Of a stretch of 64,000 nucleotides of DNA, positions 1 to 64,000 are shown one piece after another. Source of the stretch: Massilia rubra (lineage in GTDB: Bacteria > Pseudomonadota > Gammaproteobacteria > Burkholderiales > Burkholderiaceae_D); assembly GCF_011682065.1 (NCBI RefSeq), contig NZ_VUYU01000030.1:1-64000 (forward strand), read 5' to 3'. Position 1 is the stretch's first letter. Every line of letters begins with the position of its first letter. A program made the position numbers and the translations under genes. The notes beneath the pieces were generated by a model. The model made no database searches, had not been told where the DNA came from, and saw only the letters and a list, made by a program, of their open reading frames with translations.

Positions 1-389
1 CAGGCGCGGCCAAGGAAATCAAGGGCTTGATCGGCGACTCGGTGGCGCAGGTCAGCAACGGCACGCGCCTGGTGCAGGAAGCCGGCACCACCATCGGCGA
101 AGTGGTCGACAGCGTGGCGCGCGTGACGGACATCATGTCCGAGATTACGGCGGCCAGTAACGAGCAGCGCGTGGGGATCGACCAGGTCAACGAGGCGATT
201 GCGCAGATGGACCAGGTGACGCAGCAGAACGCGGCGCTGGTGGAGGAAGCGGCGGCGGCGGCCGGCAGCCTGGAAGAACAGGCGGCGCGCCTGGCCGAGG
301 TGGCCGGAGGCTTCAAGCTGGCGTCGACGGCGGCGACATCGCGACCGCAGCGGGTGGCCGGCAAGGCGCCGCTGAAATTGGCGGCTTGA
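1..389 (+). CDS. Methyl-accepting chemotaxis protein, C-terminal part (cut by window start)
   Basis: The reading frame is open from base 3, so the gene begins upstream of the window. The visible 128 residues are the end of a chemoreceptor signalling domain: the AAKEIKGLIGDS segment, the VARVTDIM helix, the EQRVGIDQVNEAI hairpin-flanking segment and the Ala/Glu-rich helix QNAALVEEAAAAA typical of betaproteobacterial receptors. This coiled-coil domain binds CheW and CheA at the inner membrane. The ligand-binding part is not in the window, so the stimulus is unknown. The tail has no visible CheR/CheB-docking pentapeptide; it ends in a basic KAPLKLAA stretch. The gene converges on hemW with an inverted repeat between them. 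Confidence 0.93.
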   Translation, partial: GAAKEIKGLIGDSVAQVSNGTRLVQEAGTTIGEVVDSVARVTDIMSEITAASNEQRVGIDQVNEAIAQMDQVTQQNAALVEEAAAAAGSLEEQAARLAEVAGGFKLASTAATSRPQRVAGKAPLKLAA

Positions 390-390
390 C

Positions 391-421
391 CCGTCGTCTC
401 CTGCACTGCCGGAGACGACGG
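391..421. terminator. Inverted repeat between convergent mcp and hemW
   Basis: A perfect 11-bp stem (CCGTCGTCTCC / GGAGACGACGG) with a 9-nt loop begins 2 nt after the chemoreceptor stop and ends 9 nt before the hemW stop. There is no U-tract on the mcp side. A hairpin between convergent genes probably stops transcription from both directions, but this is inferred. Confidence 0.55.
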
Positions 422-429
422 CGGGCTGT

Positions 430-1668
430 TCAAGCCCCCAAAAACATCTCCTGCAAATCATTCAAGAAGCGCTGCCCCAGCTCGGTGGGGCGAATGATCT
501 TGTGATCGCGGTAAATCAAGCCCTTGGCCTCGGCCGCGTTGAGCGTCTGCTCGATCGCATTGATCCCCATCCCGGTCCGCTCGCCGAACAGGTTCGGTGA
601 AAACCCCTCGGTCAGGCGCAAGGTGTTGAGCATGAACTCGAACCCCATGTCCGCGCGCCCGATTTCGCGCTCTTCCTGCACCGGATTACCGGCCCGCGCC
701 GCCTCGATGAAGGCCTTCGGCTGCTTGTAGCGCGCCTGGCGCAGCACCCGGTGCGGGAACGAGATCTTCGAATGCGCACCCGCGCCAATCCCGAGATAAT
801 CACCGAACTCCCAGTAATTCACATTGTGCTTGGCGCGCCGCCCCGGCTGCGCGTACGCCGACACTTCGTAATGCCCGTACCCCGCCGCCGCCGTCTCCAA
901 CGCGATCATGTCCTGCATGTCGGCGCTGGCATCGTCGTCCGGCAGCGCCGGCGGATACTTGGCGAACAGGGTGTTCGGCTCCATCGTCAGGTGGTACAGC
1001 GACAAATGCGGCGGCGCGAACGACAGCGCCGTCTCCAGGTCGAGCCGCGCTTCTTCCAGCGTCTGGGTCGGCAAGGCGTACATCAGGTCCAGGTTGAAGT
1101 TGTCGAAGTTGGCATGCGCGATCTCGACCGCCCTCCTCGCCTCGTTGTCGTCATGGATGCGGCCCAGCGCCTTCAAGTGCTTGCCGCTGAAGCTCTGGAT
1201 GCCGATCGACAGGCGGTTGATGCCGCTGGCCCGGAACGACTTGAACTTCTCCGCTTCGAACGTGCCCGGATTGGCTTCCATCGTCACTTCGGCGTCCACG
1301 TCCAGCGGCAGCAAGGTGCGCACGTCCGACATCAGCCGGTCCAGGCCCTTGGCCGACATCAGGCTCGGCGTGCCGCCGCCGATAAAGATAGTGTAGATCT
1401 TGCGGCCCCAGATCAGGGGCAGCGACTGCTCCAGGTCGAGCCGCAGCGCGTCGAGGTACGCTTCTTCCGGCAGCTCGCCGCGCGCCTCGTGCGAGTTGAA
1501 ATCGCAATAAGGGCACTTCTTCACGCACCACGGATAGTGGATGTACAGCGACAGCGGTGGCAGCGCGGCCAGGTTCAAGGCGCCCGGTTGCAGGTATTGC
1601 AGGGCACTGGCGGCCGGCGAGCGCGGCTCGGTCTTGACGGCGCTGCCGGCGACTTTGATCGGAATCAT
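430..1668 (-). CDS. hemW: HemW-type radical SAM heme chaperone
   Basis: A 412-residue radical SAM protein. The CxxxCxxC cluster motif is at C48, C52 and C55 (WCVKKCPYC), followed by F57 where true coproporphyrinogen dehydrogenases (HemN) carry a fourth Cys; this places it with HemW, which binds heme and delivers it to respiratory proteins. The FIGGGTPSL and EANPGTF segments match the SAM-binding core, and the C-terminal HemN_C region is present. Its ATG overlaps the rdgB stop by 4 nt (ATGA), so the two are probably translationally coupled; rdgB-hemW is a common betaproteobacterial order. The first 38 residues are longer than usual, so a downstream start is possible, but the ATGA overlap supports this one. 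Confidence 0.93.
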   Translation of the reverse strand: MIPIKVAGSAVKTEPRSPAASALQYLQPGALNLAALPPLSLYIHYPWCVKKCPYCDFNSHEARGELPEEAYLDALRLDLEQSLPLIWGRKIYTIFIGGGTPSLMSAKGLDRLMSDVRTLLPLDVDAEVTMEANPGTFEAEKFKSFRASGINRLSIGIQSFSGKHLKALGRIHDDNEARRAVEIAHANFDNFNLDLMYALPTQTLEEARLDLETALSFAPPHLSLYHLTMEPNTLFAKYPPALPDDDASADMQDMIALETAAAGYGHYEVSAYAQPGRRAKHNVNYWEFGDYLGIGAGAHSKISFPHRVLRQARYKQPKAFIEAARAGNPVQEEREIGRADMGFEFMLNTLRLTEGFSPNLFGERTGMGINAIEQTLNAAEAKGLIYRDHKIIRPTELGQRFLNDLQEMFLGA

Positions 1669-2249
1669 TTCAGCTTCTCTACCAGTGCGCGCAAAGCCTG
1701 GCCGCGGTGCGACAGCGCGTTTTTTTCAAGCGGCGTCAGTTCGGCGGTGCACTTGCCCAGGGACGGAATCCAGAAGTGCGGATCGTAGCCAAAACCGCCG
1801 GCGCCGCGCGCTTCGGCCACGATTTCGCCGTTCCAGCGACCGTCGGCGATGACCGGCTGCGGATCGTCCGCATGGCGCACATACACCAGCACGCAGTAGT
1901 AATAGGCCGATTTGTCGGCGTGAGCGGCCAGGTCGGCGATGAGTTTCTGGTTGTTGCGCGCATCCGACTTCGGCTCGCCGGCAAAGCGCGCCGACCATAC
2001 GCCGGGCGCGCCGCCCAGGGCATTGAGGCACACGCCCGAGTCGTCGGCCAGCGCCGGCAAACCGGTCAGGCGCGAAGCGTGGCGGGCTTTTTCGAGCGCG
2101 TTTTCCACAAAGGTGGCGAACGGCTCCTCGGCTTCGGGCACGTCGAATTCGCCCTGCGCGTGCAGGGTGAAGCCTACGGGTGCGAGGATTTCGCCAAACT
2201 CCTTGAGTTTGCCGGCGTTATTGGAAGCGAGGATGAGGCGTTGGGTCAT
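1665..2249 (-). CDS. rdgB: RdgB/HAM1 XTP/dITP pyrophosphatase
   Basis: A 194-residue house-cleaning enzyme that hydrolyses dITP, XTP and ITP to the monophosphates and so keeps deaminated purines out of nucleic acid. The N-terminal LASNNAGKLKEF motif, the central ALADDSGVCLNALGG motif and the GGFGYDPHFWIP motif are all intact, and the length is normal for the family. It is first in a two-gene minus-strand operon with hemW. Elsewhere in betaproteobacteria rph lies directly upstream; here rph is 5.2 kb away, with the DUF3616, SDR and LRR block in between. Confidence 0.95.
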   Translation of the reverse strand: MTQRLILASNNAGKLKEFGEILAPVGFTLHAQGEFDVPEAEEPFATFVENALEKARHASRLTGLPALADDSGVCLNALGGAPGVWSARFAGEPKSDARNNQKLIADLAAHADKSAYYYCVLVYVRHADDPQPVIADGRWNGEIVAEARGAGGFGYDPHFWIPSLGKCTAELTPLEKNALSHRGQALRALVEKLK

Positions 2250-2422
2250 AATTGTCTGGTCTGGCCGAGGATGAATGCAAGTGCGTATTTTAGCCTGTGG
2301 CGCAGGCGCCGTCGCTTCAGCAGCTTTTAAGGTTATTGCACGATAAACGCTGTACTATACCGGCATCCGATTTTGACCCTCCCGGTTTGCCGGCGGCGGC
2401 AGTGCCGTGCGCCAGCGAATCC

Positions 2423-3487
2423 ATGAATAACTCCTTGAACAATGCAGGTGCGGCCGTGCTCGAAATCGAAAAAGTCGAAGTGAGCTACGGCTCCGACCCT
2501 TCGGGGCTGGTGTGGGGCTATCTGTTCGGCGTCACGCCGGAAGCGCTGGCCGTCGATTCGGCGGCGGCGCTGGCCTGGATGCGCGACCACGCGGCCAACA
2601 ATCCGGCGCAGTTCATCTGGCTGCACTTTAACCTGTCCAACGCGGCCAGCGAAAAGTGGCTGACCACGCACGCCAACCTGGCCGAGGAATTCTACGAAAC
2701 GCTGCACACCGGCTCGCGCTCGACCCGCATCGAACTGGCCGAAGACACCCTGATCGCGGTGGTCAACGATGTGCTGCACAATTTTTCGTTCGAAGAATCC
2801 GACATTTCAACCCTGTGGGTGAGCGTGGCGCGCAATGTCGTGGTCAGCGCGCGCCGCAAGCCCTTGCAGTCGATCGAGCGCGTGCGCCAGGCGGTGCGCC
2901 AGGGCGAGCCGGTACGCTCCTCGGTCGAACTGCTGATCCACCTGCTGCGCGACCAGGCCGACGTGCTGGTGAAAATCGTGCGCGACGCGGTGGAACGGGT
3001 TGACGACATCGAAGACAAGCTGCTGGCCGACCGCCCCACCGCCAGGCGTGAAGACCTGGGAGCCATGCGGCGCGTGCTGGTGCGCCTGCAACGGCTGCTG
3101 GCGCCCGAGCCGGCCGCGCTCTTTCGCCTGCTGCAACGCCCGCCCTCGTGGATGGCCGACCTGGACACCCAGGAGCTGCGCGAAGCGACCGAGGAATTCT
3201 CGGTGGTGCTGAGCGACATGTCGTCGCTGCAGGAACGCATCAAGCTGCTGCAGGAAGAAATCGCCGCGCGCGTGAGCGAAGAAACCGGCCGCAGCCTGTT
3301 TATCCTGACCATCGTGACGGTGCTGGCGCTGCCGATCAATATCATCGCCGGCATGCTGGGCATGAACGTGGGCGGTATTCCGCTGTCGCACCACCCGGCC
3401 GGTTTCTGGATTATCGCCGGGATCATCGCGACATTTACGGTGGTGGCGGGCTGGCTGGTCACGCGTGCGGCGCGACGCCTGCGTTAG
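2423..3487 (+). CDS. zntB: ZntB/CorA-family divalent cation transporter
   Basis: A 354-residue CorA-superfamily protein. The long soluble N-terminal part ends in a helical region, followed by two C-terminal membrane segments (about residues 290-315 and 325-347). The pore signature GMN is followed by VGGIP, the form typical of ZntB zinc transporters rather than CorA magnesium channels. The C-terminus (RAARRLR) is basic and cytoplasmic, as in the family. The frame is open back to a GTG at 2297, but the ATG at 2423 gives the usual N-terminus. It diverges from rdgB-hemW. Zinc is the likely substrate, proton-coupled and probably inward, by homology only. Confidence 0.85.
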   Translation: MNNSLNNAGAAVLEIEKVEVSYGSDPSGLVWGYLFGVTPEALAVDSAAALAWMRDHAANNPAQFIWLHFNLSNAASEKWLTTHANLAEEFYETLHTGSRSTRIELAEDTLIAVVNDVLHNFSFEESDISTLWVSVARNVVVSARRKPLQSIERVRQAVRQGEPVRSSVELLIHLLRDQADVLVKIVRDAVERVDDIEDKLLADRPTARREDLGAMRRVLVRLQRLLAPEPAALFRLLQRPPSWMADLDTQELREATEEFSVVLSDMSSLQERIKLLQEEIAARVSEETGRSLFILTIVTVLALPINIIAGMLGMNVGGIPLSHHPAGFWIIAGIIATFTVVAGWLVTRAARRLR

Positions 3488-3527
3488 CCACTATCATGGT
3501 GTTTTAATCAACACACCGGAGGACGCC

Positions 3528-4472
3528 ATGAGCAAACACGAAGCGGCCAGCGCCACCCTGATCGCGGGCGCGCTGCACGCGACATTGGAAGAGCATTTTA
3601 CCTATCGCGGCATGTGCGACGCCTCGGCCGCCGCCGCGCTCGGGGAAGACCTGTTCGTGGTCGCCAACGACGAACGCAACCAGCTCAAGATTTACCGGCG
3701 AGGCGTGGCCGATGCGGTGCAGGTACTCGACCTGTCGGACTTTTTGGGCACCAAGAAGAACAAGGAATCGGACCTCGAAGGCGCGGCCACCATCGGCGAT
3801 CGGATTTACTGGATTACCTCGCATGGCCGCAACAAGAAGGGCGAGGTGCAGGAGCGCCGCTTCCGCTTTTTTGCGACCGAGGCGGGCAAGGGCAAAGGCA
3901 AGGCGCTTCTGGAACCGGTCGGCCAGGCCTACAGCGGCCTGCTGGACGACATGATCGCCGCTGAACAATTGAAGAAGTATCCGCTTGCGCAAGCGGCCGG
4001 ATTGACGCCGGAGGCCGATGGCGCTTTCAACATCGAAGGGCTGGCGGCCACGCCGGAAGGCACGCTGTTGATCGGCTTGCGCAATCCGGCGCCCGAGGGC
4101 AAGGCGCTGGTGGTGCATTTGCTCAATCCTGAAAAGGTGGTCGAGGGCGAGCGGGCCGAGCTTGGCGAGGCGTTCGAACTCGATCTGGGCGGGCTGGCGA
4201 TTCGCAGCATGGAGCTGGTGGGCCTGGCGTACATGATCGTGGCCGGGCCGCCGGCAGATCATGGCGAGTTTGCGCTGTATCGCTGGTCGGGCAAAAGCGG
4301 AGACGCCCCGGAGCAGCTGGTGCACGAGGATTTTGACGATGTGCGGCCGGAAGCGCTGTTTGCCATTCCAGGAACGCGCAAGGTGCAGATCTTGAGCGAT
4401 GACGGCGGGCCGCATGTGAAGGAGATTGCGGAGGAAGAGCAGACGTTCCGGAGCATCACGGTCGTTCTCTAG
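3528..4472 (+). CDS. DUF3616 domain protein
   Basis: A 314-residue cytoplasmic protein without signal peptide or membrane segment. It matches the DUF3616 family as I recall it: GMCDASAAAAL near the start, FVVANDERNQLKIYR, SDLEGAATIGDRIYWITSHGR and FNIEGLAATPEGTLLIGLRNP, which read like blades of a beta-propeller (my inference). Function is not known. The ATG at 3528 is preceded by a good ribosome site (GGAGGA), 40 nt after zntB. The last 17 codons (E-I-A-E-E-E-Q ... V-V-L-stop) recur as a diverged copy at 7306-7358, on the far side of the SDR/LRR block, so this gene end appears to mark the left edge of an insertion. Confidence 0.8.
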   Translation: MSKHEAASATLIAGALHATLEEHFTYRGMCDASAAAALGEDLFVVANDERNQLKIYRRGVADAVQVLDLSDFLGTKKNKESDLEGAATIGDRIYWITSHGRNKKGEVQERRFRFFATEAGKGKGKALLEPVGQAYSGLLDDMIAAEQLKKYPLAQAAGLTPEADGAFNIEGLAATPEGTLLIGLRNPAPEGKALVVHLLNPEKVVEGERAELGEAFELDLGGLAIRSMELVGLAYMIVAGPPADHGEFALYRWSGKSGDAPEQLVHEDFDDVRPEALFAIPGTRKVQILSDDGGPHVKEIAEEEQTFRSITVVL

Positions 4473-4540
4473 CGCGCTCCGGACCGGTGCAATGCCCGGC
4501 CCAGCCGCCGCAATTGCCGAAAATGCTACAATGTCAGCGG

Positions 4541-4611
4541 AAAGCCGTGGCGTAATGGAAGCGCATTTGCATGGCATGCAAAAGGTGCCGGTTCGAGCCC
4601 GGTCGGCTTTC
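4541..4611 (+). tRNA. tRNA-Ala(GGC)-like gene, atypical acceptor
   Basis: A cloverleaf can be drawn: acceptor AAAGCCG/CGGCTTT, T8, D-arm with A14, G18G19 and A21, anticodon stem TTTGC/GCAAA with loop ATGGCAT (T33, anticodon GGC), 4-nt variable loop, and T-arm GCCGG/CCGGT with loop TTCGAGC. Odd points: the acceptor lacks the G3:U70 pair that alanyl-tRNA synthetase normally requires, pairing can extend two further bases (GG at 4539-4540 with CC at 4611-4612), position 73 would be C rather than A, and no CCA is encoded. It could be an orphan tRNA, a mobile-element tRNA or a decaying copy. Confidence 0.5.
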
Positions 4612-4646
4612 CCCGCGATGCTTCGATGGCCGTTTCATCGGCGCCC

Positions 4647-4714
4647 GAGCGGATCTGTCACGCAGCACCTCACCTTGCAAGGTGGCGGGCGCCGATTCAA
4701 ATCCAGCCCGCTCT
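4647..4714 (+). other. Degenerate tRNA-like hairpin element
   Basis: Thirty-five bases after the tRNA-Ala-like gene lies a second element with partial tRNA features: outer arms GAGCGG/CCGCTC, a perfect 14-nt palindrome centred on TGCA (4671-4684) where an anticodon arm would be, and GATTCAAATCC, which resembles a T-loop. No regular 7-nt anticodon loop can be formed, the D-loop GG is missing and the T-stem does not pair. It may be a decayed tRNA or chance similarity. Confidence 0.2.
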
Positions 4715-4781
4715 TTTCCGGTTTGAGGCATGGTGCGAACGCAAGCTGTCCCCAAGGATCAATTTTTCTACAGACTTTGCG

Positions 4782-6095
4782 ATGACTTTCACAAACGAGG
4801 ACCTTGCCACCACGCTGCGTGTGCTGCAAGCCATCGCGGACCAGCCTTCCCGGATGAACGCGCACCCGCGTTTCAAGGCGCTGATTGCCAAAATACAAAA
4901 AACGGCCAAGCGCGAGCTGCGCCAGGCGCGCACAGAACTGTCCACGGCGCAGTTTCACCAAGCCCGCCTGCAAACCGGCCTGGTGCAGGCACAGCAAGCA
5001 ACACCAGCGCTGTTGCCGCCGCCGCAGGACGGCGGCAGCACCTTGCGTTCCCAGCGCTGCTATGTCTGCAAGCAGACCTATCACGAACTGCACCACTTTT
5101 ATCACCTGCTGTGCCCCGTATGCGCAGCGAAAAACTGGGCCAAGCGCGAACAACGCGCCGACCTGGGCGGCTATGTGGCGCTGGTGACAGGCGGGCGCAT
5201 CAAAATCGGCTTCGAAACGGCATTGCGCTTGCTGCGCGACGGCGCCCGCGTGATCGTTACCACGCGTTTCCCGCGCGACGCCGAGCGGCGCTTCCTGTGC
5301 GAACCGGATGCCAGCGCATGGCGCGACCGGCTGACGCTGCACGCACTTGACCTGCGCAATATCGCGTCGGTCGAGGCCTTGGCCGACACCCTTTGCCACG
5401 ACCTGCCCCACCTCGACATCGTCATCAACAACGCGGCGCAGACCATCAAGCGCCCGCGCGAATTCTACGCCGCCTTGATGGCCGCCGAACCTACCCCGTG
5501 GCTGCTGGAGGCAAGCAGCCAGTACCTTGGACAGCTGCCGGGCTACGAAAACTACTTCTTACGCAACGAGCAGGACAGCTACGGGCAGGCGCTCGACAAG
5601 CGTCCCAGCAATTCGTGGTCGCAGCGGCTGCACGATGTGTCCACGCTGGAACTGGTGGAAGTGCAAGTGGTCAATGCGATCGCGCCCTTCCTGCTGACCT
5701 CGCGCCTTCGTCCCGCGCTGCTGCGCTCGCCTAACCAGAGGCGCTTCGTGATCCAGGCGTCGGCCATGGAAGGGCAGTTCAACCGGCAGGACAAGACCGC
5801 TTTCCATCCACATACCAACATGGCCAAGGCCGCATTGAACATGCTGGTGCGCACCAGCGCCCAGGACTGGGCGCGCGACGGCATCTACATGAACGCCGTG
5901 GACACGGGCTGGATTACCGACGAAAAGCCCTACCCCCAGGCCGAGCGGATGCGGCAGGAACAGCACTTCTACACGCCGCTCGATGTCATCGACGGCATGG
6001 CGCGCCTGATCGATCCGATCATGCGCGGCATCAACGAGCCGGACACGCCGCTGTTCGGCCATTTTCTCAAGGATTACGAACCCCATGCCTGGTGA
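4782..6095 (+). CDS. Zinc-finger SDR-like protein without catalytic Tyr
   Basis: A 437-residue protein. Residues 1-75 are helical and charged. A CxxC...CxxC zinc-binding-like knuckle follows (C93, C96, C111, C114) with four His among the residues between. Residues 130-437 are a short-chain dehydrogenase-type Rossmann domain: T136-G-G-R-I-K-I-G143 cofactor loop, VINNAAQ near 216-219, S327 in VIQASAMEG, and K349. At the catalytic Tyr position of the YxxxK motif stands Thr345 (T-N-M-A-K). The enzyme may therefore use NAD(P) in an altered reaction or be a non-catalytic sensor; both are inferences. The start at 4782 is chosen because earlier in-frame codons run through the tRNA-like element. The stop overlaps the LRR gene by 11 nt. 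Confidence 0.75.
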   Translation: MTFTNEDLATTLRVLQAIADQPSRMNAHPRFKALIAKIQKTAKRELRQARTELSTAQFHQARLQTGLVQAQQATPALLPPPQDGGSTLRSQRCYVCKQTYHELHHFYHLLCPVCAAKNWAKREQRADLGGYVALVTGGRIKIGFETALRLLRDGARVIVTTRFPRDAERRFLCEPDASAWRDRLTLHALDLRNIASVEALADTLCHDLPHLDIVINNAAQTIKRPREFYAALMAAEPTPWLLEASSQYLGQLPGYENYFLRNEQDSYGQALDKRPSNSWSQRLHDVSTLELVEVQVVNAIAPFLLTSRLRPALLRSPNQRRFVIQASAMEGQFNRQDKTAFHPHTNMAKAALNMLVRTSAQDWARDGIYMNAVDTGWITDEKPYPQAERMRQEQHFYTPLDVIDGMARLIDPIMRGINEPDTPLFGHFLKDYEPHAW

Positions 6096-7290
6096 ACCGT
6101 CGCTGCCGCCGCGCCAGCCCATCGCCGCTCCGGATGCACAGGACGCCAGCGCCGTGCAATGCCCGGTCCATCGCGTCGAGATCACGCCGTGCGACGCAGC
6201 CGAGCTGGCGCCCTTGCTGGCGTACCTGAGCGCCAATCAGGCGCTGCAAGGCAGCCAGTACTTTCCCCGTGGCGCCGTGCTGGACGATGGCCGGCTGGAC
6301 CTCTGCAAGCAAAGCCTGGGCAGCGACAACTGCCTGCGGATCGCGCAGGCGCTGCAGGGCAACACCCAGGTCCGCAGCCTCATGCTGGGCACCGACGCGA
6401 TTGGCGATACCGGTGCGCACGCGGTGGCCCAGCTGCTGGACAAGAACGCCCATCTGCAGGTGCTCTACCTGGGCTGCAACAACATTGGGCCCCTCGGAGC
6501 GCGCCGGCTTGGCGCAGCGCTGGCGCGGAACGTGCAACTCACCGGTCTCTGGTTGAAACGCAATCCGCTGGGACCGGAGGGCGCTGCCAGCATCGCCCAG
6601 ATGCTGCGCAGCAATCGGCACCTGCGCGTGCTCGACCTCGTCAATACCGATCTGCGTACTGCGGGCCTGGACGCCATCGTCGACGCCTTGTGCACCGATA
6701 ACCGCACCATGCACACCCTATACCTGAGCGGCAACGGCCTGGGACCGCCCGCCGCTGCAGCCTTGTCCCGGCTGCTGCGCGAAGCGCCGCACGTCACCGC
6801 GCTCTACCTGAGCGTGAATCGCCTGGGGGACGAAGGCGCGGCCATGCTGGCCGAAGCGCTCCATGCGAACCGCAACGTGCAGACACTGGAACTGGCCAGC
6901 AACGGCATCGGCCCGGAGGGCGCCGGGGCCTTGTTCCAGGCGCTGCGGCGCCATCCCGCCATCGAATGCCTCAACCTGGGCTATGCCCCTTCTACCAGGG
7001 TGCTGGGCGCGTCGGCCAATCGCATCGGCGATGAAGGAGTCGCGTACGCAATGGACATGCTGTCGGAATCGCGTACCTTGCGCAGCCTGGATTTAACGCG
7101 CAATGGCGTGACGGGCCGAGGGCTGGGAGCTCTGGACAGCGCCCTGTCCGGCAATCGGCATCTCGGCCGCCTGCTGGTCGATGGCAGCCTGCCCGACGTG
7201 CTGGCCGAGCGCCTGGCGCGCAACCGCGTGGAGCATGGCGATCTTCCGGTTCCACCGGACCGGGCGTTGATCAGGAGTGTCTACCGCTGA
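6085..7290 (+). CDS. Leucine-rich-repeat protein (NLR/ribonuclease-inhibitor-like repeats)
   Basis: A 401-residue protein with no signal peptide or membrane helix, so probably cytoplasmic. After about 65 residues there is a solenoid of roughly ten 28-residue repeats of the form L-x-x-L-x-L-x-x-N-x-(I/L)-G-x-x-G-A-x-x-(L/I)-A-x-x-L (for example around LYLGCNNIGPLGA and LELASNGIGPEGA). This long repeat type resembles ribonuclease inhibitor and eukaryotic NLRC3-like proteins more than bacterial effector LRRs. It starts inside the SDR gene (11-nt overlap, weak AAGGA 10 nt upstream), so the two proteins are probably made together and may bind each other. No catalytic domain is visible. Function unknown. 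Confidence 0.82.
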   Translation: MPGEPSLPPRQPIAAPDAQDASAVQCPVHRVEITPCDAAELAPLLAYLSANQALQGSQYFPRGAVLDDGRLDLCKQSLGSDNCLRIAQALQGNTQVRSLMLGTDAIGDTGAHAVAQLLDKNAHLQVLYLGCNNIGPLGARRLGAALARNVQLTGLWLKRNPLGPEGAASIAQMLRSNRHLRVLDLVNTDLRTAGLDAIVDALCTDNRTMHTLYLSGNGLGPPAAAALSRLLREAPHVTALYLSVNRLGDEGAAMLAEALHANRNVQTLELASNGIGPEGAGALFQALRRHPAIECLNLGYAPSTRVLGASANRIGDEGVAYAMDMLSESRTLRSLDLTRNGVTGRGLGALDSALSGNRHLGRLLVDGSLPDVLAERLARNRVEHGDLPVPPDRALIRSVYR

Positions 7291-7305
7291 AGGGCGGTTG
7301 GGGCA

Positions 7306-7358
7306 GGAGATGGCGGAGGAAGAGCAGATGTTCAGGAGTATTACGGTCGTGCTATAAC
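7306..7358 (+). pseudogene. Remnant copy of the DUF3616 gene 3' end
   Basis: These 53 bp match 4421-4473 at 45 positions. Read in frame they give E-M-A-E-E-E-Q-M-F-R-S-I-T-V-V-L-stop against E-I-A-E-E-E-Q-T-F-R-S-I-T-V-V-L-stop in the intact gene: five codon differences are silent, two change a residue, and the stop codon is TAA instead of TAG. That pattern means the copy diverged while part of a working gene, so it is the tail of a homologue rather than a recent local duplication. It lies 15 nt after the LRR stop and directly before a REP palindrome. Confidence 0.8.
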
Positions 7359-7446
7359 GTCGTTCCCGCGAAGGCGGGAACCCAAGTTAGTCGTTGAGCC
7401 AGCAGCTCCAGCACGAACTTGGGTTCCCGCCTTCGCGGGAACGACG
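7358..7446. repeat. REP-type double palindrome
   Basis: A perfect 31-bp inverted repeat (7358-7388 with 7416-7446) separated by 27 nt. Each arm contains its own short hairpin (TTCCCGC GAAG GCGGGAA). This is the usual build of a REP/BIME element. It lies between the convergent LRR and rph genes and could also end transcription or shield mRNA ends. Confidence 0.85.
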
Positions 7447-7489
7447 GCTAAAAGAACGTAGGGTCAAGGATGCGCTACCGGGCCGCAGC

Positions 7490-8218
7490 TTACAAGCCGA
7501 GGCTTTTCTTCTGCAGCGCGATGATGTCCGCAATCCCGGCCTGCGCCAGATCGAGCAAACGATTCATCCCGGCGCGATCAAATGCGGCGCCTTCTGCCGT
7601 GCCCTGCACTTCGATGAAGTGCCCGGCTTCGGTCATCACCACGTTCATATCGGTGTCGCAGCCCGAATCTTCCACGTAATCGAGGTCCAGCACCGGCATG
7701 CCCTTGTACACGCCGACCGAAATGGCCGCCACGAAGCTCTTCACCGGCACCTTCGGAATCGCGCCGCTGGCCACCAGTTTGCTGAACGCGTCATACGCCG
7801 CCACCATGGCGCCGGTAATCGAGGCCGTGCGCGTGCCGCCATCGGCCTGGATCACGTCGCAATCGAGGTTCAGGGTACGCTCGCCGAACGCTTCCAGGTC
7901 GAACGCCGCGCGCAGCGAGCGGCCGATCAGGCGCTGGATCTCCTGCGTGCGCCCGCTTTGCTTGCCGCGCGCCGCTTCCCGGTCCATGCGCGTGTGCGTC
8001 GAACGCGGCAGCATGCCGTATTCGGCCGTCAGCCAGCCCTGCCCTTTGCCCTTCAAAAAGCCCGGCACCTTCTCTTCGATGCTGGCCGTGCAAATGACCT
8101 TGGTGTCGCCGCACTCGATCAAGACCGATCCTTCGGCATGCTTGGTGTACTGGCGCGTGAGCACGATGTCGCGCAGCTGGTCGACGGCGCGGCCGCTCGG
8201 ACGTGATTCAAATGTCAT
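7490..8218 (-). CDS. rph: Ribonuclease PH
   Basis: A 242-residue phosphorolytic 3' exonuclease that trims tRNA 3' ends. The N-terminus ([12 protein letters not shown]), the [12 protein letters not shown] segment, the [16 protein letters not shown] segment and [18 protein letters not shown] carry the conserved phosphate- and RNA-binding residues, and the length is normal. It is last in a minus-strand operon after the protein kinase and the PP2C phosphatase, 23 nt from the phosphatase. Confidence 0.96.
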
Positions 8219-8241
8219 GTATTACCTTGTAAAAGCAGGCC

Positions 8242-9192
8242 TTACTTAAGTACCTGGGATGATTTTTCGATGGCGTCGCGGATCTCGGCGATCGCTTTTT
8301 CGATTTCGTCGTCGTTGAACGCGTCGATTTCGAGCGGCTGTTCCGGCTCCGGGGCGCTCAGGATCGTGGTGCTGACCAGGTTCTCGGGCAGCATCATGGT
8401 CGAAATGACCGCCGCGCTGCCGTCCGTGTTCACGCCCGCCGTTTCCACTTCGGGCGATCCTTGCCACATGATCGCCAGCGCGGTCGTGTTGTCGCAGGTC
8501 TCGCCGCCGATGGTAATCGCGGTGCTGATCATGTCGGGAATGGCGCGCACGATGGTCTGGGTCGAGAGGCGATGGACAATCTCTTCGTCCGGCAGCATCG
8601 ACCACAAGCCGTCGGAGCACAGCATGACCACGTCGCCCGTCAACAGGCTGACCTGGCGCGACACTTCGATCTTCGGCAGCGAAGAAGCGCCGATGCAGTT
8701 ATACAGCTTGTTGCGGTCCGGGTGGGTCGCGCGTTCGGCCGGATCGGCCAGGCCCTGGGCGATCAGGTGCTCGATGTGCGAATGGTCGCGCGTGCGGCCC
8801 AAAATCTGCCCGCGCCGCAGCCAGTACAGGCGCGAGTCGCCGCAGTGGGCCCAGATCGCGGTGTTGTGCTGGATCAGGCAAGCCACCACCGTGGTGCGCG
8901 GCGTGTCGGGCATGTTGTTGGCGATGCGGTAGCGGTGGATTTCATCGTGCGCTTCGAGGAAAGCCTCTTCCAGGAAGCGTTCGGGTTTGCGCACATACGG
9001 CGTGGCGTGCTGCTGGAACATGCTCGACATGGTCTGCAGCGTGATGGCCGCGGCCATTTCGCCGCGCAGGTGGCCGCCCATGCCGTCCGCCAGGACCAGC
9101 AGCAGCGCATCGCGCGTGAAGCTGTATCCCATCCGGTCCTGGTTGACCTTGCGGCCGCCGAGCTGGCTTTCCTGATAAACGGAAAATTGCAT
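8242..9192 (-). CDS. PP2C-family Ser/Thr protein phosphatase
   Basis: A 316-residue PPM phosphatase. Metal-binding motifs are intact: NQDRMG near residue 18, LADGMGGH near 36, CGDSRLYW near 117 and CSDGLW near 194. The domain ends near residue 245, followed by an acidic low-complexity tail (NDDEIEKAIAEIRDAIEK). No membrane segment. It lies 15 nt after a Ser/Thr kinase gene on the same strand, so the two probably form an opposing kinase/phosphatase pair acting on shared targets. Those targets are not evident here. Confidence 0.92.
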   Translation of the reverse strand: MQFSVYQESQLGGRKVNQDRMGYSFTRDALLLVLADGMGGHLRGEMAAAITLQTMSSMFQQHATPYVRKPERFLEEAFLEAHDEIHRYRIANNMPDTPRTTVVACLIQHNTAIWAHCGDSRLYWLRRGQILGRTRDHSHIEHLIAQGLADPAERATHPDRNKLYNCIGASSLPKIEVSRQVSLLTGDVVMLCSDGLWSMLPDEEIVHRLSTQTIVRAIPDMISTAITIGGETCDNTTALAIMWQGSPEVETAGVNTDGSAAVISTMMLPENLVSTTILSAPEPEQPLEIDAFNDDEIEKAIAEIRDAIEKSSQVLK

Positions 9193-9207
9193 AGTAATCT
9201 TTCTGGA

Positions 9208-10203
9208 TCAGGTGTTTTTATCGTTGACTTTTTTGCGGCCGAAACTACCGAGGCGGTCGACCAGGCCGCGTACCTGGCCGCCGATCTTTTCCAAACCGCG
9301 CGGCGCTTCCGGCTTCTTGGGCGGCGGCAGCGCCAGTTCCTTTTGCAGCGCGAACAGGCTTTGCGGACGCGCCAGCGGGTCCATGTCGAGGCAGTTCTTG
9401 ACCATGCTGATCAGGGCCGGCGAAAAGCTGCCTTCGAGCTTGGCGTAATAGCCAGGCATCTTGTCTTCGGTCTTGCGCTGGTCGGCCGGCTGCGGCGGCG
9501 CGCCGGCCATGCAGGCGAAGATGGTCGCGCCGATGCTGTAAATATCCGACCACGGTCCCAGCGCCGCCGTTTTCGAGTACAGGTCCGGCGGGGCGAAGCC
9601 CGGCGTGTACATCGGCGTCAGTTTCGGGATGTCGGCGTTGATGGTCTGGCGCGCGGCGCCGAAGTCGAGCAAAATCGGCGAGCCGTCGGTGCGCAGGTAG
9701 ATATTGGCCGGTTTCAGGTCGAGGTGCAGCAGCTTGTTGGCGTGCACTTCGCGCAGGCCGCCGCACACGCCCAGGAAAATCTGGCGGATGAACGCTTCCG
9801 ACAGGCGGCTGCCCTTGCTGCCGAGGCGGGCGATGTGTTCCTGCAGCGAGTGGCCCGATTCGTAGCCCATCACCATGTACACGGTGTCGTTGGCGCGGAA
9901 AAAGTTCAGCACGCGCACCACGTTCGGGTGCGAGATCAGCGCGAGCGCCCTTCCCTCCTCGAAAAAGCACTTCAGGCCGATGCGGAACACGGGCAGATTG
10001 GGCGGTGAAATCACCGGAACGAGCTCGCCGGGTTGCCGCAAAGCGAGGGAGCTCGGCAGGTACTCTTTAATGGCGACCGCGTTCCCCTCGGCGTCATAAG
10101 CGAGATATACAATACTGAACCCACCGGACGCAATTTTCTTTACAATGCGATATCCGGCAATTTCAAGTCCATCGGGCAGGGGAGCGTTATTTTGTGCAGC
10201 CAT
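9208..10203 (-). CDS. Hanks-type Ser/Thr protein kinase
   Basis: A 331-residue soluble kinase. The Gly-loop (IASGGFSIVY), the ATP-anchoring Lys in VAIKEYLP, the catalytic loop HLDLKPANIYL, the DFG motif in LLDFGAARQ and the APPD/D-I-Y-S-I-G activation-segment region are all present, so the kinase should be active. Unlike PknB it has no membrane segment or PASTA domains; after the kinase domain there are only about 60 residues, ending in a basic tail. The ATG at 10203 is chosen over a GTG eight codons earlier because an AAGGAA site precedes it. First gene of the kinase/PP2C/rph operon; diverges from yicC. Confidence 0.92.
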   Translation of the reverse strand: MAAQNNAPLPDGLEIAGYRIVKKIASGGFSIVYLAYDAEGNAVAIKEYLPSSLALRQPGELVPVISPPNLPVFRIGLKCFFEEGRALALISHPNVVRVLNFFRANDTVYMVMGYESGHSLQEHIARLGSKGSRLSEAFIRQIFLGVCGGLREVHANKLLHLDLKPANIYLRTDGSPILLDFGAARQTINADIPKLTPMYTPGFAPPDLYSKTAALGPWSDIYSIGATIFACMAGAPPQPADQRKTEDKMPGYYAKLEGSFSPALISMVKNCLDMDPLARPQSLFALQKELALPPPKKPEAPRGLEKIGGQVRGLVDRLGSFGRKKVNDKNT

Positions 10204-10287
10204 CAGAGTGTGTTCCTTGCTTAACACGGCGATTGTGTGGATAAATCACGGCTTTGTAAAGAAAAGATAAAAATACCGGGGACTCCA

Positions 10288-11190
10288 TTGAGCATTTCTA
10301 GCATGACAGGTTACGCGGTGGCCACCAGCGAAGGCGCGGCGGGCACCCTTACAATTGAAATCAAGAGCGTTAATTCGCGCTTTCTGGACCTGCAGTTCCG
10401 CATCAACGACGAGTTGCGCGCGCTCGAACCGGACTTGCGCGCCGCGATCATGGCCGCCATCACGCGCGGCAAGGTCGAGGCACGCCTCTCTTTCGGGCGC
10501 AAGGTCGCGGGCGGCTCGCAAGCCCTGAATGCGGCCATGCTGGCCGATCTGGCCCGTTTGCAGAGCGAAGTGACCAAGCATTTTGTATCGGCGCCGTTGA
10601 TGACGGTGGCCGAGCTGCTGCGTTGGCCCGGTGTGATCGAGGAAGCCCAGGTTGGCCAGGAGTCGCTGCAGGCCGACGTGGCCGCGTTGACCGCCACCAC
10701 CGTCGCGGCCTTCGTCGACAGCCGCCGGCGCGAAGGCGCGGCGCTCGAAGCGATGCTCGTCTCGCGCATCGATGCGATGGATGTCATCGTCAAGCGCATC
10801 ACGCCATTGATTCCGCAGGTGATTTCGCAGTTCCAGCAAAAGGCCATCGAGCGCATGCAGGATGCATTGGGACTGGCCGGGCATGGCACGCCGTCCACGC
10901 TGACGCGCCAGGAAGCCTTCGAGCGGATTCGCCAGGAAGTGACCTTGTACGGGATCCGGATCGATGTGTCGGAAGAGTTGTCGCGCTTGTCGGCGCACTT
11001 GACCGAGACCCGGCATATCCTCAAAAAGGGCGGGCAGGTCGGCAAACGGCTCGACTTCATGATGCAGGAACTGAACCGCGAAGCCAATACCCTGGGCGCC
11101 AAGGCGTCGGTGAAGGAACTGGCCGATGCGTCGATGGAATTGAAGCTCCTGATCGAGCAGATGCGCGAGCAGGTGCAGAATCTGGAGTAG
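10288..11190 (+). CDS. yicC: YicC-family endoribonuclease
   Basis: A 300-residue YicC protein. The conserved N-terminus S-M-T-G-Y-A, the IEIKSVNSRFLDL segment and the C-terminal RLDFMMQELNREANTLGAKA signature are present. YicC proteins are hexameric endoribonucleases that target structured RNA. The TTG at 10288 is chosen because GGGGA lies 5 nt before it and it gives the family's normal N-terminus; no in-frame ATG other than that of SMTG is available. Its usual downstream neighbour gmk is displaced by 2.6 kb here, with an MFS/AraC pair between. Confidence 0.92.
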   Translation: MSISSMTGYAVATSEGAAGTLTIEIKSVNSRFLDLQFRINDELRALEPDLRAAIMAAITRGKVEARLSFGRKVAGGSQALNAAMLADLARLQSEVTKHFVSAPLMTVAELLRWPGVIEEAQVGQESLQADVAALTATTVAAFVDSRRREGAALEAMLVSRIDAMDVIVKRITPLIPQVISQFQQKAIERMQDALGLAGHGTPSTLTRQEAFERIRQEVTLYGIRIDVSEELSRLSAHLTETRHILKKGGQVGKRLDFMMQELNREANTLGAKASVKELADASMELKLLIEQMREQVQNLE

Positions 11191-11229
11191 GTCAGACAAG
11201 CCCCGCGAGCGGCTTCTCTTGACCGGGCA

Positions 11230-12660
11230 CTAGCTGTCTTCCAGCTTGCGCAAGGTCAGAGAAGCGAGCGCGGCAAGCGCGCTCAGCGCCGCCGTCGCGA
11301 GGAAGGCGGCATGATAGCCCTGTAGTTGCGCCAGAGCATGAACATCCGGCGATTTTTTTGCCACCGACTGCGCCAGCGTGGAGAGGCCGGCAATGCCCAG
11401 CGCGGCGCCAAGCTGGCGCGCGGTATTGAACAGTCCTGACGCCAGGCCGGCTTCCTTCGGCGGCACAGCGGCCAGCGCCGTATGGGTTGCCGTCATCAGC
11501 ATCAGCCCGAGTCCCAGGCCGATCAGCAGTGTGGGCCCGAGCACATCGGCGACGTAATTGGCTTCGATCGGCAATCCGGCCAGCCAGGCCAAGCCGGCAG
11601 CGCTGATCATGCCCCCGAAAAAGGGCAAGCCCCGCACGCCGGAATCCATCAAGGGACGCGACACGATCGCCGCGATCGCCAGCGTGATCCCCATCGGCAG
11701 CAGCGCCAGGCCAGTGTCGAGCGCGTCATAGCCAGCAATCTGCTGCAGCGCGATCGAGAGGAAGAAAGTCGACGCGGTCAGGGAAGCGCCCAGGCCAAGC
11801 ACCACGATATTTCCCATGCGCACGCTCGGCAGCCTGAATATGTCGAGGCGGATCAGCGGGTGCGCCGTCCTGGCCTGGATGATCACGAAAGCGAGCAGCA
11901 ACACCGCCGCCGCAAGCAGTATGTACTGGACGGTACGGGAGTCCCAGCCAAGATTGACCGCTTGCGAGATCCCCAGGATCAGGGCGCCCATTCCCAGCGT
12001 AATGCTGATGGCGCCCCACACGTCGAGCTTTGGCCGCTGCGTCCCGGCCTTGACCGGCTGCATGCACAAGGCCACGCCGGCGATCAGGGCGAGACCGATC
12101 GGTACGTTCACGAACATCACCCAGCGCCATCCCATCCCGGCCGTCAATATGCCGCCGATCACGACACCGATGGCCGACGCAATCGCGCTTGACGCCGCCC
12201 ACAGCGAGATCGCCCTGGCCTTCGCCGGGCCGGCCGGATAGACCGCGACGATCACGGCCAGGGTAGAGGTCGCCAGAGCCGAGGCGCCAAAGCCCTGGAT
12301 CGCGCGCGCCACCAGCAAGATTGTGCCACTGGTCGCCAGGCCGCCCACCAGGCTGGCCAGGGTGAAGATGACCAGACCTGATAGTAGAACGCGCTTGCGT
12401 CCGTACAAATCGCTGGCACGCGCCGCCAGCAGCATGAAGCCGCCCAGGCTGAGCAAATAGGCATCGACCACCCATTGCAATTGCAGACTGGAGAGATGCA
12501 AATCAGCTTGCATCGAAGGCAAAGCCACATTCACGATGGCGCCGTCCATGACGACCATGAAGGATGCAACGCACGCAATGAACACGGCGACCCACAGCGG
12601 AATGTGAGGATGAATCAAGGAAGGTGCTGCGACAGCAGACACCGGAGCGGATGCACTCAT
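11230..12660 (-). CDS. MFS drug exporter, DHA2 (14-helix) family
   Basis: A 476-residue inner-membrane transporter. The first helix is followed by MDGAIVNVALP (motif D1 of the drug:H+ antiporters), DLYGRKRVLL is motif A, and about fourteen hydrophobic segments can be counted, which fits the DHA2/EmrB-QacA group. The start at 12660 has AGGAG 6 nt before the ATG. It diverges from an AraC-family gene whose product probably controls it. Substrate unknown; by analogy a small toxic compound. It reads against the yicC-gmk direction, so it is an insertion in that conserved order. Confidence 0.9.
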   Translation of the reverse strand: MSASAPVSAVAAPSLIHPHIPLWVAVFIACVASFMVVMDGAIVNVALPSMQADLHLSSLQLQWVVDAYLLSLGGFMLLAARASDLYGRKRVLLSGLVIFTLASLVGGLATSGTILLVARAIQGFGASALATSTLAVIVAVYPAGPAKARAISLWAASSAIASAIGVVIGGILTAGMGWRWVMFVNVPIGLALIAGVALCMQPVKAGTQRPKLDVWGAISITLGMGALILGISQAVNLGWDSRTVQYILLAAAVLLLAFVIIQARTAHPLIRLDIFRLPSVRMGNIVVLGLGASLTASTFFLSIALQQIAGYDALDTGLALLPMGITLAIAAIVSRPLMDSGVRGLPFFGGMISAAGLAWLAGLPIEANYVADVLGPTLLIGLGLGLMLMTATHTALAAVPPKEAGLASGLFNTARQLGAALGIAGLSTLAQSVAKKSPDVHALAQLQGYHAAFLATAALSALAALASLTLRKLEDS

Positions 12661-12769
12661 GAAAAACTCCTGTTGCGGTTGGTTGAGAACTATGGAGGAC
12701 AGCATGCCCTGTCACAGGCAACAGTATTGGACAGCCGCCGCATACACTGATAACGTTGTTTAGACAAAA

Positions 12770-12775
12770 TATAAT
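12770..12775 (+). promoter_or_regulatory. -10 box of the araC-type gene, very short leader
   Basis: A consensus TATAAT lies 11 nt before the ATG at 12787. With a start point about 7 nt downstream, the leader would be only about 5 nt, with no room for a ribosome site. No good -35 is seen at 16-18 nt. The 126-nt divergent gap to the exporter probably also holds the regulator's operators. Confidence 0.4.
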
Positions 12776-12786
12776 GAGATCCAGCC

Positions 12787-13617
12787 ATGTCAGTTTCAGA
12801 TGAACAAACGACCGTCCCTGCCAATATCAGCGAGCGTTCCGACGGACCTGCGCTGGTCGCGATCCGGGGCGAGGACAAGGCCGGCAATGAATTCCGTCTC
12901 GGGACGCGCGAATACGATTGGCATACCCATGTGCGAGGACAGGTGTTTTGCGTAGAAAGCGGTCTGGTGCACATGCGCACCGCCCACGGTTCCTGGTTGT
13001 CGCCGCCAAATCGGGCCGGCTGGATACCGCCGGGCGAGGCGCACAAGGTCAGCGTCAACGGCGCGATGAGCGGATGGAGTTTGCTGATCACACCCGAAGC
13101 GGCCAGCGAACTGCCCAGGCATCCCTGTGTGATCGGCATCAGCGAACTGATGCGTGCGCTGGTGCGACGCGCGGTCTCCTGGTCCGCCCAACACACGCTG
13201 GAAGCGGAACAGGAGCGCGTGATCGCGGTACTGCTCGACGAGATGCGGCATGCCCCGCACGAAGCGCTGCATTTGCCGATGCCGCAAGACCGGCGCCTGC
13301 TGCGCATCACCACCGCCATTTTCGAACAACCGAAGGATGACCGCACGCTCGACGCATGGGCGAGCTGGGCCGGACTGTCGGCGCGCACCTTGAGCCGCCT
13401 GTTTCGCTCCGAGACCGGCATCAGTTTCGCCCAGTGGCGCCAGCAAGCCCGCTTGACGCATGCGCTGGAACGCCTGGCGCAGGGGGACGCGGTGGCCGTG
13501 GTCGCCGATGCACTGGGCTATGCCACGCCCAGCAATTTCATCGCGATGTTCCGCCGCAGCTTTGGCGATTCGCCAGCGCGGTATTTTGCGAATCGGGCAG
13601 GCTCCACGTTTCGCTGA
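12787..13617 (+). CDS. AraC-family regulator with cupin sensor domain
   Basis: A 276-residue regulator. Residues about 30-110 form a cupin-type domain (YDWHTHVRGQ, WIPPGEAHKV), and residues 180-270 are two helix-turn-helix motifs (LDAWASWAGLSARTLSRLF and ALGYATPSNFIAMFRRSFGDSPARYF). The architecture resembles NimR, which controls the divergently placed NimT exporter from the same position. The divergent MFS gene is the obvious target. The ligand probably binds the cupin domain. Confidence 0.9.
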   Translation: MSVSDEQTTVPANISERSDGPALVAIRGEDKAGNEFRLGTREYDWHTHVRGQVFCVESGLVHMRTAHGSWLSPPNRAGWIPPGEAHKVSVNGAMSGWSLLITPEAASELPRHPCVIGISELMRALVRRAVSWSAQHTLEAEQERVIAVLLDEMRHAPHEALHLPMPQDRRLLRITTAIFEQPKDDRTLDAWASWAGLSARTLSRLFRSETGISFAQWRQQARLTHALERLAQGDAVAVVADALGYATPSNFIAMFRRSFGDSPARYFANRAGSTFR

Positions 13618-13809
13618 AGCACCGGCCGGGGCGGGAGAAGCGCCCGCCGCAGGACCGGTCCCGCCAGGCGCTTGCTGTTCTATCTTCAACGCCTGAACGT
13701 CGACCTGTTTGGTAAAATGATTTCTTTGCGTGTATTTCAGTCGGTCGCATCACGACTCGCGGCAGCCCATGAGGCGCCCATGCTACGCATCGTCACCCGA
13801 AAGCACATT

Positions 13810-14457
13810 ATGCCAACCACTATTCCCGGCTTTTCCGGCAGCCTGTTCGTCGTCGCCGCCCCGTCCGGCGCCGGCAAGTCCACCCTGGTCAACGCGCTGC
13901 TGGCGCAGGAACCGGGCATCAAGCTGTCGATCTCGACCACCACGCGCCCTCCCCGCCCGGGCGAGCAGGACGGCCGCGAGTACCATTTCACCACCGCCGA
14001 GGACTTCGTCGAGCGCGCCGGGCGCGGCGAATTCCTCGAATGGGCCGAAGTGCACGGTAATTACTACGGCACCTCGCGCCTGATGGTCGAAAAGGAAATG
14101 AAACTGGGCACCGACATCCTGCTCGAAATCGACTGGCAGGGCGCGCGCCAGGTGCGCAAGCAGTTCCCGGACGCGGCCGGCATTTTCATTTTGCCGCCCT
14201 CGATCAAAGCACTGGAAGAGCGCCTCTACAAGCGCGGCCAGGACGAAGAGAACGTCATCACGCGCCGCCTGCTGGCCGCCGGCGGCGAGATCGCTCACGC
14301 TCCCGAGTTCGAGTATGTTATTATCAATGAAGAGTTCAACGTCGCCTTGTCAGAGATGAGCGCGATTGTCAGAGCGACACGCAGCCGTTTTGCACAACAA
14401 GCTGCGCGTAACGCCTCGCTATTTGCCCAACTGGGTATCCATGCGCAACAATCGTGA
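13810..14457 (+). CDS. gmk: Guanylate kinase
   Basis: A 215-residue enzyme phosphorylating GMP to GDP. The P-loop (APSGAGKST), the GMP-binding [19 protein letters not shown] region and [12 protein letters not shown] are intact, and the length is close to the E. coli enzyme. The ATG at 13810 gives a standard N-terminus; in-frame starts exist upstream (for example 13780) without a better ribosome site. It begins the conserved gmk-rpoZ-spoT block, 32 nt before rpoZ. Confidence 0.94.
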
Positions 14458-14489
14458 CACGGCACACACCGTCATATTGAGGAAAATAC

Positions 14490-14693
14490 ATGGCCCGCAT
14501 TACCATTGAAGATTGCTTGAAGCACATCCCTAACCGCTTTCAACTGACCCTGGCCGCAACCTATCGCGCCCGTCAGTTGTTGCAAGGCCACACTCCCAAG
14601 GTGGAAGCCAAGGACAAGCCAACCGTTGTCGCCCTGCGTGAAATCGCTGCCGGCAAGGTCGGTATCGAGATGCTGAAAAAGGTTCCGATGTAA
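14490..14693 (+). CDS. rpoZ: RNA polymerase omega subunit
   Basis: A 67-residue omega subunit ([31 protein letters not shown]). Omega helps fold and assemble beta-prime and is part of one ppGpp site on RNA polymerase. GAGG precedes the ATG at normal spacing. Its place between gmk and the (p)ppGpp enzyme is conserved in proteobacteria and links nucleotide supply with the stringent response. Confidence 0.97.
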
Positions 14694-14772
14694 TTAGTTA
14701 TTTCGTGCCCGAACGGTGTCAACAAGCCATCCTGATTTACTTTTTTCACATTTCGGCTGATTGACTTTGCGT

Positions 14773-17022
14773 ATGAATCTGATTCCTCCGGATACGACAC
14801 TCTCAGGCACACCCAAGACCCGGTCTGCACGCGCCGCCACCAAGGCGCAAGAGGCCGAGGTTCCTGTCGCTCCCGTTCCGGGCGTGGCATCGGTCTCGCA
14901 CTTGTCGGCCAAGCTCTCCGAGTACCTCACCGCCTCCGAACTCAAAAAGGTCAAGGAAGCGTATCGTTTTTCCGACGAGATGCACCTTGGACAAGTCCGT
15001 AAATCGGGCGAACCGTATATTTCCCATCCCATCGCCGTGGCTGAAATCTGCGCCGACTGGAAGCTCGACGCCCAGGCCATCATGGCCGCGCTGCTGCACG
15101 ATGTGATGGAAGACCAGGACGTCAAGAAGGATGAGCTGATCGAGCGCTTCGGCGCCCCCGTCGCCAGCCTCGTCGACGGCCTGTCCAAGCTCGAAAAAAT
15201 CGAATTCCAGACCCTGATCGAAGCGCAGGCGGAAAACTTCCGCAAGATGCTGCTGGCCATGGCGTCGGATGTGCGCGTCATTCTCATCAAGCTGGCCGAC
15301 CGCCTGCACAATATGCGCACGCTCGAGCACATGACGCCGGCCAAGAAGCGCCGCATCGCCTCCGAGACGATGGAAGTGTACGTGCCAATCGCGCACCGCC
15401 TGGGCCTGAACAATATCTACCGCGAATTGCAGGACCTGGCGTTTTCGCACCTGTATCCGGTGCGTTACCGTACCCTGTCCAAGGCGGTCAAGGCGGCGCG
15501 CGGCAACCGCCGCGAAGTGGTCAAGAAGATCCTCGAATCGGTCAAGAGCACGCTCGCCACCGCCGAACTGCCGGCCGAAGTCTACGGGCGCGAAAAAACC
15601 CTGTACGGCATCTATAAAAAGATGCGCAGCAAGCATTTGTCGTTCTCGCAGGTGCTCGATGTGTACGGTTTCCGGGTGGTGGTCGACAGCTTCGCCAATT
15701 GTTACGTGGCGCTGGGGACCCTGCACGGCCTGTACAAGCCGATGCCGGGCAAGTTCAAGGATTACATCGCGATCCGCAAGTTGAACGGTTACCAGTCGCT
15801 GCACACCACCCTGATCGGCCCGTACGGCACGCCGGTCGAGTTCCAGATCCGCACCCAGGAAATGCATCGCACCGCCGAGTCCGGCGTGGCGGCGCACTGG
15901 CTGTACAAGAATGGCGAAGCGAACCTGTCGGACTTGCAGCAGAAAACCCACGCGTGGTTGCAGTCGCTGCTCGACATCCAGCAGCAAACCGGCGACTCGG
16001 CCGAGTTTCTGGAACACGTCAAGGTCGACCTGTTTCCGGACTCGGTGTATGTGTTCACGCCAAAGTCGAAGATCATCGCCCTGCCGCGCGGCGCCACGGC
16101 GCTCGACTTCGCCTACACGATCCACACCGGCATCGGCGACCATACGGTGTCGGTCAAGATCAACAACGAGCCGGCCTCGCTGCGCACCGAGTTGCGCAAT
16201 GGCGACATTGTCGAGATCGTGACCAATCCCGACTCGAAGCCGAGCCCGACCTGGCTGGCGTTTGTGCGCACCGGAAAAGCCCGTTCGGCGATCCGCCATC
16301 ATTTGCGCACGATCAACCTGAACGAGTCGGTCGAACTGGGGCGCGAGTTGCTGGCGCAAGCCCTGACGGCCCTGAATATCCAGCCCGATCTGCCGGAACC
16401 GGCGGTCGAGAAGCTGCTCAACGAATCGTCGGCCAAGTCGATGGATGAGCTGTATGCCGACATCGGCATCGGCAAGCGCATGGCCGCCCTGGTGGCGCGG
16501 CATATTTTCGGCCTGGTCGATGACGACCTGGTCAGTTTGCCGACCAACCCGAACGCCACGCCGGGCGAACTCGATCCGGTGACCATTTATGGCAGCGAAG
16601 GCGTGTCGGTGCAGTTGGCCCCGTGTTGCCTGCCGATTCCGGGCGACCAGATTATCGGCCAGCTGAGGCGCGACCAGGGTTTGATCGTGCATACCAGCGA
16701 CTGCGCCAGTGCCAAGCGCTTGCGCGGCAAGGAGCCGGACCGCTGGATCGCCGTGCAGTGGGGCGGGGAATTGAACCGCCGCTTCGATTGCCGCATCAGG
16801 CTGCTGATTAACAATGAAAAAGGCATCCTGGCGCGCGTGGCGGCCGAGATTGGCGAGTCGGATGCGAACATTTCGTATGTGGGCATGGACGAGGATGAAG
16901 AACACGTCATGACGCAGCTGCGGTTTACGATTCAGATCAAGGATCGGGTGCACTTGGCGCACTTGATCAGGAATCTGCGGCGCGTGGTGGGGGTGACCAG
17001 GGTGGAGCGCGAGCGCAATTAG
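14773..17022 (+). CDS. spoT: Bifunctional (p)ppGpp synthetase/hydrolase (SpoT/Rsh)
   Basis: A 749-residue long-form Rsh protein. The N-terminal HD hydrolase domain has YISHPIAVAEI, LLHDVMED and KLADRLHNMRT intact; the synthetase domain has YGREKTLYGIYKKM and NGYQSLHTTLIG; then a TGS domain (DSVYVFTPKSKIIALPRGATALDFAY region), a zinc-finger/helical part (CCLPIPGDQI) and a C-terminal ACT domain. With both catalytic sites apparently intact it should make and break the alarmone. A TTG four codons earlier is an alternative start. Confidence 0.96.
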   Translation: MNLIPPDTTLSGTPKTRSARAATKAQEAEVPVAPVPGVASVSHLSAKLSEYLTASELKKVKEAYRFSDEMHLGQVRKSGEPYISHPIAVAEICADWKLDAQAIMAALLHDVMEDQDVKKDELIERFGAPVASLVDGLSKLEKIEFQTLIEAQAENFRKMLLAMASDVRVILIKLADRLHNMRTLEHMTPAKKRRIASETMEVYVPIAHRLGLNNIYRELQDLAFSHLYPVRYRTLSKAVKAARGNRREVVKKILESVKSTLATAELPAEVYGREKTLYGIYKKMRSKHLSFSQVLDVYGFRVVVDSFANCYVALGTLHGLYKPMPGKFKDYIAIRKLNGYQSLHTTLIGPYGTPVEFQIRTQEMHRTAESGVAAHWLYKNGEANLSDLQQKTHAWLQSLLDIQQQTGDSAEFLEHVKVDLFPDSVYVFTPKSKIIALPRGATALDFAYTIHTGIGDHTVSVKINNEPASLRTELRNGDIVEIVTNPDSKPSPTWLAFVRTGKARSAIRHHLRTINLNESVELGRELLAQALTALNIQPDLPEPAVEKLLNESSAKSMDELYADIGIGKRMAALVARHIFGLVDDDLVSLPTNPNATPGELDPVTIYGSEGVSVQLAPCCLPIPGDQIIGQLRRDQGLIVHTSDCASAKRLRGKEPDRWIAVQWGGELNRRFDCRIRLLINNEKGILARVAAEIGESDANISYVGMDEDEEHVMTQLRFTIQIKDRVHLAHLIRNLRRVVGVTRVERERN

Positions 17023-17080
17023 GTCGTTCGCCTAAAGACGTTTGTTTTCGATACATCCCATGAGCGCCTTTTTCACCCCC

Positions 17081-17230
17081 CGGCCTCAAGACCGTCATTC
17101 CCGGCCTGAGCGGCCCTCTTGGCGGGAATCCAATTCCGTAGCACAATCACAGGCGGCTCAACGGAATTGGATTCCCGCCTCCGCGGGAATGACGGTTTTT
17201 AAGTTAGCGGGAATGACGGTCTTGAGGCCG
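17081..17230. repeat. Nested REP-type palindromes
   Basis: The outer arms are a perfect 23-bp inverted repeat (17081-17103 with 17208-17230). Inside is a second imperfect pair carrying the core ATTCCCGCC/GGCGGGAAT and an ATTGGATTCCCGCC arm. It occupies most of the 223-nt gap between convergent spoT and the heme oxygenase gene. The core resembles the element at 7358-7446 but the flanks differ, so it is a second REP subfamily. Confidence 0.8.
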
Positions 17231-17245
17231 GTGGTCGACCTGTCC

Positions 17246-17797
17246 CTACCGCATCGCCAAAATCCGGTCAAACGCATCACACGCCCCCCTGCACGCGTCC
17301 GCAATCTCCCCTTCGCTTTTCACATTCTCCCTCAGCGCCAGCATGAAGCTGCGCCAGCGCGGACCCGGTCCTTCGGCCCCGCTGCGCAGATAGCGCAGCC
17401 GATGCGGCGCCAGCGGCCCCGCCAGGCGCTGGTACAGCACCGCCCCGCCCAGTTGCGAACCCTCGATCACGTACGTTACACCCCAACGGTAGGCCGCACT
17501 GGCGCCATCCGGCCACACGGTCGCGTCCTGCCCCCGCGCGTCGACGCGCACCCCGGCCAGCGCCGGATCGGCCAGGTCGGCATCGATCAGCGCCACCCGC
17601 GCCACCGCCGGCAAACTCGCCTCGCCCTGCGGACCATCGGCGTAACGCGCCAGCCACGCCTCCAGCGGCGCCAACCAGCGCCGCAGCATGTGCAGGTGGT
17701 CGCTGTAATGCTGCAAGCCGGCGTCCGGCTGGGCCAGCGGCATGCCGGTGTCGAGCACGGCGTGACGGTCGGCCGTGGCAATGCGCAGTGCGCTCAA
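17246..17797 (-). CDS. Biliverdin-producing heme oxygenase
   Basis: A 183-residue heme oxygenase. The proximal heme ligand is probably the His in the N-terminal T-A-D-R-H-A-V-L-D segment, and YVIEGSQLGGAVL is the distal-helix signature of bacteriophytochrome-type and HemO enzymes. It opens heme to biliverdin, iron and CO. It follows a TonB-dependent receptor on the same strand, suggesting iron recovery from imported heme; alternatively it supplies chromophore to a phytochrome elsewhere. The only in-frame start after the upstream stop is the TTG at 17797, with no clear ribosome site. Confidence 0.85.
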   Translation of the reverse strand: MSALRIATADRHAVLDTGMPLAQPDAGLQHYSDHLHMLRRWLAPLEAWLARYADGPQGEASLPAVARVALIDADLADPALAGVRVDARGQDATVWPDGASAAYRWGVTYVIEGSQLGGAVLYQRLAGPLAPHRLRYLRSGAEGPGPRWRSFMLALRENVKSEGEIADACRGACDAFDRILAMR

Positions 17798-17829
17798 GGC
17801 GTCACCGGGCGCGCGGTTGGGATGTTGGT

Positions 17830-17876
17830 TGATAGACTATTCCTGTTCTGTAGGGCATTTTTTCTACAGTCTATCA
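17830..17876 (-). promoter_or_regulatory. Inverted repeat between TonB receptor and heme oxygenase
   Basis: TGATAGACT (17830-17838) and CTGTAG (17848-17853) pair with the continuous arm CTACAGTCTATCA (17864-17876), leaving a 9-nt bulge and an A/T-rich loop. It begins 18 nt after the receptor stop on that strand. It may be an attenuator or processing hairpin between the two genes, or a palindromic operator. Confidence 0.4.
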
Positions 17877-17895
17877 GCCTTGCCGCGCGCACGCC

Positions 17896-19926
17896 TTAAA
17901 ACGCCGAACTGAGGGTCAGCCGGAACGAGCGCGATTCGGTCGGATGAAAATGGATGTCCTCCACCGCCTCGCCCTCCCCTTGCAGGCGCGATTCGTAGAA
18001 ATAATCGATCGCCGAACTGCGCCGGTTGGCCAGGTTGAAGCCTTCCAGTTCGAGCTTGAGACGCCTGCCCAGTTTGTAGCCGATGCGCCCGTTCAAGGTG
18101 GTGGTGGAACGCGAGCGCACGCCGTTGTCTTCGATCAGCGGACGCGGACCAAAATAGCGCAGCTGCGCCGCGCCAAACCATGGCCCAAGATTGTCGAGCG
18201 CCAGCGCCAGCGACGCCACGCCCTCCACCGCGCCGGGAATGCGCCGTCCTCCCGCATCGGCATCCCTGAAACGCGCGCGCGCAAACGCCACGTCGGCATC
18301 GAGCGTCATGAACGCGTTCGGCTTGTAGTAATTGGAAAACTCGACCCCGCTGCGGCGGCTCGGACGGCCGGCCTCGGTGGTGCCGGCGTCGCCCACGAAC
18401 ACCAGTTCCGAATCGAAATCGAGCTGGTACAGGGACAAGGAACTCTGCAATCCCGCCAGCGCCTCGGTGCGCACGCCGATCTCGACTCCCGTGGCCCTGA
18501 CCAGCGGCGTCACGCGCTCGACCGGCGCGCCGCTTTTCGGATCGGTGCGGATGGTGGCGCCGCGCGCATCGTTGCTGTGGAAACCGGTGCCGGCGTTCAG
18601 ATACAACTCGGTCTGGTTCCACGGGCCGACGATCAGGCTCAGGGTCGGGCTGGCGCGATCGGCGCTGGCACGGCCGCTGTTCTCAGGCAAGATGCTGTCG
18701 ACATCGAAGCGGACATGGTCGACGCGCATCCCGGCCACCGTGCGCAACATCGGCGTCCAGCGCGTGCTGTTGTCGTAGAACGCGGCGGCGCTGGTCTCCA
18801 CGATGTGGTCCTCGCGCGTGGTGGCGCGGCGCCGGCGCGCGACGGTGTCGTACAGGCCGTTGTGGATATTGTCGTTCTGGAACTGGACGCCGATCCGGTG
18901 GCTGCCCCAGCGGTGCTCGGCGTTCACGGCGCTGGTGACGCGCCGGTCCGGCTGGCTGAACTGGTCGCCGTTGACCGGATCGTCCAGGAAATACGTGAAG
19001 TTCGAATACAACGCAAGACGGTTGGCAACCACCGAGGCGTTGACCTTGGTCACGCCCGCGTCGGAGGCGGCGTGCCAGCCGCCGGACAGGCTGTAGCGGC
19101 GCGCCACACCGCCGTCGCTGGCGTCGACCGTGTCGAAGCGCCCAAGCCGGCCGTCATCGACCGCGCGGCGCGGAATCTGGTCGCTCGCGCGCCAAGCTGC
19201 GCGGTAAGCCATGGCGGTGAGGTTGACACCATTGGCGGCGTCGCCCTGGCTGAACCGCAGCACCCCGTTGAGCTTGTTGAAATCGTCGCCGCGCGTGAAT
19301 GGCCCGTCGTTATGGAACGCTTCGATCGCGTATAGCAGATTGCCTTGGCCGGCCTTGGGCGAGTCGGCCAGCAGCGCGCGCCGGTAGCCGTTCTGGCCCA
19401 GGCCGACACTGGTGATGCCTTCCGGCAGCGTGTCGGCGTAGCGCACCGCCAGCGCGCCGGCGGCGGCGAAGTCGCCCTCGTCGGCGTAGTACGGGCCCTT
19501 GCGGTATTCCAGCCGGTTGGCCAGCTCGGGAATCAGAAAATTGAGGTCGGTCCAGCCCTGCCCGTGGGCATGGCTGCGCTGGTTGACCAGCATGCCGTCC
19601 ACGGTGGTGCGCAGGTCGGTGCCATGGTCGAGGTTAAAACCACGCAGGTAGAACTGGTTGGCCTTGCCTTCGCCGCTGTGCTGGCTGACGATCAGGCCGG
19701 GCGTCGCTTCCAGCAGTTCGCCGGGACGGTACACCGAGCGCGCCGCCAGTTGCTGCTGGGTGACCACGCCCGCATTGGCCGAGTCGGCCACGCCGAGCTG
19801 GCTGAGGCGCGAGGCGGCCACCACCACCTGGGGCACGGGTTCGGCGGCCTCGTCGGCGTGGACCAGGGCCGAGGCGCCCAGCAGCAGGGCGCTCAAGGGG
19901 CGGCGGACGAGTCGATAATCATGCAT
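17896..19926 (-). CDS. TonB-dependent outer-membrane receptor
   Basis: A 676-residue receptor: signal peptide (residues 1-24, ending L-V-H-A-D), a plug domain (VVVAASRLSQLG TonB-box region, ELLEATPGLIVSQHSGEGKANQFYLRGFN), and a 22-strand-type barrel ending in the C-terminal Phe (LTLSSAF) used by BamA. No FRAP/NPNL heme signature is seen, so a heme substrate is suggested only by the following heme oxygenase gene. The ATG at 19926 is chosen for the signal peptide. It diverges from the exported-protein pair at 20091. Confidence 0.9.
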   Translation of the reverse strand: MHDYRLVRRPLSALLLGASALVHADEAAEPVPQVVVAASRLSQLGVADSANAGVVTQQQLAARSVYRPGELLEATPGLIVSQHSGEGKANQFYLRGFNLDHGTDLRTTVDGMLVNQRSHAHGQGWTDLNFLIPELANRLEYRKGPYYADEGDFAAAGALAVRYADTLPEGITSVGLGQNGYRRALLADSPKAGQGNLLYAIEAFHNDGPFTRGDDFNKLNGVLRFSQGDAANGVNLTAMAYRAAWRASDQIPRRAVDDGRLGRFDTVDASDGGVARRYSLSGGWHAASDAGVTKVNASVVANRLALYSNFTYFLDDPVNGDQFSQPDRRVTSAVNAEHRWGSHRIGVQFQNDNIHNGLYDTVARRRRATTREDHIVETSAAAFYDNSTRWTPMLRTVAGMRVDHVRFDVDSILPENSGRASADRASPTLSLIVGPWNQTELYLNAGTGFHSNDARGATIRTDPKSGAPVERVTPLVRATGVEIGVRTEALAGLQSSLSLYQLDFDSELVFVGDAGTTEAGRPSRRSGVEFSNYYKPNAFMTLDADVAFARARFRDADAGGRRIPGAVEGVASLALALDNLGPWFGAAQLRYFGPRPLIEDNGVRSRSTTTLNGRIGYKLGRRLKLELEGFNLANRRSSAIDYFYESRLQGEGEAVEDIHFHPTESRSFRLTLSSAF

Positions 19927-20090
19927 GGATGGGCCTGTGATCGAAAAACGAGCGCTTGAACAACAGCGCAACGCAAGCTTATTCGGCCGTAATCTGGTTT
20001 CGGATTCAACTCCTTGATGCCTTTTCAATAGCTTCCACGTGGCAATTATGTGTTAATCTTTACAATCTTGCTAACTTTTCATGCCGCTCC

Positions 20091-20867
20091 ATGGGATATC
20101 GCCGTTTTTTTCACACACTGCCCTTCTGGCTGGCCCTCGCACTGAGCGGGGCGGCCAGCGCCGTCGAGCGCACCGAGACAGTCGAATGCGACTTGCCGGA
20201 CGGTAGCGGCTTCGTGCTGCAAGCAAAGCATGACTGGGCGATGCCAGGAGACTTCAGCGGCCGCCGCGGCAACCGCGACGACCAGCAGGACTTCACGGTG
20301 GATTACCGCGCACGCGGCAGCGCCAGGCTGGTGAGCACGGGCGCCAGCCTGGCCTATCGCCCGCTGGGGGAAGGCACCAACCTGGAACTGCTGTGCTCCC
20401 GCCTGGGCCTGCATCAAGGCCAGCCGGGCACGGGGTCTTCCCTGCGCATGCCGGGTGAACAGCGCTTTTGGGTGCCGGCCCGCACCGGCAAGGCCGGGTT
20501 CGACACGGCCGAACAACAGCGGATCGACGCCCTGCTGTCCCAGCGCGGCCTGCATCTGATGGGCAGCCACGGCACCCTGGCCATGCGCCAGGGCAAGCTG
20601 GTGCAGGAGTTACCCCTGTACGCCGCCGACGCTCCCGGCTGCACCGCACAGGACGCCCTGCAATGTCCGGTCGGCGCCGTGCTGCGCCTGACTTCAGGCG
20701 ACCGCGGCGACACCTGGCAGGCGGCCAGCATCGAGAGCACGCCCTATTTTTTCAAGACCGGCGTCGCGTTCGCCCGGCAAGCCGGCCTTGCCCGCCCTTC
20801 CGCACGCAGCCTGAGCAATTACCGCAACCGCGACGACAACGACGCCAAACCGTCCGAAAAACCATGA
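20091..20867 (+). CDS. Exported protein with one copy of a repeated module
   Basis: A 258-residue protein with a signal peptide (residues 1-24, ALSGAASA). I do not recognise the family. The mature part starts with V-E-C-D-L-P-D-G-S-G-F-V-L and ends with a segment D-R-G-D-T-W-Q ... T-P-Y-F-F-K-T-G; both marks recur twice in the next gene. Several Cys suggest disulfides in the periplasm. Its stop overlaps the next start (ATGA), so the pair is co-translated. Confidence 0.7.
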   Translation: MGYRRFFHTLPFWLALALSGAASAVERTETVECDLPDGSGFVLQAKHDWAMPGDFSGRRGNRDDQQDFTVDYRARGSARLVSTGASLAYRPLGEGTNLELLCSRLGLHQGQPGTGSSLRMPGEQRFWVPARTGKAGFDTAEQQRIDALLSQRGLHLMGSHGTLAMRQGKLVQELPLYAADAPGCTAQDALQCPVGAVLRLTSGDRGDTWQAASIESTPYFFKTGVAFARQAGLARPSARSLSNYRNRDDNDAKPSEKP

Positions 20868-22276
20868 CCGACCGTCTGCACCGCATCAAAACCACCCTTG
20901 CCGCCGCGCTGGTGCTGGCCCTGCATGCGCCCTCCGGCTTTGCCCGCGAGCGCCTCGAATGCGTGCTGCCCCAGGGCGGCCGGATTGTGATGGAAGCACA
21001 CTGCAAAGCGCCGCCCGGCGTGCGGGGGCAAAAATGCGCCGACCGCTACGATACCCGCTACCTGCCGGCCGGCGGCGGCGCAGCGCTCGATTTGGGCAAG
21101 ACAGACCTGAAAAACGCGGACCACGCAGCCACGCCCGCAAGCATGTGCGCCAGGTTCTATGCCAGCGGTGATGCGGTCCATGTGCCGCCCACCTACGACG
21201 GGCAGTACCGCAGTATCGTCAAGGGCCAGATCGTGGCCTTGACAGCGCAGCGCCGTGGCGACGAAGCGGTCCAAACAGAGGCCAATCGCAACGCCGCACC
21301 GGAAGTGTTGACGTATACCGGCTATCAACGCGTCGCTGCACTCGGCACCACATGGATGCTGGAAGAAGCATTCACGCGCCGCTACCGGGGCTACTACGCG
21401 GGCGCCGGCATGGAGAGCGCTCCACTGTCGCACGTGGTGCGGATGCAGTCGACCGATGAAGGAGTGAGCTGGAGCGAGCCGGTCATCAGCAAGACATCCA
21501 GATTGTTCACCATCGGCAAATCGGCGCTGGACCAGCCCGATGCCGCCAGGCCCGCCTTCGCCCCGGACGAAGACCGGCGCCGCGACCGGCGCGCCCGGCT
21601 GGCACAGGGCACGCCGATGCTGATACGTTGCCGCCTGCCCGATCAATCCGAGTTTGTTCTCACCGGCAAGCAGTCGAGTGACGACGAAGTCAAGCGCGAA
21701 TGGGGCGGCGCGAGGTCGATGTTCATGCCGCTGGTCTCGATCGCCTATGTCGCCGCACCCGGCACGGCCGCCATCGAGGTAGAGCCGGAGCTGTCCCTGC
21801 TGTCCTTCATGGCGAACGTTCCGCGTCCCAAGCGCGACGAGCACTGCGGCAGCGCCGGCATCGCCAACGGCGTCCCCTACATCGGCATCAGCATGCTCGA
21901 CCAACAGCGCAAGCACTTTAGCCGCTTGACGTATCCGGACAAGATCTGGTATCCCGGCACGCTGCCGCGCCAGGCTGCGCAGGCGCTCGCGCGCAGCAAG
22001 CAGGTGTGGGGGAAAGGGGTTGAGCCCTTGGTCGCGGCGACCCGGCGCGGCAAGGTACTGGCGCTGGAATACCCGGTCGTGCCTGACGGCTGCGGCGGCG
22101 GCGATCCGCACCACGTCAGGCCGCCCGTGTGCACCGTCAGCGCCGTACTGCGCAGCGAATCGGACGACGATGGCATGACCTGGTCCGACCTGGCCTTCTC
22201 AACGACGTCCTGGATCTTCGCCCCCGGCCAGCCGGTTGACCAGCAGCCGGGGCGCGCCACACTGGCCGGCGAATAA
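20864..22276 (+). CDS. Exported protein with two copies of the same module
   Basis: A 470-residue protein with a signal peptide (residues 1-27, HAPSGFA). It contains the module of the previous gene twice: residues about 29-225 (LECVLPQGGRIVMEA ... EGVSWSEPVISKTSRLFTIG) and about 248-465 (IRCRLPDQSEFVLTG ... DGMTWSDLAFSTTSWIFAPG). Each copy begins with a Cys-containing strand and ends with a W-S-x-x-x-x-S-x-T-S sequence that resembles an Asp-box/BNR-like turn. The N-terminal part of the longer open frame (from 20468) only shadows the previous gene. No function can be assigned. Confidence 0.7.
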   Translation: MTDRLHRIKTTLAAALVLALHAPSGFARERLECVLPQGGRIVMEAHCKAPPGVRGQKCADRYDTRYLPAGGGAALDLGKTDLKNADHAATPASMCARFYASGDAVHVPPTYDGQYRSIVKGQIVALTAQRRGDEAVQTEANRNAAPEVLTYTGYQRVAALGTTWMLEEAFTRRYRGYYAGAGMESAPLSHVVRMQSTDEGVSWSEPVISKTSRLFTIGKSALDQPDAARPAFAPDEDRRRDRRARLAQGTPMLIRCRLPDQSEFVLTGKQSSDDEVKREWGGARSMFMPLVSIAYVAAPGTAAIEVEPELSLLSFMANVPRPKRDEHCGSAGIANGVPYIGISMLDQQRKHFSRLTYPDKIWYPGTLPRQAAQALARSKQVWGKGVEPLVAATRRGKVLALEYPVVPDGCGGGDPHHVRPPVCTVSAVLRSESDDDGMTWSDLAFSTTSWIFAPGQPVDQQPGRATLAGE

Positions 22277-22278
22277 GT

Positions 22279-23619
22279 TCAGCGGCTCACATGGTGATGC
22301 ATGCGCCGCAGTCCCAGCCAGACGATGGCCAGCATCACCGGCATGGCCGCGCCGGTCAGCATGTCGGGATTGAGCGGCACCCCGGCCGCCTTCATGGCCT
22401 TGCCCGCATACGCGATCAGCCCGATCGAGTAGTAGGAAATGGCCACCACCGACAAGCCCTCGACCGCCTGCTGCAAGCGCAACTGCTGGGCCGCGCGGGC
22501 GTTGAGCGACTCGAGGATGCGGCGGTTCTGCTGCTCCTGCACGATGCCCACGCGCGTGCGCAGCAAGTCGTTGCTGCGCCCGATGCGCTCGGCCAGCGCC
22601 TGCTGGCGCCGCTCGGTCGACTCGCACGTGTTCATCGCCGGGGCCAGGCGCCGGTCCATGAATTCGCGGATGGTCGGCACGCCCGGAATGCGCGTTTCGC
22701 GCAACTCCTCGATGCGCGCCTGCACCAGCCGGTAATACGCTTTTGACGCGGCGAAGCGGTAACTGTTTTCCAGCGCCAGCTTTTCCATGCGCGCCGCCAG
22801 CACCGTGATTTTGTGCAGCAACTCGCGCTCGTCGTCAGGCGCGTCGGGGATGCCGGCGACCGCGTCCGATACCCCATCGCCGGCGTCGCTCATGCCCGCG
22901 GACAAACGTGCCAGCTCGGCTTCGATGCCGTTGAGCACCGGCGCCGCCTGCTGCGCCTGCGGCAAGCCGAGCAGCGCCATCATGCGGTAGGTTTCGATTT
23001 CCAGCACCCGCTGCACCAGGCGTCCGGCCTGCTGGTACTGCATGCCCAGGTCCTGGATCACCACCCGGCCGAAGCCGTCCGGCGCAATCGCGAAATCGGT
23101 CCACACCTTGGCGAAATTCTGGCTGTCGCAGCCGACCAGCAGGTTGCCGGCAAACACATGGCGCATCTCGGTCAGCGAAGCGCTCACTTGCTGCAGGCTG
23201 ACGTGGGTGGCGGCCATCACCTTGCCTTCCAGGCCCAGCAGCCACTCATCGGGAATATGCCGCAGCGGCGCCTGGTCGAACGCGTGCTCGGCCGCGACCG
23301 GGTGGGCGCGCTGTTCGGCGAAGGTGTAGGTCGAAAATTCGGTGTGCGATTCCCATTGCAGGCGAAAACTGCCGAAATCGTGGAAGAAATAGCGCGCTTC
23401 CGGATGCGGCGATGCTACCCCGAAATGCTGGCACAGGCCGGCCAGCAACTGGTTTTGCGACGCCAGCTGGTGCGCCTCGGCATCGTCCTCGTGGCGCGCG
23501 TACACCGCCAGGTGGGTCAGCGTCTCGGGACCGTTCAGGCGCAGCGAGGGGCGCGAATGGACTTCGGCGGCCAGCGGTATTCGCAGTGCGTGGTTGAAAG
23601 TGGCGTGGGAAATCGACAT
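22279..23619 (-). CDS. DUF3422 family membrane-anchored protein
   Basis: A 446-residue protein of the DUF3422 family (VHSRPSLRLNGPETLTHLAVY, YFFHDFGSFRLQWESHTEFSTYTF, GLEGKVMAATHVSLQ). The middle is long and helical with coiled-coil character, and two C-terminal membrane segments lie at about 385-405 and 415-440. No function is known for the family. It follows greB by 24 nt and is probably in the same operon. It converges on the exported-protein pair. Confidence 0.85.
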   Translation of the reverse strand: MSISHATFNHALRIPLAAEVHSRPSLRLNGPETLTHLAVYARHEDDAEAHQLASQNQLLAGLCQHFGVASPHPEARYFFHDFGSFRLQWESHTEFSTYTFAEQRAHPVAAEHAFDQAPLRHIPDEWLLGLEGKVMAATHVSLQQVSASLTEMRHVFAGNLLVGCDSQNFAKVWTDFAIAPDGFGRVVIQDLGMQYQQAGRLVQRVLEIETYRMMALLGLPQAQQAAPVLNGIEAELARLSAGMSDAGDGVSDAVAGIPDAPDDERELLHKITVLAARMEKLALENSYRFAASKAYYRLVQARIEELRETRIPGVPTIREFMDRRLAPAMNTCESTERRQQALAERIGRSNDLLRTRVGIVQEQQNRRILESLNARAAQQLRLQQAVEGLSVVAISYYSIGLIAYAGKAMKAAGVPLNPDMLTGAAMPVMLAIVWLGLRRMHHHVSR

Positions 23620-23643
23620 CGGCAACTCGCTAAAAATGAAAAA

Positions 23644-24207
23644 TCAGTCCGCGACGGGCGCCGGATAATGCACGCTTAGCACTTCCAGCTCGTCGGGGCC
23701 GAGCGGCGTTTGCAGGGTGATCAGGTCGCCTTCGCGCGCCTTGGTCAGCGCGCGCGCCACCGGCGAGACCCAGCTGATCTTGCCGTTCAGCGGGTCGAGC
23801 TCGTCGATGCCGACGATGGTGACCGTGTGTTCCTCGCCCGCGCTGTTGGCGTAAGTGACGGTGGCGCCGAAAAAGACCTGGTCGTTGCCGAATTGCACGC
23901 TCGGATCGACCACGGCGGCCGAATCCATGCGCTTGGTCAGGAAGCGGATGCGCCCGTCGATCTGGCGCAGGCGCCGCTTGCCGTAGATGTAGTCGCCGTT
24001 CTCGGAGCGGTCGCCGTTGGAGGCGGCCCAGTGCACCACCTTGACCACCTCGGGCCGCTCGACGTCGATCAGTTGCAGCAGTTCATCCTTGATGCGCTGG
24101 TAGCCGGCCGGCGTGATGTAATTCTTGGCGCCCACGGGAATGGCTTGCGCAAGCGCAATGGCTTCCTCGTCGTCATTATCGGATTCTTTGACAAATGCTT
24201 TATTCAT
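23644..24207 (-). CDS. greB: Transcription elongation factor GreB
   Basis: A 187-residue Gre factor: N-terminal coiled-coil hairpin (YITPAGYQRIKDELLQLI, GDRSENGDYIYGKRRLRQIDGRIRFL with the acidic tip residues D and E) and C-terminal FKBP-like domain (SPVARALTKAREGDLITLQTPLG). The G-D-Y-I-Y-G-K form of the tip is GreB type. It stimulates cleavage of backtracked RNA by RNA polymerase. About 28 extra N-terminal residues, acidic (SDNDDEE), precede the usual start. An ATG three codons earlier is also possible. Confidence 0.94.
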   Translation of the reverse strand: MNKAFVKESDNDDEEAIALAQAIPVGAKNYITPAGYQRIKDELLQLIDVERPEVVKVVHWAASNGDRSENGDYIYGKRRLRQIDGRIRFLTKRMDSAAVVDPSVQFGNDQVFFGATVTYANSAGEEHTVTIVGIDELDPLNGKISWVSPVARALTKAREGDLITLQTPLGPDELEVLSVHYPAPVAD

Positions 24208-24305
24208 GCGTTCCATTGTAATGGCCCACGCGCATCCTGTCCGGGCGATACCTTTTCGGGGGCGCCCATCCTTTTCACGTATCATGAAACATCACAGGGA
24301 GGACC

Positions 24306-24899
24306 ATGACTCGACCCACGCGCACCCGCTCGCGCCTGCTTGCACCATTGCTGTACCTGGCGGCGCTGATCCTGCTGCTGGAAGAATGGCTGTGGGACAC
24401 CGGCAAGCGCCTTGGCGCGGCCATCGCGCGCTGGCCGCTGGTGCGCGGGCTCGATGCGCGCATCCGGGCGCTGCCGCCGTACGCGGCCCTGTGCGCATTC
24501 GTGCTGCCCGCCATCCTGCTGTTTCCGGTGAAATTGCTGGCCCTGCTTGCGATTGCCAACGGCCACGTGGTGAGCGGGGTGCTGGCGATGGTGCTGGCCA
24601 AGATCGGCGGCGCGGCGGCGGTCACGCGGCTGTACGCGCTGACCCTGCCCAGCCTGCTGACCCTGGCCTGGTTCGCGCGCTGGCATGGCGTGTTCATGGC
24701 CTTCAAGGATAAATGGGTGGGCGCCCTCAAGCGCACGCTGGCCTACCAGCGCACCAGCCGCAGCGTGCTGGGCCTGCGCGCGCGCCTGCGCCGGGCTTTG
24801 GCGGCCTGGCGCCGGCGCTCCCGGGGCGGACGCCACAGCCTGCGCCCGACCCGCATCCTGCGCCGTTTCGCGGCCATGTGGCGCGCGCGGCGCCGTTAA
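24306..24899 (+). CDS. Small membrane protein with basic tail
   Basis: A 197-residue protein, not recognised as a named family. Three hydrophobic segments (about residues 10-27, 58-80 and 85-125) are followed by a strongly basic C-terminal tail rich in Arg (LRARLRRALAAWRRRSRGG), probably cytoplasmic and possibly nucleic-acid- or lipid-binding. GGGAGG lies just before the ATG. It diverges from greB. Similar proteins sit near greB in related genomes as I recall, but no function is established. Confidence 0.65.
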   Translation: MTRPTRTRSRLLAPLLYLAALILLLEEWLWDTGKRLGAAIARWPLVRGLDARIRALPPYAALCAFVLPAILLFPVKLLALLAIANGHVVSGVLAMVLAKIGGAAAVTRLYALTLPSLLTLAWFARWHGVFMAFKDKWVGALKRTLAYQRTSRSVLGLRARLRRALAAWRRRSRGGRHSLRPTRILRRFAAMWRARRR

Positions 24900-25086
24900 C
24901 TTCCTCACAACTGCCTGACAACTCGCTGGCCGGTGCGCTGCTGCCGGTGTTGCCCCCCGTATCCACAGCGCTCGCGCCCTGCGGCCATGCCTCAGCCGCC
25001 GCCGCGCCCTCCCGATCGCACCATTTTGCAACAGTTATTGCCCTCGCTTGGCATCCAAAACATATTGACATATCACTATGTATTAA

Positions 25087-25106
25087 ATGTCATGTATTCT
25101 GATCAA
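25087..25106 (+). promoter_or_regulatory. Shared upstream element of PEP-CTERM pair A
   Basis: The sequence ATGTCATGTATTCTGATCAA, 42 nt before the first PEP-CTERM gene, recurs with three changes at 30732-30751, 40 nt before the duplicated pair. It is the best-conserved stretch outside the genes and may be an operator or promoter. A TTGACA lies at 25065 upstream of this copy. The rest of the 24900-25148 gap shows no gene. Confidence 0.5.
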
Positions 25107-25148
25107 TAGTTTGTCTCAATTCGTCAGTCAATTTCTCATAAGGCAGCT

Positions 25149-25907
25149 ATGCACCCGCACGTCAACAAAATTTCCCTTTATGCACTCTGCGCCCTGGCCG
25201 CCATGTGCTCGTCCGCCCATGCGGCGACCAGCACGGCGAAAGCGAGCATCGAACAATTCCATATCGAACTGGTCGACCTGGACTTGACCGATGGCGTGAC
25301 TCCCTCCCTCTTCTTCACCCAGCAGTCCTGGGGCGTCGACTCTGTCGGGGACGCTCAGCGCCAGGTCTACACAGTACAGGGCAAGACCTCGATCACGACC
25401 AGCTTCGGAGCGACCGGCGGCAGCGCTTCCGACAGCACCCTGTCGTCTTCGGCCAGTGTCAATCATCCGGCCGTCAAGGATGGCAAGTCCCACCAGTACA
25501 CCACGAACAGTTACCGCATCACGAATTTCACCCTCAGTCCCCATACCCAAATGATCATTACCGCGCTGGGCAGCGTGTCCGAAAACCGCCTGGGTGTGTT
25601 CGACTCCTCGGTCGCCCGCATCGCCATGCGCGGCAAGTTGCTGGACGAATCCGGCGACTGGGTCGATTCGTTCAGCAAAAGCTACCAGACCGATGCCGGC
25701 TCGACCACGCTGCGCATGTACGCATCGCTGAGCACGGACGAATTTGTACGTAGCGGCAATTTCGACGTGGTGACGCAAGCGACGCTTGCCGGGCAGATCA
25801 GTAGCGTGCCCGAACCGTCGGCCTATGCAATGCTGCTCGCTGGCACAGTTTTAGTGGGCGCCATGGCGCGCCGCCGACGCCGTACACCTGCCTGCAACGC
25901 CGCGTGA
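25149..25907 (+). CDS. PEP-CTERM exported protein A1
   Basis: A 252-residue exported protein: signal peptide (residues 1-25, CSSAHA), a beta-rich body, and a C-terminal PEP-CTERM sorting signal (VPEPSAYAMLLAG, then hydrophobic helix, then RRRRR). PEP-CTERM tails are cut by an exosortase, which is not in this window, and such proteins often end in biofilm matrix. The start of the mature protein, A-S-I-E-Q-F-x-x-x-L-V-D-L-D-L, is shared by four proteins here. It is closest to B1 at 30792. Followed by A2 after 71 nt, probably in one operon. Confidence 0.88.
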   Translation: MHPHVNKISLYALCALAAMCSSAHAATSTAKASIEQFHIELVDLDLTDGVTPSLFFTQQSWGVDSVGDAQRQVYTVQGKTSITTSFGATGGSASDSTLSSSASVNHPAVKDGKSHQYTTNSYRITNFTLSPHTQMIITALGSVSENRLGVFDSSVARIAMRGKLLDESGDWVDSFSKSYQTDAGSTTLRMYASLSTDEFVRSGNFDVVTQATLAGQISSVPEPSAYAMLLAGTVLVGAMARRRRRTPACNAA

Positions 25908-25978
25908 GCGCCAGCGCCACGAAACATTCACGCCCGCTCGCCGCGACCGGGCATCGCCTTCCACACAGAAAGACCGCT

Positions 25979-26740
25979 ATGTTTTCCCATCCATGCACGA
26001 TCGCCGCCGCCCTGTTTACCGCCGGCATGTTGGCGTACGCACCGGCCCATGCGGGTCACGGCAAGGCTTCTGCCAGCCTGAGCAATATCCAGTTCGAACT
26101 GATCGACCTCGACCTGACCGACAATATCACGCCGAGCATCACGTTTTCGCGCAAGAGCGCCAGCGAATCGGTCCTCATCCGCAGCGGCAGCGACAACGCC
26201 CAGGGCAGCTCGTCGGGTTTCAAGAGCATCAGCCGGAGCGTTCCGGATGCCACGGTCAGCGCCGGCGCCACCCCCACCAGCCTGCAGGTCGGCGCGCAGG
26301 CGGACGTGGTCGAAGCGAACCTGAACGCGACCGCCACCGCCTCGCAGACGATGAGCTTCGTCCTGTCGCCATCGACCCGGCTGTCGTTCTCGGCACAAGC
26401 CGATACGGTGCTGGAGAACGAAGGCATCATGCTGGCATGGTCGAGCGCGACCCTGGGCGCCAGTATGGATATGCTGATCAATGGGGTATTCGGCAACGAG
26501 ACCGTCAGCATGACTCTGCGCAACACCAAAGGCGAGCGCAGCCGATTCCTGTTCGGCTCGGTGGACACGGGGGCGTCGATCGGCCGCGGCAGCCTGACCG
26601 CCAGCACCACTGCGCGTTTCATTAACGCCTTGAGCATGGCGCCGCTGGCGTCGCCGGTACCTGAACCGGCAAGCTACGCCATGCTGGCGGCCGGCCTGCT
26701 GGTGATCGGCGCGGCGCGCGGGAAAGCGCGCAAGGCTTGA
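25979..26740 (+). CDS. PEP-CTERM exported protein A2
   Basis: A 253-residue exported protein with signal peptide (TAGMLAYAPAHA), the shared A-S-L-S-N-I-x-F-E-L-I-D-L-D-L-T-D segment, and a PEP-CTERM tail (VPEPASYAMLAAGLLVIGAARGKARKA). It is closest to B2 at 31628. The ATG at 25979 gives the signal peptide; an earlier in-frame start would add 25 unlikely residues. The function of the body is unknown. Confidence 0.87.
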   Translation: MFSHPCTIAAALFTAGMLAYAPAHAGHGKASASLSNIQFELIDLDLTDNITPSITFSRKSASESVLIRSGSDNAQGSSSGFKSISRSVPDATVSAGATPTSLQVGAQADVVEANLNATATASQTMSFVLSPSTRLSFSAQADTVLENEGIMLAWSSATLGASMDMLINGVFGNETVSMTLRNTKGERSRFLFGSVDTGASIGRGSLTASTTARFINALSMAPLASPVPEPASYAMLAAGLLVIGAARGKARKA

Positions 26741-26830
26741 ACGGAGGGGGGGCGCGCCCCCCTTGCCAGCGAAGAGCTGAAATTTGCCGGGGATGCGCGC
26801 CGTGGCCGGTACGCCTGGCTGCGGCAAGCT

Positions 26831-26948
26831 GTCTCGTTTTGCTGTCTCATCTTGTCTCATCTTGTCTCGTTTTTTCGGCGAGCAAGGAGCGAGGGGACAT
26901 GAGACAAAAGCAGACAGAATGCGACGAAACGAGACGCCCGAACGAGAC
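26831..26948. repeat. Cluster of seven GTCTCRT motifs in two orientations
   Basis: GTCTC(A/G)T occurs at 26831, 26844, 26854 and 26864 on the plus strand (the last three exactly 10 bp apart) and on the minus strand at 26899-26905, 26929-26935 and 26942-26948. Most copies are followed by a T-rich tract. The cluster fills the 236-nt gap between the convergent PEP-CTERM A2 and lipase genes and could fold as a long imperfect hairpin. It may be a terminator region, a protein-binding array or a replication-slippage product. Confidence 0.55.
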
Positions 26949-26976
26949 AGTTTGCCGCACGCGGGCGGGCATCATG

Positions 26977-28521
26977 CTAGAAGCGGCTGAAGAAATCGCG
27001 CGCCGCCACTTCGCACGCCACGTTGGCCATGAAACCATGGTAATTGTCGGCCGTGCCCGGATCGCCGCCGCTGTCGATGACCGCCTGTTTGATGGCGGCA
27101 AAGATATTTTTCGGGCGTGCATACGGATCGTTCGCGCCAGCCGGCGAATCGACGTCGAGCAGCTGCGCCGTGCCGCCGTGGGCCTTGAAATAGGCGTGCG
27201 TCAGGCGCGCATGGTCGAAGCCGACTTCCGGATCGCCATTGCCGCCACACAGCAACATCGGCGCCGTCGGCGTCCAGGTGCGCAAGTCGTTCTTGAGCCA
27301 GGCGGCGCGCATCGGATTGGCCGGCGTACAGGCCAGCGGCGCCAACGCCGACGTCACCGGGCAGGGATGGGCGGCGATATCGGCCAGCACGCGGCCCAGG
27401 TAGCCGGCGGTCATCAGGCTTTGCGCCGGGGTGCCGAATTGCGCCCGGCGCGCGTCATCGAGGCCGGCGTAATTGGCCATCTCCGTACTCAGGAAATACG
27501 GCGGAAATTTGCCATCGGCCACCAGCGTCGTCCACATCCTGCTCGATGGCAACAGGGTTTCCATCGCCCCGGCGTAGGTCGGGGAATACACCTCGGCCGG
27601 CGCCGCATACAGATTGCCGTAGGCTTTTTGCCAGGCCGTTATCTGCATCACCAGCTGGAGCTGGGTCGAGAAAGAAAACGCGCCGGGCTGGTCGAGCAGG
27701 CCGGGCGTCGCCAGCGCCTCGTAGTCCAGGCTCTCGGCATAGCTGCCGCTTTGCGGCGCCGACGCGGTCACCTTGATGGCGGCCGCCTGCATGGCGCGGT
27801 GGGTTGCCATGGCAACGTAGCCCCCTTCGGAATAGCCAGTGATAAACAGCTTGCCATTCTCCGCTACCGGACGGGACAGCCCTGCCAGCGCCGTGCGCGC
27901 GGCTGCCAGCGCGTCGATCATGTCTTTCGACTGCTGCTCGGCAATATGGTGCGGATGGTAGTTCAAGGCCGAGCTGTCGTAGCCGGCATAGTTGGGGGCG
28001 ACCACGATGTAGCCCTGGGCCGCATACAGCGCCGCCGGCGTGCTGGCCCGGCCCGCGCCCTCGTTGTCCGGGTCCGCGATGGCGGCCATGTTCAGCTTGC
28101 GCTGGAAGGAACTGCCATGCCCGTACAGCACCAGCGGACGGGCGCCAGCGCAGGCCGGATCGGCACCGCTCGGCACCATCAGCGCGGCCGATGCCGTGGT
28201 CGCCTCGCCCGCCGCCCCCACCGTGTTGTACGCAATCTGCAAAAAATCGATGCCGCATTTGGGTGCGCCGGCCACCACCAGCAATTGCGAGCCGAATTTG
28301 TTGAGCTGCGCGCCGACGCCGGCCACGTCCAGCGACAGCAGGCGCGTCGGCGAATTGCGCAGCAGCGCGCCGCGCCCGCCCGCGTTGTCGTCCCTGGCGG
28401 GCTGGGCAGGCTGTGCTGGCGGGGAAGAAGTACCACCGCAGCCTGCCAGCAGGATGGCCAGCGCGGCGCCGGGGAGCAGGCGGGGTAGCGAAAAACGGGT
28501 CAAGGGGGTTGCGTGTGGCAT
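26977..28521 (-). CDS. Lipoprotein alpha/beta hydrolase (secretory-lipase type)
   Basis: A 514-residue protein with a lipoprotein signal (LAILLAGC, then a Pro/Ser/Ala linker), so it is lipid-anchored. The hydrolase part has the nucleophile elbow G-Y-S-E-G-G (Ser about residue 230), an oxyanion-type VLYGHGS strand, and a C-terminal D-N-Y-H-G segment supplying the probable catalytic His. It resembles the secretory lipase family of fungi and bacteria. Substrate unknown; probably an ester lipid. GGAGG lies 4 nt before the chosen ATG. The long plus-strand frame opposite it is a shadow. Confidence 0.82.
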   Translation of the reverse strand: MPHATPLTRFSLPRLLPGAALAILLAGCGGTSSPPAQPAQPARDDNAGGRGALLRNSPTRLLSLDVAGVGAQLNKFGSQLLVVAGAPKCGIDFLQIAYNTVGAAGEATTASAALMVPSGADPACAGARPLVLYGHGSSFQRKLNMAAIADPDNEGAGRASTPAALYAAQGYIVVAPNYAGYDSSALNYHPHHIAEQQSKDMIDALAAARTALAGLSRPVAENGKLFITGYSEGGYVAMATHRAMQAAAIKVTASAPQSGSYAESLDYEALATPGLLDQPGAFSFSTQLQLVMQITAWQKAYGNLYAAPAEVYSPTYAGAMETLLPSSRMWTTLVADGKFPPYFLSTEMANYAGLDDARRAQFGTPAQSLMTAGYLGRVLADIAAHPCPVTSALAPLACTPANPMRAAWLKNDLRTWTPTAPMLLCGGNGDPEVGFDHARLTHAYFKAHGGTAQLLDVDSPAGANDPYARPKNIFAAIKQAVIDSGGDPGTADNYHGFMANVACEVAARDFFSRF

Positions 28522-28672
28522 CGTGCCTCCGGTAAGTGAGCAAACATGGCCGATCAAGGTCGCATGACCGCCTGGCGACGCAGGCGGCAACGGCATTATG
28601 CAAACGCCAACCTTCGGCTTTGCCAAAGACCGGCGCGCGGAGGCCTTTGGCTGGCGTTAAGGTTGAGCTCGG

Positions 28673-28678
28673 TATAAT
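28673..28678 (+). promoter_or_regulatory. -10 box giving a probably leaderless regulator mRNA
   Basis: A perfect TATAAT ends 6 nt before the ATG of the response regulator (28685). A start point at the usual distance falls on or next to the A of the ATG, and no ribosome site can exist. The codons after the ATG are the normal N-terminus of the family, so a later start is unlikely. No convincing -35 is seen. Confidence 0.5.
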
Positions 28679-28684
28679 CGGCCC

Positions 28685-29341
28685 ATGCATCTACTCCTCA
28701 TTGAAGACGATCTGGACTTTGGGCGCGCCCTGCAAGGCGCCCTCAAAGCCGAAGGCATCAGCAGCGAATGGCTACGCCGCGCCGGCGACGCGCCGCGCTG
28801 TTTTCACGACACGGCGTTCGACTGCGTGCTGCTCGACCTGACCTTGCCCGATGGCTGCGGTTTCGACTTGCTGGCGCGCTGGCGCCGGGCCGCCAACGCG
28901 GTGCCGGTGATTGTGATGACGGCGCGCTCCGGGCTGGAGGACCGGCTCGCCGGCCTGGACGGCGGCGCCGACGATGTCATCGTCAAGCCCTTCGCCACCG
29001 AAGAGCTGATCTCGCGCCTGCGCGCGGTCTTGCGGCGCTACGCGCGCCAGGCCAGCGAGCAATGGACCATCGGCGCGCTGACGATCGAGCCGCGCCGTCA
29101 TCTGGCGCAGCTCGACGGGCAAGCGCTCAAGCTGTCGCCGCGCGAATTCCAGCTGTTGCTGGAACTGGCGCGCGAACCGGGCGCGGTGGTGGCCAAGGGC
29201 GCGCTGTCGCAGCGGCTCGAGCCGCTCGGCGAAGCGGTCGATTTCGCCGCGATTGAAGTGCATATTTCTAACTTGCGCCGCAAGATCGGCGCCGAGCGCA
29301 TCCACACCGCGCGCGGTATCGGCTACGTGCTGGTGCCATGA
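28685..29341 (+). CDS. OmpR-family response regulator
   Basis: A 218-residue regulator: receiver domain with acidic pocket (IEDD), phospho-acceptor D51 in VLLDLTLPDG, T in VIVMTARSG and K in VIVKPFATEE; then an OmpR winged helix (LSPREFQLLLELA, VEVHISNLRRKIG form V-H-I-S-N-L-R-R-K, TARGIGYVL). It is closest to the QseB/TctD-like group. Its stop overlaps the sensor kinase start by 4 nt (ATGA). The regulated genes are unknown; the neighbouring lipase and PEP-CTERM genes are candidates. Confidence 0.93.
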   Translation: MHLLLIEDDLDFGRALQGALKAEGISSEWLRRAGDAPRCFHDTAFDCVLLDLTLPDGCGFDLLARWRRAANAVPVIVMTARSGLEDRLAGLDGGADDVIVKPFATEELISRLRAVLRRYARQASEQWTIGALTIEPRRHLAQLDGQALKLSPREFQLLLELAREPGAVVAKGALSQRLEPLGEAVDFAAIEVHISNLRRKIGAERIHTARGIGYVLVP

Positions 29342-30672
29342 GCGCCTGGCCGCGTCCGACCCTGGCGCGGCGCGTGATGCTCGCGCTCGGCATGGCCTTC
29401 CTGCTGGTGTGGTGCATGCTGCTGGCCTATGAATACATCCAGTTCAAGCAAGAAACCGAGCAACATTCGGGCCTGCACAAGATCGGAAACGCGCTCTACG
29501 CGGCCCTCACCAGGCTCGAGCGCCCGGAGCAGGTGACAACGGCGCTCGCCACCACCGCGACCTGGCTCAACCTGGTGCGCCAGGATGCGAAGCAATTGCC
29601 GGGCGAATTGGTGTTCGAGCTACGCGACCAGCGTGGCCGCCTGATCTATTCCTCGCTCGCCCAGGCCAGCCCGGCGCCGCCAGCCGGCGCGGACGGCGCC
29701 TTCTGGATTTATCAGCGTGCCGCGCCCGCCTGGTCGCTGCGCATCGCCGAACCCAAACCGGCGCGCACGGCCACCCTGGGCGGCCTGGGACGCGGCCTCA
29801 TTCCCTACCTGCTCATTTCCCTGCCCTGCGTCTTGTTGCCCTTGTGGCTGGCCGTGCATCAGGGCTTGCGTCCCTTGCGGCTGCTGGCCGAGCGCGTCGC
29901 CGCCCGCCGGCGCGACGACCTCTCGCCGATCGGCATGGATCCCAAATACAGCGAGTTGCGCCCGCTGGTGGCGGCCTTCGACGAACTGCTGGCCAGCCTG
30001 CGCGGCAAGGCCCAGCGCGAACGCGCCTTCATCGAGGATGCGGCGCACGAACTGCGCACGCCGATGGCGGTGATCTCGACCCAGGCGCACGTCATTGCGC
30101 GCGCGGCCGACCCGGCCGCACGCCAGCTGGCACAGGAGCATCTGAACCTGGCCATTGCACGCGCCTCGCACCTGACCGGCCAACTGCTGGAACTGGCCAC
30201 GCTCGACGAGATGGCCCCCGCGACCATCGAGACAGTCGACGTGGCCGGCTGCGTGCGCCAGTTGCTGGCGCAGCAAATGGGGCGGGCGCTGGCGCGCCGC
30301 ATGGACCTCTCGCTCGATGCGCCCGACCAGCTGGACTGGCCGGTGGAAGTGGCCGCTTTTCACTCGATCGTCAGCAACCTGCTCGATAACAGCCTGCGCT
30401 ATGTCCCGCCCGGCGGCTGCGTGCAGGTCGGCCTGCGGCGCGACGGCGCCGACCTGCTGCTGTCGATCGCCGACGACGGACCCGGCATTGCGCCAGACCA
30501 GCGCCAGCACATTTTCGAGCGCTTTTACCGCGGGCGCGGACACGACGCCCCAGGCTCCGGCCTGGGCCTGGCGATCGTCAGGCAAGCTTGCGCCCGCATG
30601 CGGGGCGAGGTCCGGATCGTCGCCGGCTTGGCCGGCCGGGGCTGCGGCTTCGACGTGCGCTTTTTGGGTTAG
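29338..30672 (+). CDS. Sensor histidine kinase partner of the OmpR-type regulator
   Basis: A 444-residue membrane kinase: first membrane helix at residues 13-30, a periplasmic region of about 125 residues (LVFELRDQRGRLIYSS), second helix near 158-180, a short linker, the HisKA domain with phospho-acceptor His near 237 (EDAAHELRTPMAVI), and HATPase (LLDNSLRYVPPGG, DDGPGIAPD, GSGLGLAI). The sensor region resembles the TctE/QseC type. The signal is unknown. Confidence 0.93.
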   Translation: MSAWPRPTLARRVMLALGMAFLLVWCMLLAYEYIQFKQETEQHSGLHKIGNALYAALTRLERPEQVTTALATTATWLNLVRQDAKQLPGELVFELRDQRGRLIYSSLAQASPAPPAGADGAFWIYQRAAPAWSLRIAEPKPARTATLGGLGRGLIPYLLISLPCVLLPLWLAVHQGLRPLRLLAERVAARRRDDLSPIGMDPKYSELRPLVAAFDELLASLRGKAQRERAFIEDAAHELRTPMAVISTQAHVIARAADPAARQLAQEHLNLAIARASHLTGQLLELATLDEMAPATIETVDVAGCVRQLLAQQMGRALARRMDLSLDAPDQLDWPVEVAAFHSIVSNLLDNSLRYVPPGGCVQVGLRRDGADLLLSIADDGPGIAPDQRQHIFERFYRGRGHDAPGSGLGLAIVRQACARMRGEVRIVAGLAGRGCGFDVRFLG

Positions 30673-30731
30673 GAGCCTGCGCGGCATGGCACGCATGCAG
30701 TGTTACATAAAAAGCATTCTGAACAGACAAT

Positions 30732-30751
30732 ATGCCATGTATTCTGGTTAA
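30732..30751 (+). promoter_or_regulatory. Shared upstream element of PEP-CTERM pair B
   Basis: ATGCCATGTATTCTGGTTAA matches the element at 25087-25106 at 17 of 20 positions and lies at almost the same distance from the gene start. It supports duplication of the PEP-CTERM pair together with its control region. Confidence 0.5.
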
Positions 30752-30791
30752 CATCCTGCCGATCCACGGCAGCCAACCCCCAAAGGCAAGC

Positions 30792-31556
30792 ATGCACCCG
30801 CATTTCAACAAACGCACCCTGTGCGCACTGGCCGCGCTGGCCGCCGCCTGGGCGCCCGCCCAGGCCAACACCAGCACCGCGAGCGCCAGCATCGAGCAAT
30901 TCCAGTACCGGCTCGTCGATCTCGACCTGAACGATGGCATCGCTCCCTCGATCACCTTCGGCGTGGACACCCGTTGGCTGTCCACCACCGGCGACGGGCA
31001 AACCCAGCAAATCAGCGCATCGGGAACGACCTCGATCGTGACGCAGTTCGGCTCGGCCGGCGGCACGCTGTCCGATACCGCCCTGCTCTCGCACGTCAGC
31101 CTCGACCATTCCGTGCCTGTGGATAAGCTTCGTCACGAATACAGCAACTATGGCAAGCGCGTCGGCGAGTTCATCCTGAGCCCGAATACCGAGTTGATCT
31201 TCACCGCCGTCGGCAAGATCGCGCAGCAACGTGATGGCGGCTTGGAGGGAAGTGACAGTCGTATCGCAATGCGGGCGTATCTTTTGGACGCGAATGGCAA
31301 GGAGTATAGACAATTCGACAAGTCCTACGAGGTCAATAACAGAAATGCCTCGGCCACCATCAATCTGTACGGCTCGCTGAGATCGGATGCCACGCAACGC
31401 AACGGCCAATTCTCGTTCGACGCCCACACCACCCTGATGGGAGTGACCCCGCCGGTTCCGGAACCGTCCACCTACGCCATGCTGCTGGCCGGCGCCGCCG
31501 TGGTGGGCGCCGTGGCGCGCCGCCGCCGCAAGGCCGCCGCGGCCCCGGCCGCATGA
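30792..31556 (+). CDS. PEP-CTERM exported protein B1
   Basis: A 254-residue paralogue of A1 with the same starting residues (M-H-P-H), a signal peptide ending A-P-A-Q-A, the A-S-I-E-Q-F-Q-x-x-L-V-D-L-D-L segment, a beta-rich body and a VPEPSTYAMLLAG tail followed by RRRRK. Compared with A1 the body has diverged but keeps landmarks such as L-S-P-x-T-x-x-I-x-T-A. The ATG at 30792 is chosen for the signal peptide. It follows the kinase gene by 119 nt with its own control element. Confidence 0.87.
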   Translation: MHPHFNKRTLCALAALAAAWAPAQANTSTASASIEQFQYRLVDLDLNDGIAPSITFGVDTRWLSTTGDGQTQQISASGTTSIVTQFGSAGGTLSDTALLSHVSLDHSVPVDKLRHEYSNYGKRVGEFILSPNTELIFTAVGKIAQQRDGGLEGSDSRIAMRAYLLDANGKEYRQFDKSYEVNNRNASATINLYGSLRSDATQRNGQFSFDAHTTLMGVTPPVPEPSTYAMLLAGAAVVGAVARRRRKAAAAPAA

Positions 31557-31627
31557 ACCGGCACCGCCCCAACCATTCCGACCCGGCCGCCACGGCCGGG
31601 ATGCGCCATCCTCATCGAAAGAATCCC

Positions 31628-32398
31628 ATGCTTGCCCATCCACTCAAGATCGTTGCCGGCCTGCTTGCCGCCGGCCTGCTGGCCTGCGCACCGGCCCATG
31701 CCGCGAATGGCAACGCTTCCGCCAGCCTGAAAAACATCAAGTTCCAGCTGATCGACCTCGACCTGACCGACAACATCAGCCCAAGCATTGACTTCTTCAG
31801 CACCAGCGCCAGCGGCTACCTCAGCTTCTTCTCTTCCGACCCCGGCATCGACGAGACCGGTTATTCGAACCGCTTCGAGACCGTCAACAAGCCGTTCACT
31901 TACGGCGGCGCCAGCACGCACAACGGGCCGACCAGCATGCGTTCCGACATGCATATCGACACGCCCCTGCCCGTGTGGACCTCTTTCGTCTCCACCAACC
32001 AGAGGCTGCACTTTACCTTGTCGCCCTCGACCCGGCTGCTGTTCTCGGCCGAGGCCGAGGTCTTCGTGCAGGACAACGGGATCAAGGACACGGCCGCTAA
32101 CGCCACCCTGGGCGGCGGTTTCGAAACCACCATCGATGGGGTCAGGGGCTACGAATCGTTCTCCACCACGCTCTCGACCAACGCCGGGGCGCGCAGCGAA
32201 CTGCTGCAGGGCGTGCTCGATACGGGATCGGCGATCGGGACTGGCGTGCTCGCAGCCGGCACCTCCGCCTCCTTCTACACCGATCAGAACACCTCGCCGG
32301 TGCCTGAACCGGAGACGTATGGCATGCTGCTGGCCGGCCTGCTGGTGCTCGGCGGCGTCGCGCGCAGCAAGCGGCGCGACCAGGCACGCCAGGCCTGA
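31628..32398 (+). CDS. PEP-CTERM exported protein B2
   Basis: A 256-residue paralogue of A2: signal peptide (LLACAPAHA), A-S-L-K-N-I-K-F-Q-L-I-D-L-D-L-T-D-N segment, LSPSTRLLFSAEAEVFVQDNGI, and VPEPETYGMLLAGLLVLGG tail with a short basic end. The spacing from B1 (71 nt) is exactly that between A1 and A2, showing the pair was duplicated as a unit. Confidence 0.87.
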   Translation: MLAHPLKIVAGLLAAGLLACAPAHAANGNASASLKNIKFQLIDLDLTDNISPSIDFFSTSASGYLSFFSSDPGIDETGYSNRFETVNKPFTYGGASTHNGPTSMRSDMHIDTPLPVWTSFVSTNQRLHFTLSPSTRLLFSAEAEVFVQDNGIKDTAANATLGGGFETTIDGVRGYESFSTTLSTNAGARSELLQGVLDTGSAIGTGVLAAGTSASFYTDQNTSPVPEPETYGMLLAGLLVLGGVARSKRRDQARQA

Positions 32399-32429
32399 TC
32401 GCCAGGCCCGCCGCGCCCGCCGGGTATAG

Positions 32430-33149
32430 TTACTCCAGCACGCCGAGTATCGGTCCCAGCGGCGCGGCGCCGTCGGCGCGCCCGAGTGCGCTCGAAAACA
32501 GGCTCGAGATCGAGCCATCCAGGTAGAGTGCATTCTTGCAATGCAACGTGTCGCGGAAGTAGGTGGCCAATTCGTGGAAGGTGACCGGTACGTTGCTGAT
32601 CACAAAAATCGCCTTGCCATCGACCACGCCGACGCCGTTGCGCACGTAGCGCGACGGCGATTCCGGGTCGAAGCGGGGATGCAGTTGGCCATCGATCACC
32701 AGCATCGGACCAGACTGGGTCGCCAGGCGCACCTCCACGGCCTTGGCCGCGTACGATGGATAAGCCGACGACTCGACCACCGCCGGCCCGCCCTTGCCCA
32801 GCACGAACACCCCGTTCGGCTTCATGAAGAAATTGCCCTTGCCATCATCCAGGTTGAGCAGCGCCAGTTGCTTGCCATTTTCCACATGCAAGCCCACCGG
32901 GGCAAACCCCGGATGGTACATGCCGGCGTTGACGCCAAACACCAGGCGCTGCTTGCGCCCTTGCAGCCATTCTTGCAGGCGGGCGAAGCCCTGGAAGGGC
33001 TGGCCCGCCTCGTCGTACAGGAACAGGCGCAGGTCTTGGCGCGCCGGGTCGATTGTCACCACCGTGAAACGGGCGTCGGCCGCCTGGCACAGCTGGGCGC
33101 ACAGGCATGCGCAGATGCACACGAGCAGGGAGAACAGGCGTTTTTTCAT
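32430..33149 (-). CDS. Phosphodiester glycosidase (NAGPA/DUF2233) family exported protein
   Basis: A 239-residue protein with a signal peptide (CAQLCQA). Family marks: LVFGVNAGMYHPGFAPVGLHVENG, FFMKPNGVFVL and the C-terminal A-L-Y-L-D-G-S-I-S. NAGPA-type proteins cleave GlcNAc-1-phosphodiester bonds; in bacteria they act on exopolysaccharide or wall glycans, and the substrate here is unknown. It follows the RTX gene by 39 nt on the same strand, perhaps co-transcribed. Confidence 0.86.
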   Translation of the reverse strand: MKKRLFSLLVCICACLCAQLCQAADARFTVVTIDPARQDLRLFLYDEAGQPFQGFARLQEWLQGRKQRLVFGVNAGMYHPGFAPVGLHVENGKQLALLNLDDGKGNFFMKPNGVFVLGKGGPAVVESSAYPSYAAKAVEVRLATQSGPMLVIDGQLHPRFDPESPSRYVRNGVGVVDGKAIFVISNVPVTFHELATYFRDTLHCKNALYLDGSISSLFSSALGRADGAAPLGPILGVLE

Positions 33150-33188
33150 GACGCCAGTGTAACGCGTCTCCCGGCCGCACGCGCTTGC

Positions 33189-36100
33189 TTAGTACAGCAT
33201 CGGCGAAGCGTCCACCAGCGCGCCGCCGGCCAGCAGCGTCTGCATGCCGCTGCCGAAGCTCGCGCTGCCGATGATGGTCAGGGCCGCGTTCATGCCCAGC
33301 GCCGCCAGGTTGCCATCCTGCGCGTAGTGGTAGGCCAGGTCGCCGCCGATGGCGGCCGTGTCGCTGCCGCCGCGCGAGAACGCCGCCAGCGAGGCCGCCA
33401 TGTTCCAGCTGGTCAAGGACGGGTTGGCCAGGCGCGCCTGGTTGAACTGGCCGACCAGGCCGGCAAAGTCGAACAGCTCGACCTTGTTGTCGTGGATCGC
33501 ACTGGCCGAACCGGGCTGGTAATCGACGCCGCCGGCGGTGACCACCTGCAGCGTCGAGACGCTGGCGCCGCTGTTGCCGTACCAGTTCTTGAAGGTGATC
33601 TGGTCGCCCGCGCCCATTGTCAGGACCAGCTCGGCGCCGACCTTGTTCAGGGCCAGGCCGGCGAACGCGATGCCGTGGCCCAGCGAGAGCGTGTCGTCGG
33701 TGGCGCCGACGGCGCTCAGGACATCCTGGCCATCGCCCCGGTTGAAGACGTGCACGTCGGCCCCCTGCTGGCCATTGATGCTGTCGTTGCCGGCGCCACC
33801 GATGAACAGTTCCCCGGCAGCGCCCCCGACCAGCGCATCGGCGCCGCTGCCGCCGCTCAACAGGTTGGCCTCGGTCCCGTTGTCGGTCAGCGTATCGTTA
33901 CCGGCGCCGCCCAGCAGCAGGTCGTAGCCGGCCAGGCCGTTCATGGCGTTCGCCGCGCTATTGCCGACGATCAGGTTGTTACTTGTATTGCCGGTGCCGT
34001 TGATGGACGCCGTGCCCGTCAGGGTCAACACTTCGATGTGGACGGCCAAGGTCCTGTTAACCAAGCTGAACAGCTGATCGAGACCGCCGTTCGCCATGTC
34101 GGTCGTCACGTCGCTGGTGCTGTCGACGTAATACGTGTCGTCGCCGGCGCCGCCGATCATGACGTCGCCGCCGGCGCCGCCATTGAGCACGTTGGCGCCG
34201 GCATTCCCGCTGAGCGTGTTGTTGAGCGTGTTGCCGGTGGCGTCGATGGGAGCGCTGCCGGTCAGGATCAGGTGTTCCACGTTCGCGGGCAGGCTGTAGC
34301 TCACGCTGCTGTAGATGCTGTCGGTGCCCGCGCCGGCGCCTTCGCTCACCACGTCGAGCGCCTGGTCGACCAGGTAGCTGTCGTTGCCCGCGCCGCCGAC
34401 CAGGGTGTCGGCGCCGAGGCCGCCGTCAAGCGTGTCGTCCCCGCCCAGTCCGTACAAGGTGTCCTTGTTCGACTTGCCGGTGAGGGTGTCGGCGGCGGCG
34501 CTGCCGGTCAGGGTCACGCTCGCGCCCTGGCCGATGTTCAGGGCCAGGGTGGCCGTCGCCGCCAGGCCGCCGGCGTCGGTGTAGCGCACGGCGACGCTGG
34601 CGCCGGCCTCACTGAAGACCGGGGTGCCCGAAAACGTGCGGGTGGCGGCATCGAACGCCAGCCATGCCGGCAGTTGCGCGGCGCTGTAGACGCCGACGTC
34701 GCCCGCATCCGGGTCGGTAAAGCTTGCCGCCGGCAGGCTGTAGCTGAACGGTATGCCTTCGGTCACCGCCAAGGGCGCGAGCGCGCCGGCCAGCACCGGC
34801 GCGCGGTTGGTGTTGGCGACGATCACAGCGAAGGGGTGCGACGTCGTCAGGCCGCCCAGGTCGGTGGCCGTGACCTTCAGCGCATAGGTTCCGCTGTCGT
34901 CGTAGCCGGCGCTGCCGCTCAGGTAGTTGTTGCGCACGTCGTAAGCCATCCATGATGGCAGTGCGCTGCCGTCGGCGCGCGTGATGCTCAGGCTCACGGC
35001 GTCGAACTGGTTCGGATCGGTAAAGGCGGCCGGACGCAGGTAAAAATTGCCGCCCTCGGCCAGCGTGGCGTTGGCGCCGCCGCCGGCATACACCGGCGCC
35101 AGGTTCTGCTCGATGGTCATGCGCGCGCTGTCGCTGATGCGCAAGCCTTGCTTGTCGGTGGCGGTGATGACCAGCTCGTACGTGCCGACGTCGGCGCTGG
35201 CCGGGAAACCGGTAAAGCTGCCACCCAAGGTCGGATGCGGCACGAAGTGCAGCCATGACGGCAGCGGCGCATTGCCGGCCAGCGAGGCCGACACGGTCAG
35301 CACATCGCCGCTGTCGGGGTCGGAAAACATGCGCGCGCCGAGCGTGAGGCCGAAAATGTGCCCGGACACCGCGCTAAAGTCGGGCAAGCCCTTGGTCAGC
35401 ACCGGCGCGCGGTTGACGTCGAGCACCTCGATGCCAAACTCGCTCGATGTCGTCAAGCCGCCCCGGTCGGTCGCGCTGGCCTTGAGCTGGTAGCTGCCGC
35501 TGTCCTGGAAGCCGGGCGTGCCGGTGATCTTGCCGCTGGCCGCATCGTAGGCCATCCATGCCGGCGCGGCGCTGCCGTCGGCGCGCGTGAGCACGACGGC
35601 CAGCGTATCGTTCGGGTTAGGGTCGGCAAACACCGGCGCCGGCAGCGAAAAGGCCGTCCCTTCGGCCACGCTGGCGCCGGCGCTGGCCGCCACCACCACC
35701 GGCGCCACGTTCGGCCCGTTGACGGTCAGGCGGAAAATGTCGCTGGCCGACTGCGCGCTGCGGTCGGTCGCGACCACTTTTACGTCGAACACGCCCATGT
35801 CGGCCAGGCCCGGCGTGCCGCTGAAGGTGCGGCTGGCGGCGTCGAAGCGCAGCCACGCCGGCAGTTCGGCGCCGTCGGCGCGCAGCGCCGTGTAGCTCAG
35901 CACGTCGCCCGCGTCGGGGTCGAAAAAGTGGCTGGCCGACAGCTGCAGCGTGAACCCGATGTCGGCGCTGGCAGCGGCGTCGGACAGCGGCATGGTGAGC
36001 ACCGGTGCGCGCTCGCTCAACTGGGCGATGGTCTTGATGCTGCCGTCGGCAAACTCGACCCAGCTGACACCGGCGCCCTGGTTGAGCAAGGTGACCTGGC

Positions 36101-36458
36101 CGCCCCTGCCGTCGTACAGATGGCGCGCGTCGCCCGTGTTGACCACCTGGACCTGGCTGGGATAGACGCCCGCGGCGAAGCGCAGCACATTGCCGGAGGT
36201 CCCGTCCGGGCGGGCGGCGTCGTCGACGATCGAGACGCCGCCGCCGGCGAACAGATAGAGATCGTCGCCGGCGCCGCCGGCCAGCAGGTTGTCGCCGGCG
36301 CCGCCGCTGAGGGTATCGTCGCCGTCGCCGCCGGCGAGGGTATCGTTGCCTTCCATGCCATACAGATCGTCGTCGCCGCCTCTGCCGTCGATAACATCCG
36401 CGCCCGGGGTACCCCACAAGATGTTTCTGCTGTTATCGCCAACGATGGAATTTGCCAT
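33189..36458 (-). CDS. RTX protein with five cadherin-like (He_PIG) domains
   Basis: A 1089-residue secreted protein. Order: RTX nonapeptide block (residues 10-75, GGDDDLYGMEGND and GGDGDD type), five consecutive Ig/cadherin-like domains of about 100 residues (about 140-640), each with an F-x-D-P-(D/N) strand, W-(L/M)-x-(F/Y)-D and a G-T-P/G-S-A turn, then a second calcium-binding block (about 650-890), and a C-terminal region of 170 residues expected to hold the type I secretion signal. There is no N-terminal signal peptide, as expected for type I export. Calcium would fold it outside the cell; an adhesive or matrix role is inferred. No transporter genes are nearby. Confidence 0.88.
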   Translation of the reverse strand: MANSIVGDNSRNILWGTPGADVIDGRGGDDDLYGMEGNDTLAGGDGDDTLSGGAGDNLLAGGAGDDLYLFAGGGVSIVDDAARPDGTSGNVLRFAAGVYPSQVQVVNTGDARHLYDGRGGQVTLLNQGAGVSWVEFADGSIKTIAQLSERAPVLTMPLSDAAASADIGFTLQLSASHFFDPDAGDVLSYTALRADGAELPAWLRFDAASRTFSGTPGLADMGVFDVKVVATDRSAQSASDIFRLTVNGPNVAPVVVAASAGASVAEGTAFSLPAPVFADPNPNDTLAVVLTRADGSAAPAWMAYDAASGKITGTPGFQDSGSYQLKASATDRGGLTTSSEFGIEVLDVNRAPVLTKGLPDFSAVSGHIFGLTLGARMFSDPDSGDVLTVSASLAGNAPLPSWLHFVPHPTLGGSFTGFPASADVGTYELVITATDKQGLRISDSARMTIEQNLAPVYAGGGANATLAEGGNFYLRPAAFTDPNQFDAVSLSITRADGSALPSWMAYDVRNNYLSGSAGYDDSGTYALKVTATDLGGLTTSHPFAVIVANTNRAPVLAGALAPLAVTEGIPFSYSLPAASFTDPDAGDVGVYSAAQLPAWLAFDAATRTFSGTPVFSEAGASVAVRYTDAGGLAATATLALNIGQGASVTLTGSAAADTLTGKSNKDTLYGLGGDDTLDGGLGADTLVGGAGNDSYLVDQALDVVSEGAGAGTDSIYSSVSYSLPANVEHLILTGSAPIDATGNTLNNTLSGNAGANVLNGGAGGDVMIGGAGDDTYYVDSTSDVTTDMANGGLDQLFSLVNRTLAVHIEVLTLTGTASINGTGNTSNNLIVGNSAANAMNGLAGYDLLLGGAGNDTLTDNGTEANLLSGGSGADALVGGAAGELFIGGAGNDSINGQQGADVHVFNRGDGQDVLSAVGATDDTLSLGHGIAFAGLALNKVGAELVLTMGAGDQITFKNWYGNSGASVSTLQVVTAGGVDYQPGSASAIHDNKVELFDFAGLVGQFNQARLANPSLTSWNMAASLAAFSRGGSDTAAIGGDLAYHYAQDGNLAALGMNAALTIIGSASFGSGMQTLLAGGALVDASPMLY

Positions 36459-36638
36459 GGAATGTGCCTGTGATGAAAAAATGTAAAGACATTGTTTTAT
36501 AGAAATGATTCCCGGTAGTCAAATTGAATTGTCAAATTGTGTTGTATAAAAGTGCTGCATGGATGGGGAGCAAGGAAATGCGGCCCAGCCCGGTTTTACC
36601 GTATGATTCCAGCCATCGTTTCTTCCGCCGACACTTAG
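36459..36638. other. A/T-rich divergent intergenic region
   Basis: The gap between the RTX gene and the PAS kinase gene includes a stretch far richer in A and T than its surroundings (36470-36560), with TATAAA at 36546 preceded by TTGAAT at 15 nt and repeated AAATTG steps. It probably holds the promoters of both divergent genes. No small gene is seen. Confidence 0.4.
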
Positions 36639-37781
36639 ATGAGCCCCGTTCCCCCCACCATCGCCCACGCCATGAAAGCGTTCGTCAGCAACACCCCGGC
36701 GCTGGTGTACCAGTTCGAGCTGCATGCGGACGGCCGCGTGGCCTTTCCCTACGTCAGCGACGGCTGCGCCGCCCTGCTCGGCCTGTCCGCCGCCGAACTG
36801 CAGGCCGAACCGCAGCGCTTCATCGAGCTGATCGTGCCGGAAGACCGCAAGAGCTATCTCGACGCCATGCATGCCTCGGCCGCCAGCCTGGCGGGCTGGA
36901 ACTGGGAAGGGCGGGTCTGGATCCACGAATACAAGGACCAGAAATGGATCAACCTGCGTTCGTCCCCGCGCGCCATGGCCGACCATCCCGGCAGCGTGCA
37001 CTGGGAAGGAGTGATGACCAACATCACCGCCAGCAAGCTCGAACAGCTGGAAGTGACCCGTTCGCGCGCCCGCCTGGCCGAGCTGGCCGCGCACATGGAG
37101 CATGTCAAGGAACAGGAGCGCACCCGCATCGCGCGCGAAATCCACGATGACCTGGGCGGCAACCTGACCGCCATCAAGATGGCCCTGATGATGCTGACCC
37201 AGCGCCTGCCGCCCGACCAGCCGCAGCTGGCCGAGCGGGCCGCCTATGTCGAGGCGCTGGTCGACCGCACCATCGATGCGGTGCACCGTATTTCGCTCGA
37301 CCTGCGCCCCTCGATGCTCGACTTCGGCATCGTCGCCGCGCTCGAATGGCAGATCAAGGAATTCGAAAAGCAGAACGGCATCGCCTGCAGCTTTGCCTGC
37401 ACCGACAAGGAAATCGACCTGCACCTGGACCATGCGACGGCGCTGTTCCGGATTTTCCAGGAAGCGCTGACCAATATCGCCAAGCATGCGCACGCGAGCC
37501 GGGTTGCGGTGCGCCTGCAATTGCTGCGCCAGCACATTGTCTTGACGATCACCGACAACGGCGCCGGCATCGCCCAGGCCGACCGCCACAAGCCGCAATC
37601 GTTCGGCCTGCGCGGCATGAGCGAACGGGCCCAGGCGCTGGGCGGCACCATGACCCTGGCGCACGCCCCCGGCGGCGGCACGGTGGTGAGCATCAAAATC
37701 AGGCTCAGTTCGGCCAAAACGACGATAATGACGGATCAGGGCGCCGAGGCCGACGCGGCGGCGCCCGACGCCACCCAGTAA
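36639..37781 (+). CDS. PAS-domain histidine kinase (HisKA_3/NarX type)
   Basis: A 380-residue soluble kinase: PAS domain (about residues 20-130, FPYVSDGCAALLGLS and HWEGVMTNITASK), HisKA_3 dimerisation domain with the phospho-acceptor His near 169 in R-E-I-H-D-D-L-G-G, and HATPase (FRIFQEALTNIAKHAHAS, DNGAGI, FGLRGMSERAQALGG). No membrane helix, so it senses an internal signal or is fed by another protein. Its gene lies 15 nt before the NarL-type regulator gene. Confidence 0.92.
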   Translation: MSPVPPTIAHAMKAFVSNTPALVYQFELHADGRVAFPYVSDGCAALLGLSAAELQAEPQRFIELIVPEDRKSYLDAMHASAASLAGWNWEGRVWIHEYKDQKWINLRSSPRAMADHPGSVHWEGVMTNITASKLEQLEVTRSRARLAELAAHMEHVKEQERTRIAREIHDDLGGNLTAIKMALMMLTQRLPPDQPQLAERAAYVEALVDRTIDAVHRISLDLRPSMLDFGIVAALEWQIKEFEKQNGIACSFACTDKEIDLHLDHATALFRIFQEALTNIAKHAHASRVAVRLQLLRQHIVLTITDNGAGIAQADRHKPQSFGLRGMSERAQALGGTMTLAHAPGGGTVVSIKIRLSSAKTTIMTDQGAEADAAAPDATQ

Positions 37782-37796
37782 AGTAAAGAAGCAGCA

Positions 37797-38444
37797 ATGA
37801 CCGACAACGCCATCATCCGGGTATTCATCGCCGACGATCACGCGATCGTGCGCGAGGGCTTGAAACAAATCCTGGCCGAGTCGCCCGACATCATCGTCGC
37901 CGGCGAGGCCGAGGATGGGGTCGACGCGATCAAGCACATCCGCAAGGCCAGGTGCCACGTGATGCTGCTCGATATTTCCCTGCCCGACCGCAGCGGCATC
38001 GAAGTGCTCAAGCTGGTCAAGAAGGAGCATCCCGAACTGGCCGTGCTGATGCTGTCGATGCACCGCGAAGACCAGTACGCGATCCGCTCGCTCAAGGCCG
38101 GCGCGGCCGGCTACCTGACCAAGCAGAGCGCCCCGCGCGAACTGGTCACCGCCATCCGCCAGGTCGCCGGCGGGCAAAAGTACGTCAGCGCGGCGCTGGC
38201 CCAGGAACTGGCCAGCGCGGTTGGCGAAAACCACGACACGCCGCTGCACGACACCTTGTCCGACCGCGAATACCAGACCCTGACCATGATCGCCTCGGGC
38301 AAGACGGTGGGGGCGATCGCCAAGGAATTGTCGCTGTCGGTAAAGACCATCAGCGAATACCGCTCGCGCTTGCTTGTCAAGATGAAACTGAAAAACAGTG
38401 CCGAATTGACGCACTATGCGATCAAAAACCAGCTGATCGAATAA
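37797..38444 (+). CDS. NarL/FixJ-family response regulator
   Basis: A 215-residue regulator: receiver with phospho-acceptor D59 (VMLLDISLPD), acidic pair IADDH, K in the Y-L-T-K segment, and a LuxR-type helix-turn-helix at about 150-205 (LSDREYQTLTMIASGKTVGAIAKEL then SVKTISEYRSRL). The DNA-binding domain suggests direct control of genes; targets unknown. Partner of the preceding kinase. Confidence 0.94.
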   Translation: MTDNAIIRVFIADDHAIVREGLKQILAESPDIIVAGEAEDGVDAIKHIRKARCHVMLLDISLPDRSGIEVLKLVKKEHPELAVLMLSMHREDQYAIRSLKAGAAGYLTKQSAPRELVTAIRQVAGGQKYVSAALAQELASAVGENHDTPLHDTLSDREYQTLTMIASGKTVGAIAKELSLSVKTISEYRSRLLVKMKLKNSAELTHYAIKNQLIE

Positions 38445-38579
38445 GTATTTTCCAGCGCCGCACGCCAGCTTAATGCTCTGGAGTAAGATGCTTTATCCGC
38501 TCTTTTCCTGAGATGGCAGGAAACAAACACGCTTATCATTGGCACATCATCGCCGAACCTGACCGAGGCACTGTTCTAC

Positions 38580-40199
38580 ATGGCTACAACTCCGCCCACC
38601 GCCGCCCAGAATCCCGCCGCGCAAAATCCGGCTGATATCGCGCGCGAAGCCTTCCGCCGCCTGGCCACGCGCCGGATCGCGCCGACTCCGGAAGCCTACC
38701 GCGAAATCTATAACGAGATCGCCGGCATCGCGGACGCCCCGGCGCCGGCGCGCGCCCCCGAGGCCGCCGCCCCCGAGGCCGCGCCCGACGCCGGCGCCGA
38801 AAACGTGCTGGGCGACTTCGCCAGCAAGCTGAGCGAAACGCCGGGCGAACTGGCCGACTTCGGCCGCCGCTTCGCGCGCGCCGTCAAGACGCGCGACTGG
38901 GAGGGCTATGCGCGCAACCTGAACCAGCTGGTCGAGAAACACTTGCGCAAGGGTGGCGGCATCGAGCTGGCCTCGCTGTCGGCCCTGTCCGACGCGCCCG
39001 ACGCCAAGGTCTTGCGCGACCTGCTCAGCCGCACCCTGAGCGTCGCGGTCGCCTCGCTGCTGGCCGACACCCCGGCCCTGATGGTCGAAGCCGAAGCGCT
39101 CGGCGCCGCCGTCAAGGTGGCCACCAGCGAGGATGCCCTGAACGATGTCAGCGTGCGCCTCAAGCAGTTGTGTTACCAGATCGATGTCAAAAGCGGCGAC
39201 GTCGGCGAACAGCAGGAATTGCTGCTGCGCCTGTTCAAGCTGCTGCTGGAAAACGTCAGCGAACTGCTCGACGACGACAGCTGGCTGCGCGGCCAGATCG
39301 ATTCGGTGCAGGAACTCATTGCCGGCCCGATCGACCAGCGCGCGCTGGAAGACGCCACCCGCAGCCTGAAAGAAGTCATCTACAAGCAGAGCCAGCTCAA
39401 GCACAGCCTGTCGGACGTCAAGCTGACGGTCAAGAACATGATGCTCACCTTCATCGACCGCTTGAGTTCCGTGGCCACCACGACCGGCGACTTCCACGAA
39501 AAGATCGGCAGCTTTTCCGAAAAGATCAGCCATACCGACAATATTGCCGAGCTGAACATCATCCTCGAAGAAGTGCTGCGCGAAACGCGCCTGGTGCAGA
39601 CCGAAGCGCTCAAGTCGCGCGACCGCATGGTGCTGGCGCGCCAGGAAGTGCAGGAAGCCGAGCAGCGCATCCACACCCTGGAAGCGAAGCTCCAGCACAT
39701 GAGCGAACTGGTGCGCGAAGACCAGTTGACGGGCAGCCTGAACCGGCGCGGCCTGGACGATATTTTCGAGCGCGAAACGGCGCGCTCGGACCGCCGCGGC
39801 ACCCCGCTGTGCATCGCCATGCTCGACCTGGACGACTTCAAGCGCCTCAACGATACCTACGGGCACCTGGCCGGCGACAACGCGCTCAAGCACCTGGTCA
39901 AGATTGTCAAGGAAACCATCCGCTCGATGGATGTGATCGCCCGCTTCGGCGGCGAGGAATTCTTGATCCTGCTGCCGGAAACCACGGTCGAAGCGGCCTC
40001 GCTGACCATGACCCGCCTGCAACGCGACCTGACCAAGCATTTTTTCCTGCACGATAACGAAAAAGTGCTGATCACCTTTTCCGCCGGCGTGGCCCTGCGC
40101 AGCCCCAACGAAGACCAGGCCAGCCTGGTGCGGCGCGCCGACAAAGCCATGTACCAGGCCAAGCAAACCGGCAAGAACCGGGTCGTGATCGCCGACTGA
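38580..40199 (+). CDS. Diguanylate cyclase (GGDEF) with long helical N-terminus
   Basis: A 539-residue protein. The first 370 residues are mainly helical with no membrane segment and include a Pro/Ala-rich linker near 50-70 and coiled coil before the catalytic domain. The GGDEF domain carries G-G-E-E-F with an intact inhibitory site R-S-M-D five residues before it, so it should make cyclic di-GMP with product feedback. No EAL domain. A PilZ/YcgR-like protein encoded at 60444 could be one reader of its product; this link is inferred. Confidence 0.93.
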   Translation: MATTPPTAAQNPAAQNPADIAREAFRRLATRRIAPTPEAYREIYNEIAGIADAPAPARAPEAAAPEAAPDAGAENVLGDFASKLSETPGELADFGRRFARAVKTRDWEGYARNLNQLVEKHLRKGGGIELASLSALSDAPDAKVLRDLLSRTLSVAVASLLADTPALMVEAEALGAAVKVATSEDALNDVSVRLKQLCYQIDVKSGDVGEQQELLLRLFKLLLENVSELLDDDSWLRGQIDSVQELIAGPIDQRALEDATRSLKEVIYKQSQLKHSLSDVKLTVKNMMLTFIDRLSSVATTTGDFHEKIGSFSEKISHTDNIAELNIILEEVLRETRLVQTEALKSRDRMVLARQEVQEAEQRIHTLEAKLQHMSELVREDQLTGSLNRRGLDDIFERETARSDRRGTPLCIAMLDLDDFKRLNDTYGHLAGDNALKHLVKIVKETIRSMDVIARFGGEEFLILLPETTVEAASLTMTRLQRDLTKHFFLHDNEKVLITFSAGVALRSPNEDQASLVRRADKAMYQAKQTGKNRVVIAD

Positions 40200-40233
40200 C
40201 CGCACTTGCCTGACCGAGGAACTGACCGCGCCC

Positions 40234-42948
40234 ATGAAAAAACCCGCTTCCTACGCTCCACCCTCTCCCCTCGCCCTGGCCATGGAGCATCACCGGGCGG
40301 GACGGCTGGAGCAGGCGGAAGCGCTGTACCGCAAGCTCGACGGCAAGGCTGAAGCCCTGCACCTGCTGGCCCTGCTCTACCAGCAAGGCGCACGCCACGC
40401 CGACGCCATCGACGCGCTGCAACGCGCGATCGACAAGGAACCGGGCCGCGCGCCGTATTACGTCGCGCTCGACGCCAGCTACCGCGCCCTGGGCCTGCTG
40501 CCCGCGCTGCAAGCGAGTTACGCGCGCCTGCTGCAAGGGCAGCCGGACAATATCGACGCCCACCTCCTGCTCGGCCACGCCCTGCGCGACGACGGCCGGC
40601 TACCCGACGCCCTCTCCAGCTACCTGGCGGTGCTGGCGCTGCAGCCCGAGCATGCCGAGGCCTACAGCAACCTGGGCGACACCCTGAAACTGATGGGCAA
40701 CCTGGACGAAGCCCAGGTCTGTTACGTCAAGGCGCTGGAACTCCAGCCCGGCTTTGCCGAAGTGCACAACAACCTGGGCTCGCTGTACCAGCAGCAGGAA
40801 CAATGGGCGCTGTCGGCCGGGCATTTCGAGGCCGCGCTGGCGCTGCGGCCGGACCTGGCGGCGGCCCACTACAACCTCGGCGTGACGCGCCAGCACCAGG
40901 GCCTGCTGGACGAGGCCGTGGCCTGCTACCGGCGCGCACTGGCGCGCGATCCGCGCCTGCCCCAACCGTACAACAATATGGGCATCGCGCTCAAGGAACT
41001 GGGGCGGCTCGACGAGGCGGTTGCCGCCTACCAGGCCGCGCTGGCGCTGGCGCCCGATTTTGCCGAAGCGCTCAACAACCTCGGCGGCGCCCTGCTCGAC
41101 CAGCAACAGGTCGGGCAAGCGATCGAATGCTTCCAGCACGCCGTCACCGTGCGTCCCGGCTACGCCGAAGCGTACTGCAACCTGGGCGTCGCCTACAAGG
41201 CCGACTACCGCCTGGAAGAAGCGCTGGTCTGTTTCGAGAACGCGGTGCACCTGAAACCGGAATACGCCGACTCCTACGCCATGCTGGCGCTGACCAACGC
41301 CGAGCTGCAACGCCACGTGCAAGCGCTGCGCTGGTGCGAAAAAACCCTGGCCATGTGGCCCGACAGCGCCGCCGCCCACTTCAACCTGGGCGTGGCCTTT
41401 GCCAATATGGACCGCACGGTCGAAGCGATCGCCTCGTTCGAGCAGGCGATTGTGCGCAAGCCGGAATTTGCCGACGCCTGGAACAACCTCGGCGTGGCCT
41501 TCAAGGAACGCGGCCGCTTCGACGAAGCGGTGGCCGCCTTCGAAAAGGCGATCAGCCTGCGCGACGGCTTCGCCGAAGCCTACAACAACCTCGGCAGCGC
41601 ATTGAAAGACCAGGGCAAACCCGACGCCTCGCGCCAGATGTACGAGCGCGCCATCGCGATCGCGCCCAACTACGCGGCGGCCCATAACAACCTGCTGCTG
41701 TCGATGCAGTACGCGGCCGGCATCACCCAGCAACAATTGTTCGAACTGCACCTGCGCTTCGCCGCCCAGTTCGAACCAAGCCTGGCGGCCGAGCGCTTCG
41801 TCCATGCGCCCGGGCGCGACCCCGCCAAACGCCTGAAAATCGGCTACGTCTCGCCCGACTTCCGGCGCCACGCGGTCGCGTTCTTCATCGAACCGATCCT
41901 GGCGCGCCACGACAAGGCGCAGGTCGAAGTGTTTTGCTACTACAGCCACGTGATCAACGACGAATTCACGGCCCGCATCCAGGCTGACGCCGACCACTGG
42001 ATACCGTGCCGCAATATGTCCGACCAGCAGCTGGCCGAGCGCATCCACGCCGACGGCATCGACATCCTGGTCGACCTGGCCGGCCACACGTCCGGCAACC
42101 GCCTGCTGGCCTTCGCCCGCAAGCCGGCGCCGGTGCAGCTGACCTACATCGGCTACCCGTCCACCACCGGCCTTACCAGCATGGATTACCGCCTGACCGA
42201 CGCCTGGGCCGAGCCGCCGGGCCAGAGCGAGCACGTCAACGTGGAAACCCTGTGGCGCCTGCCGGAAGTGTTTTGCTGCTACGCCGCGCACGTCAACAGC
42301 CCGGCCGTGATCGACCATCCGCCGCTTGAGGACAACGGGTTCATCACCTTCGGCTGCTTCAACAATTACGCCAAGGTGAGCGACCCGACCATCGTGCTGT
42401 GGGCCGCGATTCTCGCGCAAGTGCCCGAGTCGCGCCTGATGCTCGAAATTCTCGGCCTGGACAACCCCGGCATGCGCGACGGCGTCGAACAGCGCTTTGC
42501 GCGCCTGGGCATCGACCCGGCGCGCCTGGTCCTGATCGCCAACGACCGCAAGAACCAGTTCGTGCTGTACAACCGGATCGACATCGCGCTCGACCCGTTC
42601 CCGTGCAACGGCGGCACCACCAGCTTCGACACCCTGTGGATGGGCGTGCCTTTTGTGACCCTGGCCGGCAGCAATTTCATTTCGCGCCTGGGCGTGACGA
42701 TCCTGCACAACGGCGGCCTTGACGAGCTGATCGGCGAGGACGAGGCGGCCTATGTCGCCATCGCGGTCGACATCGCGCGCGACCCGGCGCGCCTGCGTCG
42801 CCTGCGCGACGGCCTGCGCGAGCGCACCCGCGCCAGTCCCCTGATGGACATGGCGCGCTTCACCCACCACCTGGAAGATGCCTACCGGGGCATGTGGGCA
42901 AAGTGGTGCAACAGCGGGTGCGACAGTAGCGAAAGAGTGCAACCATGA
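40234..42948 (+). CDS. TPR protein with GT41 (OGT/SPINDLY-like) glycosyltransferase
   Basis: A 904-residue protein. About 14 tetratricopeptide repeats fill residues 10-485 (A-E-A-x-x-N-L-G and F-A-E-A-x-N-N-L-G forms), followed by a two-part GT41 catalytic domain (510-890) with K-I-G-Y-V-S-P-D-F-R-R-H, DLAGHTSGNRL, APVQLTYIGYPSTTGL and NGGTTSFDTLWMGVPFVT. These are the OGT-like signatures for transfer of a sugar from a nucleotide donor to Ser/Thr of proteins. It overlaps the CDP-glucose gene by 4 nt and heads the sugar cluster, so it probably transfers the sugar made there, with flagellin the likely acceptor. Confidence 0.92.
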   Translation: MKKPASYAPPSPLALAMEHHRAGRLEQAEALYRKLDGKAEALHLLALLYQQGARHADAIDALQRAIDKEPGRAPYYVALDASYRALGLLPALQASYARLLQGQPDNIDAHLLLGHALRDDGRLPDALSSYLAVLALQPEHAEAYSNLGDTLKLMGNLDEAQVCYVKALELQPGFAEVHNNLGSLYQQQEQWALSAGHFEAALALRPDLAAAHYNLGVTRQHQGLLDEAVACYRRALARDPRLPQPYNNMGIALKELGRLDEAVAAYQAALALAPDFAEALNNLGGALLDQQQVGQAIECFQHAVTVRPGYAEAYCNLGVAYKADYRLEEALVCFENAVHLKPEYADSYAMLALTNAELQRHVQALRWCEKTLAMWPDSAAAHFNLGVAFANMDRTVEAIASFEQAIVRKPEFADAWNNLGVAFKERGRFDEAVAAFEKAISLRDGFAEAYNNLGSALKDQGKPDASRQMYERAIAIAPNYAAAHNNLLLSMQYAAGITQQQLFELHLRFAAQFEPSLAAERFVHAPGRDPAKRLKIGYVSPDFRRHAVAFFIEPILARHDKAQVEVFCYYSHVINDEFTARIQADADHWIPCRNMSDQQLAERIHADGIDILVDLAGHTSGNRLLAFARKPAPVQLTYIGYPSTTGLTSMDYRLTDAWAEPPGQSEHVNVETLWRLPEVFCCYAAHVNSPAVIDHPPLEDNGFITFGCFNNYAKVSDPTIVLWAAILAQVPESRLMLEILGLDNPGMRDGVEQRFARLGIDPARLVLIANDRKNQFVLYNRIDIALDPFPCNGGTTSFDTLWMGVPFVTLAGSNFISRLGVTILHNGGLDELIGEDEAAYVAIAVDIARDPARLRRLRDGLRERTRASPLMDMARFTHHLEDAYRGMWAKWCNSGCDSSERVQP

Positions 42949-43718
42949 AAGCCGTCATCCTGGCCGGCGGCCTCGGCACGCGGATTCTCGAAGAAAGCCA
43001 CCTGAAGCCGAAACCGATGATCGAAATCGGCGGCAAACCGATGCTCTGGCACATCATGAAAGTGTTCTCGCACCACGGCGTGAACGAGTTCATCATCTGC
43101 GTCGGCTACAAGGGTTACCTGATCAAGGAATTCTTTTCCAACTATTTTCTCCACATGTCGGACGTCACCTTCGACATGCAGAACAACCGCATGGAAGTGC
43201 ACGAACGGCACGCCGAACCGTGGCGCGTGACCCTGGTCGACACCGGCGCCGACACCCTCACCGGCGGGCGCTTAAAGCGCGTGCGCGAATACCTGGAACC
43301 GGGTAAGCCCTTCTGCTTCACCTACGGCGATGGCGTGGCAAACATCGACATCGCGGCCGAAATCGCCTTTCACCGCGCCCACGGCCGCCTGGCGACCGTG
43401 GCCGCCGTGCAGCCGCCCGGACGCTACGGCGCGCTGGTGCGCCAGGGCGACGCCGTCACCGCCTTCATGGAAAAACCGCAGGGCGACGGCGGCTGGATCA
43501 ACGGCGGCTTTTTCGTGCTGCAACCGGACGTGGTCGACCTGATCGACGGCGACGATTGCAGTTGGGAAGTCGAACCGATGCAGGCGCTGGCCGCGCAAAA
43601 CCAGTTGATGGCGTACGAGCACGCCGGCTTCTGGCAACCGATGGACACCCTGCGCGAAAAGAACATGCTCGAAGAAATGTGGCAGTCGGGCACGGCGCCA
43701 TGGAAGGTCTGGGCATGA
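42945..43718 (+). CDS. rfbF: Glucose-1-phosphate cytidylyltransferase
   Basis: A 257-residue nucleotidyltransferase making CDP-glucose from CTP and glucose-1-phosphate. LAGGLGTRILEESHLKPKPM is the nucleotide-binding loop with the activating Lys, and VAAVQPPGRYGAL and INGGFFVL match RfbF. The ATG overlaps the GT41 stop (ATGA) and its own stop overlaps the next start. First step of the CDP-deoxysugar path. Confidence 0.95.
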   Translation: MKAVILAGGLGTRILEESHLKPKPMIEIGGKPMLWHIMKVFSHHGVNEFIICVGYKGYLIKEFFSNYFLHMSDVTFDMQNNRMEVHERHAEPWRVTLVDTGADTLTGGRLKRVREYLEPGKPFCFTYGDGVANIDIAAEIAFHRAHGRLATVAAVQPPGRYGALVRQGDAVTAFMEKPQGDGGWINGGFFVLQPDVVDLIDGDDCSWEVEPMQALAAQNQLMAYEHAGFWQPMDTLREKNMLEEMWQSGTAPWKVWA

Positions 43719-44791
43719 GTGACATGCGCGGCATGCACGCGCTCGCGCACGCGTTCCACGGGCGACGCGTGTTCGTCACCGGCCACACCGGCTTCAAGGG
43801 CGCCTGGCTGTGCCTGTTTTTGGCGCGACTGGGCGCGCGCGTGACCGGCTATGCGCTGGCCCCATCCGGCACGCCCACCATGTTCGGCTTAGCCCGCGTG
43901 GGCGACACCCTGGCGCGCCACCACATCGCCGACGTGCGCGACCAGGCCGCCCTCACCGCCGCCATGGCCGAGGCCGCGCCCGAACTGGTGCTGCACCTGG
44001 CGGCCCAGGCGCTGGTGCGCCACAGCTACGCCGACCCGGTAACGACCTGGTCGACCAACGTGATGGGTACCGTGCACGTGCTCGACGCGCTGCGCGCCTG
44101 CCCGAGCGTGCGCGCCGCGCTGGTGGTAACCACCGACAAATGCTACGAGAACCAGCACTGGCCCTGGGGCTACCGCGAAAACGACCGCCTCGGCGGGCAT
44201 GATCCGTACAGCGCCAGCAAGGCCGGCGCCGAACTGGTGGCGCACAGCTACCGCAGCAGTTTCTTTAGCGAAAACGGCCCGCTGATCGCCACCGCGCGCG
44301 CGGGCAACGTGATCGGCGGCGGCGACTGGAGCGCGGACCGCCTGATTCCCGACGCCGTGCGCGCCATGCAACAAGGCAGCGCGCTGCCGGTGCGGAGTCC
44401 CAACGCCACCCGCCCGTGGCAGCACGTGCTCGAACCGCTGCACGGCTACCTGCTGCTGGCCGCGCGCCTGCTGGCCGGCGACGCTTCCTGCGCCGGCGCC
44501 TACAACTTCGGCCCCGACGCCGCCGACAACCTGTCGGTCGCGACCCTGTTGAAACGCTTGCAAACCCACTGGCCGCAGCTGGCATGGCGCCTCGACGGCG
44601 ACCAGCACGCCGCCCGGGAAGCCGCCCTGCTCTACCTCGATTCAAGCAAGGCGCGCCACGAGCTCGACTGGCAAGTGCGCTGGCCGCTGGCGACCGGCAT
44701 CGAACAGACGGCCGCCTGGTACGCCGCCGCGCACGAAGAGCGCGACATGCGCGCCTTTACCGAACAACAACTGGAGCATTTCTGCGCATGA
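43715..44791 (+). CDS. rfbG: CDP-glucose 4,6-dehydratase
   Basis: A 358-residue extended-SDR enzyme producing CDP-4-keto-6-deoxyglucose. GHTGFKGAWL is the NAD loop, TTDKCYEN the catalytic Thr/Asp region, and HDPYSASKAGAEL carries the Y-x-x-x-K pair. Length matches the family. It overlaps both neighbours by 4 nt. Confidence 0.95.
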   Translation: MSDMRGMHALAHAFHGRRVFVTGHTGFKGAWLCLFLARLGARVTGYALAPSGTPTMFGLARVGDTLARHHIADVRDQAALTAAMAEAAPELVLHLAAQALVRHSYADPVTTWSTNVMGTVHVLDALRACPSVRAALVVTTDKCYENQHWPWGYRENDRLGGHDPYSASKAGAELVAHSYRSSFFSENGPLIATARAGNVIGGGDWSADRLIPDAVRAMQQGSALPVRSPNATRPWQHVLEPLHGYLLLAARLLAGDASCAGAYNFGPDAADNLSVATLLKRLQTHWPQLAWRLDGDQHAAREAALLYLDSSKARHELDWQVRWPLATGIEQTAAWYAAAHEERDMRAFTEQQLEHFCA

Positions 44792-46029
44792 CGACGCCCG
44801 CCCGCTCCTGCCGCGCTTGCGGCGCACCGCTGCACCACAGCTTTGCCGACCTGGGCCTCTCGCCCGTGTCGAACGCCTTTGTCGAGCCGGACCAGGCCGC
44901 CGAGGGCGAGATGTTCTATCCGCTGCACGCCATGGTGTGCGCCCGGTGCTGGCTGGTGCAACTGGCCGACGCCACCCGCGCCGAACTGCATTTCCACGCC
45001 AACTACGTGTATTTCTCCTCATTTTCGAGCAGCTGGCTGGCGCACGCGCGCGCCTACGTCGACCAGATGACGGCGCGGCTTGGCTTGAACGGGTCCAGCC
45101 GCGTGATGGAAATCGCCAGCAACGACGGCTACCTGCTGCAATACTTCCAGCAAGCGGGCATTCCCTGCATCGGCATCGAACCGAGCGGCAATACGGCGGC
45201 GGCGGCGCGCGCACGCGGCATCGACACGCGCGAACTGTTCTTCAACCGCGCCACGGCAAGCGCGCTGGCGGCGCAGGGCGAACAGGTCGACCTTTTACTG
45301 GGCAACAACGTGCTGGCTCATGTGCCCGACCTGCACGACTTCGTCGGCGCCATGCCGGCCGTGATGAAGCCGCAAGCGGTGGCCACCCTGGAATTTCCCC
45401 ACCTGCTGCGCCTGATCGCCGACCAGCAGTTCGACACGATTTACCACGAACACTATGCATATTTATCCCTGACCGCCTTGATGCCCGTGTTCGCGCGCGC
45501 CGGCCTGCGCGTGTTCGACATCGAGCACTTGACTACCCACGGCGGCAGCCTGCGCGTGCACGCCTGCCTGCCAGGGGCGGCGCACGCCACCACGGCGCAG
45601 GTCGCCGCTTGCCTGGAACAGGAACAGGCCGCCGGCCTCATGCGCCTGGACACCTACACCGGCTTTGGCGAGCGCATGCGCGCCACCAAGCGCGCGCTGC
45701 AACGCTTTTTGATCGACGCCAAGGACCAGGGCAAGACCATCGCCGCCTACGGCGCGGCAGCCAAGGGCAACACCCTGCTCAACTACTGCGGCATCGGCGC
45801 CGACATCATCGACTACGTGGTTGACAGCAATCCCGCCAAGCAAGGCAAGCTGCTGCCAGGCAGCCGCATCCCGGTGCGCGCGCCGGACGCCGTGTTCGAG
45901 ACGCGTCCCGACTACCTGTTGATCCTGCCGTGGAACATCAAGGACGAATTGATGAGCCAGATGGCCGGCATCCGCGACTGGGGCGGGCAATTCCTGCTGG
46001 CCAACCCGCACATCCACGTGGTGGCCTGA
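44788..46029 (+). CDS. Sugar C-methyltransferase (TylC3/NovU-like)
   Basis: A 413-residue methyltransferase in the usual three parts: N-terminal zinc-binding region (C-R-A-C near residue 9 and C-A-R-C near 54), central SAM-binding Rossmann domain (E-I-A-S-N-D-G-Y-L-L), and C-terminal domain with A-A-Y-G-A-A-A-K-G and YVVDSNPAKQGKLLPGS. This family methylates C3 (or C5) of 4-keto-6-deoxy nucleotide sugars. No RfbH-type 3-dehydratase is present, so the methyl group would go on a sugar that keeps its C3 hydroxyl. Confidence 0.9.
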   Translation: MTTPARSCRACGAPLHHSFADLGLSPVSNAFVEPDQAAEGEMFYPLHAMVCARCWLVQLADATRAELHFHANYVYFSSFSSSWLAHARAYVDQMTARLGLNGSSRVMEIASNDGYLLQYFQQAGIPCIGIEPSGNTAAAARARGIDTRELFFNRATASALAAQGEQVDLLLGNNVLAHVPDLHDFVGAMPAVMKPQAVATLEFPHLLRLIADQQFDTIYHEHYAYLSLTALMPVFARAGLRVFDIEHLTTHGGSLRVHACLPGAAHATTAQVAACLEQEQAAGLMRLDTYTGFGERMRATKRALQRFLIDAKDQGKTIAAYGAAAKGNTLLNYCGIGADIIDYVVDSNPAKQGKLLPGSRIPVRAPDAVFETRPDYLLILPWNIKDELMSQMAGIRDWGGQFLLANPHIHVVA

Positions 46030-46571
46030 TGCGATTGACCCCGACACCGCTGGCCGGCGCATTTCTCATCGACATCGATCCGGTCGAGGACGAGCGCGGC
46101 CTGTTCGCGCGCACCGTCTGCGCAGACGAGTTCGCGCGGGATGGCCTGGTGAGCCATTTCGTGCAGCAAAGCGTGTCCTGGAATCCGCGCGCCGGCACCT
46201 TGCGCGGCTTGCACTTCCAGATCGCGCCGGATCAAGAAATCAAGCTGGTGCGGGTTACGCGCGGCGCGATTTTTGACGTCATCGTCGACTTGCGGCCAGG
46301 CTCGGCCACCTATGGCAAGGCATTCCACGCCGAACTGTCGGCCGAGAACCGCCGCCAGTTATATATTCCCACCGGCATGGCGCACGGCTTCCAGAGCCTG
46401 CAGGCCGGCACCGAAGTCCTGTATCAGATGAGCGCGCCGTTCCGCCCCGCTTCCGCGCGCGGTCTGCGCTGGGACGATGCGGCCCTCAACATTCCCTGGC
46501 CGCCCTGCGCGACGCGCACGATCGCCGACAATGACCGGGCATGGCCGACCCTGGCCGGCCTTACCTCTTAA
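46029..46571 (+). CDS. RmlC-like sugar 3,5-epimerase
   Basis: A 180-residue cupin epimerase. H62 in L-R-G-L-H-F-Q is the catalytic base; I-K-L-V-R-V-T-R-G-A-I-F-D-V-x-V-D-L-R and Y-I-P-x-G-M-A-H-G-F are family marks, and the Tyr in V-L-Y-Q-M is the usual acid. RmlC itself acts on dTDP sugars, but no other dTDP-rhamnose gene is present; here the CDP-4-keto sugar is the likely substrate. The ATG overlaps the methyltransferase stop. Confidence 0.9.
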   Translation: MRLTPTPLAGAFLIDIDPVEDERGLFARTVCADEFARDGLVSHFVQQSVSWNPRAGTLRGLHFQIAPDQEIKLVRVTRGAIFDVIVDLRPGSATYGKAFHAELSAENRRQLYIPTGMAHGFQSLQAGTEVLYQMSAPFRPASARGLRWDDAALNIPWPPCATRTIADNDRAWPTLAGLTS

Positions 46572-46591
46572 CTTCCCTGTGAAGGAACGCC

Positions 46592-47722
46592 ATGATTCCC
46601 GTTTTTAAGCCGCTGATCGAAAAAGAAGAAATCGACGCCAGCCGTGAATCGCTCGAAATGGGCTGGCTCGGCATGGGCAGTTACGTGTCCGGGTTCGAAA
46701 ACAAGGTCAAGGAAATCCTCGGCACCGAAGAGCGCTACGTCGCCGCCCTCAGTACCGGCACCGCCGGGCTGCACGTGGCCTTGCTGATCGCCGGCGTCGG
46801 CCCGGGCGACGAAGTCATCGTGTCCTCGTTCAACTGCTCGGCCGACTTCCAGGCCATTTCGTGGGTGGGGGCCGAGATCGTCTTCTGCGACTGCCTCGAC
46901 GAGACCCTGGCGATCGACATGAAACAAGCCGCCACGCTCGTCACGCCCAAGACAAAAGCCATTATCGTCATGGATTACGATTGCATCCTCTGCGATCATG
47001 ACGAGATTGCCGAATTTGCCGCCACCCACAAGCTGCGCGTGATCCATGACGCCGCGCACTCCTTCGGCTCCCACTACAAGGGCAAGCCGGTCGGCAGCTT
47101 TTCGGACATCTGCGTATTCAGCCACGACCCGGTCAAAACCATCACCTGCCTCGACGGCGGCACCATCGTCGTCAAGACCAAGGAAGAACTGGCCATGGTG
47201 CACGAACTGCGCCTGCTCGGCATGCAGCAGCCGGCCTCGGTCATGTACCAGAACCAGCGCGCCTGGACCTTCGATGTCGAGCGCGTCGGCTACCGCTACC
47301 ACATGCTCAATATGCACGCCGCCATCGGACTGGCCCAGCTCTCCAAGCTGGACTTGATCGCCAGCAGCCGGCGCGAGGCCTGCATCAAATACAACGCCCT
47401 GCTGGCCGGGATCGACCAGGTGCGCACGCCGCTGACCGACTTTAACGACGTCAACCCTTTTCTGTACTACATCCGCGTGCCGGCCGGGGACCGCGACGAG
47501 CTGCGCAAGTTTTTGAAGGACAACGGGGTCGACACCGGCATCCACTGGCAACCGGGGCACTGGTTCTCGCTGTGGAAAAACTGCCGCGCGGGCGACCTCA
47601 GCGTGACCGACCGGGTCGGCAATGAAATCCTGTCCTTGCCGCTGCACTCGCGCATGGACCTGGCCCTGGTCGACGAAGTGTGCCGCCAGATCGGGATGTA
47701 TTTCGCGGCTAAAACAGCATGA
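46592..47722 (+). CDS. DegT/DnrJ/EryC1/StrS aminotransferase
   Basis: A 376-residue PLP sugar aminotransferase. K182 in F-S-H-D-P-V-K-T-I-T is the PLP Lys, G-T-A-G-L-H-V-A binds phosphate, and H-D-A-A-H-S-F-G the ring. The segment after the Lys reads C-L-D-G-G where most members have G-E-G-G. It should aminate the 4-keto group. It starts 20 nt after the epimerase, with GAAGGA as ribosome site, and overlaps the acetyltransferase by 4 nt. Confidence 0.92.
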   Translation: MIPVFKPLIEKEEIDASRESLEMGWLGMGSYVSGFENKVKEILGTEERYVAALSTGTAGLHVALLIAGVGPGDEVIVSSFNCSADFQAISWVGAEIVFCDCLDETLAIDMKQAATLVTPKTKAIIVMDYDCILCDHDEIAEFAATHKLRVIHDAAHSFGSHYKGKPVGSFSDICVFSHDPVKTITCLDGGTIVVKTKEELAMVHELRLLGMQQPASVMYQNQRAWTFDVERVGYRYHMLNMHAAIGLAQLSKLDLIASSRREACIKYNALLAGIDQVRTPLTDFNDVNPFLYYIRVPAGDRDELRKFLKDNGVDTGIHWQPGHWFSLWKNCRAGDLSVTDRVGNEILSLPLHSRMDLALVDEVCRQIGMYFAAKTA

Positions 47723-48360
47723 GCGGCATGAACGGGCAAGCCCTGTTTGCCGCCTACAAACTGGCGGCCGGCGCCGGGGCCGACCTGGTGATCCCCGTGG
47801 GGCGGCCGGTCGAAGCCCTGCTGCGCCCGATCGCCACCGCCAGCGCCCACATCAACTTGACGGATGCGCGCCTGCTCAGCGAATGGCGCAACCGCTTCGT
47901 CACATCGTTCCTGACCGAGTTCGATGCGCACGAAACGCGCACCGCCAACTGGCTGGCCACGGCGGTCGCGCACGATCCGGGCAAGATCCTGTTCATGGTC
48001 GACACCCTCGACGGCCGCCCGGTCGGGCACGTGGGACTCGGCTTCATCGACTGGGACAAGGGTTACGTGGAAGCGGACGCCATCGTGCGCGGCGGCGAGT
48101 GCCGCAAGGGCTTGATGACGGCCGCGTTGCAGGCGCTGCTGCACTGGGCGCGCGTGGGCCTGGGCCTGCCCGATGCCTGGGTGCGGGTGCGCTCCGACAA
48201 CCCGGCGGTGGCGTTTTACCGGAAGGCGGGCTTTAGTGAAGTCAAGCGTGTACCGCTGGCCAGCAGCAGCGCCGGCGGGCAAGTTACCTGGACCGAAGAC
48301 CCGGCGGCCGGCGACGACGCCCCGGCGCTGGTCTACATGCGCTACCAGGCGCCGGTTTAG
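47719..48360 (+). CDS. GNAT-family acyltransferase
   Basis: A 213-residue GNAT protein. The acyl-CoA loop is in the G-G-E-C-R-K-G-L-M-T-A-A segment (Q/RxxGxG/A type, imperfect) and the C-terminal N-P-A-V-A-F-Y-R-K-A-G-F motif is clear. In this cluster it could acylate the amino group placed by the aminotransferase. It overlaps that gene (ATGA). The long tail (about residues 180-213) is not conserved in my recollection. Confidence 0.85.
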   Translation: MSGMNGQALFAAYKLAAGAGADLVIPVGRPVEALLRPIATASAHINLTDARLLSEWRNRFVTSFLTEFDAHETRTANWLATAVAHDPGKILFMVDTLDGRPVGHVGLGFIDWDKGYVEADAIVRGGECRKGLMTAALQALLHWARVGLGLPDAWVRVRSDNPAVAFYRKAGFSEVKRVPLASSSAGGQVTWTEDPAAGDDAPALVYMRYQAPV

Positions 48361-48367
48361 GCACGGC

Positions 48368-49015
48368 ATGGCGCACGAACACCTGATCCAGTACACCTGC
48401 CAGCAGGTCGGCACGTTTTTTCCGGGCATGGACCCGACCGTGCTGCAAGGCATCATCGCGCACCATTGGGACGCGACCATGGCGCGGCTGCAGGCCTGCA
48501 TCGACAAGGTGAAAATGTGGCCGCAAGGGCAATTCAATCACTTGAATTCAAGCCAGTACTGCCAGTATTTGTACTTTTTATCGAATACGATCTGGCGTGA
48601 AGACCGTGGCGGGGAAGCGCTGGGCGTAGCGACGCGCCTGTTCCTGCTCAACAAGGCGCTCAACGGCATCGACCTGTTTTACGAGATCGCCATGCCGGAC
48701 GTGTTTTTCATCGGGCACTCGGTGGGGATCGTGCTGGCCAAGGCGACGTATGGCAACTACCTGGTGCTGTACCAAAATTGCACGGTCGGCAAGAACCACG
48801 GCGTGGCCCCGGTGTTGGGCGATGGCGTGATTATGTATCCCAACAGCGCCATCATCGGCCGCTGCCGGATTGGCGCCAACACGGCGGTGTCGCAAGGCAC
48901 GGGCGTGATCAACCGCGACACGCCGGGCGAGTGCATGGTGTTCGCCGGCACGGCGGGCGAACTGACCATCAAAGCGGCCAAGCGGCCCCTGATCGACGAC
49001 TTCTTCCGCCACTGA
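48368..49015 (+). CDS. Hexapeptide-repeat acyltransferase (serine acetyltransferase-like)
   Basis: A 215-residue protein with a helical N-terminal half like serine acetyltransferase (CysE) and a C-terminal left-handed beta-helix (V-G-I-V-L-A-K-A, Q-N-C-T-V-G, L-G-D-G-V-I-M-Y-P-N-S-A-I-I-G, I-G-A-N-T-A-V-S). The I-G-H-S-V-G His and the N-H-G-V-A-P loop fit an active acyltransferase. As last gene of the cluster it more likely modifies the sugar than serine. It starts 7 nt after the GNAT stop. Confidence 0.82.
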   Translation: MAHEHLIQYTCQQVGTFFPGMDPTVLQGIIAHHWDATMARLQACIDKVKMWPQGQFNHLNSSQYCQYLYFLSNTIWREDRGGEALGVATRLFLLNKALNGIDLFYEIAMPDVFFIGHSVGIVLAKATYGNYLVLYQNCTVGKNHGVAPVLGDGVIMYPNSAIIGRCRIGANTAVSQGTGVINRDTPGECMVFAGTAGELTIKAAKRPLIDDFFRH

Positions 49016-49029
49016 AACGTTTTTCAACC

Positions 49030-49096
49030 GGGGTCAGAGCTTTAACTCGAAACATTATCAGATCCGGCATGCGCAGGATCCGAACGTTGCGCTCGC
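49030..49096 (-). pseudogene. Antitoxin gene fragment beside a solo repeat end
   Basis: Bases 49057-49096 match 50333-50372 inside the intact DUF433 antitoxin gene at 38 of 40 positions; read on the minus strand they encode R-N-V-R-I-L-R-M-P-D-L-I. Bases 49030-49056 match the terminal repeat of the miniature element at 22 of 27 positions. The fragment is thus a leftover of an earlier antitoxin copy trapped between repeat ends. The rest of the gap up to 49429 (after the full repeat) shows no gene. Confidence 0.7.
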
Positions 49097-49269
49097 AATT
49101 CGGGGTCTGACCTCTGATTCGAAACATTTCACAGTTTGTGGTGTTGAACTCACAGTAACGGCGGTTTCGACAAGCAGGCAAGGCGACGCGCACGCACGCG
49201 AGGCCAGGGAGGTTTGCTTGATGCCACAATGTTTCAAGTCAGAGGTCAGACCCCGGTGTTGGCGCGAAG
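49097..49269. repeat. Left copy of 173-bp direct repeat / miniature element
   Basis: The sequence recurs at 50638-50810 in the same orientation with few changes. Its core, 49102-49254 (153 bp), has terminal inverted repeats of 27 bp (25 matching), starting GGGGTCTGACCTCTGA. It encodes no protein of note. The build is that of a MITE-like or REP-associated element. Confidence 0.75.
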
Positions 49270-49429
49270 ATCGGCGCCGGTCGGCCGGAGGCGACTGGGC
49301 ACGTATCGTCCCTATCATTGAAGATGAACTGGCGGGCGAGGATCATACGTTCGTGGAGTTTGTTGCCGACGCAAGGGGCTGATCGTTTTCATGACGCGTC
49401 TGCCACAGCGTTGGTATATCGCCTGAAAG

Positions 49430-49888
49430 CTAAGTTTCCGGATCAATAAACAGGCTGGGCGGATTGTCATATGGATTAATCACGGTAATGCCACGATGGC
49501 GGAAGTCGCTGATATTTTGCGTGACAGCAATCGCATCGCCATGCATGGCGATGATCGCAATGATCGCCAGGTCATTCGCCTCTTTCGTCCCGTGCCGCGC
49601 CAGTCTGCGCCCCCATTCGCGCGCCGCTAACGCGTCCAAGGGAAGAATACGGTCATTGAAAACGGAGAGGATTTTGTCGAAATCTTGTTCTATCTGTCGT
49701 GCCGCAAGGACTTTAGCCGGATCCGATTTCCTTTTCAGCAGTTCAATACCTTTTTGCACCTCTTGAAGGGTCATCAAGGTAAGATAGAGATCAGAATCGT
49801 TGACCGTTGCCATCCATTTGTCGACGTTTGCATTGCGGTTCGCACTGCCGATTCGCTTCACGACGTTGGTGTCGAGAACATACTTCAC
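49430..49888 (-). CDS. PIN-domain toxin (VapC/FitB-like)
   Basis: A 152-residue PIN ribonuclease. Acidic site residues are present: D6 in V-L-D-T-N, E43 in L-Q-E-V-Q-K-G, and the D in A-N-D-L-A-I-I-A, and the D in N-I-S-D-F. It would cut RNA when freed from its antitoxin. It starts at a GTG overlapping the antitoxin stop (GTGA), so translation is coupled. Confidence 0.88.
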   Translation of the reverse strand: MKYVLDTNVVKRIGSANRNANVDKWMATVNDSDLYLTLMTLQEVQKGIELLKRKSDPAKVLAARQIEQDFDKILSVFNDRILPLDALAAREWGRRLARHGTKEANDLAIIAIIAMHGDAIAVTQNISDFRHRGITVINPYDNPPSLFIDPET

Positions 49889-50490
49889 TCCTCTACCGCC
49901 AGTTCATCGAGTGCATCCAGGCCCAGCGTCACGATTGCGCGCTTGAACGATATCTTCGGGTACGGCCTTCCCTTCTTGGGAATGGCGCGCGCATAATCGC
50001 TCGCAAGTTGCACTTCGGCGCGGGTGAGACCGGGGTAGTCGCGCAGCACAGCATCGATTTCAGCGCCACCGTCGAGCAGCGCCGAAATACGATACACCTC
50101 GACGCTCGTCCCCTTGATCAGTGGATCGTCCGGATTGCCATCAACGCTGTTTTTCAAGCGATTGAGCGTGCCGAGCCGCCTTACGACCTCGTTTCGCAAC
50201 TGCGCAAGGGGAAGTGAAAAGCCGCCGACGATGACCTGATTCGCGCTTCGGCCACTCAGCAATGCCTCATGAAGGGCGCGCCGGCCTTGAGGAGTCAGCA
50301 AGTGGCCGACGTCGTTGAGTGCTTGCAGATAGATCAGATCCGGCATGCGCAGGACCCGAACGTTGCGCTTGCCCCGCGTGAGCGTCACCGCAAGCCCCGC
50401 ATGCTCATCGACGGTGCGGGAGATGTTCTTAAGCGAGTCGCCGAACACGAACGCCGCTTCGCGTAACGTCAGCACCGTTGTATCAGCCAT
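49885..50490 (-). CDS. DUF433-containing antitoxin (VapB45-like)
   Basis: A 201-residue protein. The first 75 residues contain a helix-turn-helix-like segment (LTLREAAFVFGDSLKNISRTVDE), probably for DNA binding at its own promoter. Residues 125-185 form a DUF433 domain (D-P-L-I-K-G-T-S-V-E-V-Y-R-I, Y-P-G-L-T-R-A-E-V-Q-L-A-S-D-Y-A). It precedes the PIN toxin in the same operon, which is the normal antitoxin-first order. Confidence 0.85.
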   Translation of the reverse strand: MADTTVLTLREAAFVFGDSLKNISRTVDEHAGLAVTLTRGKRNVRVLRMPDLIYLQALNDVGHLLTPQGRRALHEALLSGRSANQVIVGGFSLPLAQLRNEVVRRLGTLNRLKNSVDGNPDDPLIKGTSVEVYRISALLDGGAEIDAVLRDYPGLTRAEVQLASDYARAIPKKGRPYPKISFKRAIVTLGLDALDELAVEE

Positions 50491-50563
50491 GGCCTCCGCT
50501 CCTGAAGAACTAAATCCACCCCAATTTTAGGGTCCGATTAGGGCCAAGTCAAACCAATTAGTT

Positions 50564-50623
50564 GCGACTGCGAGAAGTCGAGCATGGCGCTCATCTGCTT
50601 GATGAACTCTTTTTGCACCACGT
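50564..50623 (-). pseudogene. Fragment of the neighbouring membrane-protein gene
   Basis: This stretch matches 51007-51065 inside the next gene; on the minus strand it reads V-Q-K-E-F-I-K-Q-M-S-A-M-L-D-F-S-Q. It is cut off from any reading frame of useful length and lies directly before the right repeat copy, so it is a leftover from rearrangement between repeat copies. Bases 50491-50563 show nothing beyond possible promoter sequence of the antitoxin gene. Confidence 0.7.
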
Positions 50624-50637
50624 GCCGTAATTCGCGT

Positions 50638-50810
50638 AATTCGGGGTCTGACCTCTGATTCGAAACATTTCACAGTCTGTGGTGTTGAACTCACAGTAAC
50701 GGCGGTTTCGACAAGCCGACAAGGCGACGCGCACGCGCGCGCGGCCAAGGAGGTTTGCTTGATGCCACAATGTTTCAAGTCAGAGGTCAGACCCCGGTGT
50801 TGGCGTGAAG
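50638..50810. repeat. Right copy of 173-bp direct repeat / miniature element
   Basis: Partner of 49097-49269, same orientation and same length; the 153-bp core is 50643-50795. The right end lies 8 bp from the stop codon of the membrane-protein gene. Together the two copies bracket the toxin-antitoxin genes. Confidence 0.75.
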
Positions 50811-50818
50811 CGCGGGCT

Positions 50819-51796
50819 TCAGAGCGTCTTGAATTTATTGTTAGCATTGTCTTTCAGTTGTTGAACATGAGCATTGAATCTGGCGACGATGGCTTCTTCG
50901 CGCGCGCCGGTCTTGTCGATCGCCACCGCCAGTCTGCGGTAGGTGGCAAGCTCACGCTCGCCGGCAAACATCAAATCGCCTTTCTGCATCACCGTCCTGC
51001 CAAGCTGCGCTTGGGAAAAGTCGAGCATGGCGCTCATCTGCTTGATGAATTCCTTTTGCACCGCGGACAATTCCGCACTCAGGCCGAGGGTCTGTTTAGC
51101 CACCTTGGTGGCGTTGGCCAATGCGGGAGCCCGATAGTGCTCCGGAACTTTTGCCGTCAGCAAAAACTGCCGCCCCTCGGCGACCGAATCGGCGAGCAGC
51201 CGGTCGCGCTGTCCGATCAGCTCGCCAAAACGCACCAGCTTGCGGCGCGACCCGTCGATCCCCGCGCGCGTCGTCAGGCTCGACGGCGTGAGCGTATCGC
51301 CCATGTCGACTTTGTCGAACTCTTTATTCAACAAATCGGTTTGCGCCATCTGCCGTTTGAGCAAGGCGTTGACGCCGTTCACGACCGCCACGATCTGGCG
51401 CGCCTCCTCACTGGCGGCGGGCGCCGCCGCCGGCTCGGGGTCTTCCTTCTCGTTCATGGTGGCGACGACCTGGCGCGCCGCCTGCTTGATGGCGTGCAGG
51501 TCGCGCTCGGCGCTGTTGATTTGCCGGATCCCCAACACGACCAGCACGATCCCGATTCCCAGCTTGGCCCAGGCCATGCCGACCGGCGCATGGTCTTTCA
51601 GGATCAATTTCAGCAGCCCCAGCAAAATCAACACCCCGAGCGCGCTGGCGCCGAGGAAGCGCCCGGCAAGCTCGATGTCGCCAATCCGGTTCAGCGCCGC
51701 CACCAGCGGCAACATCACCCCGATCCCGAGCGCCATGTGGGCAAAGACGTTGATGCGCGCAGCTTCCTGCTCGGGTGTGGTGTCGCTGTCATCCAT
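50819..51796 (-). CDS. Membrane protein of unknown function
   Basis: A 325-residue protein; I do not recognise the family. Three hydrophobic segments (about residues 17-37, 46-64 and 72-91) are followed by a long charged, helical, probably cytoplasmic or periplasmic region (100-325) with coiled-coil character. An A/P/E-rich linker is near 115-130. There is no link to the flagellar genes beyond position. A fragment of the gene is repeated at 50564-50623. Confidence 0.65.
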   Translation of the reverse strand: MDDSDTTPEQEAARINVFAHMALGIGVMLPLVAALNRIGDIELAGRFLGASALGVLILLGLLKLILKDHAPVGMAWAKLGIGIVLVVLGIRQINSAERDLHAIKQAARQVVATMNEKEDPEPAAAPAASEEARQIVAVVNGVNALLKRQMAQTDLLNKEFDKVDMGDTLTPSSLTTRAGIDGSRRKLVRFGELIGQRDRLLADSVAEGRQFLLTAKVPEHYRAPALANATKVAKQTLGLSAELSAVQKEFIKQMSAMLDFSQAQLGRTVMQKGDLMFAGERELATYRRLAVAIDKTGAREEAIVARFNAHVQQLKDNANNKFKTL

Positions 51797-51968
51797 GTAA
51801 GTATTCCGAAATAATCAATGTTTCTGGGCAATATGAGCAGGATACTACAGCGTCTCCCTTGCTTGTCGCTTTGTGCGGCCATCGCATTTTTATCAAAAAC
51901 ACATGCTTGAGGCCATGCGCAGCCAGCGCCACAGTCCCAAAAAATCCCGAAATTTCGCTTTTTTTACC

Positions 51969-51996
51969 CTCAAGTTCTGGCGCCCATTGCCGTCAA
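51969..51996 (+). promoter_or_regulatory. Candidate additional flagellar promoter upstream of fliC1
   Basis: CTCAAGTT, 12 nt, then GCCGTCAA resembles the flagellar sigma-28 promoters of betaproteobacteria as I know them. An inverted CTTGAGG follows at about 52017. A weaker version of both sits at the matching place before the second flagellin (CTCAAGTT at 53811). The rest of 51797-52055 holds no gene. Confidence 0.35.
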
Positions 51997-52055
51997 GCGC
52001 CCCGATGGCGCTGTGCTTGAGGGGCGAAATAAAAAATATACCTGCCTGAATTCAC

Positions 52056-52082
52056 TAAACTTTCCGGCTGGTAACCCGTTAC
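52056..52082 (+). promoter_or_regulatory. Sigma-28 promoter of fliC1
   Basis: TAAACTTT, 11 nt, CCCGTTAC fits the FliA consensus TAAAGTTT-N11-GCCGATAA. It predicts a leader of about 90 nt containing a block (AAGGACTGCGGTGTGATTGT) that is identical before the second flagellin. Confidence 0.8.
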
Positions 52083-52181
52083 AAAAAAGGACTGCGGTGT
52101 GATTGTCCCGGACCGAAGGGGCAGACCAAAGCGAAGGCAAGTTGCCAACATGTATAAGTAGTATCTGCAAGGAGTAATACC

Positions 52182-53624
52182 ATGAGCGTAATCAACACCA
52201 ACGTCGCATCGCTGAATGCACAACGCAACCTGAGCACTTCGGCTTCCGCACTGTCGACCTCGCTGCAGCGCCTCTCTTCCGGCCTGCGTATTAACAGCGC
52301 TAAAGACGATGCCGCCGGCCTGGCCATTTCGGAACGCTTCACGTCCCAGATCCGCGGCCTGGATCAGGCTAAGCGCAATGCCAACGATGGCGTGTCGATG
52401 TTGCAAACGGCTGAGGGTTCCCTGCAATCGACGGGCAACATTCTGCAGCGTGTACGTGAACTGGCTGTGCAGTCCTCGAATGCAACGAACTCCGCTGGTG
52501 ACCGCAAAGCGATCCAGGCTGAGGTTGGTCAACTGCTGTCGGAAGCCGACCGTATTGCCCAGACGTCGGAATTCAACGGCTTGAAACTGCTCGACGGCAG
52601 CTTCGGTACCGCCACCTTCCAGGTCGGCGCGAATGCCGGCCAGACCATCCAGGCTACCACCGCCAACTTCCGTACCAATAACTACGGTAACAACGAAGCA
52701 GCGACCGCAGCGCCTACGACCCTGGCCACCACCGGCACCGCCTACACCGCCGGCAGCTTCGCCCTGCAAGGCCTGGCCACGACCAATATCGCTGTCACCA
52801 CCTCCGATACCGCGCAGTCGCTGGCATCGACCATCAACGGCGCCACCGCCACCACCGGCGTGACCGCCCAGGCCAAGACGGAAGAAGCGATCACCCTGGC
52901 TGCAAACGGCGTGTATTCGCTGGCTGTCACCTCGGACAACAGCACTGCCGCCAACGTTACTTTCACCGTCGGCGCAGCGACCAATGCGTCCGGCCTGGCA
53001 TCGGCAGTGAGCGCCTTTAACGATGTGTCGTCCAAAACCGGCGTCACCGCCAAGCTGAACGATACCAACGACGGCTTGGTCCTGACCAATGCTGCTGGTA
53101 ACAACATTACCCTGGCCAACAATAGTGCAGCAGCAACGGTCACGGCAGCGGCAATCAACTCGGCCGGCACCGTGGGCACCACCGCCAGCGTTGTCACCGG
53201 CGCTACCTCGACCTCGATGGGTTATGTGTCGATGAACTCGGACAAGGGTTTCTCGGTCGGCAGCAGCGGTTCGACTGCGATTGCCGCCAGTACCGCCGCC
53301 ACGCTCAATACCGTCTCCGGTATCGACGTCTCGACCGCCAAGGGTTCATCGCAAGCCCTGAAAGTGCTGGACTCGGCCCTGGCCAACGTCAACAGCCAGC
53401 GCGCTTCGTTCGGTGCTCTGCAGTCGCGCTTCGAAACCGCTGTCAGCAACCTGCAGTCCACGTCCGAAAACCTGTCTGCTTCGCGCAGCCGGATCCAGGA
53501 TACCGACTTCGCTTCGGAAACAGCCAAACTGACGCGCGGCCAGATCCTCCAGCAGGCAGGTACCGCGATGTTGGCCCAGGCTAACTCGCTGCCGAACGGC
53601 GTGTTGTCCCTGCTGCGCGGTTAA
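52182..53624 (+). CDS. fliC: Flagellin 1
   Basis: A 480-residue flagellin. The N-terminal D0/D1 part ([56 protein letters not shown]) and the C-terminal D1/D0 part (LGALQ-type [41 protein letters not shown]) are standard; the Thr/Ala/Ser-rich centre (about 170-380) is the surface-exposed part and the likely site for O-glycosylation. AAGGAG precedes the ATG. Its own sigma-28 promoter and terminator make it a single-gene unit. Confidence 0.97.
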   Translation: MSVINTNVASLNAQRNLSTSASALSTSLQRLSSGLRINSAKDDAAGLAISERFTSQIRGLDQAKRNANDGVSMLQTAEGSLQSTGNILQRVRELAVQSSNATNSAGDRKAIQAEVGQLLSEADRIAQTSEFNGLKLLDGSFGTATFQVGANAGQTIQATTANFRTNNYGNNEAATAAPTTLATTGTAYTAGSFALQGLATTNIAVTTSDTAQSLASTINGATATTGVTAQAKTEEAITLAANGVYSLAVTSDNSTAANVTFTVGAATNASGLASAVSAFNDVSSKTGVTAKLNDTNDGLVLTNAAGNNITLANNSAAATVTAAAINSAGTVGTTASVVTGATSTSMGYVSMNSDKGFSVGSSGSTAIAASTAATLNTVSGIDVSTAKGSSQALKVLDSALANVNSQRASFGALQSRFETAVSNLQSTSENLSASRSRIQDTDFASETAKLTRGQILQQAGTAMLAQANSLPNGVLSLLRG

Positions 53625-53648
53625 TCGACCAGCCAGCAAGCTCCTTGC

Positions 53649-53684
53649 TTCCCCGGCCGGCCCCTGGCTGGCTGGGGAATTTTA
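53649..53684 (+). terminator. Rho-independent terminator after fliC1
   Basis: TTCCCCGGCCGGCC pairs, with two G-U pairs, with the arm ending GGGGAA, followed by TTTTAT. It begins 25 nt after the fliC1 stop. Confidence 0.85.
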
Positions 53685-53890
53685 TCTCAGCAGTACGTTG
53701 TGGCAGTAAATTCCTTGTAGTACATGCAATCCCGCCGAGGCGCAATGCCCGGTTATTCACTCCCTGGCCTCGTTCATGCGCTGCCAAATAGTTTTTTATT
53801 GCCCTCAAGTTCAGGAAAACGCTGTCGTCTAGCGCCGTGCCTTGTCACGCCTTGAGGCCCAAAACAAAAAATATACACCCAAAATCCCCC

Positions 53891-53917
53891 TAAACTTTCC
53901 AGGTCGCAATCCGTTAC
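53891..53917 (+). promoter_or_regulatory. Sigma-28 promoter of fliC2
   Basis: TAAACTTT, 11 nt, TCCGTTAC: the duplicated counterpart of 52056-52082, at the same distance from its start codon, with the same conserved leader block. Confidence 0.8.
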
Positions 53918-54018
53918 ATATAAGGACTGCGGTGTGATTGTCCCGGCAGAAAAGGGGCAGACCAAGGCAAACGGCACGGAGCCAACATGAATAAATAGTA
54001 ATTGCAAGGAGCACTACC

Positions 54019-55464
54019 ATGAGCGTCATCAACACCAACATCTCGTCCCTGAACGCACAACGCAACCTGACCACTTCCGGCTCCGCCCTGGCGACTTCGC
54101 TGCAGCGCCTGTCCTCCGGTTTGCGTATCAACAGTGCCAAGGACGATGCGGCTGGCCTGGCCATTTCCGAGCGTTTCACGTCGCAAATCCGCGGCCTGGA
54201 CCAAGCCAAGCGCAATGCCAACGATGGTGTGTCCATGCTGCAAACGGCCGAAGGTTCCCTGCAATCGACCGGTAACATCCTGCAACGTGTACGTGAACTG
54301 GCAGTCCAGTCGTCCAACGCCACCAACTCCGCCGGCGACCGTAAAGCGATCCAGGCCGAAGTCGGCCAGTTGCTGTCGGAAGCGGACCGGATCGCCCAGA
54401 CCTCCGAATTCAACGGCCTGAAACTGCTCGACGGCAGCTTCGGCACCGCCACCTTCCAGGTCGGCGCCAACGCCGGCCAGACCATTCAAGCGACCACCGC
54501 CAACTTCCGTACCAATAACTACGGCAACAATGAAGTGTCGACCACGGCGCCGGCCACCCTGGCCACCACCGCCACCGCCTACAGCGTCGGCAGCTTCGCC
54601 CTGCAAGGCCTGGCCACCTCGAGCATCGCTGTCGCCGCCACCGACACCGCCCAAACGCTGGCCTCGACCATCAACGGCGCTTCCGCCACCACCGGCGTGA
54701 CCGCCTCGGCCAAGACCGAAGAAGCGATCACCCTGGCCGCGGCCGGCGTGTATTCGCTGGCCGTCACGTCCGACAATACCGGCACCCCTGCGAATGTCAC
54801 CTTCACCGTCGGCGCCGCCCTGAACGCGTCCGGCCTGGCGTCGGCGGTCAGCGCCTTTAACGATGTGTCGTCCAAGACCGGCGTCACCGCCAAGTTGAAC
54901 GATACCAACAATGGCCTGATCCTGACCAACGCCGCCGGCAATAACATTACCTTGGCCAACAACAGCGCCTCGGCATCAGTTACCGCCGCCTCGATCAACG
55001 CCGCCGGCGCCGTGGGCACCACCGCCAGCGTTATCACCGGCGCCACCTCGACCTCGATGGGTTATGTGTCGATGAACTCGGACAAGGGTTTCTCGATCGG
55101 CAGCAGCGGTTCGAACGCGGTCGGCACCGGTGTCGCCGCCACGCTCAACACGGTTTCCGGTATCGACGTCTCGACCGCCAAGGGCTCGGCCGACGCGCTC
55201 AAGATCCTCGACTCGGCCCTGGCCAACGTCAACAGCCAGCGCGCTTCGTTCGGCGCCCTGCAGTCGCGCTTCGAAACCGCGGTGACCAACCTGCAATCGA
55301 CCTCGGAAAACCTGTCCGCCTCGCGCAGCCGGATCCAGGATACGGATTTTGCTTCGGAAACCGCGAAACTGACCCGCGGCCAGATTCTGCAACAGGCGGG
55401 GACTGCGATGTTGGCTCAGGCCAACTCCCTGCCGAACGGTGTGTTGTCCTTGCTGCGCGGCTAA
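54019..55464 (+). CDS. Flagellin 2
   Basis: A 481-residue flagellin nearly identical to flagellin 1 in residues 1-170 and in the last 110, with substitutions scattered in the centre (for example E-V-S-T-T-A-P against E-A-A-T-A-A-P). The coding sequence and about 200 bp upstream are duplicated, so this is a tandem duplication with its promoter. The two could be mixed in one filament. Confidence 0.97.
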
Positions 55465-55485
55465 CCAGCCCCGCTTCGCTGCACT

Positions 55486-55516
55486 CCCCGGCCGCTTTTT
55501 GCGCGCCGGGGAATTT
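55486..55516 (+). terminator. Terminator after fliC2
   Basis: CCCCGGC and GCCGGGG (7 bp, 12-nt loop) followed by AATTTT, starting 21 nt after the stop. It separates the flagellin from flaG, which may be reached by read-through. Confidence 0.75.
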
Positions 55517-55535
55517 TCGTTAAAGGAATACGGTC

Positions 55536-55907
55536 ATGGAACTTCGCCCACTAGAGAACACGCCGGCCGCTCCTTTGCCGCGCCCGGCCGCGTCCGGCGA
55601 GAGCGGCGCCGCCGCCGGCCTCAAGACGGCGCCAAGCGCCGCGACGGGCAAGACCGAACCGGCCAAAGAGGCGGCCGAGCCCGACCCGGCCGAAGTGAGC
55701 AAGGTGGTCGACCGGATCAATGTGGCGATGCAGGCGATGTCGCGCAATATCGAGTTTTCGGTCGACGCCGACAGCAAGCGCACGGTGGTCAAGATCATCG
55801 ACCAGACCACCAAGGAAGTGATCCGCCAGATGCCCAGCGCGGAGGCGCTCGAAATCGGCAAGGCGCTGGAAAAAGTCCAGGGTTTGCTGATCAGCCAGGT
55901 TGCTTGA
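55536..55907 (+). CDS. flaG: FlaG-family flagellar protein
   Basis: A 123-residue protein. An Ala/Pro-rich N-terminal half of low complexity is followed by the FlaG domain (R-I-N-V-A-M-Q-A-M-S-R-N-I-E-F-S-V-D, T-V-V-K-I-I-D, T-K-E-V-I-R-Q-M-P-S-x-E-A-L). FlaG is linked to filament length and is often next to flagellin and fliD, as here. AAAGGA precedes the ATG. Confidence 0.9.
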   Translation: MELRPLENTPAAPLPRPAASGESGAAAGLKTAPSAATGKTEPAKEAAEPDPAEVSKVVDRINVAMQAMSRNIEFSVDADSKRTVVKIIDQTTKEVIRQMPSAEALEIGKALEKVQGLLISQVA

Positions 55908-55979
55908 GGGAATTGGCGAAAAAGCCCGTGAAACGTGCGCAATCCGGGCATAAACCGAACAAGCACCGGATTACCCCTC

Positions 55980-56006
55980 TAAAGTATGGATAGAAGATGC
56001 CGTTAA
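55980..56006 (+). promoter_or_regulatory. Sigma-28 promoter of the fliD operon
   Basis: TAAAGTAT, 11 nt, GCCGTTAA is a close FliA match and lies 34 nt before fliD. It would drive fliD-fliS-fliT and probably the genes behind them. Confidence 0.85.
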
Positions 56007-56040
56007 CTTAGTATATTCATGCTTTTACCAGGAGGCGTTC

Positions 56041-58050
56041 GTGGCCATTTCATCCGTCAGTTCAGGCGGCTCTATCGACGTCAACGACATCGTCAATAAA
56101 TTGATGGTGGCGGAGAGCCGGCCTTTCGTCGCCATGCAGGACAAGGAAAAGGCGTACACCGCCAAGCTGGCGGCCTACGGCACGCTCAGCGGTGCGCTGA
56201 ACGGCTTCCAGACCGCCGTCACCGGCCTGGCCGACCCGACCAAGTTCAAGACCATCGGCGCCTCCTCGTCCGAGAGCGGCGTGCTCACCGCCAGCGCCGG
56301 CAAGGAATCCGTCAAGGGCAGCTACAGCGTCAACGTGAGCCAGCTGTCGCAGGCGCAAACACTGACCTCGGCCGGCCAGGCCAGCACCACCGCCCTGATC
56401 GGCAGCGGCGCGGCCACCACGCTGACGTTCGAATTCGGCAGCATCACGGGCGGCACCCTGGCCAACGGCGCCTACACCGGCGCCGCCTTCGCCCAGGACG
56501 CCACGCGCTCGGCGCGCACCGTCACCCTGGACGCGAGCAACAATTCGCTGCAAGGCATCCGCGACGCCATCAACAAGGCCAATGTGGGCGTGACCGCGTC
56601 CATCATTTCGGACGGCAGCGCCAGCCCCAACCGCCTGGTGCTGACCTCGGCCCAGACCGGCGAAACGTCGAGCATGCGCATCGGCGTCTCGGGCGACCCG
56701 GCCATCGGCAGCCTGCTCGGCTACGCCGCCGACGGCACCCAGAACATGACCCAGAACAGCGCGGCGCAAAACACCAAGCTGACCATCAACGGCGTGGCCA
56801 TCAGCAGCCAGAGCAACAACGTCTCGGAAGCGATCCAGGGCGTGACCATCAGCGCGCTCAAGGTCGGCACCAGCACCGTCAACATCACCAGCGACAGCGC
56901 CGGCGCGAAAACGGCGATCAACAATTTCATCAAGTCGTACAACGAACTGAACACGACGATCGCCGGCCTGACCACGGCGCCCAAGGCCAGCGAGGGCAAA
57001 GGCGCCGGCGTACTGCTGGGCGACGCCACCGTGCGCAACCTGCAATCGAGCCTGCGCAAGATGTTCTTCACGCCGGTGCCGGGCATGGATGGCGACATCA
57101 GCAGCATGAGCCAGCTGGGCGTGTCGTTCCAGGCCGACGGTTCCCTCAAGCTCGACAGCGGCAAGCTGCAAAAAGCGCTGGATGCCGACCTGGAAGGTGT
57201 TTCCAAGCTGCTCAGTACGGTCGGCTCGACCACGGACAGCCTGGTCAGCTTTGTCGGCTCCACCACCAACAGCACGGTCGGCACCAAGAGCGTGCTGATC
57301 AGCCAGATGGCAACGCAAGGCAGCGCCACCGGCAGCACCGCCGCCGACACCAGCATCACCAAGGGTGTCAACGACCAGTTGTCGCTGACCATCAACGGCG
57401 TGACCTCGACCGCCACGCTGCTGGCCGGTAACTACACGGCGGCCAGCCTGGCCAGCCACGTGCAGTCGATCATCAACGGCGCGGTCGGCGCGACGGGCGC
57501 CAGCGCCACCAGCGGCACCGGGGTGCTGGTCAAGCAGGAAAACGGGATCTTCACGATCACCTCGAACAAATACGGCTCGACCTCGAAAGTGGGCATCAGC
57601 GGCAACGCCGCCGCCGGCCTGCTGGGCACGCCGACCCTGGTCGACGGGCTCGACGTGGCCGGCACCATCGGTGGCGCCACCGCCACCGGCAGCGGCCAGA
57701 ACCTGACCGGCAACGCCGGTTCGACCGCTTCCGGGATCCAGATCCAGATCACCGGCGGCGCCATCGGCGAGCGCGGCACCGTGAATATCTCGAAAGGCGC
57801 CGGCGCCCAGTTCACCGAGCTGATCGACAGTTATCTCAACAGCAAGGGCACCATTTCCGGCAAGAACGCCGGCATCAACGCCAGCCTGGCCGATATCGCC
57901 AAGCAGCGCGCGGCCCTGAATATTCGCCTGACCCAGACCGAAAAAGATTTACGCAAGCAGTATTCTTCGCTCGACGTGACGCTCTCGGGCATGAGTTCGA
58001 CGAGCACTTTCCTGGCGCAGCAGCTCGCCTCCCTCAGCACCATCCGATAG
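56041..58050 (+). CDS. fliD: Flagellar filament cap protein FliD
   Basis: A 669-residue cap protein that promotes flagellin folding at the filament tip. The N-terminal FliD_N region (G-G-S-I-D-V-N-D-I-V-N-K-L-M-V-A-E) and the C-terminal coiled coil (S-L-A-D-I-A-K-Q-R-A-A-L-N-I-R-L, Y-S-S-L-D-V-T-L-S-G-M) are clear. It is longer than the E. coli protein because of a Ser/Thr/Gly-rich middle. It starts at a GTG with AGGAGG 5 nt before it. Confidence 0.95.
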   Translation: MAISSVSSGGSIDVNDIVNKLMVAESRPFVAMQDKEKAYTAKLAAYGTLSGALNGFQTAVTGLADPTKFKTIGASSSESGVLTASAGKESVKGSYSVNVSQLSQAQTLTSAGQASTTALIGSGAATTLTFEFGSITGGTLANGAYTGAAFAQDATRSARTVTLDASNNSLQGIRDAINKANVGVTASIISDGSASPNRLVLTSAQTGETSSMRIGVSGDPAIGSLLGYAADGTQNMTQNSAAQNTKLTINGVAISSQSNNVSEAIQGVTISALKVGTSTVNITSDSAGAKTAINNFIKSYNELNTTIAGLTTAPKASEGKGAGVLLGDATVRNLQSSLRKMFFTPVPGMDGDISSMSQLGVSFQADGSLKLDSGKLQKALDADLEGVSKLLSTVGSTTDSLVSFVGSTTNSTVGTKSVLISQMATQGSATGSTAADTSITKGVNDQLSLTINGVTSTATLLAGNYTAASLASHVQSIINGAVGATGASATSGTGVLVKQENGIFTITSNKYGSTSKVGISGNAAAGLLGTPTLVDGLDVAGTIGGATATGSGQNLTGNAGSTASGIQIQITGGAIGERGTVNISKGAGAQFTELIDSYLNSKGTISGKNAGINASLADIAKQRAALNIRLTQTEKDLRKQYSSLDVTLSGMSSTSTFLAQQLASLSTIR

Positions 58051-58072
58051 CGACAGAAAGAGGACATTAATT

Positions 58073-58525
58073 ATGTTTGGATCTCCCAACAGGGGCGCAA
58101 GCAGCTACGCCAAAGTCGGCCTGGAAACGAGTGTCGTGGCGGCCTCCCCGCACAAGCTGATCGTCATGCTGTTCGACGGCGCACTGGTGGCGGTGCTCAC
58201 CGGCCTGATGCACATGAAGTCGGGCAACATCCCGGAAAAAGGCAAGGCGATCTCGAAAGCCATCCAGATCATCGACAATGGCTTGCGCGCCAGCCTCGAC
58301 AAAACCGCCGGCGGCCAGATCGCCGAGAACCTCGATGCGCTGTACGAATACATGAGCGCGCGCCTGCTGGCGGCGAACCTGAAAAACGATATCGAGATCA
58401 TGGTGGAAATCCAGGGCTTGCTGACCGAGCTGCGCGAAACCTGGAACGCCATCGGCGCCGCCCCTGCCGTCACGCCCGCGTCCGAGATGGCGCCCAACCG
58501 CACCTCCAACCTTGTGAGCGCCTGA
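58073..58525 (+). CDS. fliS: Flagellin export chaperone FliS
   Basis: A 150-residue chaperone that binds the flagellin C-terminus before export. Y-A-K-V-G-L-E-T, A-S-P-H-K-L-I-V-M-L-F-D-G and N-L-D-A-L-Y-E-Y-M are family marks. The gene is 22 nt after fliD and abuts fliT (TGA then ATG). Confidence 0.96.
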   Translation: MFGSPNRGASSYAKVGLETSVVAASPHKLIVMLFDGALVAVLTGLMHMKSGNIPEKGKAISKAIQIIDNGLRASLDKTAGGQIAENLDALYEYMSARLLAANLKNDIEIMVEIQGLLTELRETWNAIGAAPAVTPASEMAPNRTSNLVSA

Positions 58526-58867
58526 ATGATGTCCATGACCATGACCAATGACGACGTGCTGTCCACCTATGAAGCCATGCTGGCCCTGTCCGAACAGATG
58601 GTGACCGCGGCCGAAAGCGGCGAGTGGGATGAACTGAGCCTGCTCGAAAAACGGGTGGGCGCGCACGCCAGCGCCTTGCAGGCCAACGACCAGCAGATCT
58701 TGCTCGACGGCGCCAGCCGGGTCAAGAAAGTGGCGATCATCAAGCAATTGCTGGCCTGCGACCGCACCATCCGCGACCTGACCACGCCATGGATGGCGCA
58801 GCTGTCGCACATGATCAACAGCAGCGGCACATCGCGCCGCCTGAATAACGCCTACGGCGGCGTCTAG
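58526..58867 (+). CDS. fliT: FliT-type flagellar chaperone
   Basis: A 113-residue helical protein (Y-E-A-M-L-A-L-S-E-Q-M, W-D-E-L-S-L-L-E-K-R, I-K-Q-L-L-A-C-D-R-T-I-R) in the normal place after fliS. FliT binds FliD before export and in enterics also restrains FlhDC. The sequence is weakly conserved, so position carries part of the call. Several ATGs near the start are possible. Confidence 0.85.
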   Translation: MMSMTMTNDDVLSTYEAMLALSEQMVTAAESGEWDELSLLEKRVGAHASALQANDQQILLDGASRVKKVAIIKQLLACDRTIRDLTTPWMAQLSHMINSSGTSRRLNNAYGGV

Positions 58868-58878
58868 TCGTCCTCGCG

Positions 58879-60105
58879 ATGCTGGCGCGTACCGACGGAC
58901 CGGGGCAGGTCGGCAGAGTCGACCCGGGCCGCCCGACCCCGGGGGTCGGCGACGCGCGCCAGGAAGCGCTCACGCGCACGCTCTCGACCGAGGTCGGCAA
59001 GTCGATGCGGGTGGCGGTGCTGTCCAGGTTCAACGACGGCACGTTTCTGGTCAGGGTGGCGGGCGAACAGGCCCGCATGAGCCTGCCCCAAGGGGCGGAA
59101 GCCGGCACCGAGGTGCCGATGACCCTGATCTCGATCTCGCCGCGCCCCCAGTTCCGCCTGGACACCGGCCAGCCGGCCCAGTTGCCGGGCCAGGCTCCCG
59201 GCGCACCCCAACTCCCCTTGCCCGCTGGCGCGGCCGGGCCGGACCGCACGGCCGCCCCGCCCCCGGTCCTGCCGCAGGCGCAGCCGGCGCCGCAGGAAGG
59301 CCAGGGCGCCGCCGCCGCCAATATGGCCGGGCGCGCCACCAGCCTGGCCGCCACCCTGCTCGGCAAGTCGCCGATGACCGCCAGCGCCGACCTGCCCTCG
59401 CTCGACGCCAACACCCTGCCGGCCAGGATCAGCAATACCGGACAATTGCTCGCGCGCATACTCGACATCGGCCATCCGCCATCCGGCAAAGCGCCCGCGA
59501 TCGCCGGCGCCGCGCCCCTGATCGACCCCAAGAATGGCGCGCCGCAAGCGGCCGAACTGGCGCGCAAGCTGGAACAGAGCATCAGCGGCAGCGGCGTGTT
59601 TTATGAATCGCATGTGGCCGAATGGGCCGACGGCAAGCGTGCGCTGAGCGAACTGCAGCGCGAGCCGCAGATGCAGCAAGCCATGGCCACGCCGGGCGCC
59701 AAGCCAGCTTCGGCGGCGGCGGAACTGGCCAGCGCCCAGCTCATCAACCTGCAACTGACGACCCAGGAACAGGCGCGCGTGAGCTGGCAAGGCCAGTTGG
59801 CGCCAGGCCAGGAATTGCAATGGGAAATCCATAAAGATGCGCCCGAGCAGCGCGGACGCGGCGCCGGCGATGACAGCGCACCGGTCTGGCGCAGCGGCAT
59901 GCGCCTGCGTTTTCCCCTGCTCGGCGAGATCGAGGCGACCATCGTCACCAGCGGCGACAAGGTCCACATCGAACTGCGCACCGCCAGCGCCGGCACCGGC
60001 GAGGCCCTGCGCGCGCGCGCCGGCGAACTGACCTCGGCGCTGGATGTATCCGGCACCGCGCTGGCCTCGCTGATCATCCGCACCCAGGAGCCCGGCAATG
60101 GCTGA
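58879..60105 (+). CDS. FliK-like flagellar hook-length control protein
   Basis: A 408-residue protein: a Pro/Ala/Gln-rich first two-thirds of low complexity and a C-terminal Flg_hook domain (about 285-400: V-S-W-Q-G-Q-L-A-P-G-Q-E-L-Q-W-E-I, M-R-L-R-F-P-L-L-G-E-I-E-A, V-H-I-E-L-R-T). Hook-length FliK genes usually sit beside fliJ or fliL; this one is in the filament cluster, so it may be a second FliK-like protein. It overlaps the FlhB-like gene by 8 nt. Confidence 0.8.
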   Translation: MLARTDGPGQVGRVDPGRPTPGVGDARQEALTRTLSTEVGKSMRVAVLSRFNDGTFLVRVAGEQARMSLPQGAEAGTEVPMTLISISPRPQFRLDTGQPAQLPGQAPGAPQLPLPAGAAGPDRTAAPPPVLPQAQPAPQEGQGAAAANMAGRATSLAATLLGKSPMTASADLPSLDANTLPARISNTGQLLARILDIGHPPSGKAPAIAGAAPLIDPKNGAPQAAELARKLEQSISGSGVFYESHVAEWADGKRALSELQREPQMQQAMATPGAKPASAAAELASAQLINLQLTTQEQARVSWQGQLAPGQELQWEIHKDAPEQRGRGAGDDSAPVWRSGMRLRFPLLGEIEATIVTSGDKVHIELRTASAGTGEALRARAGELTSALDVSGTALASLIIRTQEPGNG

Positions 60106-60460
60106 AGCGCCGCCGACACGCACCCGCACGGCGGTGGCGCTGGCCTATCACAATGGCGATCCGGCGCCCAAAGTGGTGGCCAAGGGCAAGGGCCTGATCG
60201 CCGCCCAGATCATCGAGCGCGCCAAGGATGCCGGGGTCTTCGTGCACGAATCGAAAGAACTGGTGGCCCTGCTGATGGGCGTGGACCTGGACAGCCAGAT
60301 CCCGCCCGGCCTGTATCGGGCGATTGCGGAACTGCTGGCCTGGCTATATCATATTGAAGCCGCACAAGCCACCGGCGGCCCCCTGCCCGCCCCACCGGAC
60401 GCAGCCCTTTTCATTGACCGACCACAAGAAGCGGCAGACAAAGATGCAATCAACCAATGA
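60098..60460 (+). CDS. Stand-alone FlhB C-terminal-like protein
   Basis: A 120-residue protein matching only the cytoplasmic end of FlhB/YscU: A-V-A-L-A-Y-H-N-G, P-K-V-V-A-K-G-K-G-L-I-A, E-S-K-E-L-V-A-L-L-M, I-P-P-G-L-Y-R-A-I-A-E-L-L-A-W-L-Y. No membrane helices and no N-P-T-H autocleavage site; it begins just where cleaved FlhB begins. Such FlhX-type proteins can act with the export switch. It overlaps fliK-like and pilZ genes, so the three are co-translated. Confidence 0.85.
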   Translation: MAEAPPTRTRTAVALAYHNGDPAPKVVAKGKGLIAAQIIERAKDAGVFVHESKELVALLMGVDLDSQIPPGLYRAIAELLAWLYHIEAAQATGGPLPAPPDAALFIDRPQEAADKDAINQ

Positions 60461-61202
60461 TTCCGATATAGAAAGCTGGCACGACTTTGAAGTCGCCTCG
60501 CGCAAGGAAATCATCGCACTGCTGCGCAGCATCGGCGAGAAACGCCAACTGGTGCGCATGGTCATCCGGCGCGGCACCGAAGTATGCGTCTCGGCCATCC
60601 TCGATGTCGATCCCGACAACAACACCGTGACCCTGGATGGCTCGGCCGACCCCGAGCAGCACCGCCGCTTCGCCAACGTCGGCCGGATCATGTTCGAGAC
60701 CTCGCTCGACAAGATCCGCATCCTGTTCTCGTCGGAAGAAGTGCAGGCCACCACCTTCGAAGACACGCCGGCGTTTGTGATGCCGCTGCCGGAGCACATG
60801 ATCCGCCTGCAGCGGCGCGAGTTCTACCGCATGATCACGCCGGTCAGCAACCCGGTGTCGGTGGTGATCCGCCTGCCGCAAGACGTGGGCGGCGGCACCC
60901 ATGTGTTTCCGCTGTCCGATATCAGCTGCGGCGGCATCGCCATTCTCGACAACAAGCTGGTGCTCGACAGCACCATCGGCCATAGCTACAGCAGTTGCCG
61001 CATCGACTTGCCGGACGTGGGCGCGGTCCAGACCACCCTGATGATCCGCAACTCGGTCGACCTGACCCTGCTCAACGACAAGACCAACCGCCGCCTCGGC
61101 TGCGCCTTTGTCGACATTTCGCGCGGCGGACTTGCCAGCGTGCAGAAGTACATCACCAAGCTCGAACGCGAACGCAACGCGCGCCTCGCCGGCCTGGGCT
61201 GA
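60444..61202 (+). CDS. YcgR-like PilZ-domain flagellar brake protein
   Basis: A 252-residue protein with an N-terminal YcgR domain (about 15-120) and a C-terminal PilZ domain with the cyclic di-GMP motifs R-R-E-F-Y-R (R-x-x-x-R form) and D-I-S-C-G-G. YcgR proteins bind cyclic di-GMP and slow the motor. It overlaps the FlhB-like gene by 17 nt and closes the flagellar cluster. The GGDEF protein at 38580 is a possible source of its ligand. Confidence 0.88.
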   Translation: MQSTNDSDIESWHDFEVASRKEIIALLRSIGEKRQLVRMVIRRGTEVCVSAILDVDPDNNTVTLDGSADPEQHRRFANVGRIMFETSLDKIRILFSSEEVQATTFEDTPAFVMPLPEHMIRLQRREFYRMITPVSNPVSVVIRLPQDVGGGTHVFPLSDISCGGIAILDNKLVLDSTIGHSYSSCRIDLPDVGAVQTTLMIRNSVDLTLLNDKTNRRLGCAFVDISRGGLASVQKYITKLERERNARLAGLG

Positions 61203-61316
61203 CAAAATATCCTCCCGGCAGCAGCCTGATTGACGGGCGGCCAAGAGCGTGCCGATAGCCGGCCACGGCCCGGCCTGAAGGGGTATGTTTCAAGTTCACC
61301 GCGAATTTTTCGGAGA

Positions 61317-62468
61317 ATGATGATGAAACGTACACTCGTGCTGTCGGCCACGCTCGCTGGCCTGGTTGCCTGTTCCACCCCCTATCGCACCCCTGTGGTC
61401 GACGCCACGCCGGCCACCTTGCCGACGTTTGCGGGCGTGGCCAACCTGCTCAAGCCGGAGCGCGCGCTCGACGTGCTGCTGGTGCATGGCATCTGCACCC
61501 AGGACGAGTCCTGGGCCAGGGAATCGGTGGAGCAACTGGTCGCCGGCCTGGGCGGCGATACGGCGCAGGTGGCGCTGTCGCGCAGCGAGGTGGGCGACAC
61601 CGGCATCGTGCTGTACCGCCAGAGCGTGCCGCTGGCGGGCGGCTCGGTCAACATCAACGCGCTCCTGTGGTCGCCGCTGACGACGCCGCTCAAGGCCGAG
61701 CTGTGCTACGACCAGAGCAACAAGTCGGCCACCTGTCCGGCGGACCAGCCCGCCTATCCATACAAGCGCGCAGTGCTCAACCGTGCGCTGAAAGACAAGC
61801 TGCTCGACGATTGCCTGGCCGACGCCGTGATTTACCAGGGCAAGGCGCGCGAGGCCATCAGCGGGCGCATGCAGGCAGCGATCCTGCAGGCGGTGGGCGC
61901 TGGCAATGGTGCGGCGCTGGTGCCGGGCGGCGGCGAGGTGCCGCCCGAACCGCTGCCGCTGGTGCTCATCACGGACAGCCTGGGCAGCAAAATCACCTTC
62001 GACGCCCTGTTCAGGCTGGCCGGCACGCCGGATCAGTCGGTGGCGGCGTTGCAAGTGTTCAACCGCACCTCCCTGGTGTTCATGCGCGCCAACCAGTTGC
62101 CGCTACTGAGGCTGGCGGAAATGGATCTCGACGGCAGCATGGCGCCGCGCGGGCCGAATGACTTCCCGGCCGATCCGATCCAGGCGCTCATCGAGCGCAA
62201 CCGCGTGCAAGGCGTCGGCAAGCCGACCAATGTGCCGACCGTGGTGGCGTTCACCGATCCGAACGACGTGCTCGCGTACACCCTGGTGAACAGCCCGTTC
62301 GCCGCGCGCGCCACCTATCCGATCATCGACGTGGTGGTGTCGAACGCGCCTACGTATCTGGGGCTGCTGGAACTGCCGAACAGCGCACACACGGATTACC
62401 CGCGCAATGCAACTGTGCAACGCATGATTGCCTGCGGTGAACCGGCGCTCGACGGTTGCGGCAACTGA
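61317..62468 (+). CDS. Lipoprotein of alpha/beta-hydrolase type
   Basis: A 383-residue protein with a lipoprotein signal (TLAGLVAC). L-L-V-H-G-I-C near residue 55 looks like the oxyanion strand of an alpha/beta hydrolase, and V-L-I-T-D-S-L-G-S-K near 220 has a D-S-L-G-S form in place of G-x-S-x-G, with Ser as possible nucleophile. Activity is uncertain. Two further ATG codons follow immediately, and GGAG is at 61311-61314. I do not recognise a characterised relative. Confidence 0.68.
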   Translation: MMMKRTLVLSATLAGLVACSTPYRTPVVDATPATLPTFAGVANLLKPERALDVLLVHGICTQDESWARESVEQLVAGLGGDTAQVALSRSEVGDTGIVLYRQSVPLAGGSVNINALLWSPLTTPLKAELCYDQSNKSATCPADQPAYPYKRAVLNRALKDKLLDDCLADAVIYQGKAREAISGRMQAAILQAVGAGNGAALVPGGGEVPPEPLPLVLITDSLGSKITFDALFRLAGTPDQSVAALQVFNRTSLVFMRANQLPLLRLAEMDLDGSMAPRGPNDFPADPIQALIERNRVQGVGKPTNVPTVVAFTDPNDVLAYTLVNSPFAARATYPIIDVVVSNAPTYLGLLELPNSAHTDYPRNATVQRMIACGEPALDGCGN

Positions 62469-62474
62469 CGCTGC

Positions 62475-62507
62475 GGAGGGTTGGCGACGGCGGTGGCGCC
62501 GCCCTCC
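62475..62507. terminator. Hairpin between convergent genes
   Basis: GGAGGG (62475-62480) pairs with CCCTCC (62502-62507), with further G-C pairing inside. It sits exactly between the stop of the lipoprotein gene and the stop of the exported-protein gene on the other strand and probably ends both transcripts. Confidence 0.55.
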
Positions 62508-62864
62508 TCACTTTTTCTTGATCATCAATTCCTTGCACATATCCTCGATGAGCTCCGGCTTTTCCCTGATCTGGACGGCGATATCGGGACGATTGGCATA
62601 GTGTTCGGTAGCGCGTAAACGCGCGAGGTAGCCGGGCGTGCCTTCCCCGTTGACGTTCTCTTGCAAAAGTTCCTCTTTTTGAGCGTCACTTAACGATGCG
62701 AACGCCGGACAGTATGTCAGTTGCGCTTCCGCTGAAAGAAGTATCAGGACGGCCCACTTGTCCAGGCAGCCGTCCGGATCACGGCATGGGCTGGACGCGC
62801 TGGCGCTGGTCGCGGCAAGCGTCAGGACAGCGCCCAGCAGCAGTTGTTGAAAATAGGTCGACAT
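62508..62864 (-). CDS. Small exported protein of unknown function
   Basis: A 118-residue protein with a signal peptide (residues 1-23, AATSASA). The mature part has three Cys early (S-P-C-R-D-P-D-G-C and T-Y-C-P) plus one near the end and a helical charged tail ending K-K-K. Not recognised. It follows the 110-residue gene by 13 nt on the same strand, so it is the last gene of the CPBP operon. Confidence 0.6.
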   Translation of the reverse strand: MSTYFQQLLLGAVLTLAATSASASSPCRDPDGCLDKWAVLILLSAEAQLTYCPAFASLSDAQKEELLQENVNGEGTPGYLARLRATEHYANRPDIAVQIREKPELIEDMCKELMIKKK

Positions 62865-62877
62865 CAGCGTTTCCGTT

Positions 62878-63210
62878 TCAAAGTGAGCCAGCAAGCTTGC
62901 CGGCGATATGGGCGATCCGCTGTTTGAGCGAGACCACATCATGGAATCTGGCTTTTTCAAGCGGCGTGTCCCATTCCTGATCTTTCACCAGCAGCAGGAG
63001 AAAGCGGCCGCTCTCGTTAAACGAGGGATACCAGCCGACATCGAGCAAGAGCTTCTCGCCAAATCGGATCTGCAGCATGTCTTCCCTGAGGCAGCCGATA
63101 TGCCGGGCCACCTCGAACGCATCGGGAAGATGGGAAATCTGGTCGTACACGACCACGCCCTGCCCGATGTCCAGATGCCAGAACATGGCTGCCTTTCGAT
63201 CCTGGATCAT
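62878..63210 (-). CDS. Small cytoplasmic protein of unknown function
   Basis: A 110-residue protein without signal peptide or membrane helix (FWHLDIGQGVVVYDQISHLPD, GEKLLLDVGWYPSFNESGRFLLLLVKD). It looks like a small mixed alpha/beta fold; no family recognised. The start overlaps the CPBP protease stop (ATGA), so it is co-translated with it and may be its partner or substrate. Confidence 0.62.
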   Translation of the reverse strand: MIQDRKAAMFWHLDIGQGVVVYDQISHLPDAFEVARHIGCLREDMLQIRFGEKLLLDVGWYPSFNESGRFLLLLVKDQEWDTPLEKARFHDVVSLKQRIAHIAGKLAGSL

Positions 63211-64000
63211 CGGTCGCGCCGCGTTGCCGGCGCCTGCAATGCGCGGTACAGCCCGGCCATCCCGGCGGCGCCCAACAGCAGCGCCAGCAACCAGGTCGAG
63301 GCGGAAAACAGCGCAAAGCTCTCCTGCGCCCTGCCGGCGTCGTCCCAGTCGACCGTGATGCACGCGGTATTGTAGGCGGCGTGCAGCGCGATACACGGTA
63401 GCAGCGACCTGGTGCGCTCGTACAGCCAGCCGAGAAAGACGCCGATGATCACAGCGCCGACATATTGATAGAGATTCATGTGCGCAAAGCCGAACAGGCC
63501 GGCCGAGGCCAGGATGGCGGCCCATTTCGGATACTGGCCCAGGAAGCTGCGCAGGATGATCCCGCGAAACAGCATCTCTTCCAGCACCGGCGCCAGCACG
63601 CAGATCGCCACGATCATGGTGACGCTGTCGGCATTCATGCTGGCCAGCAGTGCCTGGTCTTGGGACGTCATGGGAAACAGCGTCACCAGCGCCGTGTTCA
63701 GCGTGACCATGGACATGAAGATCAAGGGTAGCGTCAGGGCAAGCGCCGGCAACAGCACCAGCATGGCGGGGCGTCCCGCTATGCAAGTAGAATGAAACAG
63801 CTCGCGGTAGCTCAGGTTTTTGTAGTGCATCAGCGCGGTGAAGACGATGCCATAGCCGAGCACCATGATCATGCCGCCCAGGTCGCGCGGTTCCATCGAC
63901 AAGGCGCCGCGCACGTCGTACAGCGCCGCGCCCACCAGGTACTCGGCCATGTACAAGGCGATGACCAGCATCAGCGCTTCCAGTGCGTTCGGAAAGGTCT
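63207..64000 (-). CDS. CPBP-family intramembrane glutamic protease (N-terminus cut by window end)
   Basis: The frame is open to the window edge: before the ATG at 63971 it reads T-F-P-N-A-L-E-A-L, so the true start is probably outside. The visible 263 residues have about seven membrane segments and the family motifs E-E-M-L-F-R-G, F-G-F-A-H and A-L-H-A-A-Y-N. Such proteases include Rce1 CAAX proteases; in bacteria they often serve in peptide maturation or self-immunity. Followed by two small genes in one operon. Confidence 0.87.
   Translation of the reverse strand, partial: TFPNALEALMLVIALYMAEYLVGAALYDVRGALSMEPRDLGGMIMVLGYGIVFTALMHYKNLSYRELFHSTCIAGRPAMLVLLPALALTLPLIFMSMVTLNTALVTLFPMTSQDQALLASMNADSVTMIVAICVLAPVLEEMLFRGIILRSFLGQYPKWAAILASAGLFGFAHMNLYQYVGAVIIGVFLGWLYERTRSLLPCIALHAAYNTACITVDWDDAGRAQESFALFSASTWLLALLLGAAGMAGLYRALQAPATRRDR

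Follow-up and report, generated by a model that had tools for sequence, protein, structure and literature searches.

A probably mobile set of tRNA-type units, SDR and LRR genes at the end of a DUF3616 gene in Massilia rubra

Bacterial tRNA-Sec has an 8-bp acceptor stem and a 5-bp T stem. Allo-tRNAs, the subject of work by Mukai in 2017, reportedly have an unusual acceptor build (8/4 and 9/3) and highly varied anticodons. The excerpt of a paper on these bacterial RNAs likewise gives an unusual acceptor build and highly varied anticodons, and mentions no linked SDR or LRR gene (PMC7609411). Here 'cassette' refers to tRNA-type units that lie upstream of a gene for a Zn-ribbon SDR protein, with or without an LRR gene. 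The 8-bp acceptor and 5-bp T stem of these units make a 13-bp branch. They thus share the 8/5 build with tRNA-Sec and differ from the 12-bp branch of allo-tRNAs, which they resemble in having an unusual acceptor and varied anticodons. On the other hand, none of the 30 units with standard arms has the TCA triplet (UCA anticodon) of tRNA-Sec, and among Rfam families only RF00005 was matched at gathering score, with no match to a tRNA-Sec family.

On the protein side, SDR5C1 of human mitochondrial RNase P is described, in the excerpt of its source, as an SDR scaffold around the tRNA that does not need its dehydrogenase activity and alone has no detectable RNA binding (PMC10941002). Like the cassette SDR it is set beside a tRNA, but it comes without a Zn-ribbon or partner RNA genes. 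Bacterial operons of polynucleotide kinase and Thg1 have been predicted to repair RNA 5′ ends; the same pair is found in cassette carriers, whereas the operons, as far as the excerpted source describes them, contain no SDR, LRR or tRNA-like gene (PMC2904730). The substrates of bacterial Thg1-like proteins are still to be identified according to part of a 2019 review (PMC6471195). The Rsr/Y RNA/RtcBA operon also places a tRNA-like RNA beside RNA repair genes, but its proteins are different, and its Y RNA has one tRNA-like domain and forms no variable-arm array in the portion of the source at hand (PMC7790460). No description of the tRNA-SDR-LRR set was found in the open-access literature, although print elsewhere may have one, and PADLOC has no model for the SDR, LRR, Thg1 or kinase.

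The site in Massilia rubra

The window, which is the whole stretch of DNA analysed, comprises 64,000 nucleotides of Massilia rubra (NZ_VUYU01000030.1 of GCF_011682065.1, positions 1 to 64,000, forward strand). The site contains the following features.

3528..4472, + strand: DUF3616 gene, the likely target of integration (PF12275, E 6e-15), adjoining rph in four empty relatives
4421..4473, + strand: proximal tail of DUF3616, read as element-borne from tail comparisons and the repeat match
4527..4532, + strand: putative -10 box TACAAT, 7 nt ahead of unit position 1 (4540), with spacing identical in 17 of 17 Oxalobacteraceae units and a presumed start site
4539..4612, + strand: cassette tRNA unit, anticodon triplet GGC (ARAGORN; Rfam RF00005, 57.7 bits; unit model R1, 80.2 bits)
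4647..4714, + strand: second tRNA unit, probably decayed (R1, 11.5 bits; 9.6 bits at the equivalent position of carrier G111)
4782..6095, + strand: Zn-ribbon SDR protein, 437 aa (PF00106, PF13561; SDR fold in predicted model)
6085..7290, + strand: LRR protein, 401 aa, overlapping the end of the SDR gene (PF13516, E 1.5e-33)
7306..7358, + strand: distal tail, read as native DUF3616 end (45/53 match; closest to G149 and the distal copy of carrier G146)
7490..8218, - strand: rph, right flank of the site (PF01138, PF03725)

An earlier note on this DNA had pointed to a second copy, at 7306-7358, of the final 53 bp of DUF3616 (4421-4473), with 8 changes, two of which alter an amino acid. This is borne out, as 45 of the 53 positions are identical, whereas the best matches in 60 order-1 Markov randomisations of a 6-kb stretch had a mean of 26.6 and a maximum of 29. 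The two copies are in frame and differ by two residues, I to M and T to M. Between them lie only the tRNA, SDR and LRR genes, and no integrase or recombinase was found there. The gene first called tRNA-like proves to be of genuine tRNA type by ARAGORN and Rfam; its acceptor has 8 bp in the model frame, or 9 bp if 4539:4612 is counted, and its T stem has 5 bp. Both protein genes are confirmed by Pfam. What had been described as a tRNA-like hairpin at 4647-4714 matches the cassette model weakly and is read as a decayed second unit; by its sequence, G146 lacks it.

The block had also been taken for an integrated island. Rather than being present in all relatives, the SDR is found in just three of 17 genus genomes, at the same site, rph being detected in 16 of the 17. 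Among the seven closest genomes, three are filled and four (G145, G148, G149 and G138) are empty, with DUF3616 running directly into the end of rph. These empty junctions bear out the island, in favour of which a nested loss in G149 was also counted. The far tail copy is complete in two of the three carriers (the window and G146), in line with the island, but in G111 only a remnant is left, its first 14-20 nt being followed by a deletion that extends into rph. The side remark that the block separates rdgB-hemW from rph does not hold: in the closest relatives, filled or empty, the interval from rdgB to rph is already occupied by corA and DUF3616. A decayed element is unsupported for the cargo; the tRNA-SDR-LRR set recurs in distant phyla.

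The proposal that the element arrives with a homologous tail of its own agrees with the tail sequences, since the distal copies are nearer to the empty sister G149 than the proximal tails are. Across the final 51 coding nt, differences from G149 number 4 and 6 for the two distal copies, which are 5 sites apart from each other, and 9-12 for the three proximal tails, which are 6-7 apart from one another. The picture is blurred by the tail of empty G145, with 11-16 differences from every copy, and by the window's own two copies, which differ at 8 sites. When DUF3616 was scanned in blocks, the carrier-empty minus carrier-carrier distance was greatest in the last block; the whole gene does not group the carriers. 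By these comparisons the distal tail looks native and the proximal tail element-borne. A mobile cassette that carried a tail copy of its own probably entered the 3′ end of DUF3616, leaving the native tail on the far side. That the tail copy is instead the end of a deleted second DUF3616 gene, in a block that is old and vertical, is very improbable, for although the distal copy keeps the protein sequence save two residues, it is of native type, and DUF3616 is single in the four empty genomes and in three further genus loci where it was found.

Flanking repeats (E up to 0.05) were absent at 10 of the 15 carrier loci examined, out of 19 carrier loci; matches occurred in the window, L022, L043, L059 and L078, those of L022, L059 and L078 being merely 14-18 nt long. 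Four carriers of a second genus have no flanking repeat. A phage origin was rejected, with no match at E 1e-25 among 50,697 phage records, and so was a plasmid origin, with matches in just four of 72,556 plasmid records; of the two inspected, the Deinococcus record has a cassette tRNA and the Tsukamurella record does not. When a viral collection was searched, a single-protein query found no match and an alignment query returned one contig alone, L145, whose end holds SDR and LRR. Taken as a matter of sequence comparison, the anatomy and mobility of the cassette are very likely as described here.

A recurrent module with varied anticodon arms

Upstream of the Zn-ribbon SDR gene, 39 tRNA-type units were found, one to six per locus, at 19 SDR loci that belong to several phyla. 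The LRR gene is present in 15 of these loci and missing from four. No such unit was found in the sister SDR clade of 67, nor, with filters off, in L038, L045, L046 and L047, four SDR loci placed close to the cassette branch; L046 does have the LRR gene. In the tRNA-less clade, L098 has an ordinary-looking 7-bp tRNA-Pro directly upstream of the SDR gene. Two paralogous ORFs in L042 were considered as a further component and rejected, having neither a Pfam match nor a relative in the other loci compared. The anatomy of the module is well supported at the level of sequence.

All eight acceptor pairs vary on both sides, and 98.8% of cells are paired. Pairing holds at all eight acceptor positions in 35 of 39 units, and the T helix is 100% paired in 31. 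The unit model R1 was trained on 31 units, leaving 8 of the 39 outside the training set; Rfam's own tRNA model, applied to 13 of the loci, recovers 30 of their 32 units and gives no other match.

Within an array, the units have a common body but different anticodon arms. Divergence per column between paralogues is 0.43-0.53 in the anticodon arms versus 0.10-0.22 in the body. Related species, however, preserve each arm: two species pairs show 1/66 and 1/48 changes in the arms, as against 12/228 and 6/171 in the body and 114/298 and 26/236 in the spacers. By our criterion, nine of the 39 units are unfit for a 5-7-5 anticodon arm, and U33 is missing from 12 of the 30 that fit, leaving 18 that have both a normal 7-nt loop and U33 and so could decode. 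Among the 30 standard arms there are 13 different triplets. The arms were also considered as copies of cognate cellular arms, with E. coli standing in for the hosts and 24 of 39 units testable, nine being left out as non-standard and six as having no cognate among 27 arms. Matches were 8.1 of 14 to the cognate E. coli arm versus 5.8 to other arms, yet the best-arm test gave a result at chance level (2.8/24 versus 2.1 shuffled), and this origin was rejected.

The predicted structure of the SDR protein has the SDR fold (mean pLDDT 78.7), and its Rossmann glycine motif, TGGR.KIG, is invariant across 24 aligned proteins. The window SDR has CxxC...CxxC, and TNMAK where YxxxK is expected; the catalytic Tyr is replaced, with TNxAK, in 103 of 104 SDR rows, a loss common to the tRNA-less clade too. 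The LRR protein matches ribonuclease-inhibitor-type LRR chains in PDB. A kinase-Thg1 pair accompanies the cassette in trans and once in cis, Thg1 being in the same gene row as the SDR in L158. Thg1 occurs in 14 of 19 carriers versus three of 19 non-carriers, these three belonging to the same clade; one of the five carrier records without Thg1 is a plasmid alone. No convincing unit was found near trans-encoded Thg1 in 17 Thg1 loci, where one match reached 18.5 bits.

Possible functions

We tentatively propose a bait or sensor mechanism, in which non-translational tRNAs would be held by the SDR, with the LRR protein and kinase-Thg1 for protection and repair. Many cassette tRNAs would not decode. 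The SDR would hold the common tRNA body as a scaffold, a role for which SDR5C1 is a precedent (PMC10941002), and the different anticodon arms would be bait for, or sensors of, anticodon-cutting ribonucleases. The LRR protein, of ribonuclease-inhibitor type, would act on the nuclease, while the kinase and Thg1 would rebuild the 5′ ends of cassette RNAs. The cassette may in this way protect tRNAs from attack. Counting for the explanation are the filled and empty sites, the recurrence of the units, the paired acceptors, the arms that differ between paralogues but persist between species, the loops without U33, the replaced Tyr and the excess of Thg1 in carriers. Counting against it are the best-arm result, the 18 units that could decode, the Tyr loss in the tRNA-less clade, the loci without LRR or without units, the lack of units near trans-encoded Thg1, the carriers without Thg1 and non-carriers with it, the missing PADLOC models and the tRNA-Pro of L098. 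The whole explanation, joining mobile cassette, recurring module and bait/sensor function, is held with slightly more doubt than confidence.

In place of a nuclease conflict, the SDR and LRR proteins could bind the units in a complex for regulation or tRNA processing. The recurrent tRNA-SDR linkage would suit this, and the excerpt on SDR5C1 offers a precedent in tRNA processing (PMC10941002), but a sporadic, mobile distribution is, as a general argument, commoner for conflict genes, and we consider such a complex rather unlikely.

If the units were suppressor or mistranslating tRNAs, a single synthetase would recognise the constant body and load every unit with the same amino acid, which the varied anticodons would then place at many codons; allo-tRNAs have been proposed to act in this way. 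The constant body and many triplets speak for this, and allo-tRNAs with varied anticodons function in E. coli according to the excerpt of their source (PMC7609411). Yet 21 of the 39 units either do not form a standard arm or have no U33, the acceptor branch is that of tRNA-Sec rather than of allo-tRNAs, and the SDR, LRR and kinase-Thg1 would be left without a role, making this unlikely.

Carrier tRNAs for non-ribosomal chemistry would pass an amino acid on to a product or to the SDR itself, leaving the anticodon free to vary. A redox-type NAD(P)-binding protein is indeed encoded directly behind the tRNA genes at 19 loci. However, the arms are the best-kept part between species pairs, contrary to free change, the catalytic Tyr of the SDR is missing, and no biosynthetic partner recurs; we regard carriers as improbable.

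Returning to the bait or sensor proposal, a new tRNA-based system of one-body arrays with individually maintained arms, bound by the SDR and with kinase-Thg1 as its repair arm, is possible but doubtful. Within that system, the repair arm would make the cassette RNAs natural substrates of bacterial Thg1-like proteins. If true, the units would be a new class of tRNA genes, with anticodon arms maintained for some purpose other than codon reading, a large unstudied SDR family would have an RNA partner, and bacterial Thg1-like proteins would gain candidate substrates.

Annotation programs score such units as tRNA-Ala, tRNA-Gly, tRNA-Ser and so on, a warning for annotation that cassette units get counted as ordinary tRNAs.

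An island at the DUF3616 tail

The earlier note claimed that the end of the DUF3616 gene recurs on the far side of a block with an SDR/LRR pair, as if an element had integrated there. The two tails match at 45 of 53 positions, the best of 60 randomised stretches reaching 29, and they are the longest two-copy direct repeat within 2500-9500 of the window.

Features of the island
4421-4473, proximal tail of DUF3616
4539..4612 (+), cassette unit, a tRNA-type gene with a constant body and a variable anticodon arm
4782-6095, SDR, a Zn-ribbon SDR protein
6085-7290, LRR, a leucine-rich-repeat protein
7306-7358, distal tail of DUF3616

The window's genome is in 118 contigs (7.57 Mb), and its SDR shares 96% identity with a protein labelled Massilia violaceinigra; genus names of genomes and loci are taken here from such labels of matched proteins. 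Among 17 same-genus genomes the SDR is present in three (cut-off E 1e-25) and rph in 16, and rph loci were compared for the window and all 15 others, with the G146 locus in two pieces. The gene order in the seven closest genomes is hemW-rdgB-corA-DUF3616-rph, and the empty site that the note anticipated exists among them, as the cassette is carried by the window, G111 and G146 and the DUF3616-rph junction is empty in G145, G148, G149 and G138. The SDR was not found in the other nine genomes whose rph locus was fetched, where DUF3616 adjoins rph in three (G052, G075 and G151) and was not detected beside rph in six.

In a tree of hemW, rdgB, corA, rph and PP2C, the empty G149 is the sister of G146 and nested among the carriers, and a single gain plus a single loss is the shortest account of the filled and empty sites. 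In the final 51 coding nt, the distal tails are closest to G149 and to each other, while the proximal tails form a separate set; thus, the element probably brought the proximal tail, and the distal tail is probably native. The tail of the empty G145 is distant from every copy. Recombination between both tails, a step that we infer, would remove the cassette and would explain G149.

A long palindrome (CGTCGTTCCCGCG...) follows the distal tail at 7358-7446. Similar palindromes lie 3′ of DUF3616 in the empty G145 and G138, so it seems to predate the island. The G146 assembly breaks right after the distal tail (distal end of locus L024 on contig C55, and locus L023), probably at a repeat.

Recurrence of the cassette

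SDR relatives were sought in a genome collection and the best 80 of 593 were taken. ARAGORN, run on all 80 loci and on loci from other searches, found tRNA genes immediately upstream of some SDRs. A model of the units (R1), built from 31 of them with a MAFFT alignment and the structure of the unit in the window, was run over 100 sources. There were 46 matches at E ≤ 1: 39 are cassette units that precede an SDR on the same strand (8 outside the training set), five were taken as ordinary tRNAs (L063, L117, L093, L098 and L065) and two are weak. The L098 tRNA, directly upstream of an SDR of the tRNA-less clade, was left out of the unit count because of its 7-bp acceptor and encoded CCA. The Rfam tRNA model, which is independent of the units, matches 30 of 32 units in 13 loci and nothing else there, with no tRNA-Sec match at the Rfam gathering score in those loci.

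The 19 carrier loci
Window, G111, G146: same-genus loci
L153-L156: a second genus of the family, in four genomes with 3-4 units each, at a different site, behind a regulator gene
L039, L040: Cyanobacteriota
L041: Armatimonadota
L043: Parabeggiatoa
L044: SAR324
L051, L059, L078: Actinomycetota
L121: Deinococcus plasmid
L042, L140, L141: further loci

Four of the six L042 units lie 2.4-2.8 kb upstream, ahead of two other ORFs. Its stretch 2235-4804 reads four cassette-type units and two paralogous ORFs (315 and 321 aa; a possible further component), ahead of the unit-unit-SDR-LRR set. The unit-SDR set of Parabeggiatoa is surrounded by a perfect 21-nt direct repeat (L043, 4433 and 6577).

The 104 rows of the SDR tree comprise 15 with tRNA and LRR, 4 with tRNA alone, 1 with LRR alone, 1 with LRR and an unknown upstream, 81 with neither and 2 unknown. 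One clade of 67 is without any cassette unit (65 no, 2 unknown). This is a quick tree whose branches are long, and each ‘no’ is based on ARAGORN and R1. SDR matches, from overlapping samples each searched at its own cut-off, occur in 2/145 and 7/392 family genomes, 4/399 order genomes (3 of the 4 without a tRNA found), 1/398 phylum genomes (the window's own), 9/291 genomes of the phylum of Tychonema and 4/296 of that of Herbidospora. In a viral-collection contig (L145), an SDR and LRR lie at the end and share 54% and 45% identity with those of the window.

Structure and arms of the units

The acceptor cells are 98.8% paired, all 8 pairs having changes on both sides, and in the R1 frame pairing is complete across the 8 positions in 35 of the 39 units. 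ARAGORN, given the 39 units, called 31, with an 8-bp acceptor in 24 and a 7-bp acceptor in 7, compared with 7 bp in 40/40 E. coli tRNAs. Helix pairing is 97.6% for the D, 100% for the T and about 71% for the anticodon helix. All 17 Oxalobacteraceae units have a −10 box (TATAAT in 14, TACAAT in 3) ending 7 nt ahead of unit position 1; transcription may thus begin at the 5′ end of the tRNA itself.

The three Massilia-type units share a 17-nt arm that is identical apart from the triplets, which are GGC, TGC and GCC. Between paralogues of the second genus it is chiefly the anticodon arm that differs, and each arm is kept between species pairs; each thus seems to be maintained, which argues against drift. 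No 5-7-5 anticodon arm fits nine of the 39 units at the offsets tried. Among the remaining 30, T stands at position 33 in 18, C in 7 and A in 5; 28 have an A at position 37.

ARAGORN also calls a tRNA-Leu (anticodon AAG) in G+C-rich sequence at 35789-35884 of the window. R1 is silent on it, and it is probably a false call.

Protein partners and a possible role

CxxC...CxxC is present in 104/104 SDR rows, and TNxAK replaces YxxxK in 103/104, in both clades. The basic stretch ahead of the Zn-ribbon has a mean net charge of +6.4 in cassette rows versus +4.2 in others, and the structure model (mean pLDDT 78.7) matches SDRs. The LRR protein matches ribonuclease inhibitors (E 4e-27), LRRC34, NLRP and RanGAP chains in the PDB, the best match being a chain labelled tubulin alpha-3; the link to ribonuclease inhibitors is weak because the repeat class is broad.

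Thg1 (PF04446), encoded mostly in trans, is found in 14/19 carrier records, including 7/7 Oxalobacteraceae, but not in G906, G909, G911, G1735 or the Deinococcus plasmid. It occurs in 3/19 family non-carriers, hand-picked as 13 of the window's genus and 6 others, and all three are close relatives. The Fisher value of 0.0008 overstates certainty, since the genomes are related. In the second genus Thg1 occurs in 4/4 carriers versus 0/3 non-carriers; 14 control genomes gave one match, an archaeon. Of 17 fetched loci, 3 of which are from non-carriers, 16 have a kinase next to Thg1, as does L158; the kinase-Thg1 pair itself is already known (PMC2904730).

The set is best read, tentatively and from sequence, as a putative tRNA bait or sensor complex, a reading suggested by a sporadic mobile set, a constant RNA body and individually kept arms. 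The SDR would probably be a scaffold for that body, the LRR protein would be its partner in the complex, and the kinase and Thg1 would form an RNA 5′-end repair pair. That the cassette forms an RNA-protein complex with another role is a somewhat doubtful alternative. Suppressor tRNAs, another reading of the units, are unlikely, and carrier tRNAs quite improbable.

In L158, two units, the SDR and a small ORF that scores weakly as NTF2-like are followed in the same row by an AAA_33 kinase and Thg1. There and in L159, both without an LRR gene, a large divergent gene lies just upstream of the units.

Divergent genes
L158 769-1980 (−), HEAT-repeat protein
L159 8469-10328 (+), no Pfam match
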